A DNA stretch of 64,000 nt from Halobacteriovorax marinus SJ (GTDB lineage Bacteria; Bdellovibrionota; Bacteriovoracia; Bacteriovoracales; Bacteriovoracaceae): NCBI RefSeq assembly GCF_000210915.2, contig NC_016620.1:2232001-2296000 (forward strand). The letters run 5' to 3'. The stretch's first letter is position 1, and every line of letters starts with the position of its first letter. This document shows, one piece after another, positions 1 through 64,000 of the stretch. Position numbers and translations under genes: made by a program. A model generated the notes under the pieces. It saw only the letters and a program-made list of their open reading frames with translations, ran no database searches and was not told the DNA's origin.

Positions 1-862
1 CAAAAACGAGACCTGCTTCAGTGGTTCTATTTCTAAAGTTCTCATAGAGCTTTTCCATTCTTTGATACTCTTTCATTAGATTTGAATCAGTAGAAAAGCT
101 GTAATCATCACTTGGTAGCTGGGACTCAAGACATAGCCCCTTCTCTAGAGCTTCATTGGCGGCACTGGAAGTAAAGCCTCCCTCCATACTCGTCTCATTA
201 AATCCAAAAATATCTTTAAAAGAACCATTATTATAATTATTAGCAATATCTATAGCGGAAACTTTCTTACCAAGCTTATGACTAATGAGATCAGCCGCTG
301 CAAAAGCGTAACACCAACCAATTGAATCTTGGTTTCTTGGTCTATCAATGATTTTTCCATTTCTCACTTCTACCAAAGGAGGTTTTCTATTATCAATTTC
401 CGTACATTCAAACTTCTTACTAATTGAGTTTGCTCTACCTAAAGAAATTAACCTATTGAGTTCCTTAGAAGCAATTGGACTTTCTACTCCAAGCTCTTTT
501 CTCACTCTCTCAATTTCATCTCTCTCCCAAATAGGAGCTCTAAACTCACTCACGCGCTTGGCCTCGCTCTCCATAAGTTCTAGATGATTTTCAAGTCCCC
601 TCTTTTTAAGAGGTATAAAGCTCTTTTCCAGCTCATCGCTTAACTCTTGCTTACAAAAGTGGCGAGCAGTCTTTCTTAAACTTTCAATTTCATGGCTAAC
701 ATCTCTTCTCTTCGAAGCACTTTCTATATCTTCAAACTTTCCTTTTAAGTAATCACCATACTTGCGACACTCATTAAAAGGAAAAGCTCCAAGAACAGAG
801 CTAGAGAATAAAAAAATGGTTACACTACTTATTAAATATTTCAATCTTCTCTCCACTACCAT
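1..862 (-). CDS. Secreted papain-like cysteine peptidase homologue (C-terminal part outside window)
   Basis: The minus strand reads open from an ATG at 862 to the window edge (287 codons). The N terminus is a signal peptide (hydrophobic stretch about residues 9-25). A TTG at 844, preceded by GGAGAG, is an equally good start. Near residue 178 there is Q-D-S-I-G-W-C-Y-A-F-A, which fits the papain-family (C1) oxyanion Gln plus catalytic Cys block: Gln178 and Cys184 are six residues apart as in papain. A GG pair follows downstream, as in C1 enzymes. The catalytic His and Asn would lie beyond position 1. The first 150 residues are helical and rich in charge, perhaps a propeptide-like region. The family call rests on motif spacing only. 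The gene stands alone, divergent from the one at 1015. Confidence 0.6.
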   Translation of the reverse strand, partial: MVVERRLKYLISSVTIFLFSSSVLGAFPFNECRKYGDYLKGKFEDIESASKRRDVSHEIESLRKTARHFCKQELSDELEKSFIPLKKRGLENHLELMESEAKRVSEFRAPIWERDEIERVRKELGVESPIASKELNRLISLGRANSISKKFECTEIDNRKPPLVEVRNGKIIDRPRNQDSIGWCYAFAAADLISHKLGKKVSAIDIANNYNNGSFKDIFGFNETSMEGGFTSSAANEALEKGLCLESQLPSDDYSFSTDSNLMKEYQRMEKLYENFRNRTTEAGLVF

Positions 863-1014
863 CAATTATACTTCACTCATTTAATTATATTGAGATAGAA
901 ATTTTATCCCTTTGCTAAAGTACTTAAATTACAGGGCTTCAAGAACAGTGATTTGTTTATCGACTGCCTAGTTTATGAGTTTTAAGGCCAAGTAATTCAT
1001 GTTACTTTTAAGCA

Positions 1015-1548
1015 ATGGATATAAATAAAGAATTTGAACAAGTTATAGAGAAACTCAAAAAAAATGAAAGACCGCTTCTTAAGTATAGTGAAGATGAATT
1101 TCACGCTATCAATGAAGAGTGGTCAAAACTCCTAGAGACTAAAAACTACAAAGATCTGCACAAGATCTTTTGTATTCTAGATAATACTCAAAATTACTCC
1201 AATATCTTTAGTGAAAATATTTTTAAAACTTTCTCGATTAAAGATGATGAAATTCTCATCTACAATTTAAGTGCTGCCAGTAAACACATCATTGCTTATC
1301 ACCAGAAAAAGGGAGAGCGCACCCCCTTTGAGTTATTAAATATTTTTAAAGAGCTTCTCCATCATCAAAGCCCAGAGGTTTTAGAGTGGACACTACGAAC
1401 AGTTGAACAACTTGGAAGCCAAGCAATTTTTCTAAAAGATGATATAATTAAAGCGAAGCCTGGAATAATGAGCTTATTCGATAAGCACAAGAAGGCCTCG
1501 AAGCAGATTATAGAAATGTTAGAAAAGAGATGGAGTCCGCGCAAATGA
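1015..1548 (+). CDS. Hypothetical protein, all-helical
   Basis: A 177-residue protein that I do not recognise. It is strongly charged, without signal peptide or membrane segment, so probably cytoplasmic. The second half (about residues 85-165) looks like successive amphipathic helices, loosely reminiscent of HEAT/ARM-type repeats, but no defined repeat unit could be traced. Its stop overlaps the start of the following zinc-ribbon gene (ATGA at 1545-1548), so the two are probably translated together and may work together. Confidence 0.6.
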   Translation: MDINKEFEQVIEKLKKNERPLLKYSEDEFHAINEEWSKLLETKNYKDLHKIFCILDNTQNYSNIFSENIFKTFSIKDDEILIYNLSAASKHIIAYHQKKGERTPFELLNIFKELLHHQSPEVLEWTLRTVEQLGSQAIFLKDDIIKAKPGIMSLFDKHKKASKQIIEMLEKRWSPRK

Positions 1549-1901
1549 GTTCAAGTCAATCAGATGCCAATGCAGCCTATGAAAGATTAATGTCTGTAAC
1601 CAACGCCGTTGGTAAAAAGCATTTTATTGATGACCCTACGGCCTATCAAGTACAAATAAGACCTGATAAGAGTGTGAGCCCTGGAAAGTTTTTAAATGAC
1701 CCACTTATTCCCGGTGGCTATAAAGCTCACCCCACAACTATCAGGGCCATGAAAAAAGATATCTTTGCTGCCGGCAGTGAGCTTTTTGAAGACCTCGAGT
1801 TCATTATAAATTGTGACAGTTGTAAGGCCGAGCTAGACCTCCAATTCTGGCATTTCTGCCCTTTTTGCGAAGCCCAATTTCCAAAGTCTTGCGTCAAGTA
1901 G
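1545..1901 (+). CDS. Small protein with C-terminal zinc ribbon
   Basis: 118 residues from the ATG at 1545, chosen because it overlaps the upstream stop as ATGA and has GGAG about nine bases upstream; an in-frame earlier ATG at 1530 is possible. The N-terminal two thirds are of unknown type. The C terminus carries C-D-S-C and, 14 residues later, C-P-F-C, a rubredoxin-knuckle pair expected to bind one zinc ion; one more Cys follows near the end. It is probably cytoplasmic, in an operon with the helical protein at 1015. Function unknown. Confidence 0.65.
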   Translation: MSSSQSDANAAYERLMSVTNAVGKKHFIDDPTAYQVQIRPDKSVSPGKFLNDPLIPGGYKAHPTTIRAMKKDIFAAGSELFEDLEFIINCDSCKAELDLQFWHFCPFCEAQFPKSCVK

Positions 1902-2102
1902 CTAAAACCTCGTTCACTTGTCAACTTTTGTAAGATTATTAGATTTTACGAGTGCGGCTAGTCATCAGTAGATTACTTCTAAATAAAATTAAGATCAGCA
2001 AATGTAAGAATTTGAGATATGAGATCCCTTTTAATCGAGTATTTCTTAGGATACAACTGATCAACAACACACACACACTTATTTACACAGGAGAGGAAAC
2101 TC

Positions 2103-2534
2103 ATGAAACGTGAAAACAGTTACCTCAGCGACAAGCAAATCGAAAAACTAAAAGATACGCTTCTCGCAGAAAAAGAAAGAATCTACAACAAATCTCAAAA
2201 CAGCGAGAACTATTGTTTAGATAAGAACGAACTCAGTGATCCGGTTGATGAAGCTTCAGTAAATGTACAAACCTCACAAGAAATCAGATTTAGAAATCGC
2301 GATATCTTTTATCTAAAGAAAATTAATAAGGCCCTCACAAAAATTGAAGAGGGAACTTATGGTTTATGCCAAGAATGTGACGATGAAATTAATTTTGAAA
2401 GATTAATGGCAAGAACGACTGCTGAACTTTGCATTGGATGTAAGGAAGAAGCCGAGTTCTCTGAGAAGAATAACTTCATTCAGAGAAAGTCTAAGTCACT
2501 TGGAAAAACTCTTTCTGAGCTTTCTTCGAAGTAA
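2103..2534 (+). CDS. dksA: DksA/TraR-family zinc-finger transcription factor
   Basis: 143 residues. DksA proteins bind the RNA polymerase secondary channel and, with ppGpp, retune rRNA and amino-acid promoters. The N-terminal half is a coiled coil. The tip motif D-P-V-D-E-A-S (about residues 46-52) matches the acidic tip of DksA (two Asp). The C-terminal zinc finger has all four cysteines: C-Q-E-C near residue 98 and C-I-G-C near 119. The segment around I-E-E-G-T-Y-G-L-C is typical of the family. The start has a strong AGGAG Shine-Dalgarno. It could be a DksA paralogue rather than the main one. It stands alone with a 200-base upstream region and converges on the gene at 2539. Confidence 0.85.
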   Translation: MKRENSYLSDKQIEKLKDTLLAEKERIYNKSQNSENYCLDKNELSDPVDEASVNVQTSQEIRFRNRDIFYLKKINKALTKIEEGTYGLCQECDDEINFERLMARTTAELCIGCKEEAEFSEKNNFIQRKSKSLGKTLSELSSK

Positions 2535-2538
2535 GAAC

Positions 2539-3201
2539 TTATTCGCGGCCTAGCACATCTAGGTCGCTCCATTCTCCAATTGGATGGTAGAAGTAAGATC
2601 TCTCTGCGTACTTAACAGGCGCAAGGGCATTGAATTTCTGTGCCAGCTCTTCTTCTCTCCCAAAGTCACTTTCATTCAAATTTATTTGAACCATACCGTC
2701 AGTAATGACTTCGTAGCTTTTAAATTCTATATTATGTGATCTTTGTTCGAGCTCTTCAATAAACTTATCTTTATCAACACCTTCGCTACCTAGTGATAAT
2801 AAGATCACACCAGCTTTATAACCATCGCACTTGGTTTGAGAGTCAGTTAATCCCACTGATTGAACTATAAAATTATCTTTTTCAACCTTGAGCCAGACAC
2901 AATAGCGTAGAGCTCCCTCTTTTGCATTCATCACTAGACTTAGTCCATGACCACTACAGAAGGCCATGGCCTTTAAATTTTCCTGAAAGCTTGTAGGAAG
3001 TCCTAATTCGTGAATTTTTCCAAGAGTAATATCGTTGAGTTCAACACTAATTCCCTGAGAAAAAGAGGCCATTTTCACATGATCACTACTCTCTTGTATC
3101 CAGCAACTACCTTGATTAAGAGACTTCACTTCAATTGTCTGTGCAAAAGTGAAATCTATACAAAATAGTGCTAGTATTGTTAAAAGAAGTTTAGTCTTCA
3201 T
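2539..3201 (-). CDS. Secreted protein of unknown function
   Basis: About 220 residues. I prefer the ATG at 3201 to the GTG at 3210 because GGAG lies eight bases before it. Residues 1-20 form a clear signal peptide ending F-A-Q, so the product is exported. The mature part has four or five cysteines, probably disulfide-bonded, and mixed beta/alpha content. No family recognised. It converges on dksA with only four bases between the stops. Confidence 0.65.
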   Translation of the reverse strand: MKTKLLLTILALFCIDFTFAQTIEVKSLNQGSCWIQESSDHVKMASFSQGISVELNDITLGKIHELGLPTSFQENLKAMAFCSGHGLSLVMNAKEGALRYCVWLKVEKDNFIVQSVGLTDSQTKCDGYKAGVILLSLGSEGVDKDKFIEELEQRSHNIEFKSYEVITDGMVQINLNESDFGREEELAQKFNALAPVKYAERSYFYHPIGEWSDLDVLGRE

Positions 3202-3311
3202 TTTTCTCACTCCGATATTTACTGTATATAATTTATCGGAAATAAAACGGACTACTTTACACTGTTTTAAAGTTAATAAGTATTTCGAATGATACTAATA
3301 AGATATAGAAC

Positions 3312-3716
3312 ATGACCGACAAAAACGCTCAACTAATTCATGAGATAACTTATTCATTCTACGAAGTGGCCACTAAGGACTTTCTCATTGGTTATCAATT
3401 TAGGAAGATCCAAGAGTTTAAAAGTTCTGACCCACTCTCTCCCCCTATTGAAGCATTTAAGAATCATCTTCCAAGGATAGAAAAATTTTGGAGGGTTCAA
3501 CTTATAGGAGAGAGACTCACTAAAGAAGATCAGAGATTTGATTTAATTAATATCCATAAATCTCTTAACCCTAACAAAGGAGAAGTCCTTAGGTGGGTAA
3601 AGTTATTTAATGAGACACTAGATCAATACGAAGATGATTCCAATAGAGACTTTATTAAACTATGGAGAAAGAAGGTAAGCGAGTTTGAAAAGAGATTTTT
3701 AACTTTTCTATTTTAA
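3312..3716 (+). CDS. Truncated-hemoglobin-like protein (group III type)
   Basis: 134 residues, the normal size of a truncated globin. The layout follows group III (trHbP): an early F-Y-E-V with D-F-L-I-G-Y (about residues 16-28), the H-L-P-R-I-E-K-F-W block (residues 52-60) typical of the family, and a His at 82 followed 13 residues later by W-V-K-L-F, as around the proximal (F8) His. His82 is therefore the likely haem ligand. Such proteins bind O2 or NO, or do redox chemistry, in the cytoplasm. The sequence is divergent, so haem binding is inference. Stand-alone gene; its last bases overlap the end of the convergent lipoprotein gene. Confidence 0.65.
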   Translation: MTDKNAQLIHEITYSFYEVATKDFLIGYQFRKIQEFKSSDPLSPPIEAFKNHLPRIEKFWRVQLIGERLTKEDQRFDLINIHKSLNPNKGEVLRWVKLFNETLDQYEDDSNRDFIKLWRKKVSEFEKRFLTFLF

Positions 3717-4097
3717 GAGATTGGGGTTACTGGCCTTAAAGACATCTTTAACAAAATCTTCTAAAACAGGCTCGCCACTGACATCATCAAAGAACCAATT
3801 TCTAGCGTAGTATTGATTATAAGTCTTCGCTGCTTGCCTTGCTTGCTTTTCGCTTTCAAATTCAATTGCAATTAACTCAACAAGTCTGACCTTAATTCTC
3901 TTACCACTACCTTTTATACATCCATCCACATGGTAATTCTCACAGAGAATTCTTCTAGCGGGATCTTTAATAATAACTAACTCAATATTAGGCTCTTTAG
4001 CCTGGGCCATTTTCCACATTTGACTAGCGGAGTAGCGCTCTTCTTTAGAGCACGATAAGAGAGTGAGAAATAGAATTGGAAAAATTAGTTTTGCCAT
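3708..4097 (-). CDS. Small lipoprotein, unknown function
   Basis: About 129 residues from an internal ATG (residue 7 of the longest frame, which itself begins at a TTG). This start places a short hydrophobic segment directly before the lipobox L-L-S-C, so the protein should be lipidated and membrane anchored. The mature domain contains two further cysteines (near residues 50 and 59) and an E-S-E-K-Q-A-R-Q-A-A helix. No family recognised. Overlaps the 3' end of the globin-like gene by nine bases, tail to tail. Confidence 0.6.
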   Translation of the reverse strand: MAKLIFPILFLTLLSCSKEERYSASQMWKMAQAKEPNIELVIIKDPARRILCENYHVDGCIKGSGKRIKVRLVELIAIEFESEKQARQAAKTYNQYYARNWFFDDVSGEPVLEDFVKDVFKASNPNLLK

Positions 4098-4140
4098 ACA
4101 TTGATTATATACCAAGATGGCAAAACTTAGAAATGAGTTA

Positions 4141-5421
4141 TTACTTACTTTTTTTATAGCGAGGAGAATTCTTTCTCCCTACCTGTGGTCTCTTCTTAGT
4201 GACTTTTTTAACTGGCACCTTAGCCGCACTCGCTCTTGTCGCCTTCTTCTTTGTTAAGTCTCTCTGCATCTTCGTGTTAATCGTTGTTAACTTAAGAAGT
4301 GATTGCTCTTTAATCGACTTATTGATTCTAGCAATTAAATTGAGATCTCTCGAAGTTACGAAGTTATATACACTTCCCTTTCTGCCACCTCTACCAACAC
4401 GACCACTTCTGTGAATATAGAATACCGCTTCAAAAGGTAGATCATAATTGAGAACCCAATTGAGCGAAGGGATATCAATCCCACGGGCAGCGATATCCGT
4501 GCAAACCATGATTCCGCCCTTATCGCGAAACTTCTTCATAGAAGCATTTCTCTCTTTCGCTTCCATCTCTCCATTTAGAACAAAGAATCTCTTACTTGGA
4601 TAACTCTTCTTTAAATATTCATAAACTTCAGTAGTCGTCTCTTTTCTATTACAGAAAATCATTCCGCTACCATTTGCTTGCTTGTCTATAAATAGCTCAA
4701 GCATTTTATTCTTTTCTTTTTGTCCGAGGTCTATATTAAAAGTTTCGATCTCTTGCTTAATTGCATGTCCACCAACTTCTAATTCTTTAAAGTCTACTTT
4801 CTTAAAGACCTCTTCTTTAAAGCGGTCAAAGTCATTTGGCATTGTCGCTGAAATAAGTCCAACAGAGCATCCATCCCACTCGCAGAAGCCCCACATTTTT
4901 TGGATATCTTTAAAGAAGCCCATATCTAAGAGAGTATCGGCTTCATCGAGAATAAGATATTTTACATCTAGAAGGTTTAGCTCTTTCTTCTCTACCATTT
5001 GAACAAGACGTCCAGGACCAGTAACAAGAATGTCTATAGACGATGAGCTCAGCTCCTTACTCTTTTGTCCCTTCTCTCCACCAAGTAATTGTCTTACTCT
5101 AAGTTTTGCGAAATGCGAGATCCCCTTAAAAACTTGAAAGACCTGAGAAGTTAGCTCCTTAGTCGGGAGGATAACGAGAGCTCTTGGTGAGCCTACCTGA
5201 ACTTGTACATTATTGCTCTCATCTTCTTTTAAACACTCCACAAGAGGAAGCGCGTAAGAGAGAGTCTTACCAGTTCCAGTCTTTCCTAGTAGCGAAAGAG
5301 ACTCTCTCTTTAAGAGAAGAGGTATCCCTTTTTGCTGAACAGGAGTTGGGGCACTAAAGCCCTGGTCTTGGATATATTTTAATAAATCACTATTGGATAA
5401 CAAATCTTCAAACTTTGCCAT
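4141..5421 (-). CDS. DEAD-box ATP-dependent RNA helicase
   Basis: About 426 residues from the ATG at 5421, which has GAAGGAAAG just upstream; the longer frame to 5463 lacks support. All core motifs are present in order: Q motif (about 22-30), motif I G-K-T-G-T-G-K-T (46-53, with Lys where Ala is usual), P-T-K-E-L (86-90), a G-P-G-R-L variant of the TPGR motif, D-E-A-D (159-162), S-A-T (191-193), then C-terminal-domain motifs A-R-G-I-D and H-R-S-G-R-V-G-R. The last 45 residues are Lys/Arg-rich, a basic RNA-binding tail seen in ribosome-assembly or cold-shock helicases. Which of DbpA, RhlE or DeaD it matches in function cannot be told. Confidence 0.93.
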   Translation of the reverse strand: MAKFEDLLSNSDLLKYIQDQGFSAPTPVQQKGIPLLLKRESLSLLGKTGTGKTLSYALPLVECLKEDESNNVQVQVGSPRALVILPTKELTSQVFQVFKGISHFAKLRVRQLLGGEKGQKSKELSSSSIDILVTGPGRLVQMVEKKELNLLDVKYLILDEADTLLDMGFFKDIQKMWGFCEWDGCSVGLISATMPNDFDRFKEEVFKKVDFKELEVGGHAIKQEIETFNIDLGQKEKNKMLELFIDKQANGSGMIFCNRKETTTEVYEYLKKSYPSKRFFVLNGEMEAKERNASMKKFRDKGGIMVCTDIAARGIDIPSLNWVLNYDLPFEAVFYIHRSGRVGRGGRKGSVYNFVTSRDLNLIARINKSIKEQSLLKLTTINTKMQRDLTKKKATRASAAKVPVKKVTKKRPQVGRKNSPRYKKSK

Positions 5422-5551
5422 TAACTTTCCTTCAACTAAATATAAGTATTGGATATCTAACAAACTGCGAGCTTAAAGTCATCACCTTTAAATTAATTAC
5501 ACAGAAAAAAATATTAATGAAATTAAGAGGTTAAGAGAAAGATCTTCTAAT

Positions 5552-5572
5552 GGCCCTCTTTAGAAGAGGGCC
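5552..5572 (-). terminator. Perfect 9-bp hairpin after the outer-membrane protein gene
   Basis: GGCCCTCTT at 5552-5560 pairs perfectly with AAGAGGGCC at 5564-5572 around a three-base loop. It lies 14 bases past the stop of the minus-strand gene at 5586 and before the helicase start. There is no U-run on the minus side, so it may act as an mRNA-stabilising or attenuating stem rather than a textbook terminator. Confidence 0.5.
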
Positions 5573-5585
5573 GTGTATAGAATTA

Positions 5586-6872
5586 TTAGAAGAATAATCT
5601 AAAATTAGCAGAATAGTAGTTAGATACTTTGATGTCATCGACACTATCTTTAACTGCAAACTTCCCTTGAAGGTCAAGTTGTAGAAGCCAAAGCTTGGCC
5701 GCAGCACCAAGAGTGAAGTGCTCTTTATCTAGCTGAGTTCTAAAAGTAAGGGCAATTCTCTCTTCCCAAGTATGCATTCCCCAGTCAGCACCTAAGTAAA
5801 GTCCATCACCTAGATTATAACCACTTCTCATATGCGTACCTGCAAAAGGAGAAAGCTTAAAGAAACTTAATTTATAATCAGCTTGTCCATGTAATCTAAT
5901 AAGAGCGCTATTTCCAAATGAAGGTGTCCCTTCATCTTCTGAAGAAATTTCCGCTAGCTTCAGCTCTTCAACTGCTGCAAAAGCAGAGTAATTTGAATTC
6001 TTATATCCAAATCTATAGTCAATGGCCGCATTGATTAAAGTATTCTCAGCAGTATCAATATTACCACCTCCCCCTAGGAGAAGAACACCATCAACACTCT
6101 TCTTAATATCTAATCTACCTAAACCGTAGAGACCAAATGTTCCAAAGAAGTGCTCACCTTTTGTATAGTCAAACCATAGTCCCGCTTTTGCTTCAACTTT
6201 TGCATAAACATCTACACTTGGTGTCGTTGTCGTCGTAGTTGCAATTGATGACTCGTATGGAATTTTATCAACATTATATGTTTCTTTTACATAATCAGCT
6301 TGAGCTTGAGTAATAGAACCATTGCTAACACACTCTACAAGTAAGTCTTTTCCATCATCAGCTGGTCCTAGAGCATTTAAACAAGTCTTTAGCTGACTTC
6401 TAACGTCTGCTGGAATTTGATCTAGATTATCAATGATAGTTTCAATTGAGCTTTGAGTTTTTCTTGGAGTTAAAATAGCAAGAACTCCACCACCAAATCT
6501 AAAGTTTGGTTCGAAATTTACTCCAAAAGCATTGAATGAAAAAATTGGAATTCCAAAATCAATCTTTGCTCTTAGAACTTGTTCTTTATCATAATATTTT
6601 TCTAAAATTTGATTGGCCTGATCAAGGTCATTAGAAACATCACCAGAATCAATATCACCGATTTTATCTGCGTCGTCTTTAAGGTCCATAGCATCAGCTG
6701 TCATGGCCCCATTGATATTTAAATAGAAATCATGACCGTATGGTCTAAGCATTTCTTGAGTTTTAAATCTGTCATCAATTAACTTTGCTCTATCTACAAT
6801 ATCGTACCCTAGAGTATTAACAGTCATTAATCCTAAGCATCCTGCTAGGACAGTTTTCTTCCATGAAATCAT
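5586..6872 (-). CDS. Predicted outer-membrane beta-barrel protein
   Basis: 428 residues with a signal peptide (residues 1-22, ending near T-L-G). The mature protein is rich in alternating polar/aromatic strands and ends in Y-Y-S-A-N-F-R-L-F-F; the terminal Phe after alternating hydrophobics is the usual barrel-assembly signal. An acidic stretch lies near residues 58-75 and a short Thr-rich linker near 215-222. It resembles the large TraF-like/OMP-like secreted proteins of marine Gram-negatives in layout, but I cannot assign a named family. A strong Shine-Dalgarno (AGGGAGC) precedes the ATG. Single-gene unit followed by a strong hairpin. Confidence 0.65.
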   Translation of the reverse strand: MISWKKTVLAGCLGLMTVNTLGYDIVDRAKLIDDRFKTQEMLRPYGHDFYLNINGAMTADAMDLKDDADKIGDIDSGDVSNDLDQANQILEKYYDKEQVLRAKIDFGIPIFSFNAFGVNFEPNFRFGGGVLAILTPRKTQSSIETIIDNLDQIPADVRSQLKTCLNALGPADDGKDLLVECVSNGSITQAQADYVKETYNVDKIPYESSIATTTTTTPSVDVYAKVEAKAGLWFDYTKGEHFFGTFGLYGLGRLDIKKSVDGVLLLGGGGNIDTAENTLINAAIDYRFGYKNSNYSAFAAVEELKLAEISSEDEGTPSFGNSALIRLHGQADYKLSFFKLSPFAGTHMRSGYNLGDGLYLGADWGMHTWEERIALTFRTQLDKEHFTLGAAAKLWLLQLDLQGKFAVKDSVDDIKVSNYYSANFRLFF

Positions 6873-7055
6873 TTTTCAAGCTCCCTTGTGTTGTAAGAAT
6901 TTACTTTATTATCAAGACAATAAACTATTAATTCTACAGGGAAAATTTGTTTACAACTTTTTGATAAAAAACATCTAAATAGAAAGAGAATAGCTTGAAA
7001 AAAAAGCGAGATACTAGGACAATATTAAAGATAATAAAAAATAAGGTAAAAGAAT

Positions 7056-9296
7056 TTGAGCAAAGACATCAACTATGAATTGGATATACGTTTCCCCGAT
7101 CAGTCTCCACACAGAGTGAGTGTCGTTGATAAGTTATCCATTGGAAGCTCTGAAAAGAGTGATCTCTGCGTAGAAGATTATAATCTCTCTCCCCTTCACC
7201 TTAGCTTTAGAACTCATAACGGTGTCCTTTCAATTCACAACCTTGGGGGTAAGAATAAAACCTTACTAGGTGCTCAAGAGTTGATCCATGGAAAGATGTA
7301 TATTCTTAATATTGGCGATGAGCTCAAACTTGGAGACATTGAAATATTTATTCGAGAAGGAGACCTCCAAGAGGAAACTCCCGAAGAGTTAAAGAATTTA
7401 TTTGAAGATAAGACTGATCCAGTAATAGAGACAGAGCCTCAAGATTTAAACGAGTTTATTCCAGAAGAGACAGAGTCAGAGGACATGGAGTTATCTGAAC
7501 TAGATGAAGAAGAAATTCTTGAAGAAGAGAGTGAAGAGGAATTATCCCCTCTGCAATTTCAAAGTATTGATGAACTCTCCCATGATGAGGAAGATGAATA
7601 CGACGATGAAGATTATGAAGATGATGGAAAAGAAAAAACGCTCGTTGAAAAGTTAACAGGTATTTTTAAATTCAAACAGAAAGACCTAAGAAAAGAGATT
7701 GTGGCCAAGAATAAATCGAATTCTAAAGCGCCTACTGCACCAGGTTTCTTCACTAGGTTCTTCTCTTTCATTATTTTACTTTCATTAAGTTTTACAATTG
7801 TTGATCAGGTTTTTCCAATCTTTGAAGTGGAGCAATTACTCTCTAAGTATGTAAGTGACCTCCAAAAGATGATTAAGCCAATTCCTTACTCAAATTATTT
7901 AACGAGTGAAATCATCTATATTCTTGCGACCTATATAGCTGTAGAGATCTTAACGACCTTGCTCTTTGGTCTGAATATCGCTTATCTTCTCATGGGAGTT
8001 CGAAGTGACAGTGGACTCATTGCAAGTCGCGCGAAAGGGGTACTTCGATCGATTCTCTCGTTGATGACCTCTCCATTTTTAATTTTTGATCTACCATGTA
8101 TTGTAAAAAAGAGAACCCTTAAAGAACTCTTAACAGCATCAAGGCTTCATACTCCATCAAGATTAAAGCAGAGTTTTGGATTTATCATCCTCTTTCCTCT
8201 CTTAACACTTCTGCCAATATACGCTCCACTCATTCCACAATTTGAGCGATTTCAAGAGAGAGAAATCCTAATTCAAAATGAAACTAGATTCTCAAAGAAA
8301 GAGGAGTTTACAAAGAGGAAATGGTCTAGCTTAGGTATGGGCTTAAACTTTGAAGCTAAGGTATCTAATAATTCCCTCTTCTTTCCAGTGATTAAGTTAA
8401 AGAAGAATCAGGCCCATGTTAGTCTAAAGCTATCTTCAAAGAAAGATGTATCGTCCTGGGGTCAATTAACTCCAATGGAAGAGTTATCTATGCTTTCTGA
8501 GATTAAGAAATTTACGAAACTCAATCCAATTTTAGGAATACACTATCCGGACTTAAAAAAAGATTTAAGTAAAGAAGAACTCTCTAGTCTCTCTGTCTCA
8601 GGATTTGAGCAATTATATCAATTGATTAAAAAGTCACTTAACCTAGACCCACTTAAGCTCCAGGAAATCTTCATTTCCCACGGACCTTTTCTTCAAGATA
8701 TATTAGGTATTAATCAATTAATTTTAAGCTCTCTTAGCGTGAGTGATAACTCTAGTATTGGCGTATTTAAAAATAAAGACAAAATCATTATCTCCCACAC
8801 TAATAGAGGCCCAAAGCTTATAAGAGTTAAGTCACTCATCATTTTCAAAGATACAAATGCTAGAACTTATCTTTTCAGTACCACTAAGAAGGCCTTTAGA
8901 TATAGTTCAAAAATCGCTGAGCATTTTCTTCAAAATGCATTTCAATATGAACCTTTTGAAAATGAATCTCCCCTTTCATGGGATAGAACGATCGAATCAC
9001 TCTCTGCTATTTCTAAGTCCAAAAAAGATCTTAGCGAAGAAGAGCTGGCCAAGAATTATGAATTCTATTTCGAATTTACGAGAAACTTCCTAAGCTCACT
9101 AGCTGAGAATGAGAAAATTGATCGCAAAGAGGCCATTGCAGATTTTTCTAAAGAAATTCAAGGCACAATTGATTATATTGACGGGATTCTAGAATTTAGC
9201 GAGCTGAATAAGCTCTCTGAGCTAGGACAGTCATTAAAGAGACTACAAGAAAACCTAGAGAGCGATAACCTAGGCTTCTTCTCTCTAAATCAGTAG
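7056..9296 (+). CDS. FHA-domain membrane protein with RDD-like segment
   Basis: 746 residues from a TTG with AAGG upstream. Residues 1-100 form an FHA phosphothreonine-binding fold: L-S-I-G-S-S near 27-32, S-P-L-H (45-48) and H-N-L-G-G-K-N (61-67); the usual Arg after Gly is Ser. Residues 105-195 are a very acidic linker. Residues 230-392 contain about four hydrophobic segments; R-A-K-G-V-L-R-S, F-D-L-P and K-K-R-T-L-K-E-L-L-T resemble an RDD membrane domain. The remaining 350 residues are of unknown type and mainly helical at the end. Probably an inner-membrane protein whose cytoplasmic FHA domain reads Ser/Thr phosphorylation. No kinase is adjacent. Confidence 0.75.
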   Translation: MSKDINYELDIRFPDQSPHRVSVVDKLSIGSSEKSDLCVEDYNLSPLHLSFRTHNGVLSIHNLGGKNKTLLGAQELIHGKMYILNIGDELKLGDIEIFIREGDLQEETPEELKNLFEDKTDPVIETEPQDLNEFIPEETESEDMELSELDEEEILEEESEEELSPLQFQSIDELSHDEEDEYDDEDYEDDGKEKTLVEKLTGIFKFKQKDLRKEIVAKNKSNSKAPTAPGFFTRFFSFIILLSLSFTIVDQVFPIFEVEQLLSKYVSDLQKMIKPIPYSNYLTSEIIYILATYIAVEILTTLLFGLNIAYLLMGVRSDSGLIASRAKGVLRSILSLMTSPFLIFDLPCIVKKRTLKELLTASRLHTPSRLKQSFGFIILFPLLTLLPIYAPLIPQFERFQEREILIQNETRFSKKEEFTKRKWSSLGMGLNFEAKVSNNSLFFPVIKLKKNQAHVSLKLSSKKDVSSWGQLTPMEELSMLSEIKKFTKLNPILGIHYPDLKKDLSKEELSSLSVSGFEQLYQLIKKSLNLDPLKLQEIFISHGPFLQDILGINQLILSSLSVSDNSSIGVFKNKDKIIISHTNRGPKLIRVKSLIIFKDTNARTYLFSTTKKAFRYSSKIAEHFLQNAFQYEPFENESPLSWDRTIESLSAISKSKKDLSEEELAKNYEFYFEFTRNFLSSLAENEKIDRKEAIADFSKEIQGTIDYIDGILEFSELNKLSELGQSLKRLQENLESDNLGFFSLNQ

Positions 9297-9328
9297 CGAT
9301 ACTATGGAAATCATTCACGTTTTGATGA

Positions 9329-10537
<1,209 letters not shown>

Positions 10538-10544
10538 GGTATTT

Positions 10545-11510
10545 ATGAAAAGTATTATCCTCCTCTTTCTCTTCTCTTTCTCTAGCTTTGGTGCAATCAC
10601 AGAGAAAGAGTTTAATGAAGTTCCAAATAGAATACTTCACCTAATGAAAGAGGAGATCAGTGCCTCTGGTCTTGAAATTTCACTAAACCTTAATTGGTCT
10701 AGCGAAACTAAGAATGCTGGAGCAAATAGAAGAGGATACACTGGACTCATCTCGCTCTATGGCGGCTATGCAAGACTAACAGAAGTAACTCCTCAAAGTT
10801 TCGCACTAACCACTTGCCATGAATTAGCTCATCTTATTGCTGAGGGAATTAGAGTCATGCCAACTCTAAAGTATGCAAGTGAATCAGAGTCTGACTACTT
10901 TGCAACGAAGATATGCCTAAGAAAGTATCTAAGAGAGTATCCTACAGACAAAACTCCTACACAGTGGCAAAAGTCTATGTGCGAAGAAAGTTCAAGTTCT
11001 GAAACGACTCTATGTCACGATCTTCTAATCACCGCACGTGAGTCTCTAGCTGTAGACAATGCCCTGACAAAGAATGATCACTGGGATGACTACACTAAAC
11101 TTGATCAAACAATTTCAGAGAGAACTCTCTACAACGGATACGCTAGTGTTGGATGCCGCTATACTAGTTACGTAGCAGGAGCACTAGGATTAGCTAGACC
11201 AAGCTGCTGGCACCATAAGAGCAGCCCTCTATCAATTGATGAATACCTTATTTCTTATGAGTACCCAGAGGCCATGTTTGTTGGTGAAATAAAGAACTTA
11301 GTAAGAACAAATTTTGGATGTCATTTCCAACTAAGTAGTATTGATTTCTTTAGACAAAGTATCCTCTCCCCTCTTTCCATGGGAGATGTTTCAGGTAAGA
11401 AGATTTATTCTTATAGTGACTGTAAATTAGACTCAAGCTCTAGTGCTTCCGGAACACTTAGTCTTTTCAAAGGTGAGATCTACTTAAATTTAGAAGCAAG
11501 GGATAAGTAA
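10545..11510 (+). CDS. Secreted HExxH zinc-metallopeptidase-like protein
   Basis: 321 residues with a signal peptide (about 1-16, ending S-F-G). The segment C-H-E-L-A-H-L-I-A-E-G near residue 100 gives the HExxH zinc motif, and about 25 residues on E-S-E-S-D-Y-F-A-T-K supplies a Glu/Asp third ligand in the manner of M48-type gluzincins. Ten or more cysteines suggest several disulfides in the periplasm or outside. No membrane segments, so it is not HtpX-like. Family assignment rests on motif spacing. It starts seven bases after tgt and converges on the papain-like lipoprotein gene with one base between stops. Confidence 0.65.
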   Translation: MKSIILLFLFSFSSFGAITEKEFNEVPNRILHLMKEEISASGLEISLNLNWSSETKNAGANRRGYTGLISLYGGYARLTEVTPQSFALTTCHELAHLIAEGIRVMPTLKYASESESDYFATKICLRKYLREYPTDKTPTQWQKSMCEESSSSETTLCHDLLITARESLAVDNALTKNDHWDDYTKLDQTISERTLYNGYASVGCRYTSYVAGALGLARPSCWHHKSSPLSIDEYLISYEYPEAMFVGEIKNLVRTNFGCHFQLSSIDFFRQSILSPLSMGDVSGKKIYSYSDCKLDSSSSASGTLSLFKGEIYLNLEARDK

Positions 11511-11511
11511 T

Positions 11512-12660
11512 TTAATTACATCCCTTCTCTTTATCACAGTGCTCTTTTAAGTTTTCAATCTGAACGAGAGCATCTGGGTTTTCATTGAAAGCAACTTCTG
11601 TACCTCCAAGATTTCCCCATCCCCAAGCACTATAACTAATACTTCCATCTCTATTGATATCCATCTTATCGCTACAATTTTTAGCGTCCGATAGACTTCT
11701 ACGAGATCTATTATTATCTCTTATACAAAGAGATGCAGACCCATCAGGGTTTTGAATATAGTGAGAGACTAGTACCGCATGCGTATACATGGCACTTCCT
11801 CTTTTTGTAAATACAATCTGCGGTTGTTGATTTTGATCAATCTTATTCTTTACCGCTTCAAAGAACTCAAGCGAGTCAGTTCTATTCATAGCACCAGACT
11901 TAAGGGCTATACTAAGACCTGAAGTACTCATCGCTCTCTTTCCCCACTCATGGGCAACTTTATCTGCAATATATTCTTCTAGTCCTGGAATTGAAGACAG
12001 TTGCATTAAATTCTCTATACCTGGAATCTTAGTAGGCTTATTATCAATAACATCATCTACAAGCTCTTTATAGTAATCCATTGCTTTATACTGCTCTTCT
12101 TCACTTGCTGCAAAGAGATCGTACTTAGGCTTAGCATCTTTATCAAAGAAAGCAAGACGATTGAATTTACTAGTTACCGAGGCGTGTCCCCAGCAAAAAC
12201 CTTGTGTGGCTTCAATAGAACCACCGCCTCCACCATTTATAAAACTTAAAGAATTTTCTTTTGTTGTAAAATCAGCAGTAGATTGCATTCCCGGACGCTT
12301 AAATATATCAACTCCCTCTGGACACATTCTAGAACACGGACACTCGTCTGTAGTACAAGTTCCCCAAGGCACACAAGAGCAGACATTGCCACGTACAGCA
12401 TCTGTTATATCCTGTAAGCTCTGCATCTCAGGTAAGACAGATTTCCTCTCTACCCAACATTCCGTAGGAAGGGATTTTTTCTCCTTAGAACTCTTTGCAA
12501 CTTCTTCATAGGCAATATTACTAAGGTGATTATCAATAGCTTTATATGGAGTGGTCACTAAGTTTTTAAGAGCGTGTCCTACCCCAATCACATTTTGATC
12601 ACATGAACTCATTAGAATGATAGTCATTAAAATAATGCCTATATTTTGTACTCTTCTCAC
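11512..12660 (-). CDS. Lipoprotein with papain-like cysteine peptidase motifs and EF-hand-like loop
   Basis: 382 residues. A GTG start is chosen: GGAG lies seven bases upstream and it overlaps the upstream stop as GTGA. Signal sequence ends in the lipobox M-S-S-C (Cys20). A cysteine cluster (six Cys, residues 94-113) and a Gly-rich turn precede Q-G-F-C-W-G-H-A (Cys156), then T-H-A-V-L-V-S-H-Y (His294) and C-I-R-D-N-N (Asp315), an order that fits a Cys-His-Asp/Asn papain-like triad. Near residue 334 D-I-N-R-D-G-S-I-S matches a calcium-binding EF-hand/dockerin loop. Probably an envelope-anchored peptidase or amidase. Cotranscribed with the TPR-like gene upstream. Confidence 0.6.
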   Translation of the reverse strand: MRRVQNIGIILMTIILMSSCDQNVIGVGHALKNLVTTPYKAIDNHLSNIAYEEVAKSSKEKKSLPTECWVERKSVLPEMQSLQDITDAVRGNVCSCVPWGTCTTDECPCSRMCPEGVDIFKRPGMQSTADFTTKENSLSFINGGGGGSIEATQGFCWGHASVTSKFNRLAFFDKDAKPKYDLFAASEEEQYKAMDYYKELVDDVIDNKPTKIPGIENLMQLSSIPGLEEYIADKVAHEWGKRAMSTSGLSIALKSGAMNRTDSLEFFEAVKNKIDQNQQPQIVFTKRGSAMYTHAVLVSHYIQNPDGSASLCIRDNNRSRRSLSDAKNCSDKMDINRDGSISYSAWGWGNLGGTEVAFNENPDALVQIENLKEHCDKEKGCN

Positions 12661-13451
12661 TTTAAATCTCCAAATGCTTTGGCAATATAGAAACTAGAGC
12701 TCTTTTGTTTTTTTGCTGCGCGCTCAACACTTTCTATATCTTTCTTAGTTGGAGTCACTCCACTTTGATATTTTTTAAGACCTTTGCAAACGGAAATTGT
12801 CCATGCAACTGAGTTTGGATACTTCTCCAGAGATGAATTACAAGCGAGATTAAACTTCTTTTTACCAAGAGTTAAAGAGCGAAGCAGATCATACTTTACT
12901 CTAGTCACAAGATCTCTCTCTTCAATCCCCTTAGGGTTCATCAAGCTCAGGGCCTTCACATATTCTTTTCCCTCAATAAGAGCTTGAATAGACTTCTGCT
13001 TAGTAAATTCCCCGTAAAAACCTTTAAAAGACTTTGCACCATCTTTTTGAAAGAAACTTTCGTTGATAAAGTTCATATATCTAGCAATTTCTTTATTTTC
13101 AATTTTCTTAGAATCTTTAAAGTACTTCATCGCTTCGTCATAACGACTCTTAGATATCGACTTAGACTTAGCAAAGTCTATGGCCATTAGATTGACATAG
13201 ACTTCTGTCTTGTCTTCACTAACCTTTAGCCCCTTTGCCTTTTCATAGTACTCTACCGCCTTATCGTAATACTTATGAGCGTAGAGCTCTCTAGCGGCTA
13301 AACTATAGAGAAAATACTTATCTTTATCATTTGATTGGGCCTTTTGAATTTCCTCTAAAAACATTTTTTCAATGGTCTCTAGATTTAATTCCTGAGCATA
13401 GAGCGATGGACTCATCACCAAAATAAATACAAAAAATATAACTCTCTTCAT
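12657..13451 (-). CDS. Secreted TPR-like repeat protein
   Basis: About 264 residues from the ATG at 13451, which has AAAGG upstream and directly begins a signal peptide (M-K-R-V-I-F-F... ending L-Y-A-Q). The mature protein has TPR-like helical pairs: A-A-R-E-L-Y-A-H-K-Y-Y-D-K-A-V-E-Y-Y-E-K-A-K near residue 65 is a good match to one repeat, with weaker copies after it. Likely a periplasmic scaffold. It overlaps the papain-like lipoprotein gene by four bases, suggesting coupled translation and a shared role. Confidence 0.65.
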   Translation of the reverse strand: MKRVIFFVFILVMSPSLYAQELNLETIEKMFLEEIQKAQSNDKDKYFLYSLAARELYAHKYYDKAVEYYEKAKGLKVSEDKTEVYVNLMAIDFAKSKSISKSRYDEAMKYFKDSKKIENKEIARYMNFINESFFQKDGAKSFKGFYGEFTKQKSIQALIEGKEYVKALSLMNPKGIEERDLVTRVKYDLLRSLTLGKKKFNLACNSSLEKYPNSVAWTISVCKGLKKYQSGVTPTKKDIESVERAAKKQKSSSFYIAKAFGDLK

Positions 13452-13560
13452 AACAACCTTTAAATTCACAAAAGTGAAGATTGTTAAATTTTATAGAAAA
13501 ATAGTCTTTTATGATAGGGTGAGGAGATTTAGCCTACTAATTACCCATTAATACTGGAGA

Positions 13561-13600
13561 TGGGGACAGAAAATCAATATTTTAACTGCCCCCAATTTTT
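13561..13600. terminator. Interrupted hairpin downstream of serC
   Basis: TGGGG-CAG at 13561-13569 pairs with CTG-CCCC(C)A at 13586-13594, with a one-base bulge, and the inner AAAAT/ATTTT can extend it. Plus-side T-run at 13596-13600. It lies just past the serC stop on the minus strand, so it may terminate serC or insulate it from the divergent-facing TPR gene promoter. Confidence 0.45.
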
Positions 13601-13614
13601 GTCACTTTGAAAAA

Positions 13615-14730
13615 TTATGCTTCAATTGCCATCGAAATCATTTTAGTCAACTTCTCTAAATCTTCTATTTTCACATTGTGAAAGAGAGAAATTCTAAATT
13701 GATTTCTTCCTAGTTTTCTATAGGCATCGATCCCATTAACACTTCCCTCTTTCTCAAAAACTTTGATTAGAGCCGAAGCGTCGTACTTATCGTCGACGTC
13801 TATAGTGGCAACAGCTGTAGATCTAAATTTCTCTTCACCTACATAAGGACTGAGGTAAGGCTTTTCAGTGGCCCAACCATAGATTAAGTCAGCTTTATCC
13901 TGAGCATACTTAATGGCCTTATCATAACCACCAAATTCATTCATGAGTTTAACCTGCTCATTTAAGAAGAAAATTGTAGAGATAGAAGGTGTATTATAAG
14001 TTTGATTCTTCTCACCATTTGAAATAGCAGCATCCCAACTCATTATTCCAGGAATATATCTTTCTTTATTGCTTTCAATTTCTTTAGATCTTGCAATGGC
14101 CTTTGGAGACATAATAGCAACCCAAAGCCCTCCCTCAGAAGCAAAAACTTTTTGAGGAGAAAAGAAGAAAACGTCAGTTTTAGAAATATCACATGGTACT
14201 TGCCCTGCTCCACTAGTAGCATCAACACAAAGTAAAGTATCCTCTCCTACATCTGGAAGTCCATCTATCTGAACACCTGTAGAAGTTTCATTGAGAGTTG
14301 TTGCAATTAAGTCTGCACCAGCAACATCTTTTGTGATCATTCCTTGCCCATACTCAGACTTAAACTCTTCTGCTTCAATCCAAGGTACGGCCTTACTAGA
14401 CTTAAACCATTTCTGGGAAAACTCACCACATGTAAAGTGAGCGGCTTTCTTCCTTACTAGACCAAGAGCGATCATATCAAAGAGAAAAGTTGCACCCCCA
14501 TTTCCTAGAACAACACTATAGTCAGATGGAATATTAAAGTAAGTTGCAAGTCCCTCTTGAACTTCTTTAACTAAATTCTTAACCGCCGGCTTTCGGTGGG
14601 ATGTACCTATGAGAGAATTTCCAGTAGCAGCTAATTTCTCTAAGAATTCAACTGGAACAAGAGAAGGACCACAACCAAAACGAGGATCGCTAGGTCTTAA
14701 TTCTTGTGGTGTCTTATAATTTTCAAACAT
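13615..14730 (-). CDS. serC: Phosphoserine aminotransferase
   Basis: 371 residues. SerC transfers an amino group from glutamate to 3-phosphohydroxypyruvate in serine synthesis, and can also serve pyridoxal phosphate synthesis. The start R-P-S-D-P-R-F-G-C-G-P-S is typical of the mycobacterial-type SerC subfamily. The PLP-binding lysine lies in S-P-Q-K-V-F-A-S-E-G-G (Lys194), and G-N-G-G-A-T-F near 76-82 binds the cofactor phosphate. The ATG has AAGGATG upstream. It is a single gene here, with no serA or serB next to it. Confidence 0.92.
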   Translation of the reverse strand: MFENYKTPQELRPSDPRFGCGPSLVPVEFLEKLAATGNSLIGTSHRKPAVKNLVKEVQEGLATYFNIPSDYSVVLGNGGATFLFDMIALGLVRKKAAHFTCGEFSQKWFKSSKAVPWIEAEEFKSEYGQGMITKDVAGADLIATTLNETSTGVQIDGLPDVGEDTLLCVDATSGAGQVPCDISKTDVFFFSPQKVFASEGGLWVAIMSPKAIARSKEIESNKERYIPGIMSWDAAISNGEKNQTYNTPSISTIFFLNEQVKLMNEFGGYDKAIKYAQDKADLIYGWATEKPYLSPYVGEEKFRSTAVATIDVDDKYDASALIKVFEKEGSVNGIDAYRKLGRNQFRISLFHNVKIEDLEKLTKMISMAIEA

Positions 14731-14831
14731 AAATCATCCTTGGTAAATATTTGTCTTTATAATAGGCCGAAAACTCATATTTGAACAATTATTTATTTGT
14801 CATTCCATCATCTCTAACTAAGAATATTGCT

Positions 14832-15440
14832 ATGAAAAAAATATCTTTACTCCTGTTTTTTGCACTAAGCATCAAGACAATGGCACAAGATACTGGGAAA
14901 AGTATCTTCTCTATTAACGATGTCTTCCTAGGCGGTGGATCACTTACTCAATTTGTCGGGAAAGTTCAAACCGATGAAAGTGGCTCTAAGAATAGCTTTG
15001 ACTTTCTTCCTTATATTGGTGGAGGTGTGGAGTTTCATCTCTATGATTCATTTAGTTTAATTCCACAACTGGCCATCTCCTTTCCTCGCTCAGGAAGAGA
15101 TGAAAATATAAAGAAGCTCACCTATTGGTTTCAATTTCCTGTGGCCTATAGACTTGAGAAATTTCAACTAAGCTTTGGTCCCGGACTTCTCTACAATAGA
15201 ATATCTTCTTCTGGTGGAACTCAAAGTATAAGAAATGGAACAGGGACGACAGAGTTTCCACTCCCAAATGGCAGCTCAATCTCAAGTAATTTAACTTTAA
15301 ACTTAGGTCTCGATTGGACTTTTTACCAAGATATTTCTGCAAAGTTTGAAACTTGGATAGTCAATTTAAGTGATAGTGAATCTAGATCTTATAGCTATGC
15401 TATTAGTGCTTATTATCACTTTGGAGAAATCAAATGGTAA
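14832..15440 (+). CDS. Small outer-membrane beta-barrel-like protein
   Basis: About 202 residues from the ATG at 14832; the longer frame begins at a TTG inside the intergenic region. Signal peptide residues 1-19 end in M-A-Q. The mature part alternates Gly/aromatic strands (G-G-G-V-E-F-H-L, Q-F-P-V-A-Y-R-L, F-G-P-G-L-L-Y) and ends Y-A-I-S-A-Y-Y-H-F-G-E-I-K-W with a C-terminal Trp, like eight-stranded OmpA/OmpW-type barrels. Function unknown. The next gene starts within its last codons (overlap of seven bases). Confidence 0.65.
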   Translation: MKKISLLLFFALSIKTMAQDTGKSIFSINDVFLGGGSLTQFVGKVQTDESGSKNSFDFLPYIGGGVEFHLYDSFSLIPQLAISFPRSGRDENIKKLTYWFQFPVAYRLEKFQLSFGPGLLYNRISSSGGTQSIRNGTGTTEFPLPNGSSISSNLTLNLGLDWTFYQDISAKFETWIVNLSDSESRSYSYAISAYYHFGEIKW

Positions 15441-16213
15441 AAATAATTCTAACACTTCTTCTTTCACTTTTCTCAGCAAAGTCCATGGCCTTCACTTTGA
15501 ATACAAGTTTTGCGGCAGCATTTCCTGGAGAAGAAGTCGTTGTAAACCTTGCGACACATGAGTGTACAAACCTCCCTTATACGAACGATGAAATTCTCTC
15601 TATGGCCGTTGAAGGAGTGAATAAGTTTTGGAATAGAGTTCCAACGAGTAAATTAAAAATTAGACGTGGAAGTCATGTAAGTGTGGCAGCAGAGTTTGCA
15701 ACTGACCCACTCTGTACTTCAAATACTAATGGCTGTACAGCAAACCCTGCTCTATCAAATCAATCACAAATCCTTATGAGCTGTAATACTGACACATCTA
15801 ACTTTCCAAGTAATGGAGTCTTGGCAGTAACTGCAAATGTGAACACTTCTGGAAATAATATTGTGGGCTCAGTGATTCTTTTAAATAATAGATCTGGCTC
15901 TGGGCTTATCTCGCTTAGCCGTGAATCTTTTGTTTCAGTACTGGCCCATGAAATTGGTCACGCCATAGGGCTAGGACATTCTCCAGTGACTGACTCTCTT
16001 ATGTACTTTGCCAATATGGCCAATAGAGTTGCACTAGGAGAAGATGATATGGATGGAGTGACTTATTTATATCCTAGAGAGCAGCCCACTTCATGTGGAA
16101 GTGTTGCCTATATCAAAGACGACTACAAAGGTGGAAAACCAATTGCAAGTTTACTCCTTGTAGCGCTCCTTACTGTCTTTACGTTAAAAAGAAGAAAAGC
16201 ACTCCTCTCTTAA
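15434..16213 (+). CDS. Matrixin-like secreted metalloprotease with C-terminal membrane tail
   Basis: 259 residues. Signal peptide 1-18. The zinc motif H-E-I-G-H-A-I-G-L-G-H (about 172-182) is the complete HExxHxxGxxH of metzincins, and S-L-M-Y-F eight residues later supplies the Met-turn, as in family M10. The C terminus has C-G-S, then about 15 residues, one hydrophobic helix (P-I-A-S-L-L-L-V-A-L-L) and a basic end K-R-R-K, resembling MYXO-CTERM/GlyGly-CTERM type sorting tails that are cut after export. No prodomain Cys switch seen. Overlaps the barrel-like gene upstream; its stop overlaps the end of the aminopeptidase gene. Confidence 0.8.
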   Translation: MVKIILTLLLSLFSAKSMAFTLNTSFAAAFPGEEVVVNLATHECTNLPYTNDEILSMAVEGVNKFWNRVPTSKLKIRRGSHVSVAAEFATDPLCTSNTNGCTANPALSNQSQILMSCNTDTSNFPSNGVLAVTANVNTSGNNIVGSVILLNNRSGSGLISLSRESFVSVLAHEIGHAIGLGHSPVTDSLMYFANMANRVALGEDDMDGVTYLYPREQPTSCGSVAYIKDDYKGGKPIASLLLVALLTVFTLKRRKALLS

Positions 16214-17931
16214 GAGAAGAGTGTCCCTCTTTTTTCACATTCAGCTTCATATTCATTTAACCAAGTAATTTCTTCTTCAGTCATCATACTCTTTTCTATG
16301 AGAGCATGATCAAAGCCAATCCAAACGACAGGCTTAAATGTGAGCATATTTTCAAACTCAGGGTGTTTTACAACTAGAGCAATATTTTCAAGTCTAACCC
16401 CACCAAAGCCTGGAATATAAATCCCTGGCTCTATGGAACCGAGGTTACCTTCTTTTAAAGCGATAGAACTAGTTGGAGAGAAGCGAAGTCCACCCTCGTG
16501 CACATTGATCCCTACACCATGCCCTGTACCGTGTGCATAATTATAACCACCGCGAAGGATTGGAGTTCTCGCCAAGGCATCAATCTGGCTCCCCCAAGTT
16601 CCCTCAGGGAAAACAGCGTTTTGCGCATTTAAGAGACCTTTTAAGACGAGAGTATAAATCTTCTTCTGCTCGTCACTGGCCTCTCCCTTTCCAAGAAAAA
16701 TTGTTCGAGTCGTATCTGTGGCAAAGCCCCCTTCAAAGTAGCCACCAGAATCCATTAATGCGATTTCTCCATCAGTGGCCAATTTCTTAGCACTTGGACT
16801 TGAATAATGAATAATAGATGAATTAGCGCCAAAGCCGGCAATTGTTCCAAAGCTCTGCCCCTTTGAACCTTCTAATTCATAAAACTCACTCGTCTTATGA
16901 AAGAAATCTAACTCAGAGACACTCTCTCCTTTATGAAAGCTATTCTTTAACCAATTCAAAGAATTTAAAATGGCCCTATCCCCACTTTCAAAGGCCGCAT
17001 CAATATACTCTAACTCTTGCTCAGTCTTAAGGGCATGCAAGTGAGTAATACCTCCAGACAGAGGCGCTAGAACTTCACTACCAAAGAGTGAACATAGATT
17101 CTTATAATCCGTAACGTTGATAAGAGCTGGATCGTAATAGAGCTTAGTAATATTTTGAGATGAAGAGATCTCTTTGGAGAATGAATCAATATTACATTTA
17201 TGAAAATTTATAAAGCTATCTTCAAAGTCCACTAAATAGTGATTTGGGATAGCGAGCTCAATTCCATCTCTAGTCGCAAAACAGCGGGCCATAAAACTAC
17301 TTTGAAAAGGTAGTCCATACCCACGAAGGTTAGTGAGCCATGAAATAGAGTCAAGGGAGTTCAACCATAAGGCCTCCCCCTCTTTAAGGATAGATCTTAC
17401 TTTATCCTTAGAGCTCTTAAGCTTCTTTATCTTTGAAAGAGTGGCCTCTTTTGTAAAAGATGAAAATGAAATGAGATTTCTAATTGTATCAGTTGTCCCA
17501 ACTTCTACAGTTTGCAGACTTTCTTTAAAGCGCTCAAGGTGCCCAAGTGGAGTTCTATCACCATCTAACCATAGAGAGGATAATCCTAAACCTTCTATCT
17601 TTTCAAATGTAGCATCAATAAGAGATTGTCCATAAGGACATTTCTCAACCACTACGCCCTCTGCTTCAACTTCAATATCTGCTTGTTCGTGATAGCGTCC
17701 ATCAACAAAGAGATGACAAGTTCCATTTGCAAGAAGAAGAACTTCGGCCACTGAGCCTGAAAAGCCAGAGAAGTAATATCTAAGACTCTCTTGCATCGGC
17801 ACATACTCATTCATAAAAATATCGTAGCTAGAAATATAGGCAGCATCTATTGAGTTCTTCTTTAAGAATTGACTCATTTCTAAAATATGCTGCTCAATAA
17901 CCTCTTTTTCTAAAAAGAATGTATTTCTCAT
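16210..17931 (-). CDS. Xaa-Pro aminopeptidase (M24B)
   Basis: 573 residues, the long three-domain form seen in eukaryotic APP1-like and many bacterial enzymes. Two creatinase-like N-terminal domains (about 1-300) precede the M24 pita-bread domain. Metal ligands are recognisable: D-S-G-G-Y-F-E-G-G-F-A-T-D-T-T-R-T (two Asp), G-H-G-V-G-I-N-V-H (His), E-P-G-I-Y (Glu) and V-R-L-E-N (Glu). It removes an N-terminal residue preceding proline. No signal peptide, so cytoplasmic. GAGGAAAAG precedes the ATG. Convergent with the matrixin gene, with a four-base overlap. Confidence 0.9.
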   Translation of the reverse strand: MRNTFFLEKEVIEQHILEMSQFLKKNSIDAAYISSYDIFMNEYVPMQESLRYYFSGFSGSVAEVLLLANGTCHLFVDGRYHEQADIEVEAEGVVVEKCPYGQSLIDATFEKIEGLGLSSLWLDGDRTPLGHLERFKESLQTVEVGTTDTIRNLISFSSFTKEATLSKIKKLKSSKDKVRSILKEGEALWLNSLDSISWLTNLRGYGLPFQSSFMARCFATRDGIELAIPNHYLVDFEDSFINFHKCNIDSFSKEISSSQNITKLYYDPALINVTDYKNLCSLFGSEVLAPLSGGITHLHALKTEQELEYIDAAFESGDRAILNSLNWLKNSFHKGESVSELDFFHKTSEFYELEGSKGQSFGTIAGFGANSSIIHYSSPSAKKLATDGEIALMDSGGYFEGGFATDTTRTIFLGKGEASDEQKKIYTLVLKGLLNAQNAVFPEGTWGSQIDALARTPILRGGYNYAHGTGHGVGINVHEGGLRFSPTSSIALKEGNLGSIEPGIYIPGFGGVRLENIALVVKHPEFENMLTFKPVVWIGFDHALIEKSMMTEEEITWLNEYEAECEKRGTLFS

Positions 17932-18017
17932 CTTTTCCTCACTTTTTTCTTTAATTTTTTTTTCTTTAGCCGAAAAGTCATAAAAAGCAAGTTTACTTTA
18001 AATATCGGCTATTTATT

Positions 18018-18158
18018 ATGCGTTCAAACCTATCAAAAATTGTTTTTATCATACTCAGCGTCTTTTTCCTAAAAATAGCTGTGGCCGATACATTCAGATC
18101 TAACACTGATAGAAAGCCCTCCGGCTCTGTCACTATTAGCGTTCAAGATATTCGCTAA
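18018..18158 (+). CDS. Small secreted peptide, 46 residues
   Basis: An ATG at 18018 opens 46 codons ending TAA at 18156-18158. The N terminus is a convincing signal peptide: basic start, hydrophobic core I-V-F-I-I-L-S-V-F-F-L, then A-V-A before the polar D-T-F-R-S. The mature peptide of about 22 residues is polar and lacks cysteine. Against it: no clear Shine-Dalgarno, and the last 23 bases overlap the end of murD on the other strand. It fills an otherwise empty 204-base gap. Confidence 0.45.
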   Translation: MRSNLSKIVFIILSVFFLKIAVADTFRSNTDRKPSGSVTISVQDIR

Positions 18159-19482
18159 TTAAAAGATCAAAATGTTCTCCCCTTTTGACATAGTTCTCAT
18201 AGAGGTCAAAAGATGGAAAGGCCGGAGAAAAGAGAATGACTCCCTTCTCAACTTCTACTGATATATTCTTAATCACTTCATCTAATGTTTTGAAATAATC
18301 GCAGTTAAATTTTTCTTTAAATTCTTCCAAGAGAACTTTCCCCGACTCTCCATAGAGAAAGACTTTAGAGATTGATTCTTTATGAGCATCAAGTTTACTT
18401 TCTAGTTGATCTCCATGACCTCTAAGCTTTCCTCCAAGAATAAGAGAAATAGGTAAATTCTTATAAGAAAATTCACAGGCCTTTAGAGCTGTTAGAGATG
18501 CTTCCCAATTTGTACTTTTAGCATCATTAAAAATATAAAGTCCTTCACGACTAGGTCTCTTTTGTAATCGATAAGATACGCCTTGAAATTCCTTTAGCTG
18601 CTCTAGACCATTTTTCCAATCTACACCAACAGTCTCTAAGAGCTTTGTTGCAAAGTTGAGATTGGAGAGATTGTGCTCTCCTATGAGCTGGAAACTCTCT
18701 CTAACGTTACCACTAAAAATATCTGCAGAGCGAGGAACTTCAAGCTTAATTAGATTGCAGCTTGGGTTAAACTCTTTTTCAAATCCTCCCAAGTCACCGA
18801 CGAATATATTGTCTGAATCATCTAAATTATCTGCAATAGAAAATTTAGCTCGAGCGTAGTCAGAAACTCGCTCATACCTCTCTCCGTGATTAGCGGAAAT
18901 ATTTAATATGGCGGCAACATCTGATTTAAAAGTATCCATACTCTCCAATTGAAAACTAGAGAGTTCTAAAGTTATTAAGGAAGCTTCACTTCTCTTACTT
19001 GAAAGAACCTCAAGAGCATATGTTGCTAGAGGCGTTCCAATATTTCCCCCTAAGAAACTAGAGCACCCTGCCCCTCGTGCCAAAAGGTCAATAATTGTCA
19101 CCGTCGTAGTCTTACCATTTGTGCCCGTCACAGAAATAATCTTAGTCTTAGAAAGAGAATTCTTAAGTGCTCTATAAGCAAATTCTATTTCAGAAATAAC
19201 TTCAATTCCTTTAGTTAAACACTCTTTTAAAAATTCACTCTCTCTAGCAATGCCTGGGGAGAGAATAATAGAGTCACATTGAGATAAGGCGCTCTGACAA
19301 TCAGGGCTTTCTTGCGAGAGTAGTTGAAGACGATCATGGGCCTCAACTCTTGAGCCCCATTCTTCGGTATTTCCACTATTTACGGCGAAAACATCGGCTC
19401 CTAAAAAGAGGGCCAACCTCACACTGGCAAGACCAGAAACTCCCATTCCAACGACTGCTATATTTCTACCTTGTAAAGACAA
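18136..19482 (-). CDS. murD: UDP-N-acetylmuramoyl-L-alanine--D-glutamate ligase
   Basis: 448 residues. MurD adds D-glutamate to UDP-MurNAc-L-Ala in the cytoplasm. N-terminal Rossmann-like UDP-binding domain (V-V-G-M-G-V-S-G near 10-17), the ATP-binding loop V-T-G-T-N-G-K-T-T-T (about 118-127), G-G-N-I-G-T-P-L, L-E-L-S-S-F-Q-L-E, and the C-terminal N-D-A-K-S-T-N motif are all present. It is isolated from other mur genes, unlike the dcw cluster arrangement of many bacteria, at least within this window. Confidence 0.95.
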   Translation of the reverse strand: MSLQGRNIAVVGMGVSGLASVRLALFLGADVFAVNSGNTEEWGSRVEAHDRLQLLSQESPDCQSALSQCDSIILSPGIARESEFLKECLTKGIEVISEIEFAYRALKNSLSKTKIISVTGTNGKTTTVTIIDLLARGAGCSSFLGGNIGTPLATYALEVLSSKRSEASLITLELSSFQLESMDTFKSDVAAILNISANHGERYERVSDYARAKFSIADNLDDSDNIFVGDLGGFEKEFNPSCNLIKLEVPRSADIFSGNVRESFQLIGEHNLSNLNFATKLLETVGVDWKNGLEQLKEFQGVSYRLQKRPSREGLYIFNDAKSTNWEASLTALKACEFSYKNLPISLILGGKLRGHGDQLESKLDAHKESISKVFLYGESGKVLLEEFKEKFNCDYFKTLDEVIKNISVEVEKGVILFSPAFPSFDLYENYVKRGEHFDLLISEYLER

Positions 19483-19559
19483 GTTAATCCCCTTTTTTAG
19501 GACTTCAATTATTAATCTAAAGGCATTATAACAGGGTTAAAATTACTTTTGGAACTACT

Positions 19560-20804
19560 TTGAACTATAAAGAGCACTTTGACAGATTAATCGAATTCCT
19601 CCTTCCCTACGAAGGAATGTGGAATAGTGAAATCCTAGAAGACTACCCAAGGACAATGGACGCCTATCCGAGCGCATGGTTAGACGACCTAGAGAGACTC
19701 TCTAAGGAGGATTTGTGGCTCTTTGATTGTAAAGCCCACACAGATAAATTAAAGGATCAATCACTCATTGCCTTTATGAATGAGCTCTCAGAGCACACAT
19801 CCCTAGATAAATTTTCTTACAAAGTAGAGAGAGACTTTCCCGACTGGGCCTTTAGAAAAGTAAAAGAAAAGAAACGTCACGAAATTACTCTTATTACGGC
19901 ATTTCTAAATGAGCTTGAAAAGTCTTCTCCCCATTCGCACACTATTGATATAGGTGGTGGAGTTGGACATTTGGCCAGAGTCTTGGCCCACTACTATGGA
20001 ATAAAAACTAAGACTATTGATATAAATAAAGAGTTTCAAGAGATAGGACTAAAGAGATCTAAGGCCTTCCCTCTTCCCGAAGGGGCCAATGAATTGGAGT
20101 TCATTCACATGAATTTCATCGAAGAGGGAAATTCTAAAAAAATGCAAAATGTCTTTTCTAAAGACTCCCTAACTCTTGGTCTACACACCTGTGGAGCACT
20201 TGCAAACTCTGTTATTGATACTCATATTAAAATGCAAACAAAGTCACTTTTAAACTTTGGATGCTGCTATCTAAAAATGAATGCCATGAGAGATTGTAAT
20301 CTTTCTAATTACGCTAAGAAAGTAAACTCTCTTAAACTTACTAAGTGGTCTCTTACTCTGGCCTCCAGAGGCTATACAACAATGAGCTTTAAGCAATATT
20401 TACTTAAAGAGAGAGTTAAGGCCTTTAGATACACTTTACAACTTCTCTTAAATCAAATTCATGGAAAATCGCACTTTGTCTCAGTGGGAGACTCTCATCA
20501 AAGAGAGTATTGGGGAGACTTTTCTAGCTACGCCGAAAAGAAACTTAAGAGCTTAGAGATCTCTCACAACTTTAGTTCTAAAGAGCTAGATGATTTCTTT
20601 GAAAATAGTGATCATAAAAGAGTTGTGAAGCGAATGTATTTAGCAAATATACTTCGTTGGCAATTTGGCAGAATTCTTGAGCACTATATTCTTACTGATC
20701 GCTGTATACTCTTGGAGGAATCGGGACATAAGGTCCAGATGAAGGAACTCTTTGACGAGTCCCTTTCACCTAGAAATATTGGAATTTTTTCTACTCTATC
20801 TTAA
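19560..20804 (+). CDS. METTL25/RRNAD1-like methyltransferase
   Basis: 414 residues from a TTG. The central domain is a Rossmann methyltransferase: I-D-I-G-G-G-V-G-H (about 128-136) is SAM motif I, followed by T-I-D-I-N-K-E. Downstream, L-H-T-C-G-A-L-A-N (about 208-216) and F-G-C-C-Y-L-K-M match the conserved H-T-C-G and G-C-C-Y-H signatures of the METTL25/RRNAD1 group, better known from eukaryotes. The C-terminal 180 residues are basic and helical. Substrate unknown, perhaps RNA or protein. The 3' end overlaps the end of glnN by nine bases. Confidence 0.72.
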   Translation: MNYKEHFDRLIEFLLPYEGMWNSEILEDYPRTMDAYPSAWLDDLERLSKEDLWLFDCKAHTDKLKDQSLIAFMNELSEHTSLDKFSYKVERDFPDWAFRKVKEKKRHEITLITAFLNELEKSSPHSHTIDIGGGVGHLARVLAHYYGIKTKTIDINKEFQEIGLKRSKAFPLPEGANELEFIHMNFIEEGNSKKMQNVFSKDSLTLGLHTCGALANSVIDTHIKMQTKSLLNFGCCYLKMNAMRDCNLSNYAKKVNSLKLTKWSLTLASRGYTTMSFKQYLLKERVKAFRYTLQLLLNQIHGKSHFVSVGDSHQREYWGDFSSYAEKKLKSLEISHNFSSKELDDFFENSDHKRVVKRMYLANILRWQFGRILEHYILTDRCILLEESGHKVQMKELFDESLSPRNIGIFSTLS

Positions 20805-22982
20805 AAAGAGCATTTCATAATATGTTGGCAGTGGCCAAAGCTCATTTGGAATAAGATCTTCCACTTCATTACAAGACTGAGCAAGTTTCTCCGAGAGAGG
20901 GAAAATATTATTCGCAATCTCAAGTGAATTCTTAGCAGCATCACCATTGAGTGCAGAACATGCGCTTGTTAAATTCATCAGATTTGCGTAGAGACTCTCA
21001 ACTGTGAAGTTAAGCTTCTTATACATTTCAACTTCTACAGAAGACTCTAGTCCAATTTCTTTTTGAACTTTTATCACTTTCCCAAGTCTCTTCTTATATT
21101 CTAGAGTGGCTGGAAGTACATTCTTCTTAACAATATCCATTTGAGTTTGGAATTCAATTTCTCTTAGAGTGTTATAATTCTCAACAAGGACATTGTACCT
21201 CATTTGAAGTTCATTCTTTCTAAAGATACCTTTTTCCACCATATACTTAGTTTGCTCATCATCAAGTAGAGCGCCCAGAGCGTCTGCTGTAGTTCTTAAA
21301 TTAGGAAGACCTCTCTTCTTAGCTTCTTCAACCCACTCCTGTGAATATCCGTCACCGTTGAAAATAATATTCCATGAACTTTGAAGCCATTTCTTTGTTA
21401 ACTTCATGAGTGCAGCCTCTACAGAGCTGGCCTTAATTTCTTTTTCTAGAAATTCAATAGACTCTTCAAAAACTTCAGTTACTGCCGCGTTGAGAATACT
21501 TAGAGGAAAACTAATTGATTGAGATGACCCTACAGCTCTAAATTCAAACTTATTTCCAGTAAAAGCAAATGGAGATGTTCTATTTCTATCAGTATTGTCC
21601 ATCATTAAGTTGGCCAATTGATTTGCACCGAGATCCAATACGACTTTACCTTCTTCACTCACCGTCTCACCGTTTTTAATGGCCTCAAAAATTTTCTCTA
21701 AATTTGAACCTGTAAAAACAGAGATAATCGAAGGAGGAGCTTCATTAGCACCTAAGCGGTGATCATTACCCTGTGAAGAGATGGCCATACGTAGAAGTTT
21801 TGCTCTTCTATAAACTGCTTCAATAACTATTGAAGTCACTGCAAGGAATTTAATATTCTTTTCAGGCTTATTTCCTGGCTCTAAGAGATTCATTCCATCA
21901 TCAGTGGCCATTGACCAATTGATATGTTTTCCAGAACCATTAATACCTGCAAATGGTTTTTCGTGAAGAAGAGCAATGAAGTTATGCTTTTCTGCTACTT
22001 CTTTAATCACTGCCATCACTAATTGATTATTATCTGCGGAGACATTGGCCTCTCTAAAAATTTGCGCAATTTCAAATTGCCCTGGAGCAACTTCATTATG
22101 TCTTGTCTTAGCAGGAATTCCTAAGCGGTGTAATTCATAATCAATCTCTTCCATACAAGAGAGCACTCTCTCAGGAATACGACCAAAGTAGTGATCATCT
22201 AATTGTTGGTTCTTATGCGATAGTGAACCTAAGAGAGTTCTTCCCGTCATAACAAGGTCTGGTCTAGAAAAATAGAACGCCTTATCTACTAGGAAATACT
22301 CTTGTTCAGCACCACAAGTAACACTGACTTTCTTTGTATCTGTGAAACCAATGAGGTTCATAAATTTCGTGGCCACATCATTTAATCTTGTCACAGACCT
22401 TAACAGAGGCGTCTTCATATCTAGAGCATCACCGTGATACGATACAAATGCAGTTGGAATACAAAGAGTTTTTCCATTAACTCCATCCATGAGGAACATA
22501 GGAGAAGTTAAATCCCAAGATGTATAACCTCTCGCCTCAAAAGTGGATCTCGCTCCACCGTTTGGAAAAGATGAGGCATCTGGCTCACCTTGCATCAGCT
22601 GACCTGCCGATAATTTCTCTATTGGAAGCTCTCCGTCTAGATCGAGGAAAGCGTCGTGCTTTTCAGCAGTAGAACCTGTCAGTGGCTGAAACCAGTGACA
22701 AAAGTGTGTGGCCCCTTTTGCTGTGGCCCATTCAGTCACTGCTTTAGCGACGATATCTGCATGTTCTTTTTTGAGCTTATTTCCACTATTTGAAACTGTT
22801 AAAAGTTCATTCTTAATGGACTCCGGAATTCCGGGAGCTGTTAAGTAGTGAAAGACATTCTCTCCATAATACTCACTGACCTTTTGAAAGTTACCGTTTA
22901 GGTCAACTGGTCTTTTGAATGTGCGCTCTTTGCGATTAATTGCAAACTTCTTAGCTTCTATTCTTGAATACTTAGATGGCAT
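20796..22982 (-). CDS. glnN: Glutamine synthetase type III
   Basis: 728 residues, the size of GSIII (types I and II are about 470 and 350-400). It makes glutamine from glutamate, ammonia and ATP. The GSIII-specific N-terminal domain includes F-E-A-R-G-Y-T-S-W-D; the catalytic barrel carries G-A-E-Q-E-Y-F-L-V (metal-binding Glu), A-G-I-N-G-S-G-K-H (ammonium/ATP region) and H-R-L-G-A-N-E-A-P. GGGAG precedes the ATG. Often a nitrogen-regulated, non-adenylylated form. No other nitrogen genes lie next to it. Confidence 0.95.
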   Translation of the reverse strand: MPSKYSRIEAKKFAINRKERTFKRPVDLNGNFQKVSEYYGENVFHYLTAPGIPESIKNELLTVSNSGNKLKKEHADIVAKAVTEWATAKGATHFCHWFQPLTGSTAEKHDAFLDLDGELPIEKLSAGQLMQGEPDASSFPNGGARSTFEARGYTSWDLTSPMFLMDGVNGKTLCIPTAFVSYHGDALDMKTPLLRSVTRLNDVATKFMNLIGFTDTKKVSVTCGAEQEYFLVDKAFYFSRPDLVMTGRTLLGSLSHKNQQLDDHYFGRIPERVLSCMEEIDYELHRLGIPAKTRHNEVAPGQFEIAQIFREANVSADNNQLVMAVIKEVAEKHNFIALLHEKPFAGINGSGKHINWSMATDDGMNLLEPGNKPEKNIKFLAVTSIVIEAVYRRAKLLRMAISSQGNDHRLGANEAPPSIISVFTGSNLEKIFEAIKNGETVSEEGKVVLDLGANQLANLMMDNTDRNRTSPFAFTGNKFEFRAVGSSQSISFPLSILNAAVTEVFEESIEFLEKEIKASSVEAALMKLTKKWLQSSWNIIFNGDGYSQEWVEEAKKRGLPNLRTTADALGALLDDEQTKYMVEKGIFRKNELQMRYNVLVENYNTLREIEFQTQMDIVKKNVLPATLEYKKRLGKVIKVQKEIGLESSVEVEMYKKLNFTVESLYANLMNLTSACSALNGDAAKNSLEIANNIFPLSEKLAQSCNEVEDLIPNELWPLPTYYEMLFLR

Positions 22983-23096
22983 TTTGATCTCCCTATCGTT
23001 TTATGCTGCCCATAATTTTCATTCACAAAAATTTTCTAATGGCCGGGAGAAATTGTCTACTGATAAGGGATATTAAATTACTGGCTTCGGCTTTCC

Positions 23097-23204
23097 CTAA
23101 AAAAGAAGCTCTGCAGCATTGGCCTGAGACATACAGAGTATTACTGTTGCAAAGAGAAAAAATAGTAATTTTGCAATCACTTCTTGAACTTCATGTGGCA
23201 TCAT
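23097..23204 (-). CDS. Possible 35-residue secreted peptide upstream of glnN
   Basis: Two adjacent ATGs at 23204 and 23201 open a short frame with a signal-peptide-like core (I-A-K-L-L-F-F-L-F-A-T-V-I-L-C) followed by S-Q-A-N-A, a good cleavage site, but only about five residues remain before TAG. A GGGG run lies upstream. It may be a leader peptide, a remnant of a longer secreted gene, or chance. It sits in the 240-base gap between glnN and the phosphopantetheinyl transferase gene. Confidence 0.3.
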   Translation of the reverse strand: MMPHEVQEVIAKLLFFLFATVILCMSQANAAELLF

Positions 23205-23222
23205 AATAAAAACCCCGTTTAA

Positions 23223-23858
23223 TTGAACACTATTTATGACAAATTTATGACGCTATCGCAACAAGAAATTTCACTCCTCTTCGACACCCTCAGTATTAAG
23301 CTAGAAGATACCTATCAAGGTGAAATTCCAAGGGATGTAAGCGAAGTCTATCCTTCAAAGAAAAGAGTCCGAGACCACTACACCTCTCGCCTGGCCCTTT
23401 TACATGCATTAGAGAGCCTAAAGGGCCCAGAGAGTTTTCAAAACTATAGCGACTTAATCATCGATAATCACCACCATCTAAGGAAGGCACCAGAGATACT
23501 AGTTTCTCTCACTCACACTATCGAGTTGGCTGCAGCCGTTGTCTCTAATCACCCTAAGATCTCTTCACTGGGAATTGATCTCGAAAGTACACAAAGAGAG
23601 ATGAAGGAAGGAATTCTAAAATTCTTTATTAGAGATGAAGACACTGAAAGTGACCCTTTGAAAAATTGGTGTATTAAAGAGGCAGCCTTTAAAGCGCTCT
23701 CTCCCCTATATAATTTAGAGAAGAGGCTTGTACTAAAAGATATTATTATTTCTAAAGATAAGACTTTCTTTCTTGAGACGCTCCCTGAACTAAAGGGCCA
23801 TTACTCAATTGAAGAGAGAAAGGGCCACTACTTGGCCCTTGCAATAACCCTAGCCTAG
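23223..23858 (+). CDS. Sfp-type 4'-phosphopantetheinyl transferase
   Basis: 211 residues from a TTG, or 203 from the ATG at 23247. It transfers the phosphopantetheine arm of CoA to a serine of carrier proteins. Family motifs: S-L-T-H-T followed by I-S-S-L-G-I-D-L-E (magnesium-binding Asp and Glu, about residues 117-121) and W-C-I-K-E-A-A-F-K (about 147-155). The monomeric, two-lobed length fits Sfp/EntD-like enzymes rather than AcpS. No polyketide or peptide synthetase is nearby, so its substrate may be fatty-acid ACP or a distant cluster. Ends overlap with the M61 gene by nine bases. Confidence 0.82.
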   Translation: MNTIYDKFMTLSQQEISLLFDTLSIKLEDTYQGEIPRDVSEVYPSKKRVRDHYTSRLALLHALESLKGPESFQNYSDLIIDNHHHLRKAPEILVSLTHTIELAAAVVSNHPKISSLGIDLESTQREMKEGILKFFIRDEDTESDPLKNWCIKEAAFKALSPLYNLEKRLVLKDIIISKDKTFFLETLPELKGHYSIEERKGHYLALAITLA

Positions 23859-25568
23859 GAACTTCTTCGTCAACTCTTCATTAGTGGACTTAAGTGCGAC
23901 AATACTTCTTGGTGCGCTCTCCATTAAGACTTCAACATCTGTCAGGTAACCAAGTCGTGAAACAGTGAATCTGTAAGTCTTATTTAAAGTTAAAAATTTA
24001 TCGTACTTTTGAAAGTCTCCACTAAGAACTCGCATACCATCAATTGCGATAATTTCATCTCCAGCATTTAGACCATACTTATGAGCTGCACCATCTAGAG
24101 TTACTGATTTAATGACAACTCTATCGCCAGTATTAGAAGTCACAACACCAAGATCAACCTTAGAATCTGTAGTGTATTCAACTTCAACTGACATCTCTTT
24201 TAAAAGTTGCTCAAAGTCTATTTCCTCAGTCGAACAAATCATATTCTCAAAGCGCTCTCGCACTTTTCTATTTGTGAGCGATTCAATCATTGAATAAACT
24301 TCATGATCTTCCATTCCATTTTCTGGATCTGCTTTATATCTCTTCCAAAGTAAATCTAGTAGAGCATTAATCCCCGATCCCTCTTTTACTAATAAGATAT
24401 TAAGCGCGAAGAAAACGAGCCCACCTTTTAAGTAATAAGAAATTGAAGAGTTATTAGAATTTTCATCTGGTCTATACAACTTGATCCAAGCATTGAACGA
24501 GCTATCTTCTAGAGAGTGAAACTTTCTACCAGGAATCGAGTAATAGCGATTTAGATTGGCCTTCATTTTCTCAAGATACTCACTGAGTGTTGTTAGACCA
24601 CATCTATAGACAAAGAGCTGATCCATAAAACTTGTGAGCCCTTCCGTTAGCCAGTGCATTCTAGTGAATCCTTCACTCAAGTAATTGAATGGCCCTAATT
24701 CTTTAGGGCGAATTCTTTTAACATTCCATGTATGAAAGTATTCGTGAGCAACTAGCTCTAGCCAATCAGTGTAGCCACTTCGATCAATCATTGCTCTTGA
24801 ACAATATTGAAGTGCCGTTGAATTCTTATGTTCTAGACCTCCAAAGAGATTAGGAGCAAAGTGAGTGATAAAAGTATATTTCTCATAGGGAATCTCTCCC
24901 ATCGTTTTAGAGATATATTCTACAATTGTTTTAATATCTGCTTTTAAATTATACCCATGCTTCATTGGGCTTCCGTACCAACAAAGTTCGTGATCGATTC
25001 CATCCACTCTAAAACCATCAGTTTCCTGACAACCTATTTCAATAGGAGAATCAATAAGATCATCGTAGTTATCTGCGCTATATAAAAAGACTTCTCTCTT
25101 AGTAGAAATATCTCTAAGCCCCGTAGTTAGTTTTGACCAAAGAGGAGGAAACTCAACTTCAACTTCTGGGTTTAAAATATTCTTATCTTTAATACCCATA
25201 AAAATTGTTGGCCCATGTAGAAAAGCGTGAGACTCATCGATATGAGAAGTACGAACAGTGAGCTCGTGACAGAAGACATCGTAATGAATTTCAAAATTTT
25301 CTTTATCGCCTTTAACCTCTTTTGACTCAAAATCTACTTCGTAGACACCCTTATCAACTTGTTCAAAATAGTAGAATTCTCCACCAGGATTTAGGGCCTT
25401 AAAGTTTTGAATATGCTTTCCATACTCTCTCATTAGGTATGACCCAGGCGACCATGAAGGTATAAAAAAAGATAGTTTAGCGTCATCTTTTGACCTCTGT
25501 CCCCTGATTGTAACTGATAAGTAGTGAGTTTTTGGATTATCGATTTTAATCTTGTAATGCAATTTCAT
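23850..25568 (-). CDS. M61 glycyl-aminopeptidase-family protease with PDZ domain
   Basis: About 572 residues. The second ATG (25568) is chosen since AAGGA lies eight bases before it and only abuts the first. An N-terminal beta-sandwich (about 1-170) precedes the catalytic domain with A-H-E-Y-F-H-T-W-N-V-K-R (HExxH near 275-279) and W-L-T-E-G-L-T-S-F, where the Glu is the third zinc ligand. A PDZ domain follows (about 470-540: Y-G-L-N-A-G-D-E-I-I-A-I-D-G). No signal peptide, so cytoplasmic. Members cleave N-terminal Gly/Ala. Confidence 0.9.
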   Translation of the reverse strand: MKLHYKIKIDNPKTHYLSVTIRGQRSKDDAKLSFFIPSWSPGSYLMREYGKHIQNFKALNPGGEFYYFEQVDKGVYEVDFESKEVKGDKENFEIHYDVFCHELTVRTSHIDESHAFLHGPTIFMGIKDKNILNPEVEVEFPPLWSKLTTGLRDISTKREVFLYSADNYDDLIDSPIEIGCQETDGFRVDGIDHELCWYGSPMKHGYNLKADIKTIVEYISKTMGEIPYEKYTFITHFAPNLFGGLEHKNSTALQYCSRAMIDRSGYTDWLELVAHEYFHTWNVKRIRPKELGPFNYLSEGFTRMHWLTEGLTSFMDQLFVYRCGLTTLSEYLEKMKANLNRYYSIPGRKFHSLEDSSFNAWIKLYRPDENSNNSSISYYLKGGLVFFALNILLVKEGSGINALLDLLWKRYKADPENGMEDHEVYSMIESLTNRKVRERFENMICSTEEIDFEQLLKEMSVEVEYTTDSKVDLGVVTSNTGDRVVIKSVTLDGAAHKYGLNAGDEIIAIDGMRVLSGDFQKYDKFLTLNKTYRFTVSRLGYLTDVEVLMESAPRSIVALKSTNEELTKKFLG

Positions 25569-25724
25569 TAAATTCATTCCTTTTTAAAATAATTCTTGAA
25601 ATTAAGGTCCTCTTTAAGCTAGAAGCATAGGAAAAATTGAATATTAATTTTTGAAAACTTACATGACAAACTTTTCTTATTCAAGTTTGACACAACACAC
25701 ACTACACAAAAATGAGTTACTACT

Positions 25725-26141
25725 ATGGCCTTTAAGGAAAACAAAATTAACCCAGATCTTGTTGCCACCCCAGTTGTTTACTTCACACAAAGAGCTCTTG
25801 AACAGCTTAAATTAATACTTGAAAATGACTTCACACTTGCCGGGAAATACTTTCGTATTCTCATCTCTGGTAAAGGGTGTGATGGATTTACTTACTCGGC
25901 AGGCTTCACTGACGTCAAAGAAGATGACTTTGAAGTGAGAATTGAAAATAGTGATGAAGACATCATTATTCTCTTAGATCCTTTTGCCGCTTTCTATCTA
26001 CAAGAAAGTTCTGTAGACTTTATACAAGACTTAGTAAATGACGTTGAAGGTTTTGTGATTACAAATCACCTTCAAAAGAAGTACGCAGGAAAGTTTTGGA
26101 GAAAGGCTCCAGAGAAAACTCCTCCTCTACTTCAAAAGTAG
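25725..26141 (+). CDS. HesB/IscA-like A-type protein lacking C-terminal cysteines
   Basis: 138 residues. The pattern of an A-type Fe-S carrier is clear: F-T-Q-R-A-L-E-Q-L, R-I-L-I-S-G-K-G-C-D-G-F-T-Y (Cys52, the first conserved Cys), and D-P-F-A-A-F-Y-L-Q-E-S-S-V-D-F near residue 100. In IscA, ErpA and SufA a C-G-C pair follows near the end; here that stretch reads N-H-L-Q-K-K-Y-A-G-K-F with no cysteine. It may bind a cluster differently, act with a partner, or have lost cluster binding. Precedes the LysR gene by four bases, implying one transcript. Confidence 0.78.
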   Translation: MAFKENKINPDLVATPVVYFTQRALEQLKLILENDFTLAGKYFRILISGKGCDGFTYSAGFTDVKEDDFEVRIENSDEDIIILLDPFAAFYLQESSVDFIQDLVNDVEGFVITNHLQKKYAGKFWRKAPEKTPPLLQK

Positions 26142-26145
26142 AAAT

Positions 26146-26946
26146 ATGGACTATAGATATTTAAAAGCATTTCTCTATACTGCTGAATACGCCAGTTTTT
26201 CTAAAGCTGCGCAGAAACTTAAAATCGCTCAATCAGCAGTAAGCCGACAAATAAAACTCCTAGAAGAGTCACTTGATGAAGAACTCATTATGAGATCATC
26301 TAAGAAAGTTCTCCTTACAACAAAGGGAAAAGAACTCTATCTTGTGGCCAAGCAATTTGATGAGATGACTGATGAGATATTTCAAAAAGAAGAGAAGAAA
26401 CCTCTTCGTATTGGAATTTTAAATGGTCTCTTGAAAAATTGGTTTACTCCTTATCTAACAAAGTATTGCAAGAAGTACTCTAGAGAGCTCTCTATCCATA
26501 TTGAAGATCAGCCTCAACTTAAGGCCGGAATAGAAGATGGTCGCTATGATATTACTTTCTCAACTGACAATCTTCAGTCAGAATTAGTTTCTTCGCTAAA
26601 ACTCTTTAGAGAGAAATTAGTTCTTATTTCTAAGGAAGAAATTGAACTAACTCGTCTTGAGCAATATAGATGGATTGTTTTTAGTCATGGAGATAATCTC
26701 TACAAAATAAGCAAGAAGCCAAGCGATACAATTATCACAGTGGATTCAATTGATACTATTTTAAATCTCGTAAAGAATAATTTGGGAATTGCAGTTGTGC
26801 CTGACCACGTTCTTAAGAAGAGTGAAAATCTTCAAATTTATAATCTCAAGTCGCTTCCAAATTCTGATATCTACATGACGACTTTAAATTATAAGCATAT
26901 GCCTGCTCATATACGAGAGATGACAACGATCATCTCTGCCAAGTAA
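26146..26946 (+). CDS. LysR-family transcriptional regulator
   Basis: 266 residues, slightly short for the family (about 290-310). The N-terminal winged helix-turn-helix is unmistakable: Y-R-Y-L-K-A-F-L-Y-T-A-E-Y-A-S-F-S-K-A-A followed by L-K-I-A-Q-S-A-V-S-R-Q-I-K-L-L-E (about 3-40). The rest is the periplasmic-binding-protein-like effector domain. LysR proteins usually control themselves and a neighbouring gene; here it lies directly behind the A-type Fe-S-like gene, so its target is unclear. Confidence 0.92.
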   Translation: MDYRYLKAFLYTAEYASFSKAAQKLKIAQSAVSRQIKLLEESLDEELIMRSSKKVLLTTKGKELYLVAKQFDEMTDEIFQKEEKKPLRIGILNGLLKNWFTPYLTKYCKKYSRELSIHIEDQPQLKAGIEDGRYDITFSTDNLQSELVSSLKLFREKLVLISKEEIELTRLEQYRWIVFSHGDNLYKISKKPSDTIITVDSIDTILNLVKNNLGIAVVPDHVLKKSENLQIYNLKSLPNSDIYMTTLNYKHMPAHIREMTTIISAK

Positions 26947-26947
26947 T

Positions 26948-27352
26948 TTATTGCTCGACAGAGAAGAGGTACTCACTACCTCTATAGATTTGCCAAACTT
27001 TAGTTCCGTAATCTTCTCCAAGACAATACTCTAAATCTTGCCCCGCTAAGATTGAATCTAGTGCCGCAAGAGCTTCACTAAAAGGAAGTTCCTCATCTGG
27101 AAAGTATCCTCTAAATCCTCTAATCGCCTTTCTGATAAGAGTCATAGCCTCATCATATGAACGCATTTCACAGTTTAGAGAATCTTTCCCTAAGAATTCT
27201 TCAAAGTTTAAAGTCATCGCTTGATCGTAATCCCATCTTGCGGACTCAAGGGCCCAAGAAACTTCTTCAATCGCCCTATTAGACTTTACAGGGTTCTTTG
27301 CAAAGATAGATACAGATGAAATCAAGAATAAGAGGATAATTAAATTCTTCAC
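26948..27352 (-). CDS. Small secreted protein, unknown
   Basis: 134 residues with a signal peptide (1-18, ending I-F-A). The mature protein is helical, with W-A-L-E-S-A-R-W-D-Y-D-Q-A-M-T-L near residue 32 and a second Y-D-E-A-M-T-L near 67, so it may contain two related helices. Two cysteines in the mature part could form a disulfide. Unrecognised. It lies four bases behind the secreted protein at 27357, so the pair is likely cotranscribed and exported together. Confidence 0.65.
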   Translation of the reverse strand: MKNLIILLFLISSVSIFAKNPVKSNRAIEEVSWALESARWDYDQAMTLNFEEFLGKDSLNCEMRSYDEAMTLIRKAIRGFRGYFPDEELPFSEALAALDSILAGQDLEYCLGEDYGTKVWQIYRGSEYLFSVEQ

Positions 27353-27356
27353 GGTA

Positions 27357-27728
27357 TTAATCCCAGCGGTTATAGATGATATTAATATTTTCCATCATGT
27401 CTTTTGATATAAGAAAATATCCATCTCTATTTTCTACGTAACAAACTTTTGAATATGGAACACCCTTTGCCACTTCACTACACTTAACTTCTTTAGCGAC
27501 CTTACCTTTAAGTTGATCGCAACCAAGGTTGTCGTAGAGTTTTGTAATTGCTTGGGCAGCAAATTTACTTCCCTCAAGCTCAAAGTCTGCTTCAACATCA
27601 AACTCACCTAATCTATAGGCCTTACTATCTGCTGAGTAACTATCAGTTAAAACTTCAGAGCAGTCATAAGATGCACCAGCATATTGAATTGATAAAAGAA
27701 TTAAAAAAGTCGAAATAATTAATTTCAT
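27357..27728 (-). CDS. Small secreted protein, unknown
   Basis: 123 residues with a signal peptide (1-19, ending A-G-A). Five cysteines in the mature portion suggest disulfides in the periplasm or outside the cell. No family recognised. First gene of a two-gene unit with 26948-27352. Its Shine-Dalgarno (GAGGTGA) can pair with an upstream TCACCTCA, described separately, so translation may be controlled by leader folding. Confidence 0.65.
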   Translation of the reverse strand: MKLIISTFLILLSIQYAGASYDCSEVLTDSYSADSKAYRLGEFDVEADFELEGSKFAAQAITKLYDNLGCDQLKGKVAKEVKCSEVAKGVPYSKVCYVENRDGYFLISKDMMENINIIYNRWD

Positions 27729-27731
27729 AGG

Positions 27732-27779
27732 TCACCTCACTGTTTAACTATATTTGGACCAACTTGTTCGATGAGGTGA
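27732..27779 (-). promoter_or_regulatory. Leader inverted repeat covering the ribosome binding site
   Basis: On the minus strand TCACCTCA (27779-27772) is a perfect eight-base complement of TGAGGTGA (27739-27732), which contains the GAGG Shine-Dalgarno six bases before the ATG of the secreted-protein gene. A 32-base loop separates the arms. Folding would hide the ribosome binding site. Whether the transcript starts upstream of 27779 is unknown. Confidence 0.4.
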
Positions 27780-27829
27780 ATATAGGATAATGCTGAGGCT
27801 TTTTAAATAATATTAGTCGTATAGTCCAC

Positions 27830-27844
27830 ATCTAATTATTAGAT
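27830..27844. promoter_or_regulatory. Operator-like palindrome
   Basis: ATCTAAT and ATTAGAT flank a single T, giving a perfect 15-base palindrome in the 171-base gap between a FliG-like gene and a secreted-protein gene. AT-rich DNA makes chance occurrence plausible, so regulation is only suggested. Confidence 0.25.
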
Positions 27845-27899
27845 AACAAAATAACCGCGTCACAGATAATTCGATGTTAAAACTTGTAAGATGTATTAG

Positions 27900-28325
27900 T
27901 CAGACTAACTCTTCACTAGAAGTGGACAGAATAAGCTCACCCTTTTCAACTTTTTCTCTTACTACTTGCATTATTCTAGCGATACTCTCCTCAACTTCAC
28001 TCACTGGACGCACTGGCCCATTCAAAGTTTGAAGAATTTCCTCCTTAATGGATGAAGAGACATTACTTAGAATAAATTGCTGTAATTCTTTTGAACCCAT
28101 GCGAAGGCCTAGAGCGAGATCATAGATTTTAATCTCTCTGAGTAGCTCGGCCAGCATTTTCACGGTCATTAATTTTAGATCTTCAAAAGTAATTAAGTTC
28201 TTTCGAAGAAGCTCTGCTGTTTGAGGATCTTTGCTAGCGATATCTTTAAGAATTCTCTCTCTTTCAGACATAGAGAGAGCACTCAATATCTTTGCGGCCT
28301 CTCTCACTCCACCTTTAAAAAGCAT
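27900..28325 (-). CDS. FliG-like single-domain protein
   Basis: 141 residues without membrane segment or signal. A-A-K-I-L-S-A-L-S near the start, A-S-K-D-P-Q-T-A-E-L-L-R-K-N-L-I-T-F-E-D-L (about 28-48), and D-L-A-L-G-L-R-M-G-S-K-E-L (about 69-81) match the middle/C-terminal helical (ARM) pattern of the flagellar switch protein FliG. Full FliG is about 330 residues, so this is a short paralogue or a domain put to another use. No flagellar genes surround it; it lies nine bases after hldD on the same strand. Confidence 0.6.
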   Translation of the reverse strand: MLFKGGVREAAKILSALSMSERERILKDIASKDPQTAELLRKNLITFEDLKLMTVKMLAELLREIKIYDLALGLRMGSKELQQFILSNVSSSIKEEILQTLNGPVRPVSEVEESIARIMQVVREKVEKGELILSTSSEELV

Positions 28326-28334
28326 AGTCTTCTC

Positions 28335-29312
28335 CTAGAAGTGCTTTTCACCTTCTACTAGATAATTCTTTACGTAATCTTCAACACCATCCTCAAGAGT
28401 CGTAAACTTAAAGTGAGGTAAGAACTCTTTAAACTTAGTCATATCTGCTTGAGTATAATATTGGTATTGATTTCTAAAGCGCATAGGCATATCGATAAAT
28501 TCAATATTCTCTTCCTTGCCCATGGCCTTGAAAGTTGCCTTCATTAGGTCGAGAAAGCTTCTCGCACTTCCGGTTCCTAAATTATAGATACCAGAGAAGT
28601 TGGCCGAACTAGGATTCATCATTTCAATCATGGCCCTAGCAATATCTTTTACATAAATGAAGTCTCGAAGTTGTTTGCCATCTTCGTAGCCCTCGCGGTG
28701 AGACTTAAAGAGTTGTACTTTTCCAGACTCAAGAATTTGACCATAGGCCTTGTGAACTAACGATCTCATATCACCTTTATGATATTCATTTGGTCCATAG
28801 ACATTGAAGAACTTTAGACCAAACCACTGCGTTGGCTTTTGAGGCTGCTTTAAAATCCATTCATCTACTAATTGCTTAGAGTAACCGTAGCGATTGAGTG
28901 GACTCAACTCAGATATTTTAGAGTGCTCGTCACTATACCCTTTTTCTCCATCCCCATAAGTAGCGGCAGAAGAAGCATAGACAAAAGGAATGTCATGTTG
29001 AGTGGCCAATTCAAATAAGGCCCTTGAATAGTCCACGTTATTTCTCATTAGATAATCCATATCTAATTCAGTTGTGGCAGAACATGCACCAATATGAAAA
29101 ATAAAACTCACAGAGTTCATCACATCGTCAGCAAAGTTTGTGAGAAACTCATCGCACTGAAAGTACTCTTGATACTTAAGTCCTACTAAGTTTGCCCACT
29201 TCTGCGACTCGGCCAATCTATCGACAATAATTATATCTTCTCTTCCAAGTAGATTTAATTCTTTTACGAGGACACTTCCAATAAACCCAGCACCACCAGT
29301 AACTAATATCAT
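28335..29312 (-). CDS. hldD: ADP-L-glycero-D-manno-heptose 6-epimerase
   Basis: 325 residues. HldD inverts C6 of ADP-heptose to supply the lipopolysaccharide inner core. It is an extended short-chain dehydrogenase: NAD(P)-binding G-G-A-G-F-I-G (6-12), the Ser/Tyr/Lys site with S-S-A-A-T-Y-G and N-R-Y-G-Y-S-K, and the family-typical K-F-F-N-V-Y-G-P-N-E. The R-D-F-I-Y-V-K-D motif also fits. Its presence is direct evidence for heptose-containing LPS and hence an outer membrane. No other heptose genes are adjacent. Confidence 0.93.
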   Translation of the reverse strand: MILVTGGAGFIGSVLVKELNLLGREDIIIVDRLAESQKWANLVGLKYQEYFQCDEFLTNFADDVMNSVSFIFHIGACSATTELDMDYLMRNNVDYSRALFELATQHDIPFVYASSAATYGDGEKGYSDEHSKISELSPLNRYGYSKQLVDEWILKQPQKPTQWFGLKFFNVYGPNEYHKGDMRSLVHKAYGQILESGKVQLFKSHREGYEDGKQLRDFIYVKDIARAMIEMMNPSSANFSGIYNLGTGSARSFLDLMKATFKAMGKEENIEFIDMPMRFRNQYQYYTQADMTKFKEFLPHFKFTTLEDGVEDYVKNYLVEGEKHF

Positions 29313-29508
29313 TCTATTTAATCCTTTTTATGTTTTCTATCATCATACACAATAATCAGTAAGTTAGCCATGGCCCTAAGTAAGAACAGCCACCATAATA
29401 CGGCAGCTATCCTACCCAGATATAGGGCTAAGTCCTTAATAAAGCATAAAATATATGTAGGACATTGATCCTATGGAATAATAGAATTGTCGAACGTTTG
29501 AGGTTTAT

Positions 29509-29661
29509 ATGAAGATTCTATTAATTCTTGGATTACTTCTAAGTGCAAATAGAGGCTTGGCCCTAAATTCTAAATCTAATCTTAAGATAGTGAAGAAAAC
29601 CACTGTCAACTGTACTCCCGACTCTTCTCCCCACTGTAAGATAAGACCAAAATATACATAA
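29509..29661 (+). CDS. Small secreted peptide with two cysteines, 50 residues
   Basis: ATG at 29509-29511 with GAGG six bases before it, and 50 codons to TAA at 29659-29661. A signal peptide (K-I-L-L-I-L-G-L-L-L-S-A) ends near G-L-A. The mature peptide of about 31 residues is strongly basic and has C-T-P-D-S-S-P-H-C, a nine-residue loop that a disulfide could close. Good start, export signal and composition make it a credible gene, too short for standard ORF calling. It lies 60 bases upstream of the SUOX-like/kinase pair, same strand. Confidence 0.6.
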   Translation: MKILLILGLLLSANRGLALNSKSNLKIVKKTTVNCTPDSSPHCKIRPKYT

Positions 29662-29722
29662 TTTCTTTTTGCCAAAAACTATTGTTTACGACAGAATATT
29701 TCAATAACAATAGGGCACTTAA

Positions 29723-30199
29723 ATGAAAATTATCTTCACTCTTCTACTTACACTACTCTCGTTGAACTCTTTCTCCATAAATTACTCAAAACAAAAAATT
29801 AAAATTGCAGGAAAAGTAAAAAAAGAAATAGTCTACTCTATTGAGGAACTATCGAAGTTGCCCCAAACAACTTTTAAAATTAATGACCCTTACGCGAAGA
29901 ATAAGCTCATCGCATTTGAAGGCATCCTACTTTCTGATCTTTTAAAACTTCACGCCAAAGAGGGAACATCGAAAATAGAAGTCATTGCGATTAATGACTA
30001 TAAAGTTATCATCGATAATAAATTTGTAGAAAGCGAAAAAATGCTTCTCGCCTTAAAGGGCGACGGTAAATATCTTACGGTAAGAGAAAAGGGACCGGCG
30101 AGAATTGTTGTACCTGGAAAGGGAAAGTTCACTGAAGGTAAACTTGCCAAAGAAGGGGTCAACTGGGTCTGGTTTGTTAAAACAATTAATTACTTATAA
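29723..30199 (+). CDS. Periplasmic SUOX/YedY-like domain protein without catalytic cysteine
   Basis: 158 residues with a signal peptide (about 1-18). The mature part follows the oxidoreductase molybdopterin-binding fold seen at the end of sulfite oxidase/YedY-type enzymes: I-A-G-K-V then Y-S-I-E-E-L-S-K-L-P, F-E-G-I-L-L-S-D-L-L, V-I-A-I-N-D-Y, G-P-A-R-I-V-V-P and W-V-W-F-V-K-T-I. There is no cysteine in the mature chain, so no molybdenum-ligating Cys; it is probably a binding or sensor protein. Its TAA shares one base with the ATG of the next gene, a histidine kinase, strongly implying coupled expression. Confidence 0.72.
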   Translation: MKIIFTLLLTLLSLNSFSINYSKQKIKIAGKVKKEIVYSIEELSKLPQTTFKINDPYAKNKLIAFEGILLSDLLKLHAKEGTSKIEVIAINDYKVIIDNKFVESEKMLLALKGDGKYLTVREKGPARIVVPGKGKFTEGKLAKEGVNWVWFVKTINYL

Positions 30200-31569
30200 T
30201 GTTACAAAAGAATCTACATCGAAATTCAATTAAGAGTTACATCATCCTAAGCCTTGTTTTCTTATTGGCCGGTGTCTTCATCGCCATCATTGGGCACTGG
30301 ACTCTTTCCGTAAATAGAGATTCGCTGCAAAGGGTTTACTCTTTCAGACTCTTCTCTAGAGGAAATTTTCAAGTTATTGCCGCAAATTTAAAATCGATGA
30401 CTTCCCTATCAAATGCCATTACGAATAAGAATACGCAGCTACTAGAAGAAGGATATATTCATCTAGAGTCAGCATATGGCTTTCTCATCTCCATTGATTC
30501 AGAGCTTTACTTACAGGGAACGAAAAGTACCTTTAGTGAGCAATTCAATACCTATGAAGAACTTCTTGCTCAATACACTAAGATTATGGATGCTCCTTTT
30601 ACTGAACACTCTGAAGCACTCTCTTATCAATTGCAAAGACAGGTCAAGGCCCTCAACCAATTCCTAGGCTACGCTGAATCTGAATTTTGGAAACAAAGAG
30701 CAGAGGACTTTGAAAATATTCGCCTAAGAAATAAGATTATTGAGAAAATATATTGGACCCTTGTTCTCTCCTTTATTATAGGAACATTTATTCTTATCTA
30801 CTTCTTCATAGAGAGAGTTAAGATAGAGAAAATTATTGAACAACAAAGAGTTGAGATGGTTGCCAATTCAAGACTTGCGGCCCTTGGTAACTTCTCCGCG
30901 GGAGTGGCCCATGAAATTAATAATCCACTTACGGTTATTCTCTGGAGAGCAAAGTCTCTAAAGAAAAGTCTAAAAGAAGTTCTTAGTTTAAACTCAAAAG
31001 TTGAGACAGATCTCGATAGTATTATGGTCAACACTAGTCGAATTGAGAAAATCATTAAAAGTATTAAAACACTTTCAAAGAACGCTGAGAGCGATCAAAA
31101 AGAAAAGGTTTCTATTGCCTCTCTAAGAGACCAGCTCAATGACATACTCTCCCCTAAGATTGCTACAGAGAGTTTTGACTTTAAATTTACCTCCAACTGC
31201 TTAGAAGAATCTCTCTATGTTAGAGAAGTACAAATCATTCAAGTTCTCATCAATCTTATTAATAATAGTGTCGAGGCCATAAAAACCCTCGATGAGAAAT
31301 GGGTACGAGTGAGTGTGATTAAAAATGATAATACAATAGAGATTTCAGTCACAGATAGTGGTAAAGGGATTCCAAAGAAAATTCAACCTCATCTCTTTAG
31401 TCTCTTCTTTACTACAAAATCTCAATCAAAAGAGAACTCTGGTATTGGGCTTCCCCTCTCTCATCAAATTATAAAAGATCACCATGGCTCACTTACCTAT
31501 AATGCCAAGTCTGAGAATACTCAATTTCTTATCTCAATTCCGATTATTCAAGAAATTCAAGAAGTGTGA
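30199..31569 (+). CDS. Membrane sensor histidine kinase
   Basis: 456 residues. Two membrane helices (about 13-31 and 185-204) enclose a periplasmic sensor region of about 150 helical residues. The dimerisation/phosphoacceptor box is G-V-A-H-E-I-N-N-P-L (His238). The ATPase domain has N-L-I-N-N-S-V-E-A (N box), D-S-G-K-G-I-P (G1) and G-I-G-L-P-L (G2). No receiver or response regulator is adjacent. The start overlaps the stop of the SUOX-like gene, so the secreted domain may be its periplasmic input partner. Converges on tatC with a 13-base overlap. Confidence 0.92.
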   Translation: MLQKNLHRNSIKSYIILSLVFLLAGVFIAIIGHWTLSVNRDSLQRVYSFRLFSRGNFQVIAANLKSMTSLSNAITNKNTQLLEEGYIHLESAYGFLISIDSELYLQGTKSTFSEQFNTYEELLAQYTKIMDAPFTEHSEALSYQLQRQVKALNQFLGYAESEFWKQRAEDFENIRLRNKIIEKIYWTLVLSFIIGTFILIYFFIERVKIEKIIEQQRVEMVANSRLAALGNFSAGVAHEINNPLTVILWRAKSLKKSLKEVLSLNSKVETDLDSIMVNTSRIEKIIKSIKTLSKNAESDQKEKVSIASLRDQLNDILSPKIATESFDFKFTSNCLEESLYVREVQIIQVLINLINNSVEAIKTLDEKWVRVSVIKNDNTIEISVTDSGKGIPKKIQPHLFSLFFTTKSQSKENSGIGLPLSHQIIKDHHGSLTYNAKSENTQFLISIPIIQEIQEV

Positions 31570-32285
31570 TGTCTTTCTAAGTAAGGATGAACAACAAGGG
31601 CCACGGCCAAGATACCCACTTCAAATAAAACTGTTAGTGGAAGCCACAGTCCAAGCATTGTAATAACATCTGGCGGAGTAAGAACTGCACTTAAGGCCGC
31701 AAAGCCTACGTAGACATAACTTCTTACAGACCTAAGAGAATACTTTGTTACAAGTCCCATAAAACCTAGTATTAAAAGTAGATTGGGCAATTGAAAGATG
31801 ATTCCAAGAAAGACGAGAACTTTAGATGCGAGAACTAAGTACTCTTTAAGTGAGATCGTTGCCTTAACATTACTCACCCCAAAGCTCATTAAGGTTTCAA
31901 ATGTCAGTGGAAAGACCAGAAAGTATCCAAATGATATCCCAAGCCAGAAGAGAATAAATCCCACAACAATAAATGGTTTCACTCCCTTGGCCTCGTGCTC
32001 ATAAAGGCCTGGCTTTACAAATTTCCAAACCTGCCAAAACCATAGAGGAGAAGAAACAATAACACTGGACCAAAAGGCCACTTGGAATTGACTGAGAACT
32101 TTATCTAGAAGTCCGAGATAGATAACCTCACCTTCTCCGCTCTTAAGGGCCGAGCGCAGTGGGGAGAGAAGAACCTCCGAAATTATATCGGCAAAGGCAT
32201 AGCAGGCAATGAAGCTCACTGCTAGAATGATTAAAACTCTCACCATAGTGGAGCGCAATTCTTCTAAATGTTCAACTAAGGACAT
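31557..32285 (-). CDS. tatC: Sec-independent protein translocase TatC
   Basis: About 242 residues, the usual size. TatC binds twin-arginine signal peptides in the inner membrane and, with TatA/B, exports folded proteins. The N terminus M-S-L-V-E-H-L-E-E-L-R is the family signature; I start there (32285) rather than at the upstream TTG. Six membrane helices are visible, with F-V-K-P-G-L-Y-E-H-E in the first periplasmic loop region. tatA/tatB are not adjacent. Confidence 0.95.
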   Translation of the reverse strand: MSLVEHLEELRSTMVRVLIILAVSFIACYAFADIISEVLLSPLRSALKSGEGEVIYLGLLDKVLSQFQVAFWSSVIVSSPLWFWQVWKFVKPGLYEHEAKGVKPFIVVGFILFWLGISFGYFLVFPLTFETLMSFGVSNVKATISLKEYLVLASKVLVFLGIIFQLPNLLLILGFMGLVTKYSLRSVRSYVYVGFAALSAVLTPPDVITMLGLWLPLTVLFEVGILAVALVVHPYLERHHTS

Positions 32286-32383
32286 TTCCTTCAACCAAAT
32301 CTCCAGTACTTAGGCTAGATTTAGGACTTAAATCTATGCTAAAATCTTAAGAAAAATACTCAGATACCGATAGGTATTTATAT

Positions 32384-33040
32384 ATGAGAATCATGTTTTT
32401 GGCAAAGAGAGAGAGTTTGAAATACCTACTGTCCCTATTCATTCTAGTTCTATCCCTTGGAGTACAGGGCAAGGAGAGAAATAAAGACCTCCTCTACTGT
32501 CTTGGGCAAGAGGAACTTTCCCTTCATAGCACTAAGAGAACTGGGCCTCATTACTTTCTCAACCAACACTTTATCAACGAAGCGGCTTCGGCCGGCGAGT
32601 TTAGACTCAAAGATAAGTTTTACCGAGAAATCTGTGAAATAAGAGAGTTCCCTCCTTCGATTGGTCTACTTAGAGGTATTCTCTTATACGAAGAAGATAT
32701 TTTTAAGCAAGTAAGTCATGAGGATCAAAATATAGCCGCACTTTATAAAAGTGGTTACCAGGCCTTTATCACAGAGACTCCACAAATCTTCTTTCAATTT
32801 CTGGCACTGATACAAACTCAAACAAAGTATCCTCACTGCCTAAGAGAGAATATTCCAAAGCTCTATGAATTCACTAGAAAGTTTCAATATCTAAGAGAAG
32901 ATCTAAATTTAAAAGAGTTGATTAAAGATAAGAAATCTATTGAAGGCATTTTCACTAAACTCAAGTATCTCAATGCCATCTATGATGAGTGCGATAAGAA
33001 GCAAAAGAAGTTAGACAGTAAAGTCAAAACGAAGAGCTAG
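32384..33040 (+). CDS. Secreted protein, unknown
   Basis: 218 residues. The N terminus has a basic segment then a hydrophobic stretch (about 13-28, ending V-Q-G), a signal peptide or anchor. The rest is helical and lysine-rich, with four cysteines. No family recognised. Its last 30 bases overlap the convergent end of the NifU-like gene, an unusually long tail-to-tail overlap for this window. Confidence 0.6.
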   Translation: MRIMFLAKRESLKYLLSLFILVLSLGVQGKERNKDLLYCLGQEELSLHSTKRTGPHYFLNQHFINEAASAGEFRLKDKFYREICEIREFPPSIGLLRGILLYEEDIFKQVSHEDQNIAALYKSGYQAFITETPQIFFQFLALIQTQTKYPHCLRENIPKLYEFTRKFQYLREDLNLKELIKDKKSIEGIFTKLKYLNAIYDECDKKQKKLDSKVKTKS

Positions 33041-33829
33041 ATTCAACTTACTCTCAACATACTCTTTAAAAGTTTGCAGTATATAATCTCTATTATCTTG
33101 AGGCTCTATATTAAAGAAAATATTATGGCCCTTAATTCCAACGATTTCTAATTGATAGCGTTGAAGCTCCTGCTCTTTAATCCACTTTCTCTTAAGCTCA
33201 TCTATCTTTAACACAAAGTCACTCGGATTAAGTCCCATGGGCATGATGCGAGTTCCATCACTATTAAACTCACTATCGAGACGACTCTCTCCACTTGCAA
33301 GACTTCCTTGATTTTTAACACGTAGAAGAACCTCGCCCACATCGTCCATGCAACTTCCACAACCAATAGTGGCCTTGAGGTTATCTGCAATATCTAAAAC
33401 TGATGCGGATTCATTAGCTAGAACGTAGTCACGAATTTGAGACTCAAAGACACCGAAGCAGCGACAAATTAACTTATCACTCACATCTCCAGCGAGGGAC
33501 TCAATATTAAAGTCTGCACCAGTGTATTCGCTAAAGGCCCTCATCAAAAGAAAGTTAGGGAGATTGAGAAATTGAGTTTTAAAAAAACTCTCATGCTCTC
33601 CTAGCCACTGAGAGAGCTTCTCTTCCACTTTACTTAAAGGGCATCTCTCTAATTTTTCTGCTAAGGAATTAAAATATGGAAAATAAATATGATCACTTGG
33701 GCACTCAAAGAACATTCCCTCTAAGCGAGACTTATTATTTATGTCCAGAAATACACAGAACTTCTCTCCATTAAATAACGTACTCGCCTGCGAAGAAATG
33801 AGAAAAGGTCTCTGATTAAATTGTCCCAT
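33011..33829 (-). CDS. NifU-like protein with intact central [2Fe-2S] domain, degenerate flanks
   Basis: 272 residues. The centre is a clear NifU/BFD ferredoxin domain: C-R-C-F-G-V (Cys122, Cys124) and, 32 residues later, G-C-G-S-C (Cys157, Cys160), the four ligands of a permanent [2Fe-2S] cluster. Residues 1-115 resemble an IscU scaffold in length and in L-N-L-P-N-F-L-L-M-R-A-F, but the three scaffold cysteines are not in place. The C-terminal 55 residues could be an Nfu-like domain without C-x-x-C. It is probably an Fe-S electron carrier or regulator rather than an assembly scaffold. Its ATG shares a base with the map stop. Confidence 0.72.
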   Translation of the reverse strand: MGQFNQRPFLISSQASTLFNGEKFCVFLDINNKSRLEGMFFECPSDHIYFPYFNSLAEKLERCPLSKVEEKLSQWLGEHESFFKTQFLNLPNFLLMRAFSEYTGADFNIESLAGDVSDKLICRCFGVFESQIRDYVLANESASVLDIADNLKATIGCGSCMDDVGEVLLRVKNQGSLASGESRLDSEFNSDGTRIMPMGLNPSDFVLKIDELKRKWIKEQELQRYQLEIVGIKGHNIFFNIEPQDNRDYILQTFKEYVESKLNLALRFDFTV

Positions 33830-34605
33830 TAAAGGCTAAATTCTTTCTCTTCATCTGATCTAAGAGTTAGTATATCGTGACCTTCATCTGTACATAGAAT
33901 TGTATGTTCAAATTGTGCTGACCACTTCTTGTCTTTTGTAATAACTGTCCAATTATCTTTTAAGACTTTGCAGTGTCTATTGCCAAGATTGATCATTGGC
34001 TCAATTGTAAACGTCATGCCAGGCTTGATCTCTGGACCAGTCCCTTTGCGACCGACGTGAACAACTTGTGGCTCTTCGTGAAATTCTCTTCCAATTCCAT
34101 GACCACAATACTCCTCCACTACAGAGTAACCATGACCGTGAGCAATTTCTTGAATAACTGCTCCGATATCACCGATATGCGCTCCAGGGCGAACTTGGTT
34201 GATTCCTTCACGCATACACATATATGTAACTTCAACTAATTTCTTAACTTCCGGTGATACCTCTCCTACTAGAAAGGTCTTATTAGTATCGCCGTGGAAT
34301 TTATTCAAATAAGTTGTGACATCAATATTTAAAATATCTCCGTCCTTTAATACATCTTTCTTAGACGGGATTCCATGACAAATGACTTCATTCTTTGAAG
34401 TACAAATAGACTTTGGAAAACCGTGATAATTTAAAGGAGAAGGATAGGCCCCATGCTCTAAGATATAGTCATGGCATAATTTATTAAGCTCTTCTGTCGA
34501 AACACCCGGTACAACATGAGGTGCTATAAACTCAAGTGTTTGAGACGCTAACTTACTAGTTGCTCTCATCAGTTCAATTTCTCTCGATGACTTTATTGAT
34601 ATCAT
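33829..34605 (-). CDS. map: Methionine aminopeptidase type I
   Basis: 258 residues, normal length. Map removes the initiator methionine from nascent proteins. Metal ligands appear in order: L-N-I-D-V-T and F-H-G-D-T-N (two Asp), G-H-G-I-G (His), T-I-E-P-M (Glu) and F-E-H-T (Glu). AAGGAAATACCC precedes the ATG. It is translated together with the NifU-like gene (TAATG junction), an odd coupling, since map usually sits in ribosomal or adk-secY operons. Confidence 0.96.
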   Translation of the reverse strand: MISIKSSREIELMRATSKLASQTLEFIAPHVVPGVSTEELNKLCHDYILEHGAYPSPLNYHGFPKSICTSKNEVICHGIPSKKDVLKDGDILNIDVTTYLNKFHGDTNKTFLVGEVSPEVKKLVEVTYMCMREGINQVRPGAHIGDIGAVIQEIAHGHGYSVVEEYCGHGIGREFHEEPQVVHVGRKGTGPEIKPGMTFTIEPMINLGNRHCKVLKDNWTVITKDKKWSAQFEHTILCTDEGHDILTLRSDEEKEFSL

Positions 34606-34722
34606 GGGTATTTCCTTTTTAACTGCTTATGCTTAATTGCTTTTTAATAACTGAACGAACTTAAGTCAATGACTTTAACCTAATTTCAGGCTTTTATTAG
34701 TGGCTACTCTTTACACACTGCA

Positions 34723-34752
34723 TTGACGCTCTGTTTTCAAATTTCATATAAA
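34723..34752 (+). promoter_or_regulatory. Sigma-70-like promoter for the YiiX-type gene
   Basis: TTGACG at 34723-34728 and TATAAA at 34747-34752 with an 18-base spacer; one mismatch from consensus in each box. The start codon follows 25 bases later behind a GGGGGA Shine-Dalgarno. Confidence 0.45.
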
Positions 34753-34777
34753 TACTGCCATTATAGGGGGATTTTAT

Positions 34778-36493
34778 ATGAAAGGGGTAAAACTATTCAA
34801 GATTCTAATTGTTTTTGGTCTCTTGCACTCGGTTTATGCCAATAAACAGCTACTTAAAGACATAGAGAATCCAGATGATCTCTACCGCTTTAGTGCTGGC
34901 GCTATTGGAAAGCTCGAAGTTGAACGTGGTAATGACCTACAGAGCTTTATAAAAAACAGGATTACTCTTGAAACTTTTAACTATCTACTAAAAAGAGTAG
35001 ATGGTGTCTCTGCTCACCTCGCTGATAAACTCAGAAGTAGTCTCTCCAATGCTAGAGTCATCAATGGAGAAGAAGTCTATCAGATGTCTACCCTCATCAA
35101 TATTTACCACGGCATTAGTGTAAAGATAAGTGAGCTAAACACCTACGCAAAGCCTAGAGATCTAGATGACTTTCTTGAGGGTGAAGATCAATTGGCCATT
35201 GGAAGAGACCTAATTTGGCTAGCGACTTATTCAAAGCTCTACAATAGTTTTTACCAGAATTATCTAAACTATTATATGCACCTCAATTTAAGAAAGATCA
35301 TTAAGAACCTCTTTATAACCAAAGAGAATTCAGGTCAAAAAATTGAAGAACTCAAAGTAACGATTGCCCATATCTTAGAAAAGGATAATAGGAAAACAGC
35401 GAAGAAGTTCTTCAAAAAGTATATGACAATGAGAGATTCCCTTCTGAAGTTCAATATAGATATGAATTATGAAGTACAGCAGCTCATTGATCAAATTGAA
35501 GAAGACGGTGCTGTCACAAGTATCTTGTCAAAGGATACAATTAAAATTTCAAATTTTACTATTACAGATACACTTGCAAATTTCTTTGGGAAAGTTACAA
35601 ATGTTATAAGTGGTGTCTTTGGAAACCTTGTGGGTAAAGTAAGATGGCGTCACGGAAACTTCTACAAAGACAATATTGTTAAAGAAAAACTTTTAAAAGA
35701 GCTCAGGCCTCTAGATCTTCTCTTTGAGAAAACTCCCTTTGCCCTAACAGATACTTTTATCCCTGGGCACTTTGGTCACGCGGCTCTCTACTTAGGGACA
35801 GAAGAACAACTAAAAGAAATAGGACTTTGGGATAGCCCTATCATAAGACCGTATCAAAAGAATATTCAAAATGGTGAGATTATTGTTGAGGCGATTAGAC
35901 CAGGTGTTGGCCTTACAACGATGGAGAAATTTTTAGAAATAGACGAGATTGCCATACTTAGACAAGACACGATTCACTATGACTATGAAGAGATGCAACA
36001 AGTATATAAAAGAGCACTAGATCAAATTGGAAAGAAGTATGACTTCAATTTCGATGTAGAGACTACTGATAAAATTGTTTGCTCAGAACTTCTCTTCTTT
36101 GCTTACGGTAAGATAAATTGGCCGACAGTCTACATACTGGGAAGACCGACAATCTCGCCAGATAATTTAGCTGAGCTTGCGTTCTATGATAATACACCAA
36201 TTAATTTTGTTCTAAATTATTGGTCAAAGAAGCGAGGAACACTTATTGAAGGTAAGATTGAGGATCTCGCAAAGAATATAGGTTTTGCCATTGATCCAGA
36301 GAGAAGTGGACCTCATAAGAAGGCTTTTCACAAGAAAGACTATCGATGTAAGACGGTATTCTCTAACTCTCTTAGATCTTCTAGTAGAAGAAGTAGACGT
36401 ATACAATATAGACAATGTAAAACTGTCTATGAAAGAAAGGTCTACAATTCGGCCGAGAACTATAGAGAGTCTCACAATGGATACTTCAAATAA
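34778..36493 (+). CDS. Secreted YiiX/YebB-type permuted papain-like hydrolase
   Basis: 571 residues with a signal peptide (1-21). An unknown helical region (about 25-290) precedes the catalytic domain: G-H-F-G-H-A-A-L-Y-L-G (His near 333), E-A-I-R-P-G-V and K-I-V-C-S-E-L-L-F (Cys near 434). His before Cys is the circularly permuted NlpC/P60 order typical of the YiiX/YebB family of amidase/peptidase-like enzymes. The C terminus is very basic. Candidate target is peptidoglycan peptide or lipid amide, unproven. The next gene starts inside its last 17 bases. Confidence 0.75.
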   Translation: MKGVKLFKILIVFGLLHSVYANKQLLKDIENPDDLYRFSAGAIGKLEVERGNDLQSFIKNRITLETFNYLLKRVDGVSAHLADKLRSSLSNARVINGEEVYQMSTLINIYHGISVKISELNTYAKPRDLDDFLEGEDQLAIGRDLIWLATYSKLYNSFYQNYLNYYMHLNLRKIIKNLFITKENSGQKIEELKVTIAHILEKDNRKTAKKFFKKYMTMRDSLLKFNIDMNYEVQQLIDQIEEDGAVTSILSKDTIKISNFTITDTLANFFGKVTNVISGVFGNLVGKVRWRHGNFYKDNIVKEKLLKELRPLDLLFEKTPFALTDTFIPGHFGHAALYLGTEEQLKEIGLWDSPIIRPYQKNIQNGEIIVEAIRPGVGLTTMEKFLEIDEIAILRQDTIHYDYEEMQQVYKRALDQIGKKYDFNFDVETTDKIVCSELLFFAYGKINWPTVYILGRPTISPDNLAELAFYDNTPINFVLNYWSKKRGTLIEGKIEDLAKNIGFAIDPERSGPHKKAFHKKDYRCKTVFSNSLRSSSRRSRRIQYRQCKTVYERKVYNSAENYRESHNGYFK

Positions 36494-37421
36494 AATAGAT
36501 ATAATCAGACTAAATACCTCCTCTTACCAAGGGGAGGATTTCCATCAAAGAGAAAAAGAAGAGTTAGAATCAAAATTTCCAGTTAGCTACCAAAGTGAAG
36601 TTAACCCAAGTCGTGATCATATTCTTATTACAAATAGCTATAGTGATATTGATTCTCTAGATTTAAACGAAAAGACAAAACTCATTATTCACCCAAACTC
36701 AGGGTATGATAATTTTCATCTCGATATCGTTCAAAATTCTCCATGTCCAATAATTATAGGTAATGAGATTAGAATGAATGCCGTGGTTAACTACACAATC
36801 TCATGCCTACTAAAGCACTTAAATAAATTGAGTTCTTCAAAAGAGTGGGACAGCACAAGAACTTGGAATCGAATACTTCCAGAAAACCTAAAGATTCTAG
36901 TCATCGGTCATGGCCATATTGGAGAGAAAGTCACCTCCATTCTAAAAAGTCTTGGGGCCAGTCCTTTAATTTATGATCCCTATAAGGGATATACTGAATT
37001 AGATAATAATGGAGCACAGGTAGTTCTTGTATGTGCAAGTTTAAACCCTAAAAGTAAAGCATTCATTGATAAGAGTTTTCTAGATGCTCTCGACAGTAGC
37101 GCTCTTATTATCAATGGGGCAAGGGGGAAGATCATTGATCAAAATGCACTCATTGATTTTTTAAAACTAAATAAAGAATCTTTCGCCTATCTAGATGTCT
37201 TTGAAAAAGAGCCCTATTCAAGAGGCGAATTCAGTGACTTAGATAATATTTCTCCAACATCCCACATCGCAGGAGTGCATAATTCACTTAATTTCGATAT
37301 AATTAAATTTGAATGTAAAATATTAGAGAGCTATTTTTCTTCACCTTCAAGAGAGGATTTTGAAAGAGAAAACCAAGCTGCACTTTTACAAAATCGAATA
37401 AGAGAGAACTTTTTAATTTAA
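36477..37421 (+). CDS. D-isomer-specific 2-hydroxyacid dehydrogenase
   Basis: 314 residues from the ATG at 36477; the longer frame (from 36285) runs through the YiiX gene and adds a non-homologous basic segment. NAD-binding V-I-G-H-G-H-I-G (canonical GxGxxG has the second Gly as His-Gly here), catalytic Arg in N-G-A-R-G, Glu in D-V-F-E-K-E-P and His in S-H-I-A-G give the complete Arg-Glu-His set. Substrate cannot be told. The N-terminal catalytic half is divergent. Followed closely by the ureohydrolase gene (17 bases). Confidence 0.85.
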   Translation: MDTSNKIDIIRLNTSSYQGEDFHQREKEELESKFPVSYQSEVNPSRDHILITNSYSDIDSLDLNEKTKLIIHPNSGYDNFHLDIVQNSPCPIIIGNEIRMNAVVNYTISCLLKHLNKLSSSKEWDSTRTWNRILPENLKILVIGHGHIGEKVTSILKSLGASPLIYDPYKGYTELDNNGAQVVLVCASLNPKSKAFIDKSFLDALDSSALIINGARGKIIDQNALIDFLKLNKESFAYLDVFEKEPYSRGEFSDLDNISPTSHIAGVHNSLNFDIIKFECKILESYFSSPSREDFERENQAALLQNRIRENFLI

Positions 37422-37438
37422 ATATTTTAGGAATAAAT

Positions 37439-38545
37439 ATGAGTAAAAATATAATCGATACAACGAAGAGCTTACTATGTCCTCCAGGTAATGGAGTCTT
37501 CACAGTCAATACTGCAAAAGAGAGAAAGGATAAACTCCATCAAGCTCTCTATAAAACAACCGCAAATATTGAGCAACTTTGGAAAGACTCAATTGAAGAG
37601 AATTTAGAGAGCTCATCTCCTCTTCTTTTGGGAGTTTGTAGTGATACAGGTGGCGGCATTCAAAGAGGAGCAAATTGGGGACCCCTCTTTCTTAGAAATA
37701 CTCTTCTTGAGGAACATCCTGAGCTCAACTATAAAGATATCGGAGATATTAGAGTCATCCCCCATCTGCTACACGATAAGTATCTCAATGATAAAACAAT
37801 AGAGAATTGTAGAAAGGCCCTCTACGATAATGGTGATTCTGAACACCCAGTGAGTGCACTAAGTCTTACTGAAGAATTCTGCGACCAATTATTTGAAAAT
37901 TTTCCAAAGAAAAAGCTATTTTCAATTGGTGGAGATCACTCTGTGAGTTATCCGCTTGTAAAGAGTTATTTAAGAGCAAAGAAGAAGCAAGGAATCAAGG
38001 CCGCAATCATACACTTTGATGCCCATACAGACCTACTCGTTGAAAGACTAGGAATCGATATTTGCTTTGGTAGTTGGTGTACGCACATTCTTCCCTTTCT
38101 AGACTCTCCTGAGTGCTTAATACAGCTAGGAATTAGATCAAGTGGAAAAGATCGCTCACATTGGGAAAATACATTTGGTGTTCAGCAATTTTGGGCCAGC
38201 GAAATAAATAAAGAGGGCGCTAGGAGTATTGCAAAGAGAATTCTAAATTTCCTAAAGAAAGAAGAGATTGATGAACTCTATGTTAGCTTTGATATTGATG
38301 CCCTAGATGAAACTTATGCCAGTGCCACAGGAACACCTGAACCAGGCGGACTAAATCCAGAACAATCTATATCAATAATTAAAGAACTTGCTAAAGAATT
38401 TAAAATCACAGGCGCTGATATGGTAGAAATTGCACCTCTAGTATGTGCAGACCATGTAAATCACCCTGAGCCACAAACAACCTTAAGTATAGGTGCGGCC
38501 ATTTCCGCATGCTTAATCGAGGCAATGGATAGTGACAATTCTTAA
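37439..38545 (+). CDS. Ureohydrolase (arginase/agmatinase/formimidoylglutamase family)
   Basis: 368 residues. All six Mn2+ ligands are present: G-G-D-H-S (His), F-D-A-H-T-D (Asp, His, Asp) and S-F-D-I-D-A-L-D (two Asp). An N-terminal extension of about 70-100 residues makes it longer than arginase or agmatinase (about 300). The substrate (arginine, agmatine, guanidinobutyrate or formimidoylglutamate) cannot be fixed from motifs. The stop overlaps the start of aat by 14 bases. Confidence 0.88.
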   Translation: MSKNIIDTTKSLLCPPGNGVFTVNTAKERKDKLHQALYKTTANIEQLWKDSIEENLESSSPLLLGVCSDTGGGIQRGANWGPLFLRNTLLEEHPELNYKDIGDIRVIPHLLHDKYLNDKTIENCRKALYDNGDSEHPVSALSLTEEFCDQLFENFPKKKLFSIGGDHSVSYPLVKSYLRAKKKQGIKAAIIHFDAHTDLLVERLGIDICFGSWCTHILPFLDSPECLIQLGIRSSGKDRSHWENTFGVQQFWASEINKEGARSIAKRILNFLKKEEIDELYVSFDIDALDETYASATGTPEPGGLNPEQSISIIKELAKEFKITGADMVEIAPLVCADHVNHPEPQTTLSIGAAISACLIEAMDSDNS

Positions 38546-39209
38546 TTTCCCTCCAATAGATCAAGCAGACGAAAATGGTCTTCTCGCCATTGGCGGAGAT
38601 CTTGAAGTTAAGTCTCTTTTAAAGGCCTATCAGAGTGGTATTTTCCCTTGGCCTATATCAATTGACTTTCCACTAGCGTGGTTCGCCCCGGACCCTCGTG
38701 GTGTTATTGACCTTAAAGACTTCCACGTCTCTAAGAGTTTTAAAAAATTCCTTGCACGAACAAATATGAAGGTTGAATTCAATCAAAACTTTGAGTCAGT
38801 CATTATGAACTGTGCAATGGCCAAGAGAAAAGATCAGGCCGGAACTTGGATTACTGACCAAATTATTGATAGCTATATAAATCTTCACCGAGAAGGCTAC
38901 GCCTATAGTGTGGAAACTTACCTCTATAAGGACGGAGTTAAAAGAATGGTTGGAGGACTCTATGGAACTTGCATTAGCAATTTCATCTCCGGAGAATCCA
39001 TGTATCATATCGAAGATAATGCATCCAAGTTGGCCCTCTACACTCTTATTGAATTCTTAAAAGCAAAAGGTATAGAGTGGCTCGACACTCAAATGGTGAC
39101 ACCTGTAATTAAATCTATGGGTGGAAAAGAGATTTCTAGAAGTGAATTTATGCAAAGGATTTCTCAATTAAATATGGATGCTTTGATAAAGCCAGACTTT
39201 AATACTTAG
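38532..39209 (+). CDS. aat: Leucyl/phenylalanyl-tRNA--protein transferase
   Basis: 225 residues from a GTG inside the end of the ureohydrolase gene. Aat attaches Leu or Phe to N-terminal Lys/Arg, making substrates for ClpS/ClpAP (N-end rule). Signature segments: G-L-L-A-I-G-G-D-L, G-I-F-P-W, W-F-A-P-D-P-R-G-V, T-W-I-T, Y-S-V-E and G-G-L-Y-G, then I-S-G-E-S-M-Y. Complete length. clpS/clpA are not adjacent. Its stop overlaps the end of the glycosyltransferase gene on the other strand. Confidence 0.95.
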   Translation: MTILNFPPIDQADENGLLAIGGDLEVKSLLKAYQSGIFPWPISIDFPLAWFAPDPRGVIDLKDFHVSKSFKKFLARTNMKVEFNQNFESVIMNCAMAKRKDQAGTWITDQIIDSYINLHREGYAYSVETYLYKDGVKRMVGGLYGTCISNFISGESMYHIEDNASKLALYTLIEFLKAKGIEWLDTQMVTPVIKSMGGKEISRSEFMQRISQLNMDALIKPDFNT

Positions 39210-39906
39210 TATTGAGACCTAGGCCTCTTTCATAAACTTTATTCATCGTCTCGTCAGAGACCTTAAGCGCAAAACAAATCTTCATAACGATATTTAAAAG
39301 TAACTGTCGATAGATCCCATTCTTATTAAAACGAATTGCAGAAGTCTTGCTGGTAAAAGGAAGAATTGTAGCTGGACATATCTTGTTTAACTTTTGACTC
39401 AATATTGTATCTTCAAAAATAACAACATTATCAATACATGGATTTAAAGAGAGAGTCTTCTTAAAGAAGATACAGTGATCCAAGTATATAATTGATCGAA
39501 GCTTTCCTCTCACTTCATTTGAATACCAAGAGGTGAATTTTAGGAGAGGGTGCTCCTCAATGAATTGATGATAGAAGCCTCCCCATGAAAGGCTATTTTT
39601 ATTTTCTATTAAGTGTTGAATCCCTCTTAAGTCTAGAATACTTCTAGGATGATGAAGAAGGACTAAATCACACTTAGATTCAAGAATTCCAATATTCAAT
39701 CTCTCAGCACGAGACTTTTGAGTGGTTCTAATGACTAATACATCATATTGGTCAAGAAGCTCTAGCGTACCATCTGTACTTCCACCATCAACGAAGATTA
39801 ATTCAATATTAGAGAGAGTAGATAATTGTTCTAAATTTTTCTTTAATAAATCTAAACTCAATTCATTAAAAACAGAAAAGATTATAGAGAGTTTTAATTG
39901 GCTCAT
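39199..39906 (-). CDS. Family 2-like glycosyltransferase
   Basis: 235 residues. The GT-A nucleotide-sugar fold is visible: L-S-I-I-F-S-V-F-N-E near the start, L-I-F-V-D-G-G-S-T-D-G-T (about 36-47), and A-E-R-L-N-I-G near 67. A DxD-like element is replaced by L-L-H-H-P-R, so activity or donor is uncertain. Its ATG overlaps the stop of the NuoI-like gene (ATGA), placing it last in the complex-I-like operon, although no functional link is obvious. Confidence 0.8.
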   Translation of the reverse strand: MSQLKLSIIFSVFNELSLDLLKKNLEQLSTLSNIELIFVDGGSTDGTLELLDQYDVLVIRTTQKSRAERLNIGILESKCDLVLLHHPRSILDLRGIQHLIENKNSLSWGGFYHQFIEEHPLLKFTSWYSNEVRGKLRSIIYLDHCIFFKKTLSLNPCIDNVVIFEDTILSQKLNKICPATILPFTSKTSAIRFNKNGIYRQLLLNIVMKICFALKVSDETMNKVYERGLGLNTKY

Positions 39907-40295
39907 TTTGCTTGAAGTAAATCAATTGTCCAGCTCGACTCTCCATGGGATGATAATGGTCGCTGATCAGTGAGAGTTAATATACTTGGAGAACAAACCT
40001 CTTCACAAAGACCACAGAAGATGCACTTTCTTACGTCTAAAAAGAGATGTTCTAATTTATCATTCTTATGAGTTGCCTCTAGGGCCGTTGTAGGACAAAC
40101 CGAAATACAATCTGAACAAGTGCCGCAACTATTAGTATTAACGAGCTCTGGTAAACCTCTAGAATTTTCATGAACCTTTTCACTGCTCTTATTTGAAAAA
40201 ACTGCTTTTACGGAGTTCATCAAAAAGATTCTCAAAGATTTAGTAATCGCTCTAGTGGTACTAATTGATTTATATAACTCGCGTTCAAGAATCAT
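39903..40295 (-). CDS. NuoI/HycF-like 2x[4Fe-4S] ferredoxin subunit
   Basis: 130 residues. Two cluster motifs, C-G-T-C-S-D-C-I-S-V-C-P and C-I-F-C-G-L-C-E-E-V-C-S, match NuoI (clusters N6a/N6b). An amphipathic N-terminal segment of about 45 residues corresponds to the part of NuoI that lies on the membrane arm. Third gene after the NuoB and NuoCD homologues, overlapping the latter's stop, so electrons would pass from here to the NuoB cluster N2. Confidence 0.85.
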   Translation of the reverse strand: MILERELYKSISTTRAITKSLRIFLMNSVKAVFSNKSSEKVHENSRGLPELVNTNSCGTCSDCISVCPTTALEATHKNDKLEHLFLDVRKCIFCGLCEEVCSPSILTLTDQRPLSSHGESSWTIDLLQAK

Positions 40296-41902
40296 CTATC
40301 CAACTCCCCTAGCACTATATTCATAGAAGAGAGAGATACCATGCAATCTTCCAATCTCGTTCCAGGCAGCATTCTAGAAAACGCCTGAGCACTTGAAAAA
40401 GAAGGTGCTTTAATCTTTACTCGGTAAGGACAATTAGAACCATCAGATTCGATATAGAATCCTAACTCTCCATTAACGGCTTCAATCATTGAATAGATAC
40501 TCTTCTCTTGAACTTTAAAGTTTAAAGTATTGCATTGAAGGTATTCCTTATCTACACGGACTTGTCCGGCAGGCAAGCTATCTAAAACTTGAGAGATAAT
40601 TCTTAGGGACTGTCTAATTTCTTCGACACGTACTAAGAAGCGGTCATAACTATCACCGTTTATTCCCAGAGGTATATCGAAGTCTACATCTTCATAGAAG
40701 TAATAAGGACTCACCTTTCTTATATCGTAATTAACGCCGCATGAGCGCAAGTTAGGTCCACTTACTCCCAAGTCAATGGCCTCATACGCGTTAAGCGGAG
40801 CTGTTTGTAGCCTTTCTTTCCAAAAGTCAGCTCTATTTAAATGCATTGAAAGCTCATTACTCAAAGACAAAATAGACTTTAACTCATCTAAGCAATCATT
40901 AATCCAACCTACCGGAAGCTCAAAGTTTAATCCACCAATAGAATTAAGATAGCTCCCTTTAGTTGAACCATTTAGTGCAGAAAATAAATTCGCTACTTTA
41001 TTACTTATTTTTCGACAAATTTGAACACCTTCAAAGATCCCTGTCGACTTAACCATAGAGGCAAGACATTGAGCGTGATCAGAGACACGTGCAAATTCAC
41101 AAAGAACCATTCGTATGGCCTTGGCTTTGTCTGGTATATCAATCTGGGACAACTCTTCAACGGCCTTACACCAACCGACAGAGTTGGCCGCACTAGAGAA
41201 GAAATTTAATTTTTCAATCAGAGAAGGAATCTGGGCATAAATTCTCTGCTCACAAGTTTTCTCGATTCCGCGATGTAGATAACCTACTTCAAAGTTTGAG
41301 CGTAAAATAAAATCGCCTTCTACTTCGAAATTCATTTTCATAGACCCCTTAAATTCAGGGTGAATTGGACCTATGGAAATAGTCTCAAGTAGATTCTCTT
41401 TATATTTTGGGAGAGATAAATTCTTTGAAAATGAAAATTCTCTACTTTTATAATCTTCATCTATCTCTAGTTGAAAGTCCTTTCTTAGGGGGAAGCCAAT
41501 TATTTCCTTAGGCGTAAGCAATCGATGCTCGCTATCTGGTCCAAAGGAAATACCAAACATCTCCCAAATCTCTCGTTCGCACCAATGGGCATTGGTCCAA
41601 ATATCACTCGCACTTGGGAGAATTTCTTGTCGGTCATTATCAAAGTTTAAAATAACTTGAAGCCTAAAATGTTCTTCCATATTTAAAAGAAAATAGCTTA
41701 ATTGAAAGCGCTTAGTAGCATTCTCCTTCTTGGAGTTATCAATAGCAATAATATCTAAGAGCATGATAAAGCCGAAAGTTTCTTTTAATTTTTTTAAAGT
41801 ACTCTTTAAATCCTTGGATTCGTCTAGGATTAAAGTTGTAACTCCACTTCTCTCACAAAGTCCTTCATTAAAAGTTAAGGAGAGCTCGTTTCTAATGCTC
41901 AT
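40292..41902 (-). CDS. Fused NuoCD-like (30 kDa + 49 kDa) complex I subunit
   Basis: 536 residues. Residues 1-150 are NuoC-like (W-C-E-R-E-I-W-E-M-F-G-I then F-P-L-R-K-D-F); residues 170-536 are NuoD-like (G-Y-L-H-R-G-I-E-K, G-V-N-Y-D-I-R-K, G-E-L-G-F-Y, ending G-E-L-D-R). No C-x-x-C nickel ligands, so it is not a hydrogenase. The residues matching Thermus Nqo4 His38 and Tyr87, which hold the quinone headgroup, are Lys185 and Phe234. Fusion of C and D is also known in enterobacteria. Lies between the NuoB and NuoI homologues with small overlaps on each side. Confidence 0.9.
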   Translation of the reverse strand: MSIRNELSLTFNEGLCERSGVTTLILDESKDLKSTLKKLKETFGFIMLLDIIAIDNSKKENATKRFQLSYFLLNMEEHFRLQVILNFDNDRQEILPSASDIWTNAHWCEREIWEMFGISFGPDSEHRLLTPKEIIGFPLRKDFQLEIDEDYKSREFSFSKNLSLPKYKENLLETISIGPIHPEFKGSMKMNFEVEGDFILRSNFEVGYLHRGIEKTCEQRIYAQIPSLIEKLNFFSSAANSVGWCKAVEELSQIDIPDKAKAIRMVLCEFARVSDHAQCLASMVKSTGIFEGVQICRKISNKVANLFSALNGSTKGSYLNSIGGLNFELPVGWINDCLDELKSILSLSNELSMHLNRADFWKERLQTAPLNAYEAIDLGVSGPNLRSCGVNYDIRKVSPYYFYEDVDFDIPLGINGDSYDRFLVRVEEIRQSLRIISQVLDSLPAGQVRVDKEYLQCNTLNFKVQEKSIYSMIEAVNGELGFYIESDGSNCPYRVKIKAPSFSSAQAFSRMLPGTRLEDCMVSLSSMNIVLGELDR

Positions 41903-42410
41903 TGGCCCTCACTCCTTTTCTCATACGCTCTTTTAATAAAGACATCCCATGAGCAATTTCTTTAGGACTTGGAGGGCAACCTGGAATGAATATATCAACA
42001 GGAATATCTTTAGAGATATCGGGTACTATATTAAAAGAAGAGAATGGACCTCCACTCATAGGACAAGCTCCGATGACCACTACCCACTTATCCTTTGGCA
42101 TTTCTTTATAAATATCTTTTAGCAATGGGTAGGTCTTCAGATTAACTGACCCACTAATGATGAGTAGATCACTATTTTGTGCCTCTACTCTTTCAGGAAA
42201 GAAATTATCTTCTGGATATTGATCATCGAAAATAGAGTAATACTCACTGGAGCAACAAGCCGTTGCAAAAGTAAAAGGCACTGTTGAGTGTGTATTCACC
42301 CAATTGTGGAATCTTTCAATAAATGTACTAGCTCTTGTCGTTAACGCGAGTCGCTCAATCCCTTCACTGGACTGAAGCTCATCAAACCTTAACCCAGATT
42401 TATTTACCAC
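41892..42410 (-). CDS. NuoB-like complex I subunit (cluster N2)
   Basis: 172 residues. All four ligands of the terminal [4Fe-4S] cluster N2 are present: tandem Cys52-Cys53 in T-A-C-C-S, Cys116 in G-A-C-P-M-S-G-G, Cys145 in P-G-C-P-P-S-P. The context resembles NuoB (P-V-D-I-F-I-P-G-C-P-P) more than hydrogenase small subunits. First gene of the B-CD-I operon; its end overlaps the NuoCD start by 11 bases. NuoA and the membrane subunits are absent here. Confidence 0.9.
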   Translation of the reverse strand: MVNKSGLRFDELQSSEGIERLALTTRASTFIERFHNWVNTHSTVPFTFATACCSSEYYSIFDDQYPEDNFFPERVEAQNSDLLIISGSVNLKTYPLLKDIYKEMPKDKWVVVIGACPMSGGPFSSFNIVPDISKDIPVDIFIPGCPPSPKEIAHGMSLLKERMRKGVRANEH

Positions 42411-42473
42411 CTAGGCTCCTTAAAATTCATTATTCAATTATTTTAAGAAGATAAGTGGTAAAAGTAAACATGT

Positions 42474-43994
42474 CTATTGAACGATAATATCCCTCGAACC
42501 TTTTACGTAATTGCCGAAGTTCTTCCAAGTAATGTCTTGAGGAAAGATCGACAACTCTCTGCGTCTTTCTTGGTCACAGACATAACCGTCTCCCTTATCT
42601 CTTACCCATGAATAGATCTTCTGGTGACTACCGCCTCCACCATGATCGTATTGAATAAAGCGGTAATGATCTTGAAAGGAGCTACTAAGCCCTGACTGAA
42701 TATTTATACTCATATCAAATGCCATGTCTAACTCAGAAGTCGTACAACTCTTCATTCTCTTATTGAATGAATAGAGCCTTGTTCCTGCACTTGTCATTGG
42801 ATTCTTCATCCATGCCTTTCTAGAACATGAGTATATATAGCCGGAGTCTTCTGTATTAAAGAAAGAAGTGAGGTAGCTAAAGAACCACATTCTCTCTTTA
42901 TTAGTATTTATACTGGTATCTCGAACAAACTTCTGGCAAGTCTTGTATCTATCTTTGTACTTTACGTAGAAGTGCTTGAAGAAGATGGAGAAATCACTAA
43001 TCTCTAGGGCCTTTTGCTCTACCTGCTCGCGTGGTACTTCATTTCTTTCAGCATCAATAACATTGCCACTAAAGGTATCTGATTTAGCAACAATTTTCTG
43101 TCTCGTACGTGACGTGGCCTTCGCCTTACCGGCCTTAATTTTATCATGATTTCTTATTGCCGTTATAGTCTTCCAAATATAATCATAGAGAGAGTGACAG
43201 CTATTTCTTATGGTTTTCATTTCCTTAAACTTAAAGAGATGTCCTTTATCTAGAGCGATCTTAAAAGCTTCTTTTGGACCAATATTTCCAATTATTCTAT
43301 AGCTCGGCATAGGCTCACTTCCAGAGAGCTTTCTACCATTTGAATTCTGCATAAAAGCACTGGCCTCACCCCAATCAACCAATGTTTTTAAATGATTGAT
43401 TGAGCGAACTTTAGAGAGTGTAGGGTCCATTGGATTAACTCCAATAAGTAGGAGCCTCGACTGCCAACGATTAAACCCCTTGCATGGATAAGTTGCACAG
43501 TACTGTAATAGCACGCCACCAACCACTCTCACTCGCTGAGACTTAGTAGGAGTTATTTCAAATTTTTGAAAATATCTCTGCTTACCAAAAACAATAATTT
43601 TTTGTTGTGTTCCAAGTTGATCTAAGAGCCTTGGAATAAAACCTTCACTATAAGGTGGACGCGATAGAGTGCCAGAGTACTTTTTCCATACGTCTTTTTG
43701 ATCGCAGAAATTATGAGTCCTAAGCAACTTCCCTGAGCGCAAGTCCAACTCGTATTTACTCAGTGAGCCAATAGGAGTTGTCATAACAAAATTAATCGAA
43801 TTATCTGTTTTAGAGGAAAAAGGAACGAGGTCGAAGAAAGGGTGAATGAGAAACTCCCCGTCCTGGCTTCTATCGTTATAAAGTTTAGATGTGGCCATCC
43901 ATGCAGGCTTCGCTACTACTGGCTCAATCTTCTTGGTGTGTTTTGCACATGCCGAAATAAAAATCATGAGACATAGAAGAAATGTCTTTTTCAT
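42474..43994 (-). CDS. Large lipoprotein, unknown
   Basis: 506 residues. Signal sequence with lipobox I-S-A-C (Cys near 16), so lipidated after export. The mature chain is basic, contains about 14 cysteines and no recognised catalytic motif. A short Gly/His segment (D-H-G-G-G-G-S-H) near residue 460 stands out. Upstream of and separate from the complex-I-like operon by about 60 bases; its promoter region is shared with the divergent tRNA gene. Confidence 0.65.
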   Translation of the reverse strand: MKKTFLLCLMIFISACAKHTKKIEPVVAKPAWMATSKLYNDRSQDGEFLIHPFFDLVPFSSKTDNSINFVMTTPIGSLSKYELDLRSGKLLRTHNFCDQKDVWKKYSGTLSRPPYSEGFIPRLLDQLGTQQKIIVFGKQRYFQKFEITPTKSQRVRVVGGVLLQYCATYPCKGFNRWQSRLLLIGVNPMDPTLSKVRSINHLKTLVDWGEASAFMQNSNGRKLSGSEPMPSYRIIGNIGPKEAFKIALDKGHLFKFKEMKTIRNSCHSLYDYIWKTITAIRNHDKIKAGKAKATSRTRQKIVAKSDTFSGNVIDAERNEVPREQVEQKALEISDFSIFFKHFYVKYKDRYKTCQKFVRDTSINTNKERMWFFSYLTSFFNTEDSGYIYSCSRKAWMKNPMTSAGTRLYSFNKRMKSCTTSELDMAFDMSINIQSGLSSSFQDHYRFIQYDHGGGGSHQKIYSWVRDKGDGYVCDQERRRELSIFPQDITWKNFGNYVKGSRDIIVQ

Positions 43995-44087
43995 TTAGAA
44001 CTTCCCTATCCTAATATTGTTTGACGTATTTAATTTTAACACACTGTTCTTAGCTTTCAAGTTACTCATTTTTTTGCAATCTTTGGC

Positions 44088-44115
44088 TAGACATTTCAAA
44101 ATACTCTGGTAATCT
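44088..44115 (+). promoter_or_regulatory. Probable promoter of tRNA-Leu
   Basis: TAGACA at 44088-44093 and TAATCT at 44110-44115 with a 16-base spacer. Transcription would start about eight bases later and the tRNA begins at 44131. Confidence 0.4.
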
Positions 44116-44130
44116 TGTCTTTACAATTTC

Positions 44131-44217
44131 GCCCCGGTGATGAAATTGGTAGACATACGGGATTTAAAATCCCGGGACCACTAGGTCGTGCGGGTTCAAG
44201 TCCCGCCTGGGGCACCA
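44131..44217 (+). tRNA. tRNA-Leu (anticodon UAA)
   Basis: An 87-base tRNA with encoded CCA. The acceptor stem GCCCCGG pairs with CTGGGGC (one G-U). The anticodon stem CGGGA/TCCCG holds a seven-base loop TTTAAAA, giving anticodon TAA. A long variable arm and the T-arm GCGGGTTCAAGTCCCGC follow, as expected for a class II tRNA-Leu. It is followed by its own terminator. Confidence 0.97.
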
Positions 44218-44243
44218 AGTCTACCTACAAATTAGAAAAAGCT

Positions 44244-44270
44244 ATCCCAATCTATATTGGGATTTTTTTT
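44244..44270 (+). terminator. Rho-independent terminator of tRNA-Leu
   Basis: ATCCCAAT (44244-44251) pairs perfectly with ATTGGGAT (44256-44263) around CTAT, followed by a T-run to 44270. It ends the tRNA transcript just before the convergent PilZ gene. Confidence 0.9.
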
Positions 44271-44289
44271 GTCCAAATTTTAGATTTCC

Positions 44290-46638
44290 CTACGATGCTT
44301 GCTTAGTTTTATTGAGATAATTATTGATATAGAAAGAAATATCTTCCTGGGCCTGCTCAGGAAGGTCAACGAACATGAGTCCAATCCCCTTAGGGCGAGA
44401 ATCGGAGATATTTTTTATCTGCGCGACACAATGGAAAGGATTATCTAATGCTCCTGCAGAAAAGAGAAGCCTTCCCTTCTTATCAACTGCAAAGTCTTCA
44501 TCTAACTTATTAAGCTCTAAGAAGATTCCACCAACACTTAAACTTGTACAGTAACCCTTATATTCTTCACCATTGATTTCAAAAGTAATCATTTCATAGA
44601 ATGGCACTCGCATTGAAGATCTCTTAATGAAGTAGCGAATATTTTCACCGCTGCCGTGGGTTGAAACAGGTACAGATAATTCAAATATATCTGCCTTAGC
44701 TTTATAAAGATCATTTCCTTTCTTGATCTTTACTCCTACATCTAGCTCTCCATTAATTTTCATATGATAAACTTCTGAAAAGTTATAAGGCCCTGATGGT
44801 TCTTCACCATCTCTTTGAATCATCCAGTAACATTCATTTGAGACTTCAAAAGCATCACCAATTAAGCGATTAAGTTCTTCATCCTCTTCTTCCTTAGAAG
44901 TATTTAATTGAATGATCTGATTCTCTTCTTCAACCTTTTTGAACTCTTCGATCTTGATCATAAGAGTAGCTTCACGGTCCTTAACTTCTTCAAGCTCTTG
45001 AACCTTTTTAGAGTAATTATCTTTTGCTCCGTCAACCTTGGCCTTTAATGATTCAATAATAGCATCGGTCTTAGCAGTCATCTTAGAGAACTTAGCATTT
45101 CTCTCTTTAAACTCCTGCTTTAATTTCTTGTAAGAATCACTCAATTCGTTATACGCAACCTTATACTTAGCAGTTCTCTCTTTTAATTCATGATACTTTT
45201 CAATTAACTGCTTATTGTCTGATCTTAAGTTTGAAATTAACTGATTATGCTTAAGTGTCTCGCTATTACTTTCTTCACTAGACTCATTAAGTTCTTCATT
45301 TTTTACAAGTAAGTCCTGCACTCTATTTTTAAGTTTATTAATCTCTTCTCTAGCAACTATCAGCTCATCTTTAAGATACTTAGTCGCACTATCATCTCTA
45401 TTCTCTTTCTTATCTTTTTGTGCAAGTAGTTTAGCCTCTAGAGTTGAAAACTCTTTCTCTAGCTTCTTATGCTTGTTGGCGAGATGAATGTATTTATCCT
45501 TAAACTCTCCACTGTCACTATTTTCCTGACTATGGATTTTTTGAATGCTTTCTAAGTCTTCAAGTTTTTGAATAAGAATAGCATTTTCATCTAAAATATT
45601 TTTATACTTATATTCAAAGTCATCTCTTTGTCTTGAGATACTATCAATATCCCCTAGGTCTTTAGAGTGTACATTTTCTTTCTCTGCTATATCTTCACTG
45701 TGACTTCGCTTGAGTTTTTGTAACTTTAAATTATAGAAATTCTCTTGTTCTTTTAGTTCTTTAGTAAGTAGAGCAATCTTCTTCTCTAAGAGCTCTTTCT
45801 CACCACCGCTAGGACCATGTAGAAAGTAATCCATGGCCTTTGATAAGAGTTGCTCTGAGTGCGTTTCTCTGTGGGAATGTTCATCTCTTCTTTGTAACAA
45901 GCTCTTTAGCTCTTCTCTCTGTTCCTTCTCAACTTTTAAGGCGTAAGCTAAAGATTTATTCTTTTCAATGATTTGGAAATTCTCTCTTTCAAATGCTTGA
46001 AGCCTTTTTATCTCATTACTTTGTTCAGAGACAAGAGCTAAGTTTTCTTTCTTATGATTCTCTAAGATTGCATCCATATTTGCGAGAGTATCAACATGCT
46101 GCTTTTCAATTGTAATTAGCTCTTGATTGAGTGACTTATTTTCTATTCTCAGAGAATTTATAATCTCTTCAAAGTCTTGATTAACATAGCGAAGACCACT
46201 AAGATCCTTCTCTAATTGAGCTCTTTGGACTCTTTCACTTTCTAAAGTCACCTCTAAGATATTACTGACACTCTCCTCTTCAACAAAGCTCGAAGACTCT
46301 GCAACAGCAGACTTTTTCATATGCGCTAGTAAATATTCATAGTCACAATCTCTTTGATTAGTGAACTCACCAGCTGGTAATTTATGAGGAGGAGTGAAGC
46401 TTGGTTTATCTCGTTTGGCAGCTTCTTTGAATTGATAGTTTGTATCTTGAAGAACTTTAATATCTTTTACTAGTATCCACTCCCTTACTCTAAGATCAAA
46501 AATATAACTCTGCCCATTGAGCTCTTCGGCCTCAACAAACTCGACGATTTCGAAAATATCACAATATTTCAAAACCTTATTTGATCTGTGTACGAGATAA
46601 TACTTTGTAATTACGGTCCTCCATATATTGTAATCCAC
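44290..46638 (-). CDS. Long coiled-coil protein with GYF_2-like and PilZ domains
   Basis: 782 residues. An N-terminal domain of about 70 residues is followed by coiled coil from about 120 to 600. Near 620-670 a GYF_2-like module reads W-M-I-Q-R-D-G and G-P-Y-N-F-S-E-V. The last 110 residues are a PilZ domain: R-S-S-M-R (RxxxR) and S-L-S-V-G-G (the family's [D/N]xSxxG, with Ser first). PilZ domains bind c-di-GMP; the altered first residue may weaken this. Cytoplasmic; perhaps a structural or positioning protein responding to c-di-GMP. Convergent with the tRNA gene. Confidence 0.8.
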   Translation of the reverse strand: MDYNIWRTVITKYYLVHRSNKVLKYCDIFEIVEFVEAEELNGQSYIFDLRVREWILVKDIKVLQDTNYQFKEAAKRDKPSFTPPHKLPAGEFTNQRDCDYEYLLAHMKKSAVAESSSFVEEESVSNILEVTLESERVQRAQLEKDLSGLRYVNQDFEEIINSLRIENKSLNQELITIEKQHVDTLANMDAILENHKKENLALVSEQSNEIKRLQAFERENFQIIEKNKSLAYALKVEKEQREELKSLLQRRDEHSHRETHSEQLLSKAMDYFLHGPSGGEKELLEKKIALLTKELKEQENFYNLKLQKLKRSHSEDIAEKENVHSKDLGDIDSISRQRDDFEYKYKNILDENAILIQKLEDLESIQKIHSQENSDSGEFKDKYIHLANKHKKLEKEFSTLEAKLLAQKDKKENRDDSATKYLKDELIVAREEINKLKNRVQDLLVKNEELNESSEESNSETLKHNQLISNLRSDNKQLIEKYHELKERTAKYKVAYNELSDSYKKLKQEFKERNAKFSKMTAKTDAIIESLKAKVDGAKDNYSKKVQELEEVKDREATLMIKIEEFKKVEEENQIIQLNTSKEEEDEELNRLIGDAFEVSNECYWMIQRDGEEPSGPYNFSEVYHMKINGELDVGVKIKKGNDLYKAKADIFELSVPVSTHGSGENIRYFIKRSSMRVPFYEMITFEINGEEYKGYCTSLSVGGIFLELNKLDEDFAVDKKGRLLFSAGALDNPFHCVAQIKNISDSRPKGIGLMFVDLPEQAQEDISFYINNYLNKTKQAS

Positions 46639-46722
46639 TTAACTTATCGGTATTTTTAATGATAAACTCAATTACTCAAGCTAAAAAACGAGCGTTTTAG
46701 ACAGTCTTAAACTATTGAAATT

Positions 46723-47751
46723 ATGAGCAAATCTGAAATAAGTCTAAAAATTAAGAAATTTAACTTAAAGTTAGAGCAAATTGACTCCCCTAAAGAGTTT
46801 AATAACTACTGTGACGACTTCTTCAATTACCACTATCAAGAACTCGAAGAGGCGCTCACCTTAGAGAGCTCTGATGAAAATCTCTACTTAACAGAACGAC
46901 TAAGAGAAGAGGCCTTAAATACCAGTTGGTATGATTACTATCAAATAATTAAATTCACTAAGGGAAAGAGAGTTATAGATATTGGCTCAGCCTATTCTAA
47001 GGGAACCCTGCTTGCTCAATGTCTTGGCGAAGAAAGTTTTCACTCTATTGAACTAGTGGAAGAGAGAATCAAGTGGGCCGTTGATACCGCTCAAGCACTA
47101 GGTCTAGATACAACTCAATTTATAATTGGGGATGCCCTAGACTTCGACTATCAAAGCTATGACTACTTCTTTATTTATCAACCTACAGGCTTCTTTCTCT
47201 CCAAATTATTAAACGAGCTAACTCAATATACTCATGCAAAAATTATCTCTATAGAGTCCCATGGTGATTTAATCACCCGCTTTAAATATGATAATAGACT
47301 TAGTGGCCCACAAGTAATTTTAGAGCTAGATGCTAGTAGACACGACCAAGGACTCTATGAATTTCAAATTTTAAACTGTGAATTAAGAAGAGAGCTCATA
47401 CTTGAATATCAATTGTATAACTCTACCTATCTCCAAGTTGATGCTTACAATAGTGTTTACTCAAATTTTAGCTATATTCTAAATTTAAAGAATCTCTTAA
47501 TTGACTATATCGAAGGTCACCCTAGTATTGATTTAAATGGAGTAAGAATAAATATAGAGAGAGAATTTGAAAATTTAAAAGTGAGAAGTTCTCTTACTGA
47601 TTTTGAAAAAGAATATATTGATAAAGACCATCTTGTATATGAACAAAAAAGTCAGCGAATCTTAAAGGTCATAACGGCGCCCGAAGAAGCCCTTGAACTA
47701 AGCTCTTCGGGTAGAGTGGAAAGAAGAAATCTTAACTTGCCTTCTTCTTAG
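46723..47751 (+). CDS. SAM-dependent methyltransferase-like protein
   Basis: 342 residues. A Rossmann methyltransferase core lies at about 85-175: R-V-I-D-I-G-S-A-Y-S-K-G (motif I), S-I-E-L-V-E-E-R (acidic end of strand 2), I-G-D-A-L-D-F (motif for adenine binding) and D-Y-F-F-I-Y-Q-P-T-G. The P-T-G in place of P-P suggests a non-nucleic-acid target, but the substrate is unknown. Flanked by two large coiled-coil genes; its end overlaps one of them by 20 bases, tail to tail. Confidence 0.7.
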   Translation: MSKSEISLKIKKFNLKLEQIDSPKEFNNYCDDFFNYHYQELEEALTLESSDENLYLTERLREEALNTSWYDYYQIIKFTKGKRVIDIGSAYSKGTLLAQCLGEESFHSIELVEERIKWAVDTAQALGLDTTQFIIGDALDFDYQSYDYFFIYQPTGFFLSKLLNELTQYTHAKIISIESHGDLITRFKYDNRLSGPQVILELDASRHDQGLYEFQILNCELRRELILEYQLYNSTYLQVDAYNSVYSNFSYILNLKNLLIDYIEGHPSIDLNGVRINIEREFENLKVRSSLTDFEKEYIDKDHLVYEQKSQRILKVITAPEEALELSSSGRVERRNLNLPSS

Positions 47752-50419
47752 TATAATTTGCTAGAGTATAGACATTATCTTTTAGAGAATTAACTTCTTC
47801 TTGTAATTTTTCAATATAGTCATCATTACTTTTCAATTTGCTCTCTTGAGCGCCATTCTTAGCAATCATATCATCTATTAAGTTAATATAACGAAGCTTA
47901 GTTTTTTCTAGCTCATTTATAAGAATAATTTGCTGATCTCTATCAACATTGAGTTCTCTATTATTATTAGTTAATGAGTTGTATTTGACCTTCACTTCAT
48001 TGAGTTCATCTTTCTTTCTTCGAATATTCTCTTTCATAGAAGAAATATTTAAATTGATATCAATTAGATTTGAATTGGAGTTATTAAACGTACTCTTTAA
48101 ATCGCCAATCTCTATTTCTAAGCGTCTCTGCTCTTTTACAAGTTCACTAGCGGCCGCAGATTTTGACTTAATTAGCTGCTCTCTTGTTTGAATCTGAGCG
48201 ACTAACTTCTCTTTTGCTACTTTATAATCACTAATTGCAGATTTTGATTTCTTAAGATTTGATTCAATACTAAGATATTTTGCATTCAACTCAGAATAGC
48301 TTTCCTTATCCTTTAGAATTTCACTCTCAAGTCTTCCCTTTTCTCTTTCCAAGTTAATAATTTCTTCTTCTAAGGATTTGCGATTTGTCATGGCCGCATT
48401 AGAGAGCTCAGAAATTTCTAACTTCTTTCCTCTAATCTTTGGAATTTGTTTCTCAAGAATATCTCTCTTACTTCTAATTTCTTGGGCATACCGAGTAACA
48501 CTCTCGAGTTCACCCTGCAGTGAGCTTACAATATTTTTCTGTGTTGAGAGCTCACTTTCAGACTCCTGCAAAGATGTTGTAAGTAAGCTTACTCTTTGCT
48601 CTAGAGATATTTTCTCGTCCATCATCTTAAGCTTTTCACTCTTCAGTTCACTAGATAATTGTTGAAAATACTTACTCTTTTCTTCCATCTGTGAATATTG
48701 AGTATCTAGCTCTTGTATTTCTCGTGAAATTTCTCTCTTCTCTTTAATTGATAGCTTTGCTTTATACTTTTGCTCACTAAACTGCGACTTCAAAGAATCA
48801 AGTTTAGAGAGTTTCTCGTCCCTCTTAACTCTTAGACCAAGTAATTGCTCTGATTGTCTATTAACATTAGACTGAATATTTTTAAGTTCAACTTGATAAA
48901 CCTCAATAGACTTTTGAATTCTTGAAATCTCTTTGCGTAAGCTCGATATTTTTTCTAGATTAACAACCTTCTCAAGAGTTATATTTTGAATGCTCTTTTC
49001 GAGAGTATCATTCTCATACGACGTCTTAACTAACTCTTTGTCTAGTAACTCTATTTGCCCAAGTGATTTATCGTTTTCAACTTTAAGTTGATTTAGCTTT
49101 CTAGAGAGTACACTTCTCTGTAATTTACTTTCCTCAATTGTTGCAAGTAAACTCTCACAAGTTCTTTTAAGGTTAAAATTGTCATTTTCTAATTGATCTA
49201 ATTTACTAAGCTTTAATTCATATACTTTAGTGTATTTGTGAATTTCTTGCTTTCTCTTTATAAGGACTGCTTCTAAAGTCGATTTCTGCGTTTCATACTC
49301 TGAAATGGATTTCTGTGCTTGATATATCTTTGACTCATGAGACTCTACAATTAATCTCTTAGACTCAACATCACTCTTTAGAGACTTTAGAGTTTCCATT
49401 AACTCAAAAACAAGTGATTCTTGCTCATTAAACTCTTTAAATAAGCTTGCTTTTCGATGAGAGTAATCACTAGAGCTAATCTCAATCTCTTGAATCTCTT
49501 TGTTTAAGATATCTTTTCGAGATTTAATTTCTTCGAGTTCCTTCTCACTCTTTTTATATTCAACAATTAATTGGTCTAACTCGGAAGTTATTTTACTTTG
49601 CAGAGATCTAGTCTGCTCAATATCCTCTTTCAATAGATCTATCGTTTCATTCTTGTGATCAATTTCTTTATTCTTATAATCTATTTCACTTAAGAGTGTA
49701 TTTATACTTTCTTTATTTTCGACAACCTGTTTCTTATAGCTTGAAATTAAATCGAGATTAGCATTATAGATACTTTCGGCCTCATTCATATCTCTATGAA
49801 TATTTGCCAATTTCTCTGTTAAGGCACCATTTTCCTTACTAATACTATTAATCGTCTCTTCACTTTCGCTCTTTCTCTGCTCCAGTCTAAGGAGTTCTCT
49901 TTCTAGTGACTTATTCTCTAATTCTAGTTGTCCTCTCTGGCTCTTAAGTCCATCCAGTTCTTTAGAGAGATTATTTAAATTCCCTTTTACTTCACAAAGA
50001 GATTTTCTATAATTGCCATTCTTCGTTTTTTCAAACTCAAGTTTCTGATTAATATCTTCTTCAATATTTTTTAATTTTAAATAATCGCTCTTAGCATTCT
50101 TTAGAGCTTTAAGTTCTTTCTTTCTTACCTTTTTAAGAGTAGTGATCTCACTTTGACTACCTTCTTCACTCTGAACTTCAATATCTGAAGGCTCAATCAT
50201 AGGTGTTTCAACTTCTTTCCCCTTGCTCTCAAATTTCTTCTTATCAAACTTAGGTGGTGTTGGGATATTCTCATCTAAGGAATAATTAAAGTCGAATGCT
50301 TGCTCGGCCTCAATGATAGGCGGATAAACACTCCAAGATTGATCTTCAAAAGTTTGATGACCACTCTCTTTTGATATATTTTTTAATTTTTCTTGTAGAT
50401 TAAACTTCTTCTTCGTCAT
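47732..50419 (-). CDS. Very long coiled-coil protein, unknown
   Basis: About 895 residues from the ATG at 50419, which has GAGG six bases upstream (the first ATG, 50431, is what supplies that GAGG). After about 100 residues of low-complexity acidic N terminus, nearly the whole chain is heptad coiled coil, Glu/Lys/Ser/Leu-rich, to the end. There is no Walker A motif, hinge or signal peptide, so it is not SMC or RecN. Likely a cytoplasmic filament or scaffold. No homologue recognised. Confidence 0.75.
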   Translation of the reverse strand: MTKKKFNLQEKLKNISKESGHQTFEDQSWSVYPPIIEAEQAFDFNYSLDENIPTPPKFDKKKFESKGKEVETPMIEPSDIEVQSEEGSQSEITTLKKVRKKELKALKNAKSDYLKLKNIEEDINQKLEFEKTKNGNYRKSLCEVKGNLNNLSKELDGLKSQRGQLELENKSLERELLRLEQRKSESEETINSISKENGALTEKLANIHRDMNEAESIYNANLDLISSYKKQVVENKESINTLLSEIDYKNKEIDHKNETIDLLKEDIEQTRSLQSKITSELDQLIVEYKKSEKELEEIKSRKDILNKEIQEIEISSSDYSHRKASLFKEFNEQESLVFELMETLKSLKSDVESKRLIVESHESKIYQAQKSISEYETQKSTLEAVLIKRKQEIHKYTKVYELKLSKLDQLENDNFNLKRTCESLLATIEESKLQRSVLSRKLNQLKVENDKSLGQIELLDKELVKTSYENDTLEKSIQNITLEKVVNLEKISSLRKEISRIQKSIEVYQVELKNIQSNVNRQSEQLLGLRVKRDEKLSKLDSLKSQFSEQKYKAKLSIKEKREISREIQELDTQYSQMEEKSKYFQQLSSELKSEKLKMMDEKISLEQRVSLLTTSLQESESELSTQKNIVSSLQGELESVTRYAQEIRSKRDILEKQIPKIRGKKLEISELSNAAMTNRKSLEEEIINLEREKGRLESEILKDKESYSELNAKYLSIESNLKKSKSAISDYKVAKEKLVAQIQTREQLIKSKSAAASELVKEQRRLEIEIGDLKSTFNNSNSNLIDINLNISSMKENIRRKKDELNEVKVKYNSLTNNNRELNVDRDQQIILINELEKTKLRYINLIDDMIAKNGAQESKLKSNDDYIEKLQEEVNSLKDNVYTLANYTKKKAS

Positions 50420-50561
50420 GAAGATCCTCATTTTGGTAAATTTACTCTTTAAACTTATCGAGGAGAGGTATGACTAAATTGAATAATGGAATAATTTAAA
50501 TAGATTTAGGATATATTTGCCCGTAACAGAGTATTTCACTCTACTACGGACAATAGTAAAT

Positions 50562-51962
50562 TTAGATATGGATCGCTCTATCTTCAGTAGCTGCAAGACA
50601 TGCTTCTTTAAAACTCTCTGTGTAAGTAGGATGACCGTGACAAATTCTCGCAATATCCTCAGCAGATGCCCTAAACTCCATGGCCACAACGGCTTCACCA
50701 ATTAGATCAGCACACCTTGGGCCAATCATATGGACACCAAGTATTTCATCTGTATCTTTATGGGCCAAGACTTTAATAAGCCCGTCAGACTCATTACCTG
50801 CTCTTGCTCTACCAGAGGCCTTAAATGGGAAAGAACCTTTCTTGTAAGGAACCTTTGAAGCCTTGAGCTGCTCTTCAGTCTGTCCAACAGAAGAAACTTC
50901 TGGCCAAGTGTAAACAACACCAGGAATAAGATTATAATTCAAGTGAGGTTTTTGACCTGCTAATAACTCGGCAACATAGACACCCTCTTCTTCGGCCTTA
51001 TGTGCAAGCATTGGCCCTTTAACAATATCTCCGATAGCGTAGATATTAGGGACACTTGTCTGTAAATTATGATCGGTTACAACAACCCCTCTCTCATCTA
51101 CTTGAACTCCAGCATTCTCAAGCCCAAGTCCATCAGTGAATGGCCTTCTTCCTACGGCAACGAGGCAATAATCACTTTCGATCTTTACTTCTTTACCGTC
51201 TTTATTCTTCTTGGCCACAACTGTGACTTTCTTTCCTTTTCTCTCAACAGAAGTTACTCCATGACCAGCATAGAACTCCATCCCCTGCTTCTTAAGAACT
51301 CTCTGTAAATTCTTTCCTAACTCAGAATCCATAGCCGCAATCATTGAGTCTGCATACTCAACAACAGAAACCTTTGCTCCAAGGCGTAGAAATACTTGTC
51401 CCATTTCAAGGCCAATAACTCCACCACCAATAACTACAAGGTGCTTTGGAACTTCCTCTAACTTTAGGGCCTCAGTTGAAGTAATAACTCTTTCTTTATC
51501 AAGCTTAATAAAAGGTAGAGTCGAAGGCTTAGAACCAGTAGCAAGAACAATATTCTTTGCCTTAACTTCTATTTCTTTCTCACCTTTTACAACAACCGTA
51601 TTCTTATCTTTAAGACTTCCCACTCCACGAAGAACTTCAATCTTATTCTTCTTCATAAGAAAATCAATTCCTCCACAAGTGTCAGAGACAACTTTCTGTA
51701 CTCTAGCGCTCATTTTAGAAATATCAACTTTGACCTTACCTGTTTCAATACCGTGATCAGCAAAGTGGTGAGAAGCATCATAGAATCTCTCTGAAGACTC
51801 TAACCATGCTTTAGAAGGGATACACCCTACGTTTAAACAAGTCCCACCTAGAGTTGGATATTTTTCAACTATCGCTGTTTTAAAACCAAGTTGCGCCATT
51901 CTAATAGCACAAACATATCCACCAGGACCAGAACCGATAACTACTACATCATATTCACTCAT
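50562..51962 (-). CDS. lpdA: Dihydrolipoyl dehydrogenase (E3)
   Basis: 466 residues. E3 reoxidises the lipoyl group of E2 and passes electrons through FAD to NAD+. Seen: FAD-binding G-S-G-P-G-G-Y near residue 11, the redox disulfide C-L-N-V-G-C (about 42-47), the NAD site G-G-G-V-I-G-L-E and the C-terminal H-x4-E in H-G-H-P-T-Y-T-E. AGGAGTAGAGA precedes the ATG. Last gene of the sucA-sucB-lpdA operon and 16 bases behind sucB. Confidence 0.97.
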   Translation of the reverse strand: MSEYDVVVIGSGPGGYVCAIRMAQLGFKTAIVEKYPTLGGTCLNVGCIPSKAWLESSERFYDASHHFADHGIETGKVKVDISKMSARVQKVVSDTCGGIDFLMKKNKIEVLRGVGSLKDKNTVVVKGEKEIEVKAKNIVLATGSKPSTLPFIKLDKERVITSTEALKLEEVPKHLVVIGGGVIGLEMGQVFLRLGAKVSVVEYADSMIAAMDSELGKNLQRVLKKQGMEFYAGHGVTSVERKGKKVTVVAKKNKDGKEVKIESDYCLVAVGRRPFTDGLGLENAGVQVDERGVVVTDHNLQTSVPNIYAIGDIVKGPMLAHKAEEEGVYVAELLAGQKPHLNYNLIPGVVYTWPEVSSVGQTEEQLKASKVPYKKGSFPFKASGRARAGNESDGLIKVLAHKDTDEILGVHMIGPRCADLIGEAVVAMEFRASAEDIARICHGHPTYTESFKEACLAATEDRAIHI

Positions 51963-51978
51963 TCTCTACTCCTAATTC

Positions 51979-53199
51979 TTAGATATCTAGTAACATTCTT
52001 GAAGGATCTTCAATTAATTCCTTAACTGTTTTAAGGAATGTTACAGACTCTTTTCCATCTACAATTCTGTGATCATAAGATAGTGCTAAGTACATCACAG
52101 GGTGAATAACAACCTGACCATTAATGGCCACTGGTCTCTCTACAATATTATGCATTCCTAAGATTGCAGATTGTGGAATATTAATAATTGGAGTTGAAAG
52201 CATAGATCCAAAGACTCCACCATTAGTGATCGTAAATGTTCCACCTTGCATTTCATCAATACCTAGCTTTCCATCACGCCCTTTAAGAGCAAGTCTACGA
52301 ATTTCTTTCTCTATTTGTGCTAAGCTCATGCTCTCTGCATTTCTTACCACTGGAACAACTAAACCTTTAGGAGTTGAAACCGCGATCCCAACATCAGCGT
52401 AGTCGTGATAAACAATATTCTCACCATCGATTTGAGCATTAACTCCAGGAACCTCTTTCAATGCCATAGTACAGGCCTTAGTAAAGAAAGACATAAACCC
52501 TAGACCGATGTCGTGCTTATCTTTAAAAGCATCTTTATATTTTGAACGAAGGGCCATCACATTGTGCATATCCACTTCATTAAAAGTTGTAAGCATTGCT
52601 GTTTCATTCTTAGCTTCTGTTAAGCGCTTAGCAATAGTCTTTCTAAGACGAGTCATTTTCTCAACTCTCTTCTCACGACTTACTCCACCACTTAGCACAA
52701 CTTGCTCAGGAGCACTTGGAGCTGGAGCAGCTGCACTAGCACTTGAACCTTTTGCACTAAGAGCATCGGCTTTAGTAATTCTTCCGTCTTTGCCAGAACC
52801 ACTAACAGAATCAGTAGCAATTCCTTTTTCATCTAATATTTTCTTAGCTGCAGGAGAAGGATAATTCTTATCTCCACCACTTGCTGGCGCAGCTTCTGCA
52901 ACTGGTGCAGGTGCCGCATCTTCTTTTGGAGCACTTGCTCCTCCAGCAGGAGCTTCAGCACTTGTATCGAGGGTCGCAATAACAGCACCAATCTCTAACT
53001 CTGCCCCTTCTTCTGCAGAATCGGCAATAGTTAAAATTCCGCTAGATTCAGCAGGAAGTTCTACGGTTGCTTTGTCTGACTCGATTTCACAGAGGATCTC
53101 TCCCTCTTCAACGTAGTCACCACTTTCTTTTAACCAAGCAGCTAATGTAACTTCAGTAATCGATTCTCCAATACTTGGAATTTTAATTTCAATACTCAT
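51979..53199 (-). CDS. sucB: 2-oxoglutarate dehydrogenase E2, dihydrolipoamide succinyltransferase
   Basis: 406 residues. The single lipoyl domain (1-80) has the lipoylated Lys in E-S-D-K-A-T-V. An Ala/Pro-rich linker (about 80-105) leads to the E1/E3-binding domain (S-P-A-A-K-K-I-L then G-K-D-G-R-I-T-K). The catalytic domain ends with D-H-R-I-V-D-G (catalytic His). Its place directly after sucA fixes it as the succinyltransferase rather than pyruvate E2. Confidence 0.96.
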
Positions 53200-53210
53200 A
53201 ATTCAACCTT

Positions 53211-55943
53211 TTATTTGGCAAATGCCTTATCTAAAATTTCTTGTTGCTCTCTTAAGTGAACTGCTGCGTAACCAGAAGCTGGCGAAGCACTAGACTTTCT
53301 TGAAATACAAGTAAAGTCACCTACTAGATCTCGCCATCTCAGTAAGTATGTCCACGCTCCCATATTCATTGGCTCTTCTTGTACCCAATAGTGTTGCGCT
53401 TTTCCGTACCTCTTAAATACTTCCTTTATTTGATTAGCAGGTAATGGATAAAGTTGCTCCAATCTAACGATTGCAATATCTTTTCTATTTTCCTCTTGTT
53501 GCTTGGCCAATAGATCGTAGTAAACTTTTCCAGAACAGAAGAGTACTCTCTTAACATCCTTAGCTTTTACCCAAGAGTCATCAATAAGCTCTTGCATTCC
53601 ACCCTTTGTGAAGTCTTCTAATTTAGAAGTACAAAGAGGATGCCTTAAAAGAGACTTCGGAGTAAATACAACGAGTGGCTTTCTAAACTCCCACTTCAAC
53701 TGTCTTCTTAAAGCGTGGAACATATTGGCCGGAGTCGTAAAGTTACAGACAACCATATTCTCTTCAGCACACATCTGTAGAAATCTCTCTGGTCTACATG
53801 AAGAGTGCTCAGGACCTGCTCCTTCATAACCGTGAGGAAGTAGCATTACAATATTGCTCATTCTCTGCCACTTACTCTCACCTGCAGTGATGAATTGGTC
53901 GATCATAATTTGAGCACCATTAGAGAAGTCTCCAAATTGAGCTTCCCAAATATTTAGGGCCCTTGGAGTTGCCTGTGAGTAACCATATTCAAAACCTAGA
54001 ACGGCATATTCAGAAAGAAGAGAGTTATAGATATAAATATCTCCCTGCCCTTTCTCAATCTCAGAAAGACCACAGTAGGCATTATTTGTTTTCTCATCAA
54101 AGACCTTAGCATGTCTGTGTGAGAAAGTTCCTCTGATTACATCTTGACCAGTAAATCTAATATTGGCATCTTCAGTTAAAAGAGTTCCGTAGGCCATTAA
54201 CTCAGCAAGCGCCCAGTCAACTGTATCATCAGCAAACATCTTCTTTCTAAGGTCTAGAAGTTTCTGTGCTTTTCTAAGAGTTTTAAATCCTTCAGGCGTT
54301 GAAGAAATTGCCTTAACAACTTTCTCTAATTCTTTCTTACTTACTTTTGTCGAAGGAGAAGTTTCAAAGTCTTCAGGCTTTGACCATCTTAAGTTCTTCC
54401 ACTCTTTATGTGGACCACTTGATTTCTTAGGTATCACATTCTGCTTCACATTATTGAAACGATCAGAAAGTAGCGCCTTAAACTCGTCTTGCATCTCCTT
54501 GGCCAAGCTCTTATTAATTGAACCTGATGTGATTAAACGATCAAGGTAGAGCTCTCTTGGATTCTTAACCTTGGAGATCAATCCATAGAGATGTGGCTGA
54601 GTATACTTAGGCTCATCACCTTCGTTGTGACCATGCTTTCTATAACAAACCATATCGATGAAGATATCTTTCTTAAACTTTTGTCTAAACTCCATCGCCA
54701 ATTCACAAGCATAGACAACATGCTCAGGGTAATCCCCATTCACGTGAATAATAGGAATATTTAAAGTCTTCGCTACTGATGTAGAATAATTTGATGACCT
54801 AGCGTCACTGAAGTCAGTTGTAAAACCGATTTGATTATTAATAACAAAGTGAATACTTCCACCAGATCTATAGGCTGGAAGCTCAGACATCTGTAATGTT
54901 TCATAAACAATCCCCTGGCCAGCAACGGCGGCATCACCATGAATAATGATTGGGACAATTTTAGACTCATCGTTATAAGCAATATCAATCTGTGCTCTAC
55001 AGTACCCATTAACAACTGGAGCAACTGCTTCTAAGTGAGAAGGGTTAGGTAAGATTTTAAGTGTAACATCTTTTCCTGTTGTCGCCTCTCTTACAGAAGT
55101 GAAGCCCATGTGATACTTCACATCTCCATCACCTTGACCTTGTTGCTGCTCAAGTGAGCTTCCCTCAAATTCTGAGAAAATATATTCGTATGTCTTACCA
55201 ATAATATTTGCTAAAACATTTAGACGTCCTCTATGGGCCATACCGATAACAAATTCTTCAGCCCCAAGCTCACTCCCCTTATTTATAATTGCATCGAGAG
55301 CAGGAATAGTTGTGTCTCCACCTTCTAGTGAAAATCTCTTCTGTCCGGTATACTTAGTTTGTAAGAAGTTTTCAAAAACACTTGCTTCATTTAGCTTGCT
55401 AAGAATTCTCTTCTTCTTATCTAGCGGCATATCAATATGATCTGCACCGACTTCAAATTTCTCTCTCACCCAACGTCTGATATCTGTATCGTTTGAGTGC
55501 ATATATTCGATACCAATTTTTCCACAGTATAGCTTTTCCATACGAGAGATAATATCTCTAAGCTTACACGGTCCTAAGTTTACGAACTCACCGCAGATAA
55601 AAGTTGAATCAAGATCACTTTCTTCTAGTCCATAATCGGCAAGACTAATTCTTGCATGTCTATCTCTACGTGGACGAATTGGGTTTGTATCTGAAATTAA
55701 ATGTCCTCTAGCTCTATAAGATTGAATTAGCCTAAAGACATTAAACTCTTTTCTAAGTCTAGCTTCATCAAAGTCACCGCCACCACCACTGGCACCAGTT
55801 CCACTTGCAAACTCAAAACCTTCAAAGAACTTCTTCCAAGAGAGATCGACAGAGTCTTTGTCGCGTTTGTAATCTTCATAAAGTGAATCAATAAAAGAGA
55901 TGTCCGAGCTGGACAAGTGAGAGAAATCAATTGGGTTTTTCAT
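53211..55943 (-). CDS. sucA: 2-oxoglutarate dehydrogenase E1
   Basis: 910 residues. E1 decarboxylates 2-oxoglutarate using thiamine diphosphate in the TCA cycle. The N-terminal segment, S-Y-R-A-R-G-H-L (about 75-82), G-M-A-H-R-G-R-L-N-V-L, H-G-D-A-A-V-A-G-Q-G (ThDP/Mg2+ site) and G-H-N-E-G-D-E-P are family hallmarks; so is G-A-G-P-E-H-S-S near 730. First gene of sucA-sucB-lpdA, so the complex subunits are made together. succinyl-CoA synthetase genes are not adjacent. Confidence 0.97.
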   Translation of the reverse strand: MKNPIDFSHLSSSDISFIDSLYEDYKRDKDSVDLSWKKFFEGFEFASGTGASGGGGDFDEARLRKEFNVFRLIQSYRARGHLISDTNPIRPRRDRHARISLADYGLEESDLDSTFICGEFVNLGPCKLRDIISRMEKLYCGKIGIEYMHSNDTDIRRWVREKFEVGADHIDMPLDKKKRILSKLNEASVFENFLQTKYTGQKRFSLEGGDTTIPALDAIINKGSELGAEEFVIGMAHRGRLNVLANIIGKTYEYIFSEFEGSSLEQQQGQGDGDVKYHMGFTSVREATTGKDVTLKILPNPSHLEAVAPVVNGYCRAQIDIAYNDESKIVPIIIHGDAAVAGQGIVYETLQMSELPAYRSGGSIHFVINNQIGFTTDFSDARSSNYSTSVAKTLNIPIIHVNGDYPEHVVYACELAMEFRQKFKKDIFIDMVCYRKHGHNEGDEPKYTQPHLYGLISKVKNPRELYLDRLITSGSINKSLAKEMQDEFKALLSDRFNNVKQNVIPKKSSGPHKEWKNLRWSKPEDFETSPSTKVSKKELEKVVKAISSTPEGFKTLRKAQKLLDLRKKMFADDTVDWALAELMAYGTLLTEDANIRFTGQDVIRGTFSHRHAKVFDEKTNNAYCGLSEIEKGQGDIYIYNSLLSEYAVLGFEYGYSQATPRALNIWEAQFGDFSNGAQIMIDQFITAGESKWQRMSNIVMLLPHGYEGAGPEHSSCRPERFLQMCAEENMVVCNFTTPANMFHALRRQLKWEFRKPLVVFTPKSLLRHPLCTSKLEDFTKGGMQELIDDSWVKAKDVKRVLFCSGKVYYDLLAKQQEENRKDIAIVRLEQLYPLPANQIKEVFKRYGKAQHYWVQEEPMNMGAWTYLLRWRDLVGDFTCISRKSSASPASGYAAVHLREQQEILDKAFAK

Positions 55944-56039
55944 AATTTAAAATCCGTTTTTTTTACCCGAGAATTTATATCGTATTTAATAATGTTAATA
56001 TATTACTATGTTAGCAATTCGTGAAGAAACTTTTTAGCA

Positions 56040-56060
56040 GGGGGCAATATATGCGCCCCC
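56040..56060. terminator. GC-rich hairpin between nqrM and sucA
   Basis: GGGGGC (56040-56045) pairs with GCCCCC (56055-56060) around nine bases. It lies just beyond the minus-strand nqrM stop. No strong T-run on that side, so termination is inferred mainly from location. AAAATTGGGGGC on the minus strand matches the hairpin past serC. Confidence 0.45.
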
Positions 56061-56080
56061 AATTTTCATTCACTTTTTCG

Positions 56081-56317
56081 TTAAACAAGAGTTAGGTTAA
56101 CACTTGAGTCTTTTACTTCCAACTTAAGACAATCTTCTTTCTGCTCTGGTGCCTTATCACATTCCGTTTTCTTCTCACAGAACATACAATCCTCACCCAT
56201 AACATTACCTAGGCCACCACATGAGCCCTTTAGTTTTTTATTACTAAAGATTACACCAACGGCCATACCTGCTATAGCAGCGAGCATCACAACTAATGAA
56301 ACAAGAAACATTTTCAT
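56081..56317 (-). CDS. nqrM: Na+-NQR maturation factor NqrM
   Basis: 78 residues. One N-terminal membrane helix with A-G-M-A-V-G-V-I-F, then K-G-S-C-G-G-L-G and a second pair C-M-F-C with further Cys: the layout of NqrM (formerly DUF539), which is needed to assemble the iron site of the Na+-translocating NADH:quinone oxidoreductase. It follows apbE in transcription order, the same neighbourhood seen at nqr operons in marine bacteria. The nqrA-F genes are not in this window. Confidence 0.85.
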   Translation of the reverse strand: MKMFLVSLVVMLAAIAGMAVGVIFSNKKLKGSCGGLGNVMGEDCMFCEKKTECDKAPEQKEDCLKLEVKDSSVNLTLV

Positions 56318-56326
56318 AAAAAAGTC

Positions 56327-57343
56327 CTACTTAAAAAGTTTATTAAATTCATCCGTCCCCTTAGAGACAAAATGTTTATTATTATCAAGCTTATAAATAA
56401 AATATGCTGCAAGTTTTAACTCTTGCGCTAATTTGTACCCTTTCTCAAAGCCTAAAGACATCAAAGCTGTCGCCCAGGCATCTGCATTCATACACGAATC
56501 AGTATTGGCCACACTAACGCTTGCGAGAGTGTGTGCAACAGGTCTTCCTGTTTTAAAGTCAATTGTATGGGAATAATTCTTCTTATTCTGAGTAAAAAAG
56601 TTCCTATAATTTCCACTCGTGGCCAGTGCCGCATTATTTAGATTTAGAATCTTTGGATAGATTGCTTTAGGGTTTTCAATATCGGGTGATTCAATTGCAA
56701 TCTTCCAAGGAGCCCCATTCTTTGAGCCAGAAGTTCTCACCTCTCCACCGATCTCAACCATATAGTTTTTAGCTCCACTTCTGCCTAAGAGAAGTGCAAC
56801 TTCATCTACTCCGTAACCCTTGGCCAAAGATGAGAGATCAACATAGACATTAGGATGATTTTTCTTCCACTGCCCTTTCTCAACATCCACGCTCAACAGA
56901 GAAAGTCCAACACTCTCTCTCGCTTTAGCGATGGCCGAAGCCTCTGGAACTTCTCTCTTGCCATTTGGCCCAAATCCCCAAAGATTTACTAGAGGGCCTA
57001 GAGTTGGATCATATGACCCACCTGTCTTATGGCCTATCTCCAATGCTCTATTGGTAACAAAGAGAATCTCTTTGGAAGCTTTTTGCCAAGTCATTTGACG
57101 GCTTTTATTAAAAGTCGAAATTTCAGATGACTTAATATAAGTAGACATACTTTGATTGACAGAAACAAGCAGCGCGTCAACTGAGTTTTTTAGCTCTTTT
57201 CTATTTAGTTCTACTTCAGATTGGAAATACTTAATATGATAAGTCGTCCCCATGGTTTTCCCATCTATAATCAATGGTTTAGATGAGTTTGAACAGGCAA
57301 CAAAGCCTAAGCTAAAAATGAATAAAAACAGTAATCTGCACAT
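56327..57343 (-). CDS. apbE: FAD:protein FMN transferase ApbE (lipoprotein)
   Basis: 338 residues with a lipobox F-V-A-C (Cys17), so anchored on the periplasmic side. ApbE attaches FMN to threonines of NqrB and NqrC. Family segments: M-G-T-T-Y, D-L-S-S-L-A-K-G-Y, V-E-I-G-G-E-V, A-T-S-G-N-Y, H-T-I-D-F and the Mg2+-site D-A-W-A-T-A-L. Nine bases separate it from nqrM downstream. The pair predicts Na+-NQR. Confidence 0.95.
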   Translation of the reverse strand: MCRLLFLFIFSLGFVACSNSSKPLIIDGKTMGTTYHIKYFQSEVELNRKELKNSVDALLVSVNQSMSTYIKSSEISTFNKSRQMTWQKASKEILFVTNRALEIGHKTGGSYDPTLGPLVNLWGFGPNGKREVPEASAIAKARESVGLSLLSVDVEKGQWKKNHPNVYVDLSSLAKGYGVDEVALLLGRSGAKNYMVEIGGEVRTSGSKNGAPWKIAIESPDIENPKAIYPKILNLNNAALATSGNYRNFFTQNKKNYSHTIDFKTGRPVAHTLASVSVANTDSCMNADAWATALMSLGFEKGYKLAQELKLAAYFIYKLDNNKHFVSKGTDEFNKLFK

Positions 57344-57406
57344 AGATTGCTTATTACCATTTTATAAGCTCTTTAGCCATGAATTTACTGCTTATTTAAT
57401 AAAAAC

Positions 57407-58588
57407 TTACTTGGACATCTTTAAAGTAATTCGACTTCCCTTATCTAGGGTTTCAATCTCTAATTGCCCATTCATGATTTGCAAGTATGACTTGGCGAGT
57501 ACAAGTCCCATACCCGAGCCAATATCTCCCCCAGTGGAAGGAGAAGGCTTAGACTTAAAGTTACTATCTAAATTCTCTAAAACTTCTTTTGGAAAACCAC
57601 CGGCCTCATCTTCAATGACGACTTCTACTCGGCCCGATTTCTCTACTCCATAAATTTTGATGGTCGAATCCTCTGGAGAATATCTGATGGAGTTAGAAAT
57701 TATTGATGCGATCACTGTATTGAAGAATGTACTTTTAAAGGCAATGAACTCAAGCTCATGAGCACTACTTTCAAACTTAAGATTCTTCTCTAGAAAGAAT
57801 GCACTAAATTGAAAATTAATAAAGTCAGAAACGTCTTCAATTTTCACAACCTCTAAGTCTTCCTTCTCTTTATTCTTAGAGAAGAACTTCTTAGTAGAGT
57901 CTATAATTTTATAAATTTGGTCAATAGAGTTTTCAATATTAGTAAGTGACTTTGTAATGTCCCTTTCTTTATTAGAAAGAGACTTCTGTGTTTCAAAGTA
58001 GATTACTGTTAAAGGATTTGAAAGATCGTGAATAACTGATGAAATGAGATCATGACTTGAGTCTAACATTTTCTTTAGTAAATCTACTTGTGCATGAGCC
58101 CCTGGTAGTTCACAACCAAATTCTCTATAAAAGATTCTAGAGAAAATCGCTCCAATGGCATTGAGTGCTGCAAATAACTCATACCTTCCCTCATTTATTT
58201 CTTCATCATGAGCAAAGTAGATAATTCCAAGAATTGTATTACAATCTAAATAGATTGGTACTCTTGAGAGAACTTTTATCTTGAAGCGTGATATGACTTC
58301 TTGATTATCTAAGTCTTTTGGATCAATTAAGAAATTATCAGGAGTCCAGATTGTACTCTTAATTTTTCTTCGAACAGAGTCCCCTATAAAGAATTGAATA
58401 TCGCTTAATCTCTTACCACTAGAGTAAATAAACCTAGAGTCAACTTTTGCAGGAAGTGTTTCAGGTAGATCGACATAAGCAACACCTCTAAAAGGAAGAG
58501 ATGTAGATATTCTCTCTAAAAAGCTAGCACAGCTCATATCTTGATCGAGGCCTGAAAGTATTTTATCTAATTCAATTATAGAATTCAT
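57407..58588 (-). CDS. Soluble GAF-type sensor histidine kinase
   Basis: 393 residues without membrane helix. Residues about 20-155 resemble a GAF domain (R-G-V-A-Y-V-D, L-G-I-I-Y-F-A-H). The phosphoacceptor box is V-I-H-D-L-S-N-P-L (His187). The ATPase domain has S-N-S-I-R-Y-S-P-E-D (N box), E-D-E-A-G-G-F-P (G1) and S-G-M-G-L-V-L (G2). No response regulator adjacent, so its partner is elsewhere. Input may be a cytoplasmic small molecule. Confidence 0.88.
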   Translation of the reverse strand: MNSIIELDKILSGLDQDMSCASFLERISTSLPFRGVAYVDLPETLPAKVDSRFIYSSGKRLSDIQFFIGDSVRRKIKSTIWTPDNFLIDPKDLDNQEVISRFKIKVLSRVPIYLDCNTILGIIYFAHDEEINEGRYELFAALNAIGAIFSRIFYREFGCELPGAHAQVDLLKKMLDSSHDLISSVIHDLSNPLTVIYFETQKSLSNKERDITKSLTNIENSIDQIYKIIDSTKKFFSKNKEKEDLEVVKIEDVSDFINFQFSAFFLEKNLKFESSAHELEFIAFKSTFFNTVIASIISNSIRYSPEDSTIKIYGVEKSGRVEVVIEDEAGGFPKEVLENLDSNFKSKPSPSTGGDIGSGMGLVLAKSYLQIMNGQLEIETLDKGSRITLKMSK

Positions 58589-58670
58589 ATATGTATTTTA
58601 AATTTTATTAAATAAATTACCAAGAGGCGGTGATTTCCTAGTAGATATAGAAACCGAGTAAATTGATTGC

Positions 58671-59120
58671 TTAAACTTTGAATTTTATCGCAGTTCCATA
58701 AGCAATGACTTCAATACTTCCAACATATCTCTTGGCAATATCGTTTGAGATAGAAGAAGTTTCAATGCGAACATTACAGATTGTATCGTAATCAATCGCA
58801 TCCTCTTTCATTCTAAGAACCGCTTCTCTTCTCGCTCGATCTACGAGAGACTCTATTCCCTTAAGACGGCCCCCAAAGAGAGACTTAAATCCAGTGGTAA
58901 TCAATTTAAAGTAATCAATAGAGACAACAGTGCTTCCTATTGCGAGCTTTTCTTGAAGTATATTTTCATTATTGTAATTAACTTTCTTGAGATTATTTAA
59001 GCTCATACGTCTAGTTGAGCGCTCCCTTGCGCGAATAGATCGAATATGTCTCTCTTCATTATACTTCCCAATAAAGTAACCTGAAAAAAGAAGAATAAAG
59101 AATGCGGCAAGACTGGACAC
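58671..59120 (-). CDS. YbjQ/UPF0145-like protein with N-terminal membrane helix
   Basis: 149 residues from a GTG. One hydrophobic helix (about 3-18) is followed by a linker and a YbjQ-like domain: G-G-R-L-K-G, A-R-R-E-A-V-L-R-M, N-V-R-I-E-T-S-S and the final A-Y-G-T-A-I. UPF0145 proteins form pentamers and are annotated as possible heavy-metal binders, without firm function. Follows the soluble YbjQ paralogue by three bases, so the two are one operon and may co-assemble. Confidence 0.75.
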   Translation of the reverse strand: MSSLAAFFILLFSGYFIGKYNEERHIRSIRARERSTRRMSLNNLKKVNYNNENILQEKLAIGSTVVSIDYFKLITTGFKSLFGGRLKGIESLVDRARREAVLRMKEDAIDYDTICNVRIETSSISNDIAKRYVGSIEVIAYGTAIKFKV

Positions 59121-59123
59121 TAT

Positions 59124-59438
59124 CTATTCAACTCTTACGGCAGTACCGTAGCAATAGAGTTCAGCGGCCCCTTGAGCAACTGATGATGTTGAAAAGCGGA
59201 TATTTATAATGGCATTCGCTCCAGAGTTATTCGCACTCATGATCATTCTATCCATTGCCTCTTTTCGAGATTCAGCTAGAAGTTCACTGTAACCTTTAAG
59301 CTCTCCGCCAACTATATTTTTTAGTCCGGCCATAAAGTCGCGACCAAAATGTTTTGCCCTAACTGTAGAGCCAGAAACTAAACCACAATATTCTATGATT
59401 GTTTTACCAGGGATTGATTCAATATTAGAAAGCAACAT
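59124..59438 (-). CDS. YbjQ/UPF0145-family protein
   Basis: About 104 residues from the internal ATG at 59438 (GGAG five bases before it), which also fits the family's usual N terminus before I-P-G-K-T-I; the first ATG is at 59453. Family marks: V-G-G-E-L-K-G-Y, R-K-E-A-M-D-R-M, G-A-N-A-I-I-N-I-R and C-Y-G-T-A-V. Cytoplasmic, small. Upstream partner of the membrane-tethered paralogue. Confidence 0.88.
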   Translation of the reverse strand: MLLSNIESIPGKTIIEYCGLVSGSTVRAKHFGRDFMAGLKNIVGGELKGYSELLAESRKEAMDRMIMSANNSGANAIINIRFSTSSVAQGAAELYCYGTAVRVE

Positions 59439-59525
59439 ACCATCTCCAAACATTAGCTGTTTAGAAGATGGTAGATTTATTCCAATTAAATTTCTAGTCA
59501 GAAAAATTGACCAAGGGGGTGGTCA

Positions 59526-60248
59526 CTACTCGAGGTCGCAATCAATTGCCGAGAATGATGTTTGAAATGGAAAGTTACTTCCAAATATTCCTTCTTTCTT
59601 AGAAACCATTGCTGTTTGGGCGCCATCAATATCATTGAATATTCCACAAGTATTATCATCGTCTAGCGAAATTCCACCAAAGGCCAATTCTTTAAGTTCT
59701 CTATCGTCATGAATAAGTTTCTTATCTTTTTCAGAGAAAGCAGAGCAATAGGAAATTGTAATATTAAAGCCAATGACATCTCTATCGCTATAGACTTTCT
59801 CAACCATCAATAAATCATTATGAAAACTTTTACCAATGAAAGGCTTATCACTCTTTGTAGATGGAAGTCTCCCCTCACTTGGAAGGTTCATGGCAAAAAT
59901 AAATTGAGCGTCATCTGTTTCAGGGTACATTGAGTCGTTTTTAATAAAGTACTTTTGATCCTTTTTTAAACGACCTTTAGATTTAGAAATAGAAGCAAAA
60001 TCATTATCACCACATTGAAATTTATTTTTTAGATCTACAAAGATTCTTTCATTCTTAGTAAGAGATGATAGACTTTTAGAAAGCTTAGAAATATTGTTCT
60101 CTATATTTTTTGAATCACTCACATTGCCCCTAACTTCACAATTGATACAATCTTCAGATGCTAATCCTCTAGAGTTTTGTCCAAAGAAACTAGGCCCAAC
60201 TGATACTGCCGCTAACAGCATTAAAGCTACAAATTGTAGTGATCTCAT
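59526..60248 (-). CDS. Secreted protein, unknown
   Basis: 240 residues with a signal-peptide-like N terminus (about 1-19). The first part of the mature protein has C-I-N-C and a Ser-rich helical region (about 40-65); the remainder is beta-rich with isolated cysteines at the end. No recognised family. It sits alone between the YbjQ pair and the duplicated-gene region. Confidence 0.6.
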   Translation of the reverse strand: MRSLQFVALMLLAAVSVGPSFFGQNSRGLASEDCINCEVRGNVSDSKNIENNISKLSKSLSSLTKNERIFVDLKNKFQCGDNDFASISKSKGRLKKDQKYFIKNDSMYPETDDAQFIFAMNLPSEGRLPSTKSDKPFIGKSFHNDLLMVEKVYSDRDVIGFNITISYCSAFSEKDKKLIHDDRELKELAFGGISLDDDNTCGIFNDIDGAQTAMVSKKEGIFGSNFPFQTSFSAIDCDLE

Positions 60249-60421
60249 ATATCCCCCTCAGAATAATATTTTAATAACTAAGAGAGCAAGATATATGCCG
60301 AAAATTAGATGTAATTATAGATACTTAAATATAGGAATACTGACTAATTAATAGACAGTGAATAGATTTAAAACAAATTTTATATTAAGAGCATTGCCCG
60401 TTTAGAGAGTCTGAAAAGTCT

Positions 60422-60456
60422 CCTAGTCCAACATTAAATCAATCTGTTGGACTAGG
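60422..60456 (-). terminator. Terminator hairpin after duplicated gene, copy A
   Basis: CCTAGTCCAAC (60422-60432) is a perfect 11-base complement of GTTGGACTAGG (60446-60456). On the minus strand a modest T-rich tract follows. It lies 14 bases after the stop of copy A. Confidence 0.6.
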
Positions 60457-60469
60457 ATAATTCAATTAA

Positions 60470-60787
60470 TTACTTTCCAGCTTCTTCAATGATTGCAATC
60501 GCTGCTTCTTCTAAGCTCTCAAACTTAACTTTCTTTTGAGTTTCAATGGCCTCTACTACTTCAATAAATAAATCTGATGCCACTCCACCTGCAAGTACTT
60601 CTTCTGCATCAGGTAGAGCTGATTTAATTGCTTGCTTGTAGAAATATGTTCCAGAAGATTGACCACGACTTGAAAAGTTTAGTCCATTATCAGTATGAGA
60701 CATTCTTGAATTGCCAGATACAACTCCAAGCTCAGCAAATGAAGATGCAGTTACAAGTAGTGATGTGATTAAGATTAGTTTTTTCAT
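60470..60787 (-). CDS. Small secreted protein, copy A of a duplicated gene
   Basis: 105 residues with a signal peptide (1-18, ending S-F-A). The mature chain has a Ser/Gly-rich start (S-S-R-G-Q-S-S-G) and two helical segments, with no cysteine. Protein identical to the copy at 63062 except residue 85 (Lys here, Asn there). Function unknown. It follows the DUF4105-type gene on the same strand and has its own terminator. Confidence 0.75.
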   Translation of the reverse strand: MKKLILITSLLVTASSFAELGVVSGNSRMSHTDNGLNFSSRGQSSGTYFYKQAIKSALPDAEEVLAGGVASDLFIEVVEAIETQKKVKFESLEEAAIAIIEEAGK

Positions 60788-60798
60788 GTTTCCTCCGA
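60572..60798. repeat. 227-base exact repeat, copy A
   Basis: Identical, base for base, to 63164-63390, covering the 5' two thirds of the small secreted-protein gene plus its ribosome binding site. All six nucleotide differences between the two genes lie outside this block. Confidence 0.95.
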
Positions 60799-60809
60799 TT
60801 GTGAAATAC

Positions 60810-62852
60810 TTAGTGTATTTGTTTTTTTAATAATTTTATTAACTTCATTCTATTTTCTTTCGTTCTTGAAATTCTCTGATCAATATCAATACTTTTCTCA
60901 CTTTCGATATCGCTATTTTCAAAAGCAAGGTCATATATATTTTTGAGGTTATAAAAAATATCCATTTGCTCTTCTATAGAGATCACCTCTGACTGATAAG
61001 GAACACCATAGCCTCCACGAATAATTCCGTAGGGAGAGAACCTCATAGTCCAAACTTGCATCTCTTGTGATAAGTCCTGCATATCTTCTCTTTTCTTAAA
61101 ATTTTCTAGAACGAGCTTATTTACTTCTGAGTCATATTCAATTTGTCTCTTCTGTAAGATGATATTTTCCACTCTTAGAAAGTTAATAATATCGTTCTTT
61201 GTCAGTTGGTCAGCTCTGCCATTAAAGTAACTTGCTCTTTGCTGTGGTCTTAACTCTTTGTAGTACTCAGCAAAGCCAATCTTATTATCGATAAGTTGTT
61301 GTGCTTGAAGACTTTCAAAACTCTTAGCTCCTCTATCTACATAGCGTGAATAGAAATTCTTCTCATCTTTTCTATAGTCATCAAGATTATTCGATTTAAT
61401 TCTCTTATACTTATGAAGAAATGAAATAATATCTCCAGGAACAACAATGCCATCCACAGCAAGTGTTATCTCTTGGTTAAAGAATACGCTTTTAAGAAAG
61501 TTAAATGTTTCTGTAGCACAATTATTACTTACAAATTTATACTTACCTGTGTAACTCCAAAATCCCTCTTGAATACGGTCTACAGTATTTTGAATTTCTC
61601 TCTTACTCATTTGAATTGGAATACTAAATAATTCTCTATCTTCTTTTATAGTGTATTCCGTAATAATTTCAGGCATTCCATAAGTATATAAAACAGATGG
61701 GTATTTCCCTGTGATACCACTGACGTAGTTGATCTCTCCACCTGTAATACTGGCCCTGTAACTAATGACAATATCTTCTTTGATATCTTCGAGACACTTC
61801 TCTGATACCTCTTCTCTCTCAGGAGAACACATTACAACTCTAAGCATTGCATGTCCCCATTTCGACATCATTTCCTTTCCTTCTCCAGCAAAGAGATAGT
61901 GGATTTGATAGATGCGGCTTGGGTCTAAATCTAGATAATTTAAGTTTCCTGTAAGTGGATTCCCTACTCTAATCTTAGGTGTCATACATTGAACTTCTGG
62001 AAATGGATCATGTACGAAGAACTTAGAGAGATAATTATAAAGAGCAGGTTTCCTACACTTATATTCACTATCTAATAAGAAGTATTCCATATTAACAGCA
62101 AAAGCTTCTTGAGCATTTACAAATTCATAGTTATCTGGACTCTGAATATCTAAATTATTACTTGTTATAGATTTAAATACACTTCTAAAAGATGCAGTAT
62201 TAGAAACATTGTATTTTACATACTTCATGAGCTGGAGTTTTCGATGTCTCTTATCCTCCATTCTAATTCTTCTAAGTGTATCTTCTTCGAACTCTCTAAT
62301 ATCTCTCCAAAATTCATCATCTCCATAGACCTCTTCAGGAGAAAGTTTTCTTAGGTCAAATACATGGGAAAGCTCATGAACTAAAGTCGCCTTTACCACT
62401 TGATACATTGTTTTATGATTATTTGAAGAAGGTAAATCTCGTTGAGACTCATCTAAAATTATTGGTAGAAATTCATTATGAAGATTGATTTTATAATCAC
62501 TACCAAAGAACTCTTTCTTAGTATAAGCAAGCGCTCCAAAACTCTCTTCACTTTCAGAATGATCTGAATCACTTTCGGCCCATAATTCTTTTCTAAGCTC
62601 TTGAGGACTAGATAATTTAGGAAGACTTCTATTGGCAACCTTTGTGAAGTTTAACTCAACATTACCAAAGTGCTTAATCATTTTATCTGGCATAATATCG
62701 AGTGTTTCGCTTATAAATTGATGAATACGATCTATCTCTTCTTTTTGTAGTTGCTCTTTAAGCTCTTTATTTAAGAAGATATCAGCACTTGATGTAGAGG
62801 AAAGAATACTAAGAATTAAAAAACAAAATATATGAATGAGCTTAATATTCAT
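60810..62852 (-). CDS. Secreted protein with HExxH motif and DUF4105/Lnb-like domain
   Basis: About 680 residues from the ATG at 62852 (GGGAAG upstream, directly starting a signal peptide); the longer frame to 62915 is less likely. Residues 159-163 form H-E-L-S-H, with E-A-F-A-V-N near 250 a candidate third zinc ligand. The second half has W-G-H-A-M-L-R and N-N-C-A-T-E-T-F, the His and Cys marks of DUF4105 (Lnb N-terminal periplasmic) papain-like domains. Two potential hydrolase units in one envelope protein. Flanked by the two copies of the small secreted gene. Confidence 0.75.
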   Translation of the reverse strand: MNIKLIHIFCFLILSILSSTSSADIFLNKELKEQLQKEEIDRIHQFISETLDIMPDKMIKHFGNVELNFTKVANRSLPKLSSPQELRKELWAESDSDHSESEESFGALAYTKKEFFGSDYKINLHNEFLPIILDESQRDLPSSNNHKTMYQVVKATLVHELSHVFDLRKLSPEEVYGDDEFWRDIREFEEDTLRRIRMEDKRHRKLQLMKYVKYNVSNTASFRSVFKSITSNNLDIQSPDNYEFVNAQEAFAVNMEYFLLDSEYKCRKPALYNYLSKFFVHDPFPEVQCMTPKIRVGNPLTGNLNYLDLDPSRIYQIHYLFAGEGKEMMSKWGHAMLRVVMCSPEREEVSEKCLEDIKEDIVISYRASITGGEINYVSGITGKYPSVLYTYGMPEIITEYTIKEDRELFSIPIQMSKREIQNTVDRIQEGFWSYTGKYKFVSNNCATETFNFLKSVFFNQEITLAVDGIVVPGDIISFLHKYKRIKSNNLDDYRKDEKNFYSRYVDRGAKSFESLQAQQLIDNKIGFAEYYKELRPQQRASYFNGRADQLTKNDIINFLRVENIILQKRQIEYDSEVNKLVLENFKKREDMQDLSQEMQVWTMRFSPYGIIRGGYGVPYQSEVISIEEQMDIFYNLKNIYDLAFENSDIESEKSIDIDQRISRTKENRMKLIKLLKKQIH

Positions 62853-63013
62853 TTCTTCCCTTATGTGATAAAAACAGTTTCGCAAAGTATCTGCAACCTT
62901 TAGGCCAATAAACAATTAATAATTTTAGATAGATATGAAGAATATTTTGACTAAATTTTAAACAGTGTAAAATGCAATGACATACTTTAGAGGTGATATG
63001 CTCAGGGTAGAAA

Positions 63014-63046
63014 CAAAAAGACCCACTTAAAGATTATAAGTAGGCC
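63014..63046 (-). terminator. Rho-independent terminator after duplicated gene, copy B
   Basis: On the minus strand GGCCTACTT (63046-63038) pairs with AAGTGGGTC (63028-63020), with two G-U pairs, followed by a five-base T-run (63019-63015). It ends the transcript after copy B and before the DUF4105-type gene. Confidence 0.7.
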
Positions 63047-63061
63047 TTTAGTTTTATAAAA

Positions 63062-63379
63062 TTACTTTCCAGCTTCTTCAATAATTGCAATTGCTGCTTC
63101 TTCTAGGCTCTCAAACTTAACTTTATTTTGAGTTTCGATGGCCTCTACTACTTCAATAAATAGATCTGATGCCACTCCACCTGCAAGTACTTCTTCTGCA
63201 TCAGGTAGAGCTGATTTAATTGCTTGCTTGTAGAAATATGTTCCAGAAGATTGACCACGACTTGAAAAGTTTAGTCCATTATCAGTATGAGACATTCTTG
63301 AATTGCCAGATACAACTCCAAGCTCAGCAAATGAAGATGCAGTTACAAGTAGTGATGTGATTAAGATTAGTTTTTTCAT
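63062..63379 (-). CDS. Small secreted protein, copy B of a duplicated gene
   Basis: 105 residues, differing from copy A only at residue 85 (Asn for Lys). Signal peptide and ribosome binding site are the same sequence. The flanking DNA is otherwise unlike that of copy A, so the unit duplicated was little more than the gene itself. It has a different terminator. Confidence 0.75.
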   Translation of the reverse strand: MKKLILITSLLVTASSFAELGVVSGNSRMSHTDNGLNFSSRGQSSGTYFYKQAIKSALPDAEEVLAGGVASDLFIEVVEAIETQNKVKFESLEEAAIAIIEEAGK

Positions 63380-63390
63380 GTTTCCTCCGA
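63164..63390. repeat. 227-base exact repeat, copy B
   Basis: Partner of 60572-60798. The match stops one base past the shared TCCTCCGA (minus-strand Shine-Dalgarno), beyond which the upstream regions diverge. Confidence 0.95.
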
Positions 63391-63432
63391 ATAGATAGAA
63401 AGCCTTGCCTTCTTTTTATAAATTTATATTAA

Positions 63433-63972
63433 TTAAAGACTATTTAAATCCATGTAGATATTTCTAAGGGCCTTAAAGCTAACAAAACTATAAGTTCCAG
63501 ATGCAGAAATCTTAGATGTAATTCCATCGAGTGCTTCTCTAACATTTTGCTTATGTTGAGCTATATACTGAGCTCTCTCTTCTTTACTCATCTTCTTTAG
63601 TATTAAATGATTATGTGCGGATATAGTTGCAACACTTCTCATCTCTTCCATCAAAATCTTCTCTAATGATCTATCATTAAAGTTTCTTTGCGAGAGTTGC
63701 CCCAAGGTTTCAAGCATATCTTCATTTCTAAACTCTGCTTCAATAATTTTATGATCAATTGATTCTAAGACCTCGCCCTTACCCATCTGTGAGTTTGTCC
63801 TAACGATTAAGTTATCCATATTGCTCTCAAGAATTCTTCCCTTGGCAACTAACTCTATCGATGGCTTTGTAGACTTGAAAGCTTGCTGCACTCTCTTTGT
63901 CAAAGCACTAACAACTGATGCCTCTGTAGTTAAAGAAATGCAGGTTATAAGAAGAAAAATAATCTTACGCAT
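63433..63972 (-). CDS. Secreted helical protein, unknown
   Basis: 179 residues with a signal peptide (1-18, ending T-E-A). The mature part is almost all helix, charged, with one region K-M-S-K-E-E-R-A-Q-Y near 130. No cysteine and no recognised motif. First gene on the minus strand ahead of the duplicated gene, 53 bases apart. It may belong to the same secreted set. Confidence 0.65.
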   Translation of the reverse strand: MRKIIFLLITCISLTTEASVVSALTKRVQQAFKSTKPSIELVAKGRILESNMDNLIVRTNSQMGKGEVLESIDHKIIEAEFRNEDMLETLGQLSQRNFNDRSLEKILMEEMRSVATISAHNHLILKKMSKEERAQYIAQHKQNVREALDGITSKISASGTYSFVSFKALRNIYMDLNSL

Positions 63973-64000
63973 AGAATCCTCGATAATTAATTTTCAAGGA

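Follow-up and report, generated by a model that had tools for sequence, protein, structure and literature searches.

We analysed a window of 64,000 nucleotides (C1:2232001-2296000) of the Halobacteriovorax marinus SJ genome, which comprises two contigs with 3,437,906 bases and is 100% complete. An operon on the minus strand opens with a lipoprotein gene, continues with homologues of the complex I subunits NuoB, NuoCD and NuoI (B, CD and I below) and ends with a glycosyltransferase gene (Table 1). Overlaps of 11, 4 and 4 bases join B to CD, CD to I and I to the glycosyltransferase. An earlier note, made from the sequence alone, had described a NuoB with four N2 cysteines, a fused NuoCD and a two-cluster NuoI overlapping end to end, and the sequence together with Pfam and NCBIfam searches confirmed this description: the matches of B, CD and I were unambiguous and far above chance, with NuoD and NuoCD as the best-scoring models for CD. 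The range then given for the three genes, 40292-42410, contains B and CD and leaves NuoI outside, and the glycosyltransferase is not the only other operon member, as the lipoprotein gene stands at the head in nearly every relative. Matches from a consensus promoter scan were not above those of shuffles.

Table 1. Genes of the operon, with coordinates in the 64,000-nucleotide window.
Feature	Coordinates	Strand	Evidence
Lipoprotein, 506 aa, operon head	42474..43994	(-)	lipobox Cys16; pyrophosphatase fold, residues 48-262
NuoB-like protein, 172 aa, GTG start, four N2 cysteines	41892..42410	(-)	PF01058, 2e-20
Fused NuoCD-like protein, 536 aa	40292..41902	(-)	PF00346, 1e-64; PF00329, 7e-28
NuoI-like protein, 130 aa, two [4Fe-4S] motifs, 8 Cys	39903..40295	(-)	Fer4 families; NuoI/HycF-type models
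Family 2 glycosyltransferase, last operon gene, not a core part	39199..39906	(-)	PF00535, 4e-11

The cluster ligands of the module are complete: B reads CCCC at the N2 positions in all five aligned genus members, and the window NuoI has 8/8 cysteines of its two [4Fe-4S] motifs. In the window CD, His38 is replaced by Lys and Tyr87 by Phe (residue names such as these follow T. thermophilus and E. coli numbering); intact relatives keep the His and the Tyr. CD adjoins I directly, with no E-F-G between them, and no membrane-arm gene is adjacent to B-CD-I at this locus. Group 4 [NiFe] hydrogenases and formate hydrogenlyase (Ech, Hyc, Hyf) have related B, CD and I subunits, and HycE and NuoCD are paralogues (PMC7050243). 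We excluded a [NiFe] hydrogenase, there being no CxxC pair anywhere in the window CD.

Among the loci of relatives compared, a glycosyltransferase follows the module only in Halobacteriovorax and one g10 member. Being absent from nearly all other genera, the enzyme was rejected as a core functional partner. Its place after NuoI is taken in g24 and g4 (L062, L065, L075, L080) by a 358-368-aa fatty-acid-desaturase-like protein, and a gene of that size follows the module in G009, G047 and G055. Next to the operon, an agmatinase-like gene and aat (leucyl/phenylalanyl-tRNA transferase; 37439-39209, plus strand) form a conserved syntenic block, convergent to the module in most relatives. Beyond them lies a D-2-hydroxyacid dehydrogenase frame (36285-37421, plus strand, TTG start) that shares about 200 bases with a C92 peptidase frame, and the real start of the dehydrogenase is probably downstream of this TTG. 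On the other side, 44290-46638 (minus strand) encodes a 782-aa coiled-coil protein with a C-terminal PilZ domain, whose N-terminus resembles the GYF-like N-terminus of the TPR protein described below, and 47732-50431 (minus strand) encodes an 899-aa protein that is almost entirely coiled coil and has no clear family.

Within the class, 109 of 129 genomes encode the lipoprotein, against 1 of 240 elsewhere in the phylum; across 29 relatives, the lipobox Cys16 and eight further cysteines are invariant. Its predicted model (mean pLDDT 72.8) matched the family I inorganic pyrophosphatase fold over residues 48-262 (Foldseek, 2e-8), with a Z score of 18.5 and 2.7 A over 179 residues in a fold comparison. 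All seven matches in a PDB profile search were pyrophosphatases, at weak E-values of 0.02-1.9. The N-terminal domain thus has its fold in common with soluble family I pyrophosphatases, whereas the window protein differs from them in being a lipoprotein, in its eight further invariant cysteines, in an extra C-terminal domain and in the absence of the metal-binding Asp65, Asp67 and Asp70, which were missing from 29/29 sequences in a register taken from the weak profile alignment. Because these three residues are missing, the lipoprotein too is probably a dead enzyme. Folded alone, the C-terminal domain (pLDDT 65.7) had no Foldseek match at E ≤ 0.001.

Other genera of the family have the same locus, usually with the convergent aat and agmatinase-like genes as neighbours, and in some cases it reads lipoprotein-B-CD-E-F-G-I, a full peripheral arm. 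Intact E and F stand beside CD in five genomes (G014, G031, G083, G089 and G028) and at three further loci; the E, F and G of G014 gave strong matches to PF01257, PF01512 and NuoG domains, and the F and G of G005 are degenerate. A NuoD tree, which is unrooted and contains several long branches that leave its inner order unsure, gathered the module NuoD into one clade (support 100/100), bearing out the suggestion that the set might form a clade of its own. Within this clade the intact members have the short branches. Oligoflexia complex I branches closest to it, and the ordinary NuoD of the genome falls elsewhere in the tree. B-CD-I is, with high probability, the peripheral arm of a decayed second complex I, with E, F and G surviving in relatives, and not the orphan three-gene module that it had been taken for.

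An ordinary complex I is encoded separately. Genome profile searches located a second NuoD at C1:2.564 Mb in an operon nuoB-C-D-I, and an ordinary nuoA-H-J-K-L-M-N set at C1:28-36 kb with one NuoH and three NuoL/M/N. With both present, B-CD-I is not the missing piece of the ordinary set, and we rejected that candidate; a nuo operon lacking exactly B, CD and I, which the earlier note had named as the case against a separate module, was not found, the ordinary set having its own nuoB-C-D-I. A search for an NADH module elsewhere in the genome, made with NuoF (PF01512), gave no match, and the ordinary set accordingly resembles the 11-subunit type, that is, complex I-like enzymes lacking NuoEFG, as in Desulfitobacterium, in which Q-module function is thought to be kept (PMC11238625). 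The NADH module is absent from these enzymes as it is here, but the window module has lost its quinone ligands, and the 11-subunit type fits the ordinary nuo set of this genome and not the window module.

Directly behind the ordinary nuoN, with a one-base overlap, lie seven membrane genes (C1:35.8-41.1 kb) that encode proteins of 107, 298, 155, 93, 505, 268 and 334 aa and match A-H-J-K-L-M-N in order and size. None of the seven proteins had a significant Pfam match, and iterated HMM searching that started with the membrane genes of the genus found no match in any other genus at E < 1e-3; we relied instead on synteny, profile comparison and intermediates. The same slot in G014, G083 and G089 holds NuoA, H, J, K, L, M and N of about 120, 350, 175, 98, 660, 493 and 460 aa, and profile comparison of the intact A2..N2 with canonical A..N gave 97-100% on the diagonal. 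A second NuoH (PF00146) lies about 7.5 kb behind the first in these three genomes and in G093, at E ~1e-105. Its E-value is 5e-93 in G020, 1e-34 in G066, 4e-28 in G033, 8e-17 in G054 and 2.5e-4 in G056, with no match in the window's genome.

The slot, seven genes in the pattern small-large-medium-small-large-large-large followed by the TPR gene, recurs in most genomes examined. H2 of the window's genus is connected through a weak chain (g1 to g10, 49%; g10 to g33, 97%; g33 to g14, 100%), and its L2 is linked, again weakly, to the intermediates at 75%. For the other five genes of the window's genus no sequence similarity to complex I could be detected, and A, J, K, M and N are named there from position, order, size and estimated number of transmembrane segments. 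Of 91 cross-genus tests, 35 placed the right subunit first, where 13 were expected; the tests are non-independent and draw their signal mainly from the less decayed sets. From order, size and position, together with the weak sequence chain for H2 and L2 only, we infer that the seven membrane genes of Halobacteriovorax encode complex I subunits; in g14 there is no mistaking the second membrane arm, which retains nearly all of its pump residues. The observation that nuoA, H, J-N and nuoEFG are not adjacent to the module stands, as far as adjacency goes, and a candidate second membrane set is present elsewhere in the genome. The pump would have decayed, and not been missing from the outset.

The protein encoded behind the seven membrane genes (1060 aa) begins with a GYF-like region, apparently crosses the membrane once and contains TPR repeats. 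It was found in 82 of 95 genomes, including some from which the second arm is absent, and for that reason may have a role of its own. The cytoplasmic part of this protein (L082:7165-10347) carries DKTxVI/EKTVV motifs whose Thr is invariant in the alignment, possible phosphorylation sites. Our literature search found nothing linking it to gliding machines.

Comparison across the family revealed decay in all degrees. G014, G083 and G089 retain all the proton-channel residues tested in L, M, N, K, H and A and lack the NuoJ Tyr. G020 has already lost many proton-channel residues despite the strong match of its second NuoH, and its operon passes from CD directly to I with the motif GPCHPATQG, E-F-G and His38 both being lost. 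Loss of His38 goes with loss of the NADH module: the residue is kept in 8/8 sequences with E-F and lost in 12/12 without, the twelve being those with a readable His38 motif (p = 8e-6 counting sequences, 0.018 counting genera). Only some of the lineages without E-F-G have also lost Tyr87 and the N2 cysteines; the cysteines are missing from about ten lineages that retain the operon. Halobacteriovorax itself has Lys38, Phe87 (Tyr in G069) and no E-F-G, its N2 and NuoI cysteines are all complete, and the transmembrane Glu of K2 look lost in a weak alignment. Across this class of mostly predatory bacteria, a second complex I is stripped stepwise of its NADH, quinone and proton-pumping parts.

The loss of the NADH module coincides with the presence of other NADH dehydrogenases. 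Na+-NQR has been noted before in Bacteriovorax marinus (PMC4014512), and the NqrA gene of this genome lies about 6 kb past the window end. NqrA is present in 68 of 95 family genomes, and all 16 NqrA-negative high-quality genomes have either an intact second arm (G014, G083, G089, G028 and G093, where the second NuoH alone was seen) or, in the remaining eleven, an additional complex I in which the distance from D to H fits E-F-G, with the gene order read directly in L063, L068 and L076. Because of this pattern, E-F-G loss is best explained by takeover by another NADH dehydrogenase, although the evidence is a correlation; it also supports the suggestion that Na+-NQR may be the main NADH dehydrogenase here. 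The third complex I in L063, L068, L071, L073 and L076 has E-F-G between D and H, and NuoC and NuoD are fused in several of them.

The decayed subunits remain under selection. Within the genus, dN/dS was 0.01-0.12 for the ordinary arm, 0.05-0.10 for B and CD in closer pairs and 0.10-0.48, mostly 0.1-0.3, for the second arm, values that are approximate because dS is near saturation. All frames are open at full length in five genus species, with within-genus identities of 44-80% for the module proteins and 27-74% for the second arm overall (27-53% for its L, M and N). No ordinary NuoH was found in, for example, G009, G043, G060 and G085, which keep the seven-gene arm and lipoprotein-CD-I, or in G011 and G015, which keep the arm. 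Since several relatives without an ordinary complex I retain it, the decayed arm has a function of its own, and since the stripped complex stays under selection, it probably does a new, non-respiratory job.

Arm and module also tend to occur together. A genus tally gave 32 with both, 6 with neither, 2 with the module alone and 2 with the arm alone (p = 1.4e-4), made by hand with g6 judged by spacing only and g18, whose members differ, counted twice. The module occurs without the arm in g24 and g47, and the arm without a detected module in G036 and G013, both incomplete genomes; G018 has lost both and retains the lipoprotein and the TPR protein.

Compared with 14-subunit complex I with a fused NuoCD (Oligoflexia, Campylobacterota, Acidobacteriota), the system has the same N2 and NuoI cysteines and, in intact relatives, the same subunit set and the same order, B-CD-E-F-G-I and A-H-J-K-L-M-N. 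It differs in that the window's lineage is without the NADH module and the quinone ligands and seems to lack most proton-channel residues, in that gene order ties a lipoprotein and a GYF/TPR protein to it, and in that the arms are encoded at two loci. We found nothing relevant in the literature on a second or degenerate complex I in these bacteria.

The best overall explanation, to which we assign a probability of roughly 0.6, is that the system is a former second complex I and now a largely non-catalytic envelope assembly. B-CD-I would be the peripheral arm of what was once an NADH:quinone oxidoreductase, encoded behind the lipoprotein gene at its separate locus, and A2-H2-J2-K2-L2-M2-N2 would be the matching membrane arm, encoded directly behind the ordinary nuo genes and followed by the GYF/TPR membrane protein. 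In the presence of another NADH dehydrogenase, mostly Na+-NQR, E, F and G, the quinone ligands and the proton-channel residues would have been lost, and purifying selection would keep an assembly that spans the membrane, with B-CD-I on the cytoplasmic side and the lipoprotein, perhaps also the TPR protein, at the other end. That B-CD-I, the membrane arm and the lipoprotein are parts of one complex is itself inferred. Its present role would most likely be that of an envelope scaffold or conformational relay and not of a respiratory enzyme, and the Fe-S clusters remaining in Halobacteriovorax may be structural or may sense redox state. We put the scaffold role forward tentatively, at somewhat less than even odds.

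The main rival is a remaining redox role, because the genus keeps all twelve cysteines: the three Fe-S clusters in I and B could conduct electrons to a non-quinone acceptor, or they could sense redox state, with or without the membrane arm. Conservation of the four N2 and eight NuoI cysteines in five genus members and most genera, at identities down to 44%, speaks for such a device, but the module has neither His38 nor Tyr87, there are no genes for an electron donor or acceptor module near it, and the N2 cysteines have disappeared from so many lineages that retain the operon; we consider it unlikely. A dying relic, a redundant second complex I on its way out with no present function, would account for the very fast divergence of the arm, the shrinking subunits and the outright loss of arm and module from some genomes, yet it sits poorly with dN/dS well below 1, with full-length frames in 5/5 species and with the survival of the arm in many genera, even where the ordinary complex I has been lost. 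We regard it as improbable, and as slightly more improbable still that B-CD-I is an alternative peripheral arm that docks on the ordinary membrane arm and replaces its B-C-D-I under some condition. The ordinary arm is indeed present in the same genome, with the second-arm genes following without a gap, but relatives have a dedicated second membrane arm, and module and second arm are kept in genomes without a detected ordinary complex I.

It is common for a single dead enzyme to take on a new job. We know of no case in which a whole respiratory machine lost its chemistry stepwise with its subunits kept, and our literature search found none. The former second complex I described here could be such a case: a 'pseudo-complex I' with dead electron-transfer ends and proton channels, together with a dead pyrophosphatase-fold lipoprotein and a GYF/TPR protein, might be kept across Bacteriovoracia as an envelope-spanning scaffold or conformational machine, even without a real complex I, a proposal that we rate just below an even chance. 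In these bacteria, family searches count the complex I paralogue as a respiratory enzyme and miss the membrane arm completely. The class offers a gradation that begins with an NADH-oxidising enzyme, to all appearance intact, and ends with a remnant that is hardly recognisable, and it can therefore be asked which parts of complex I serve assembly and which serve catalysis.
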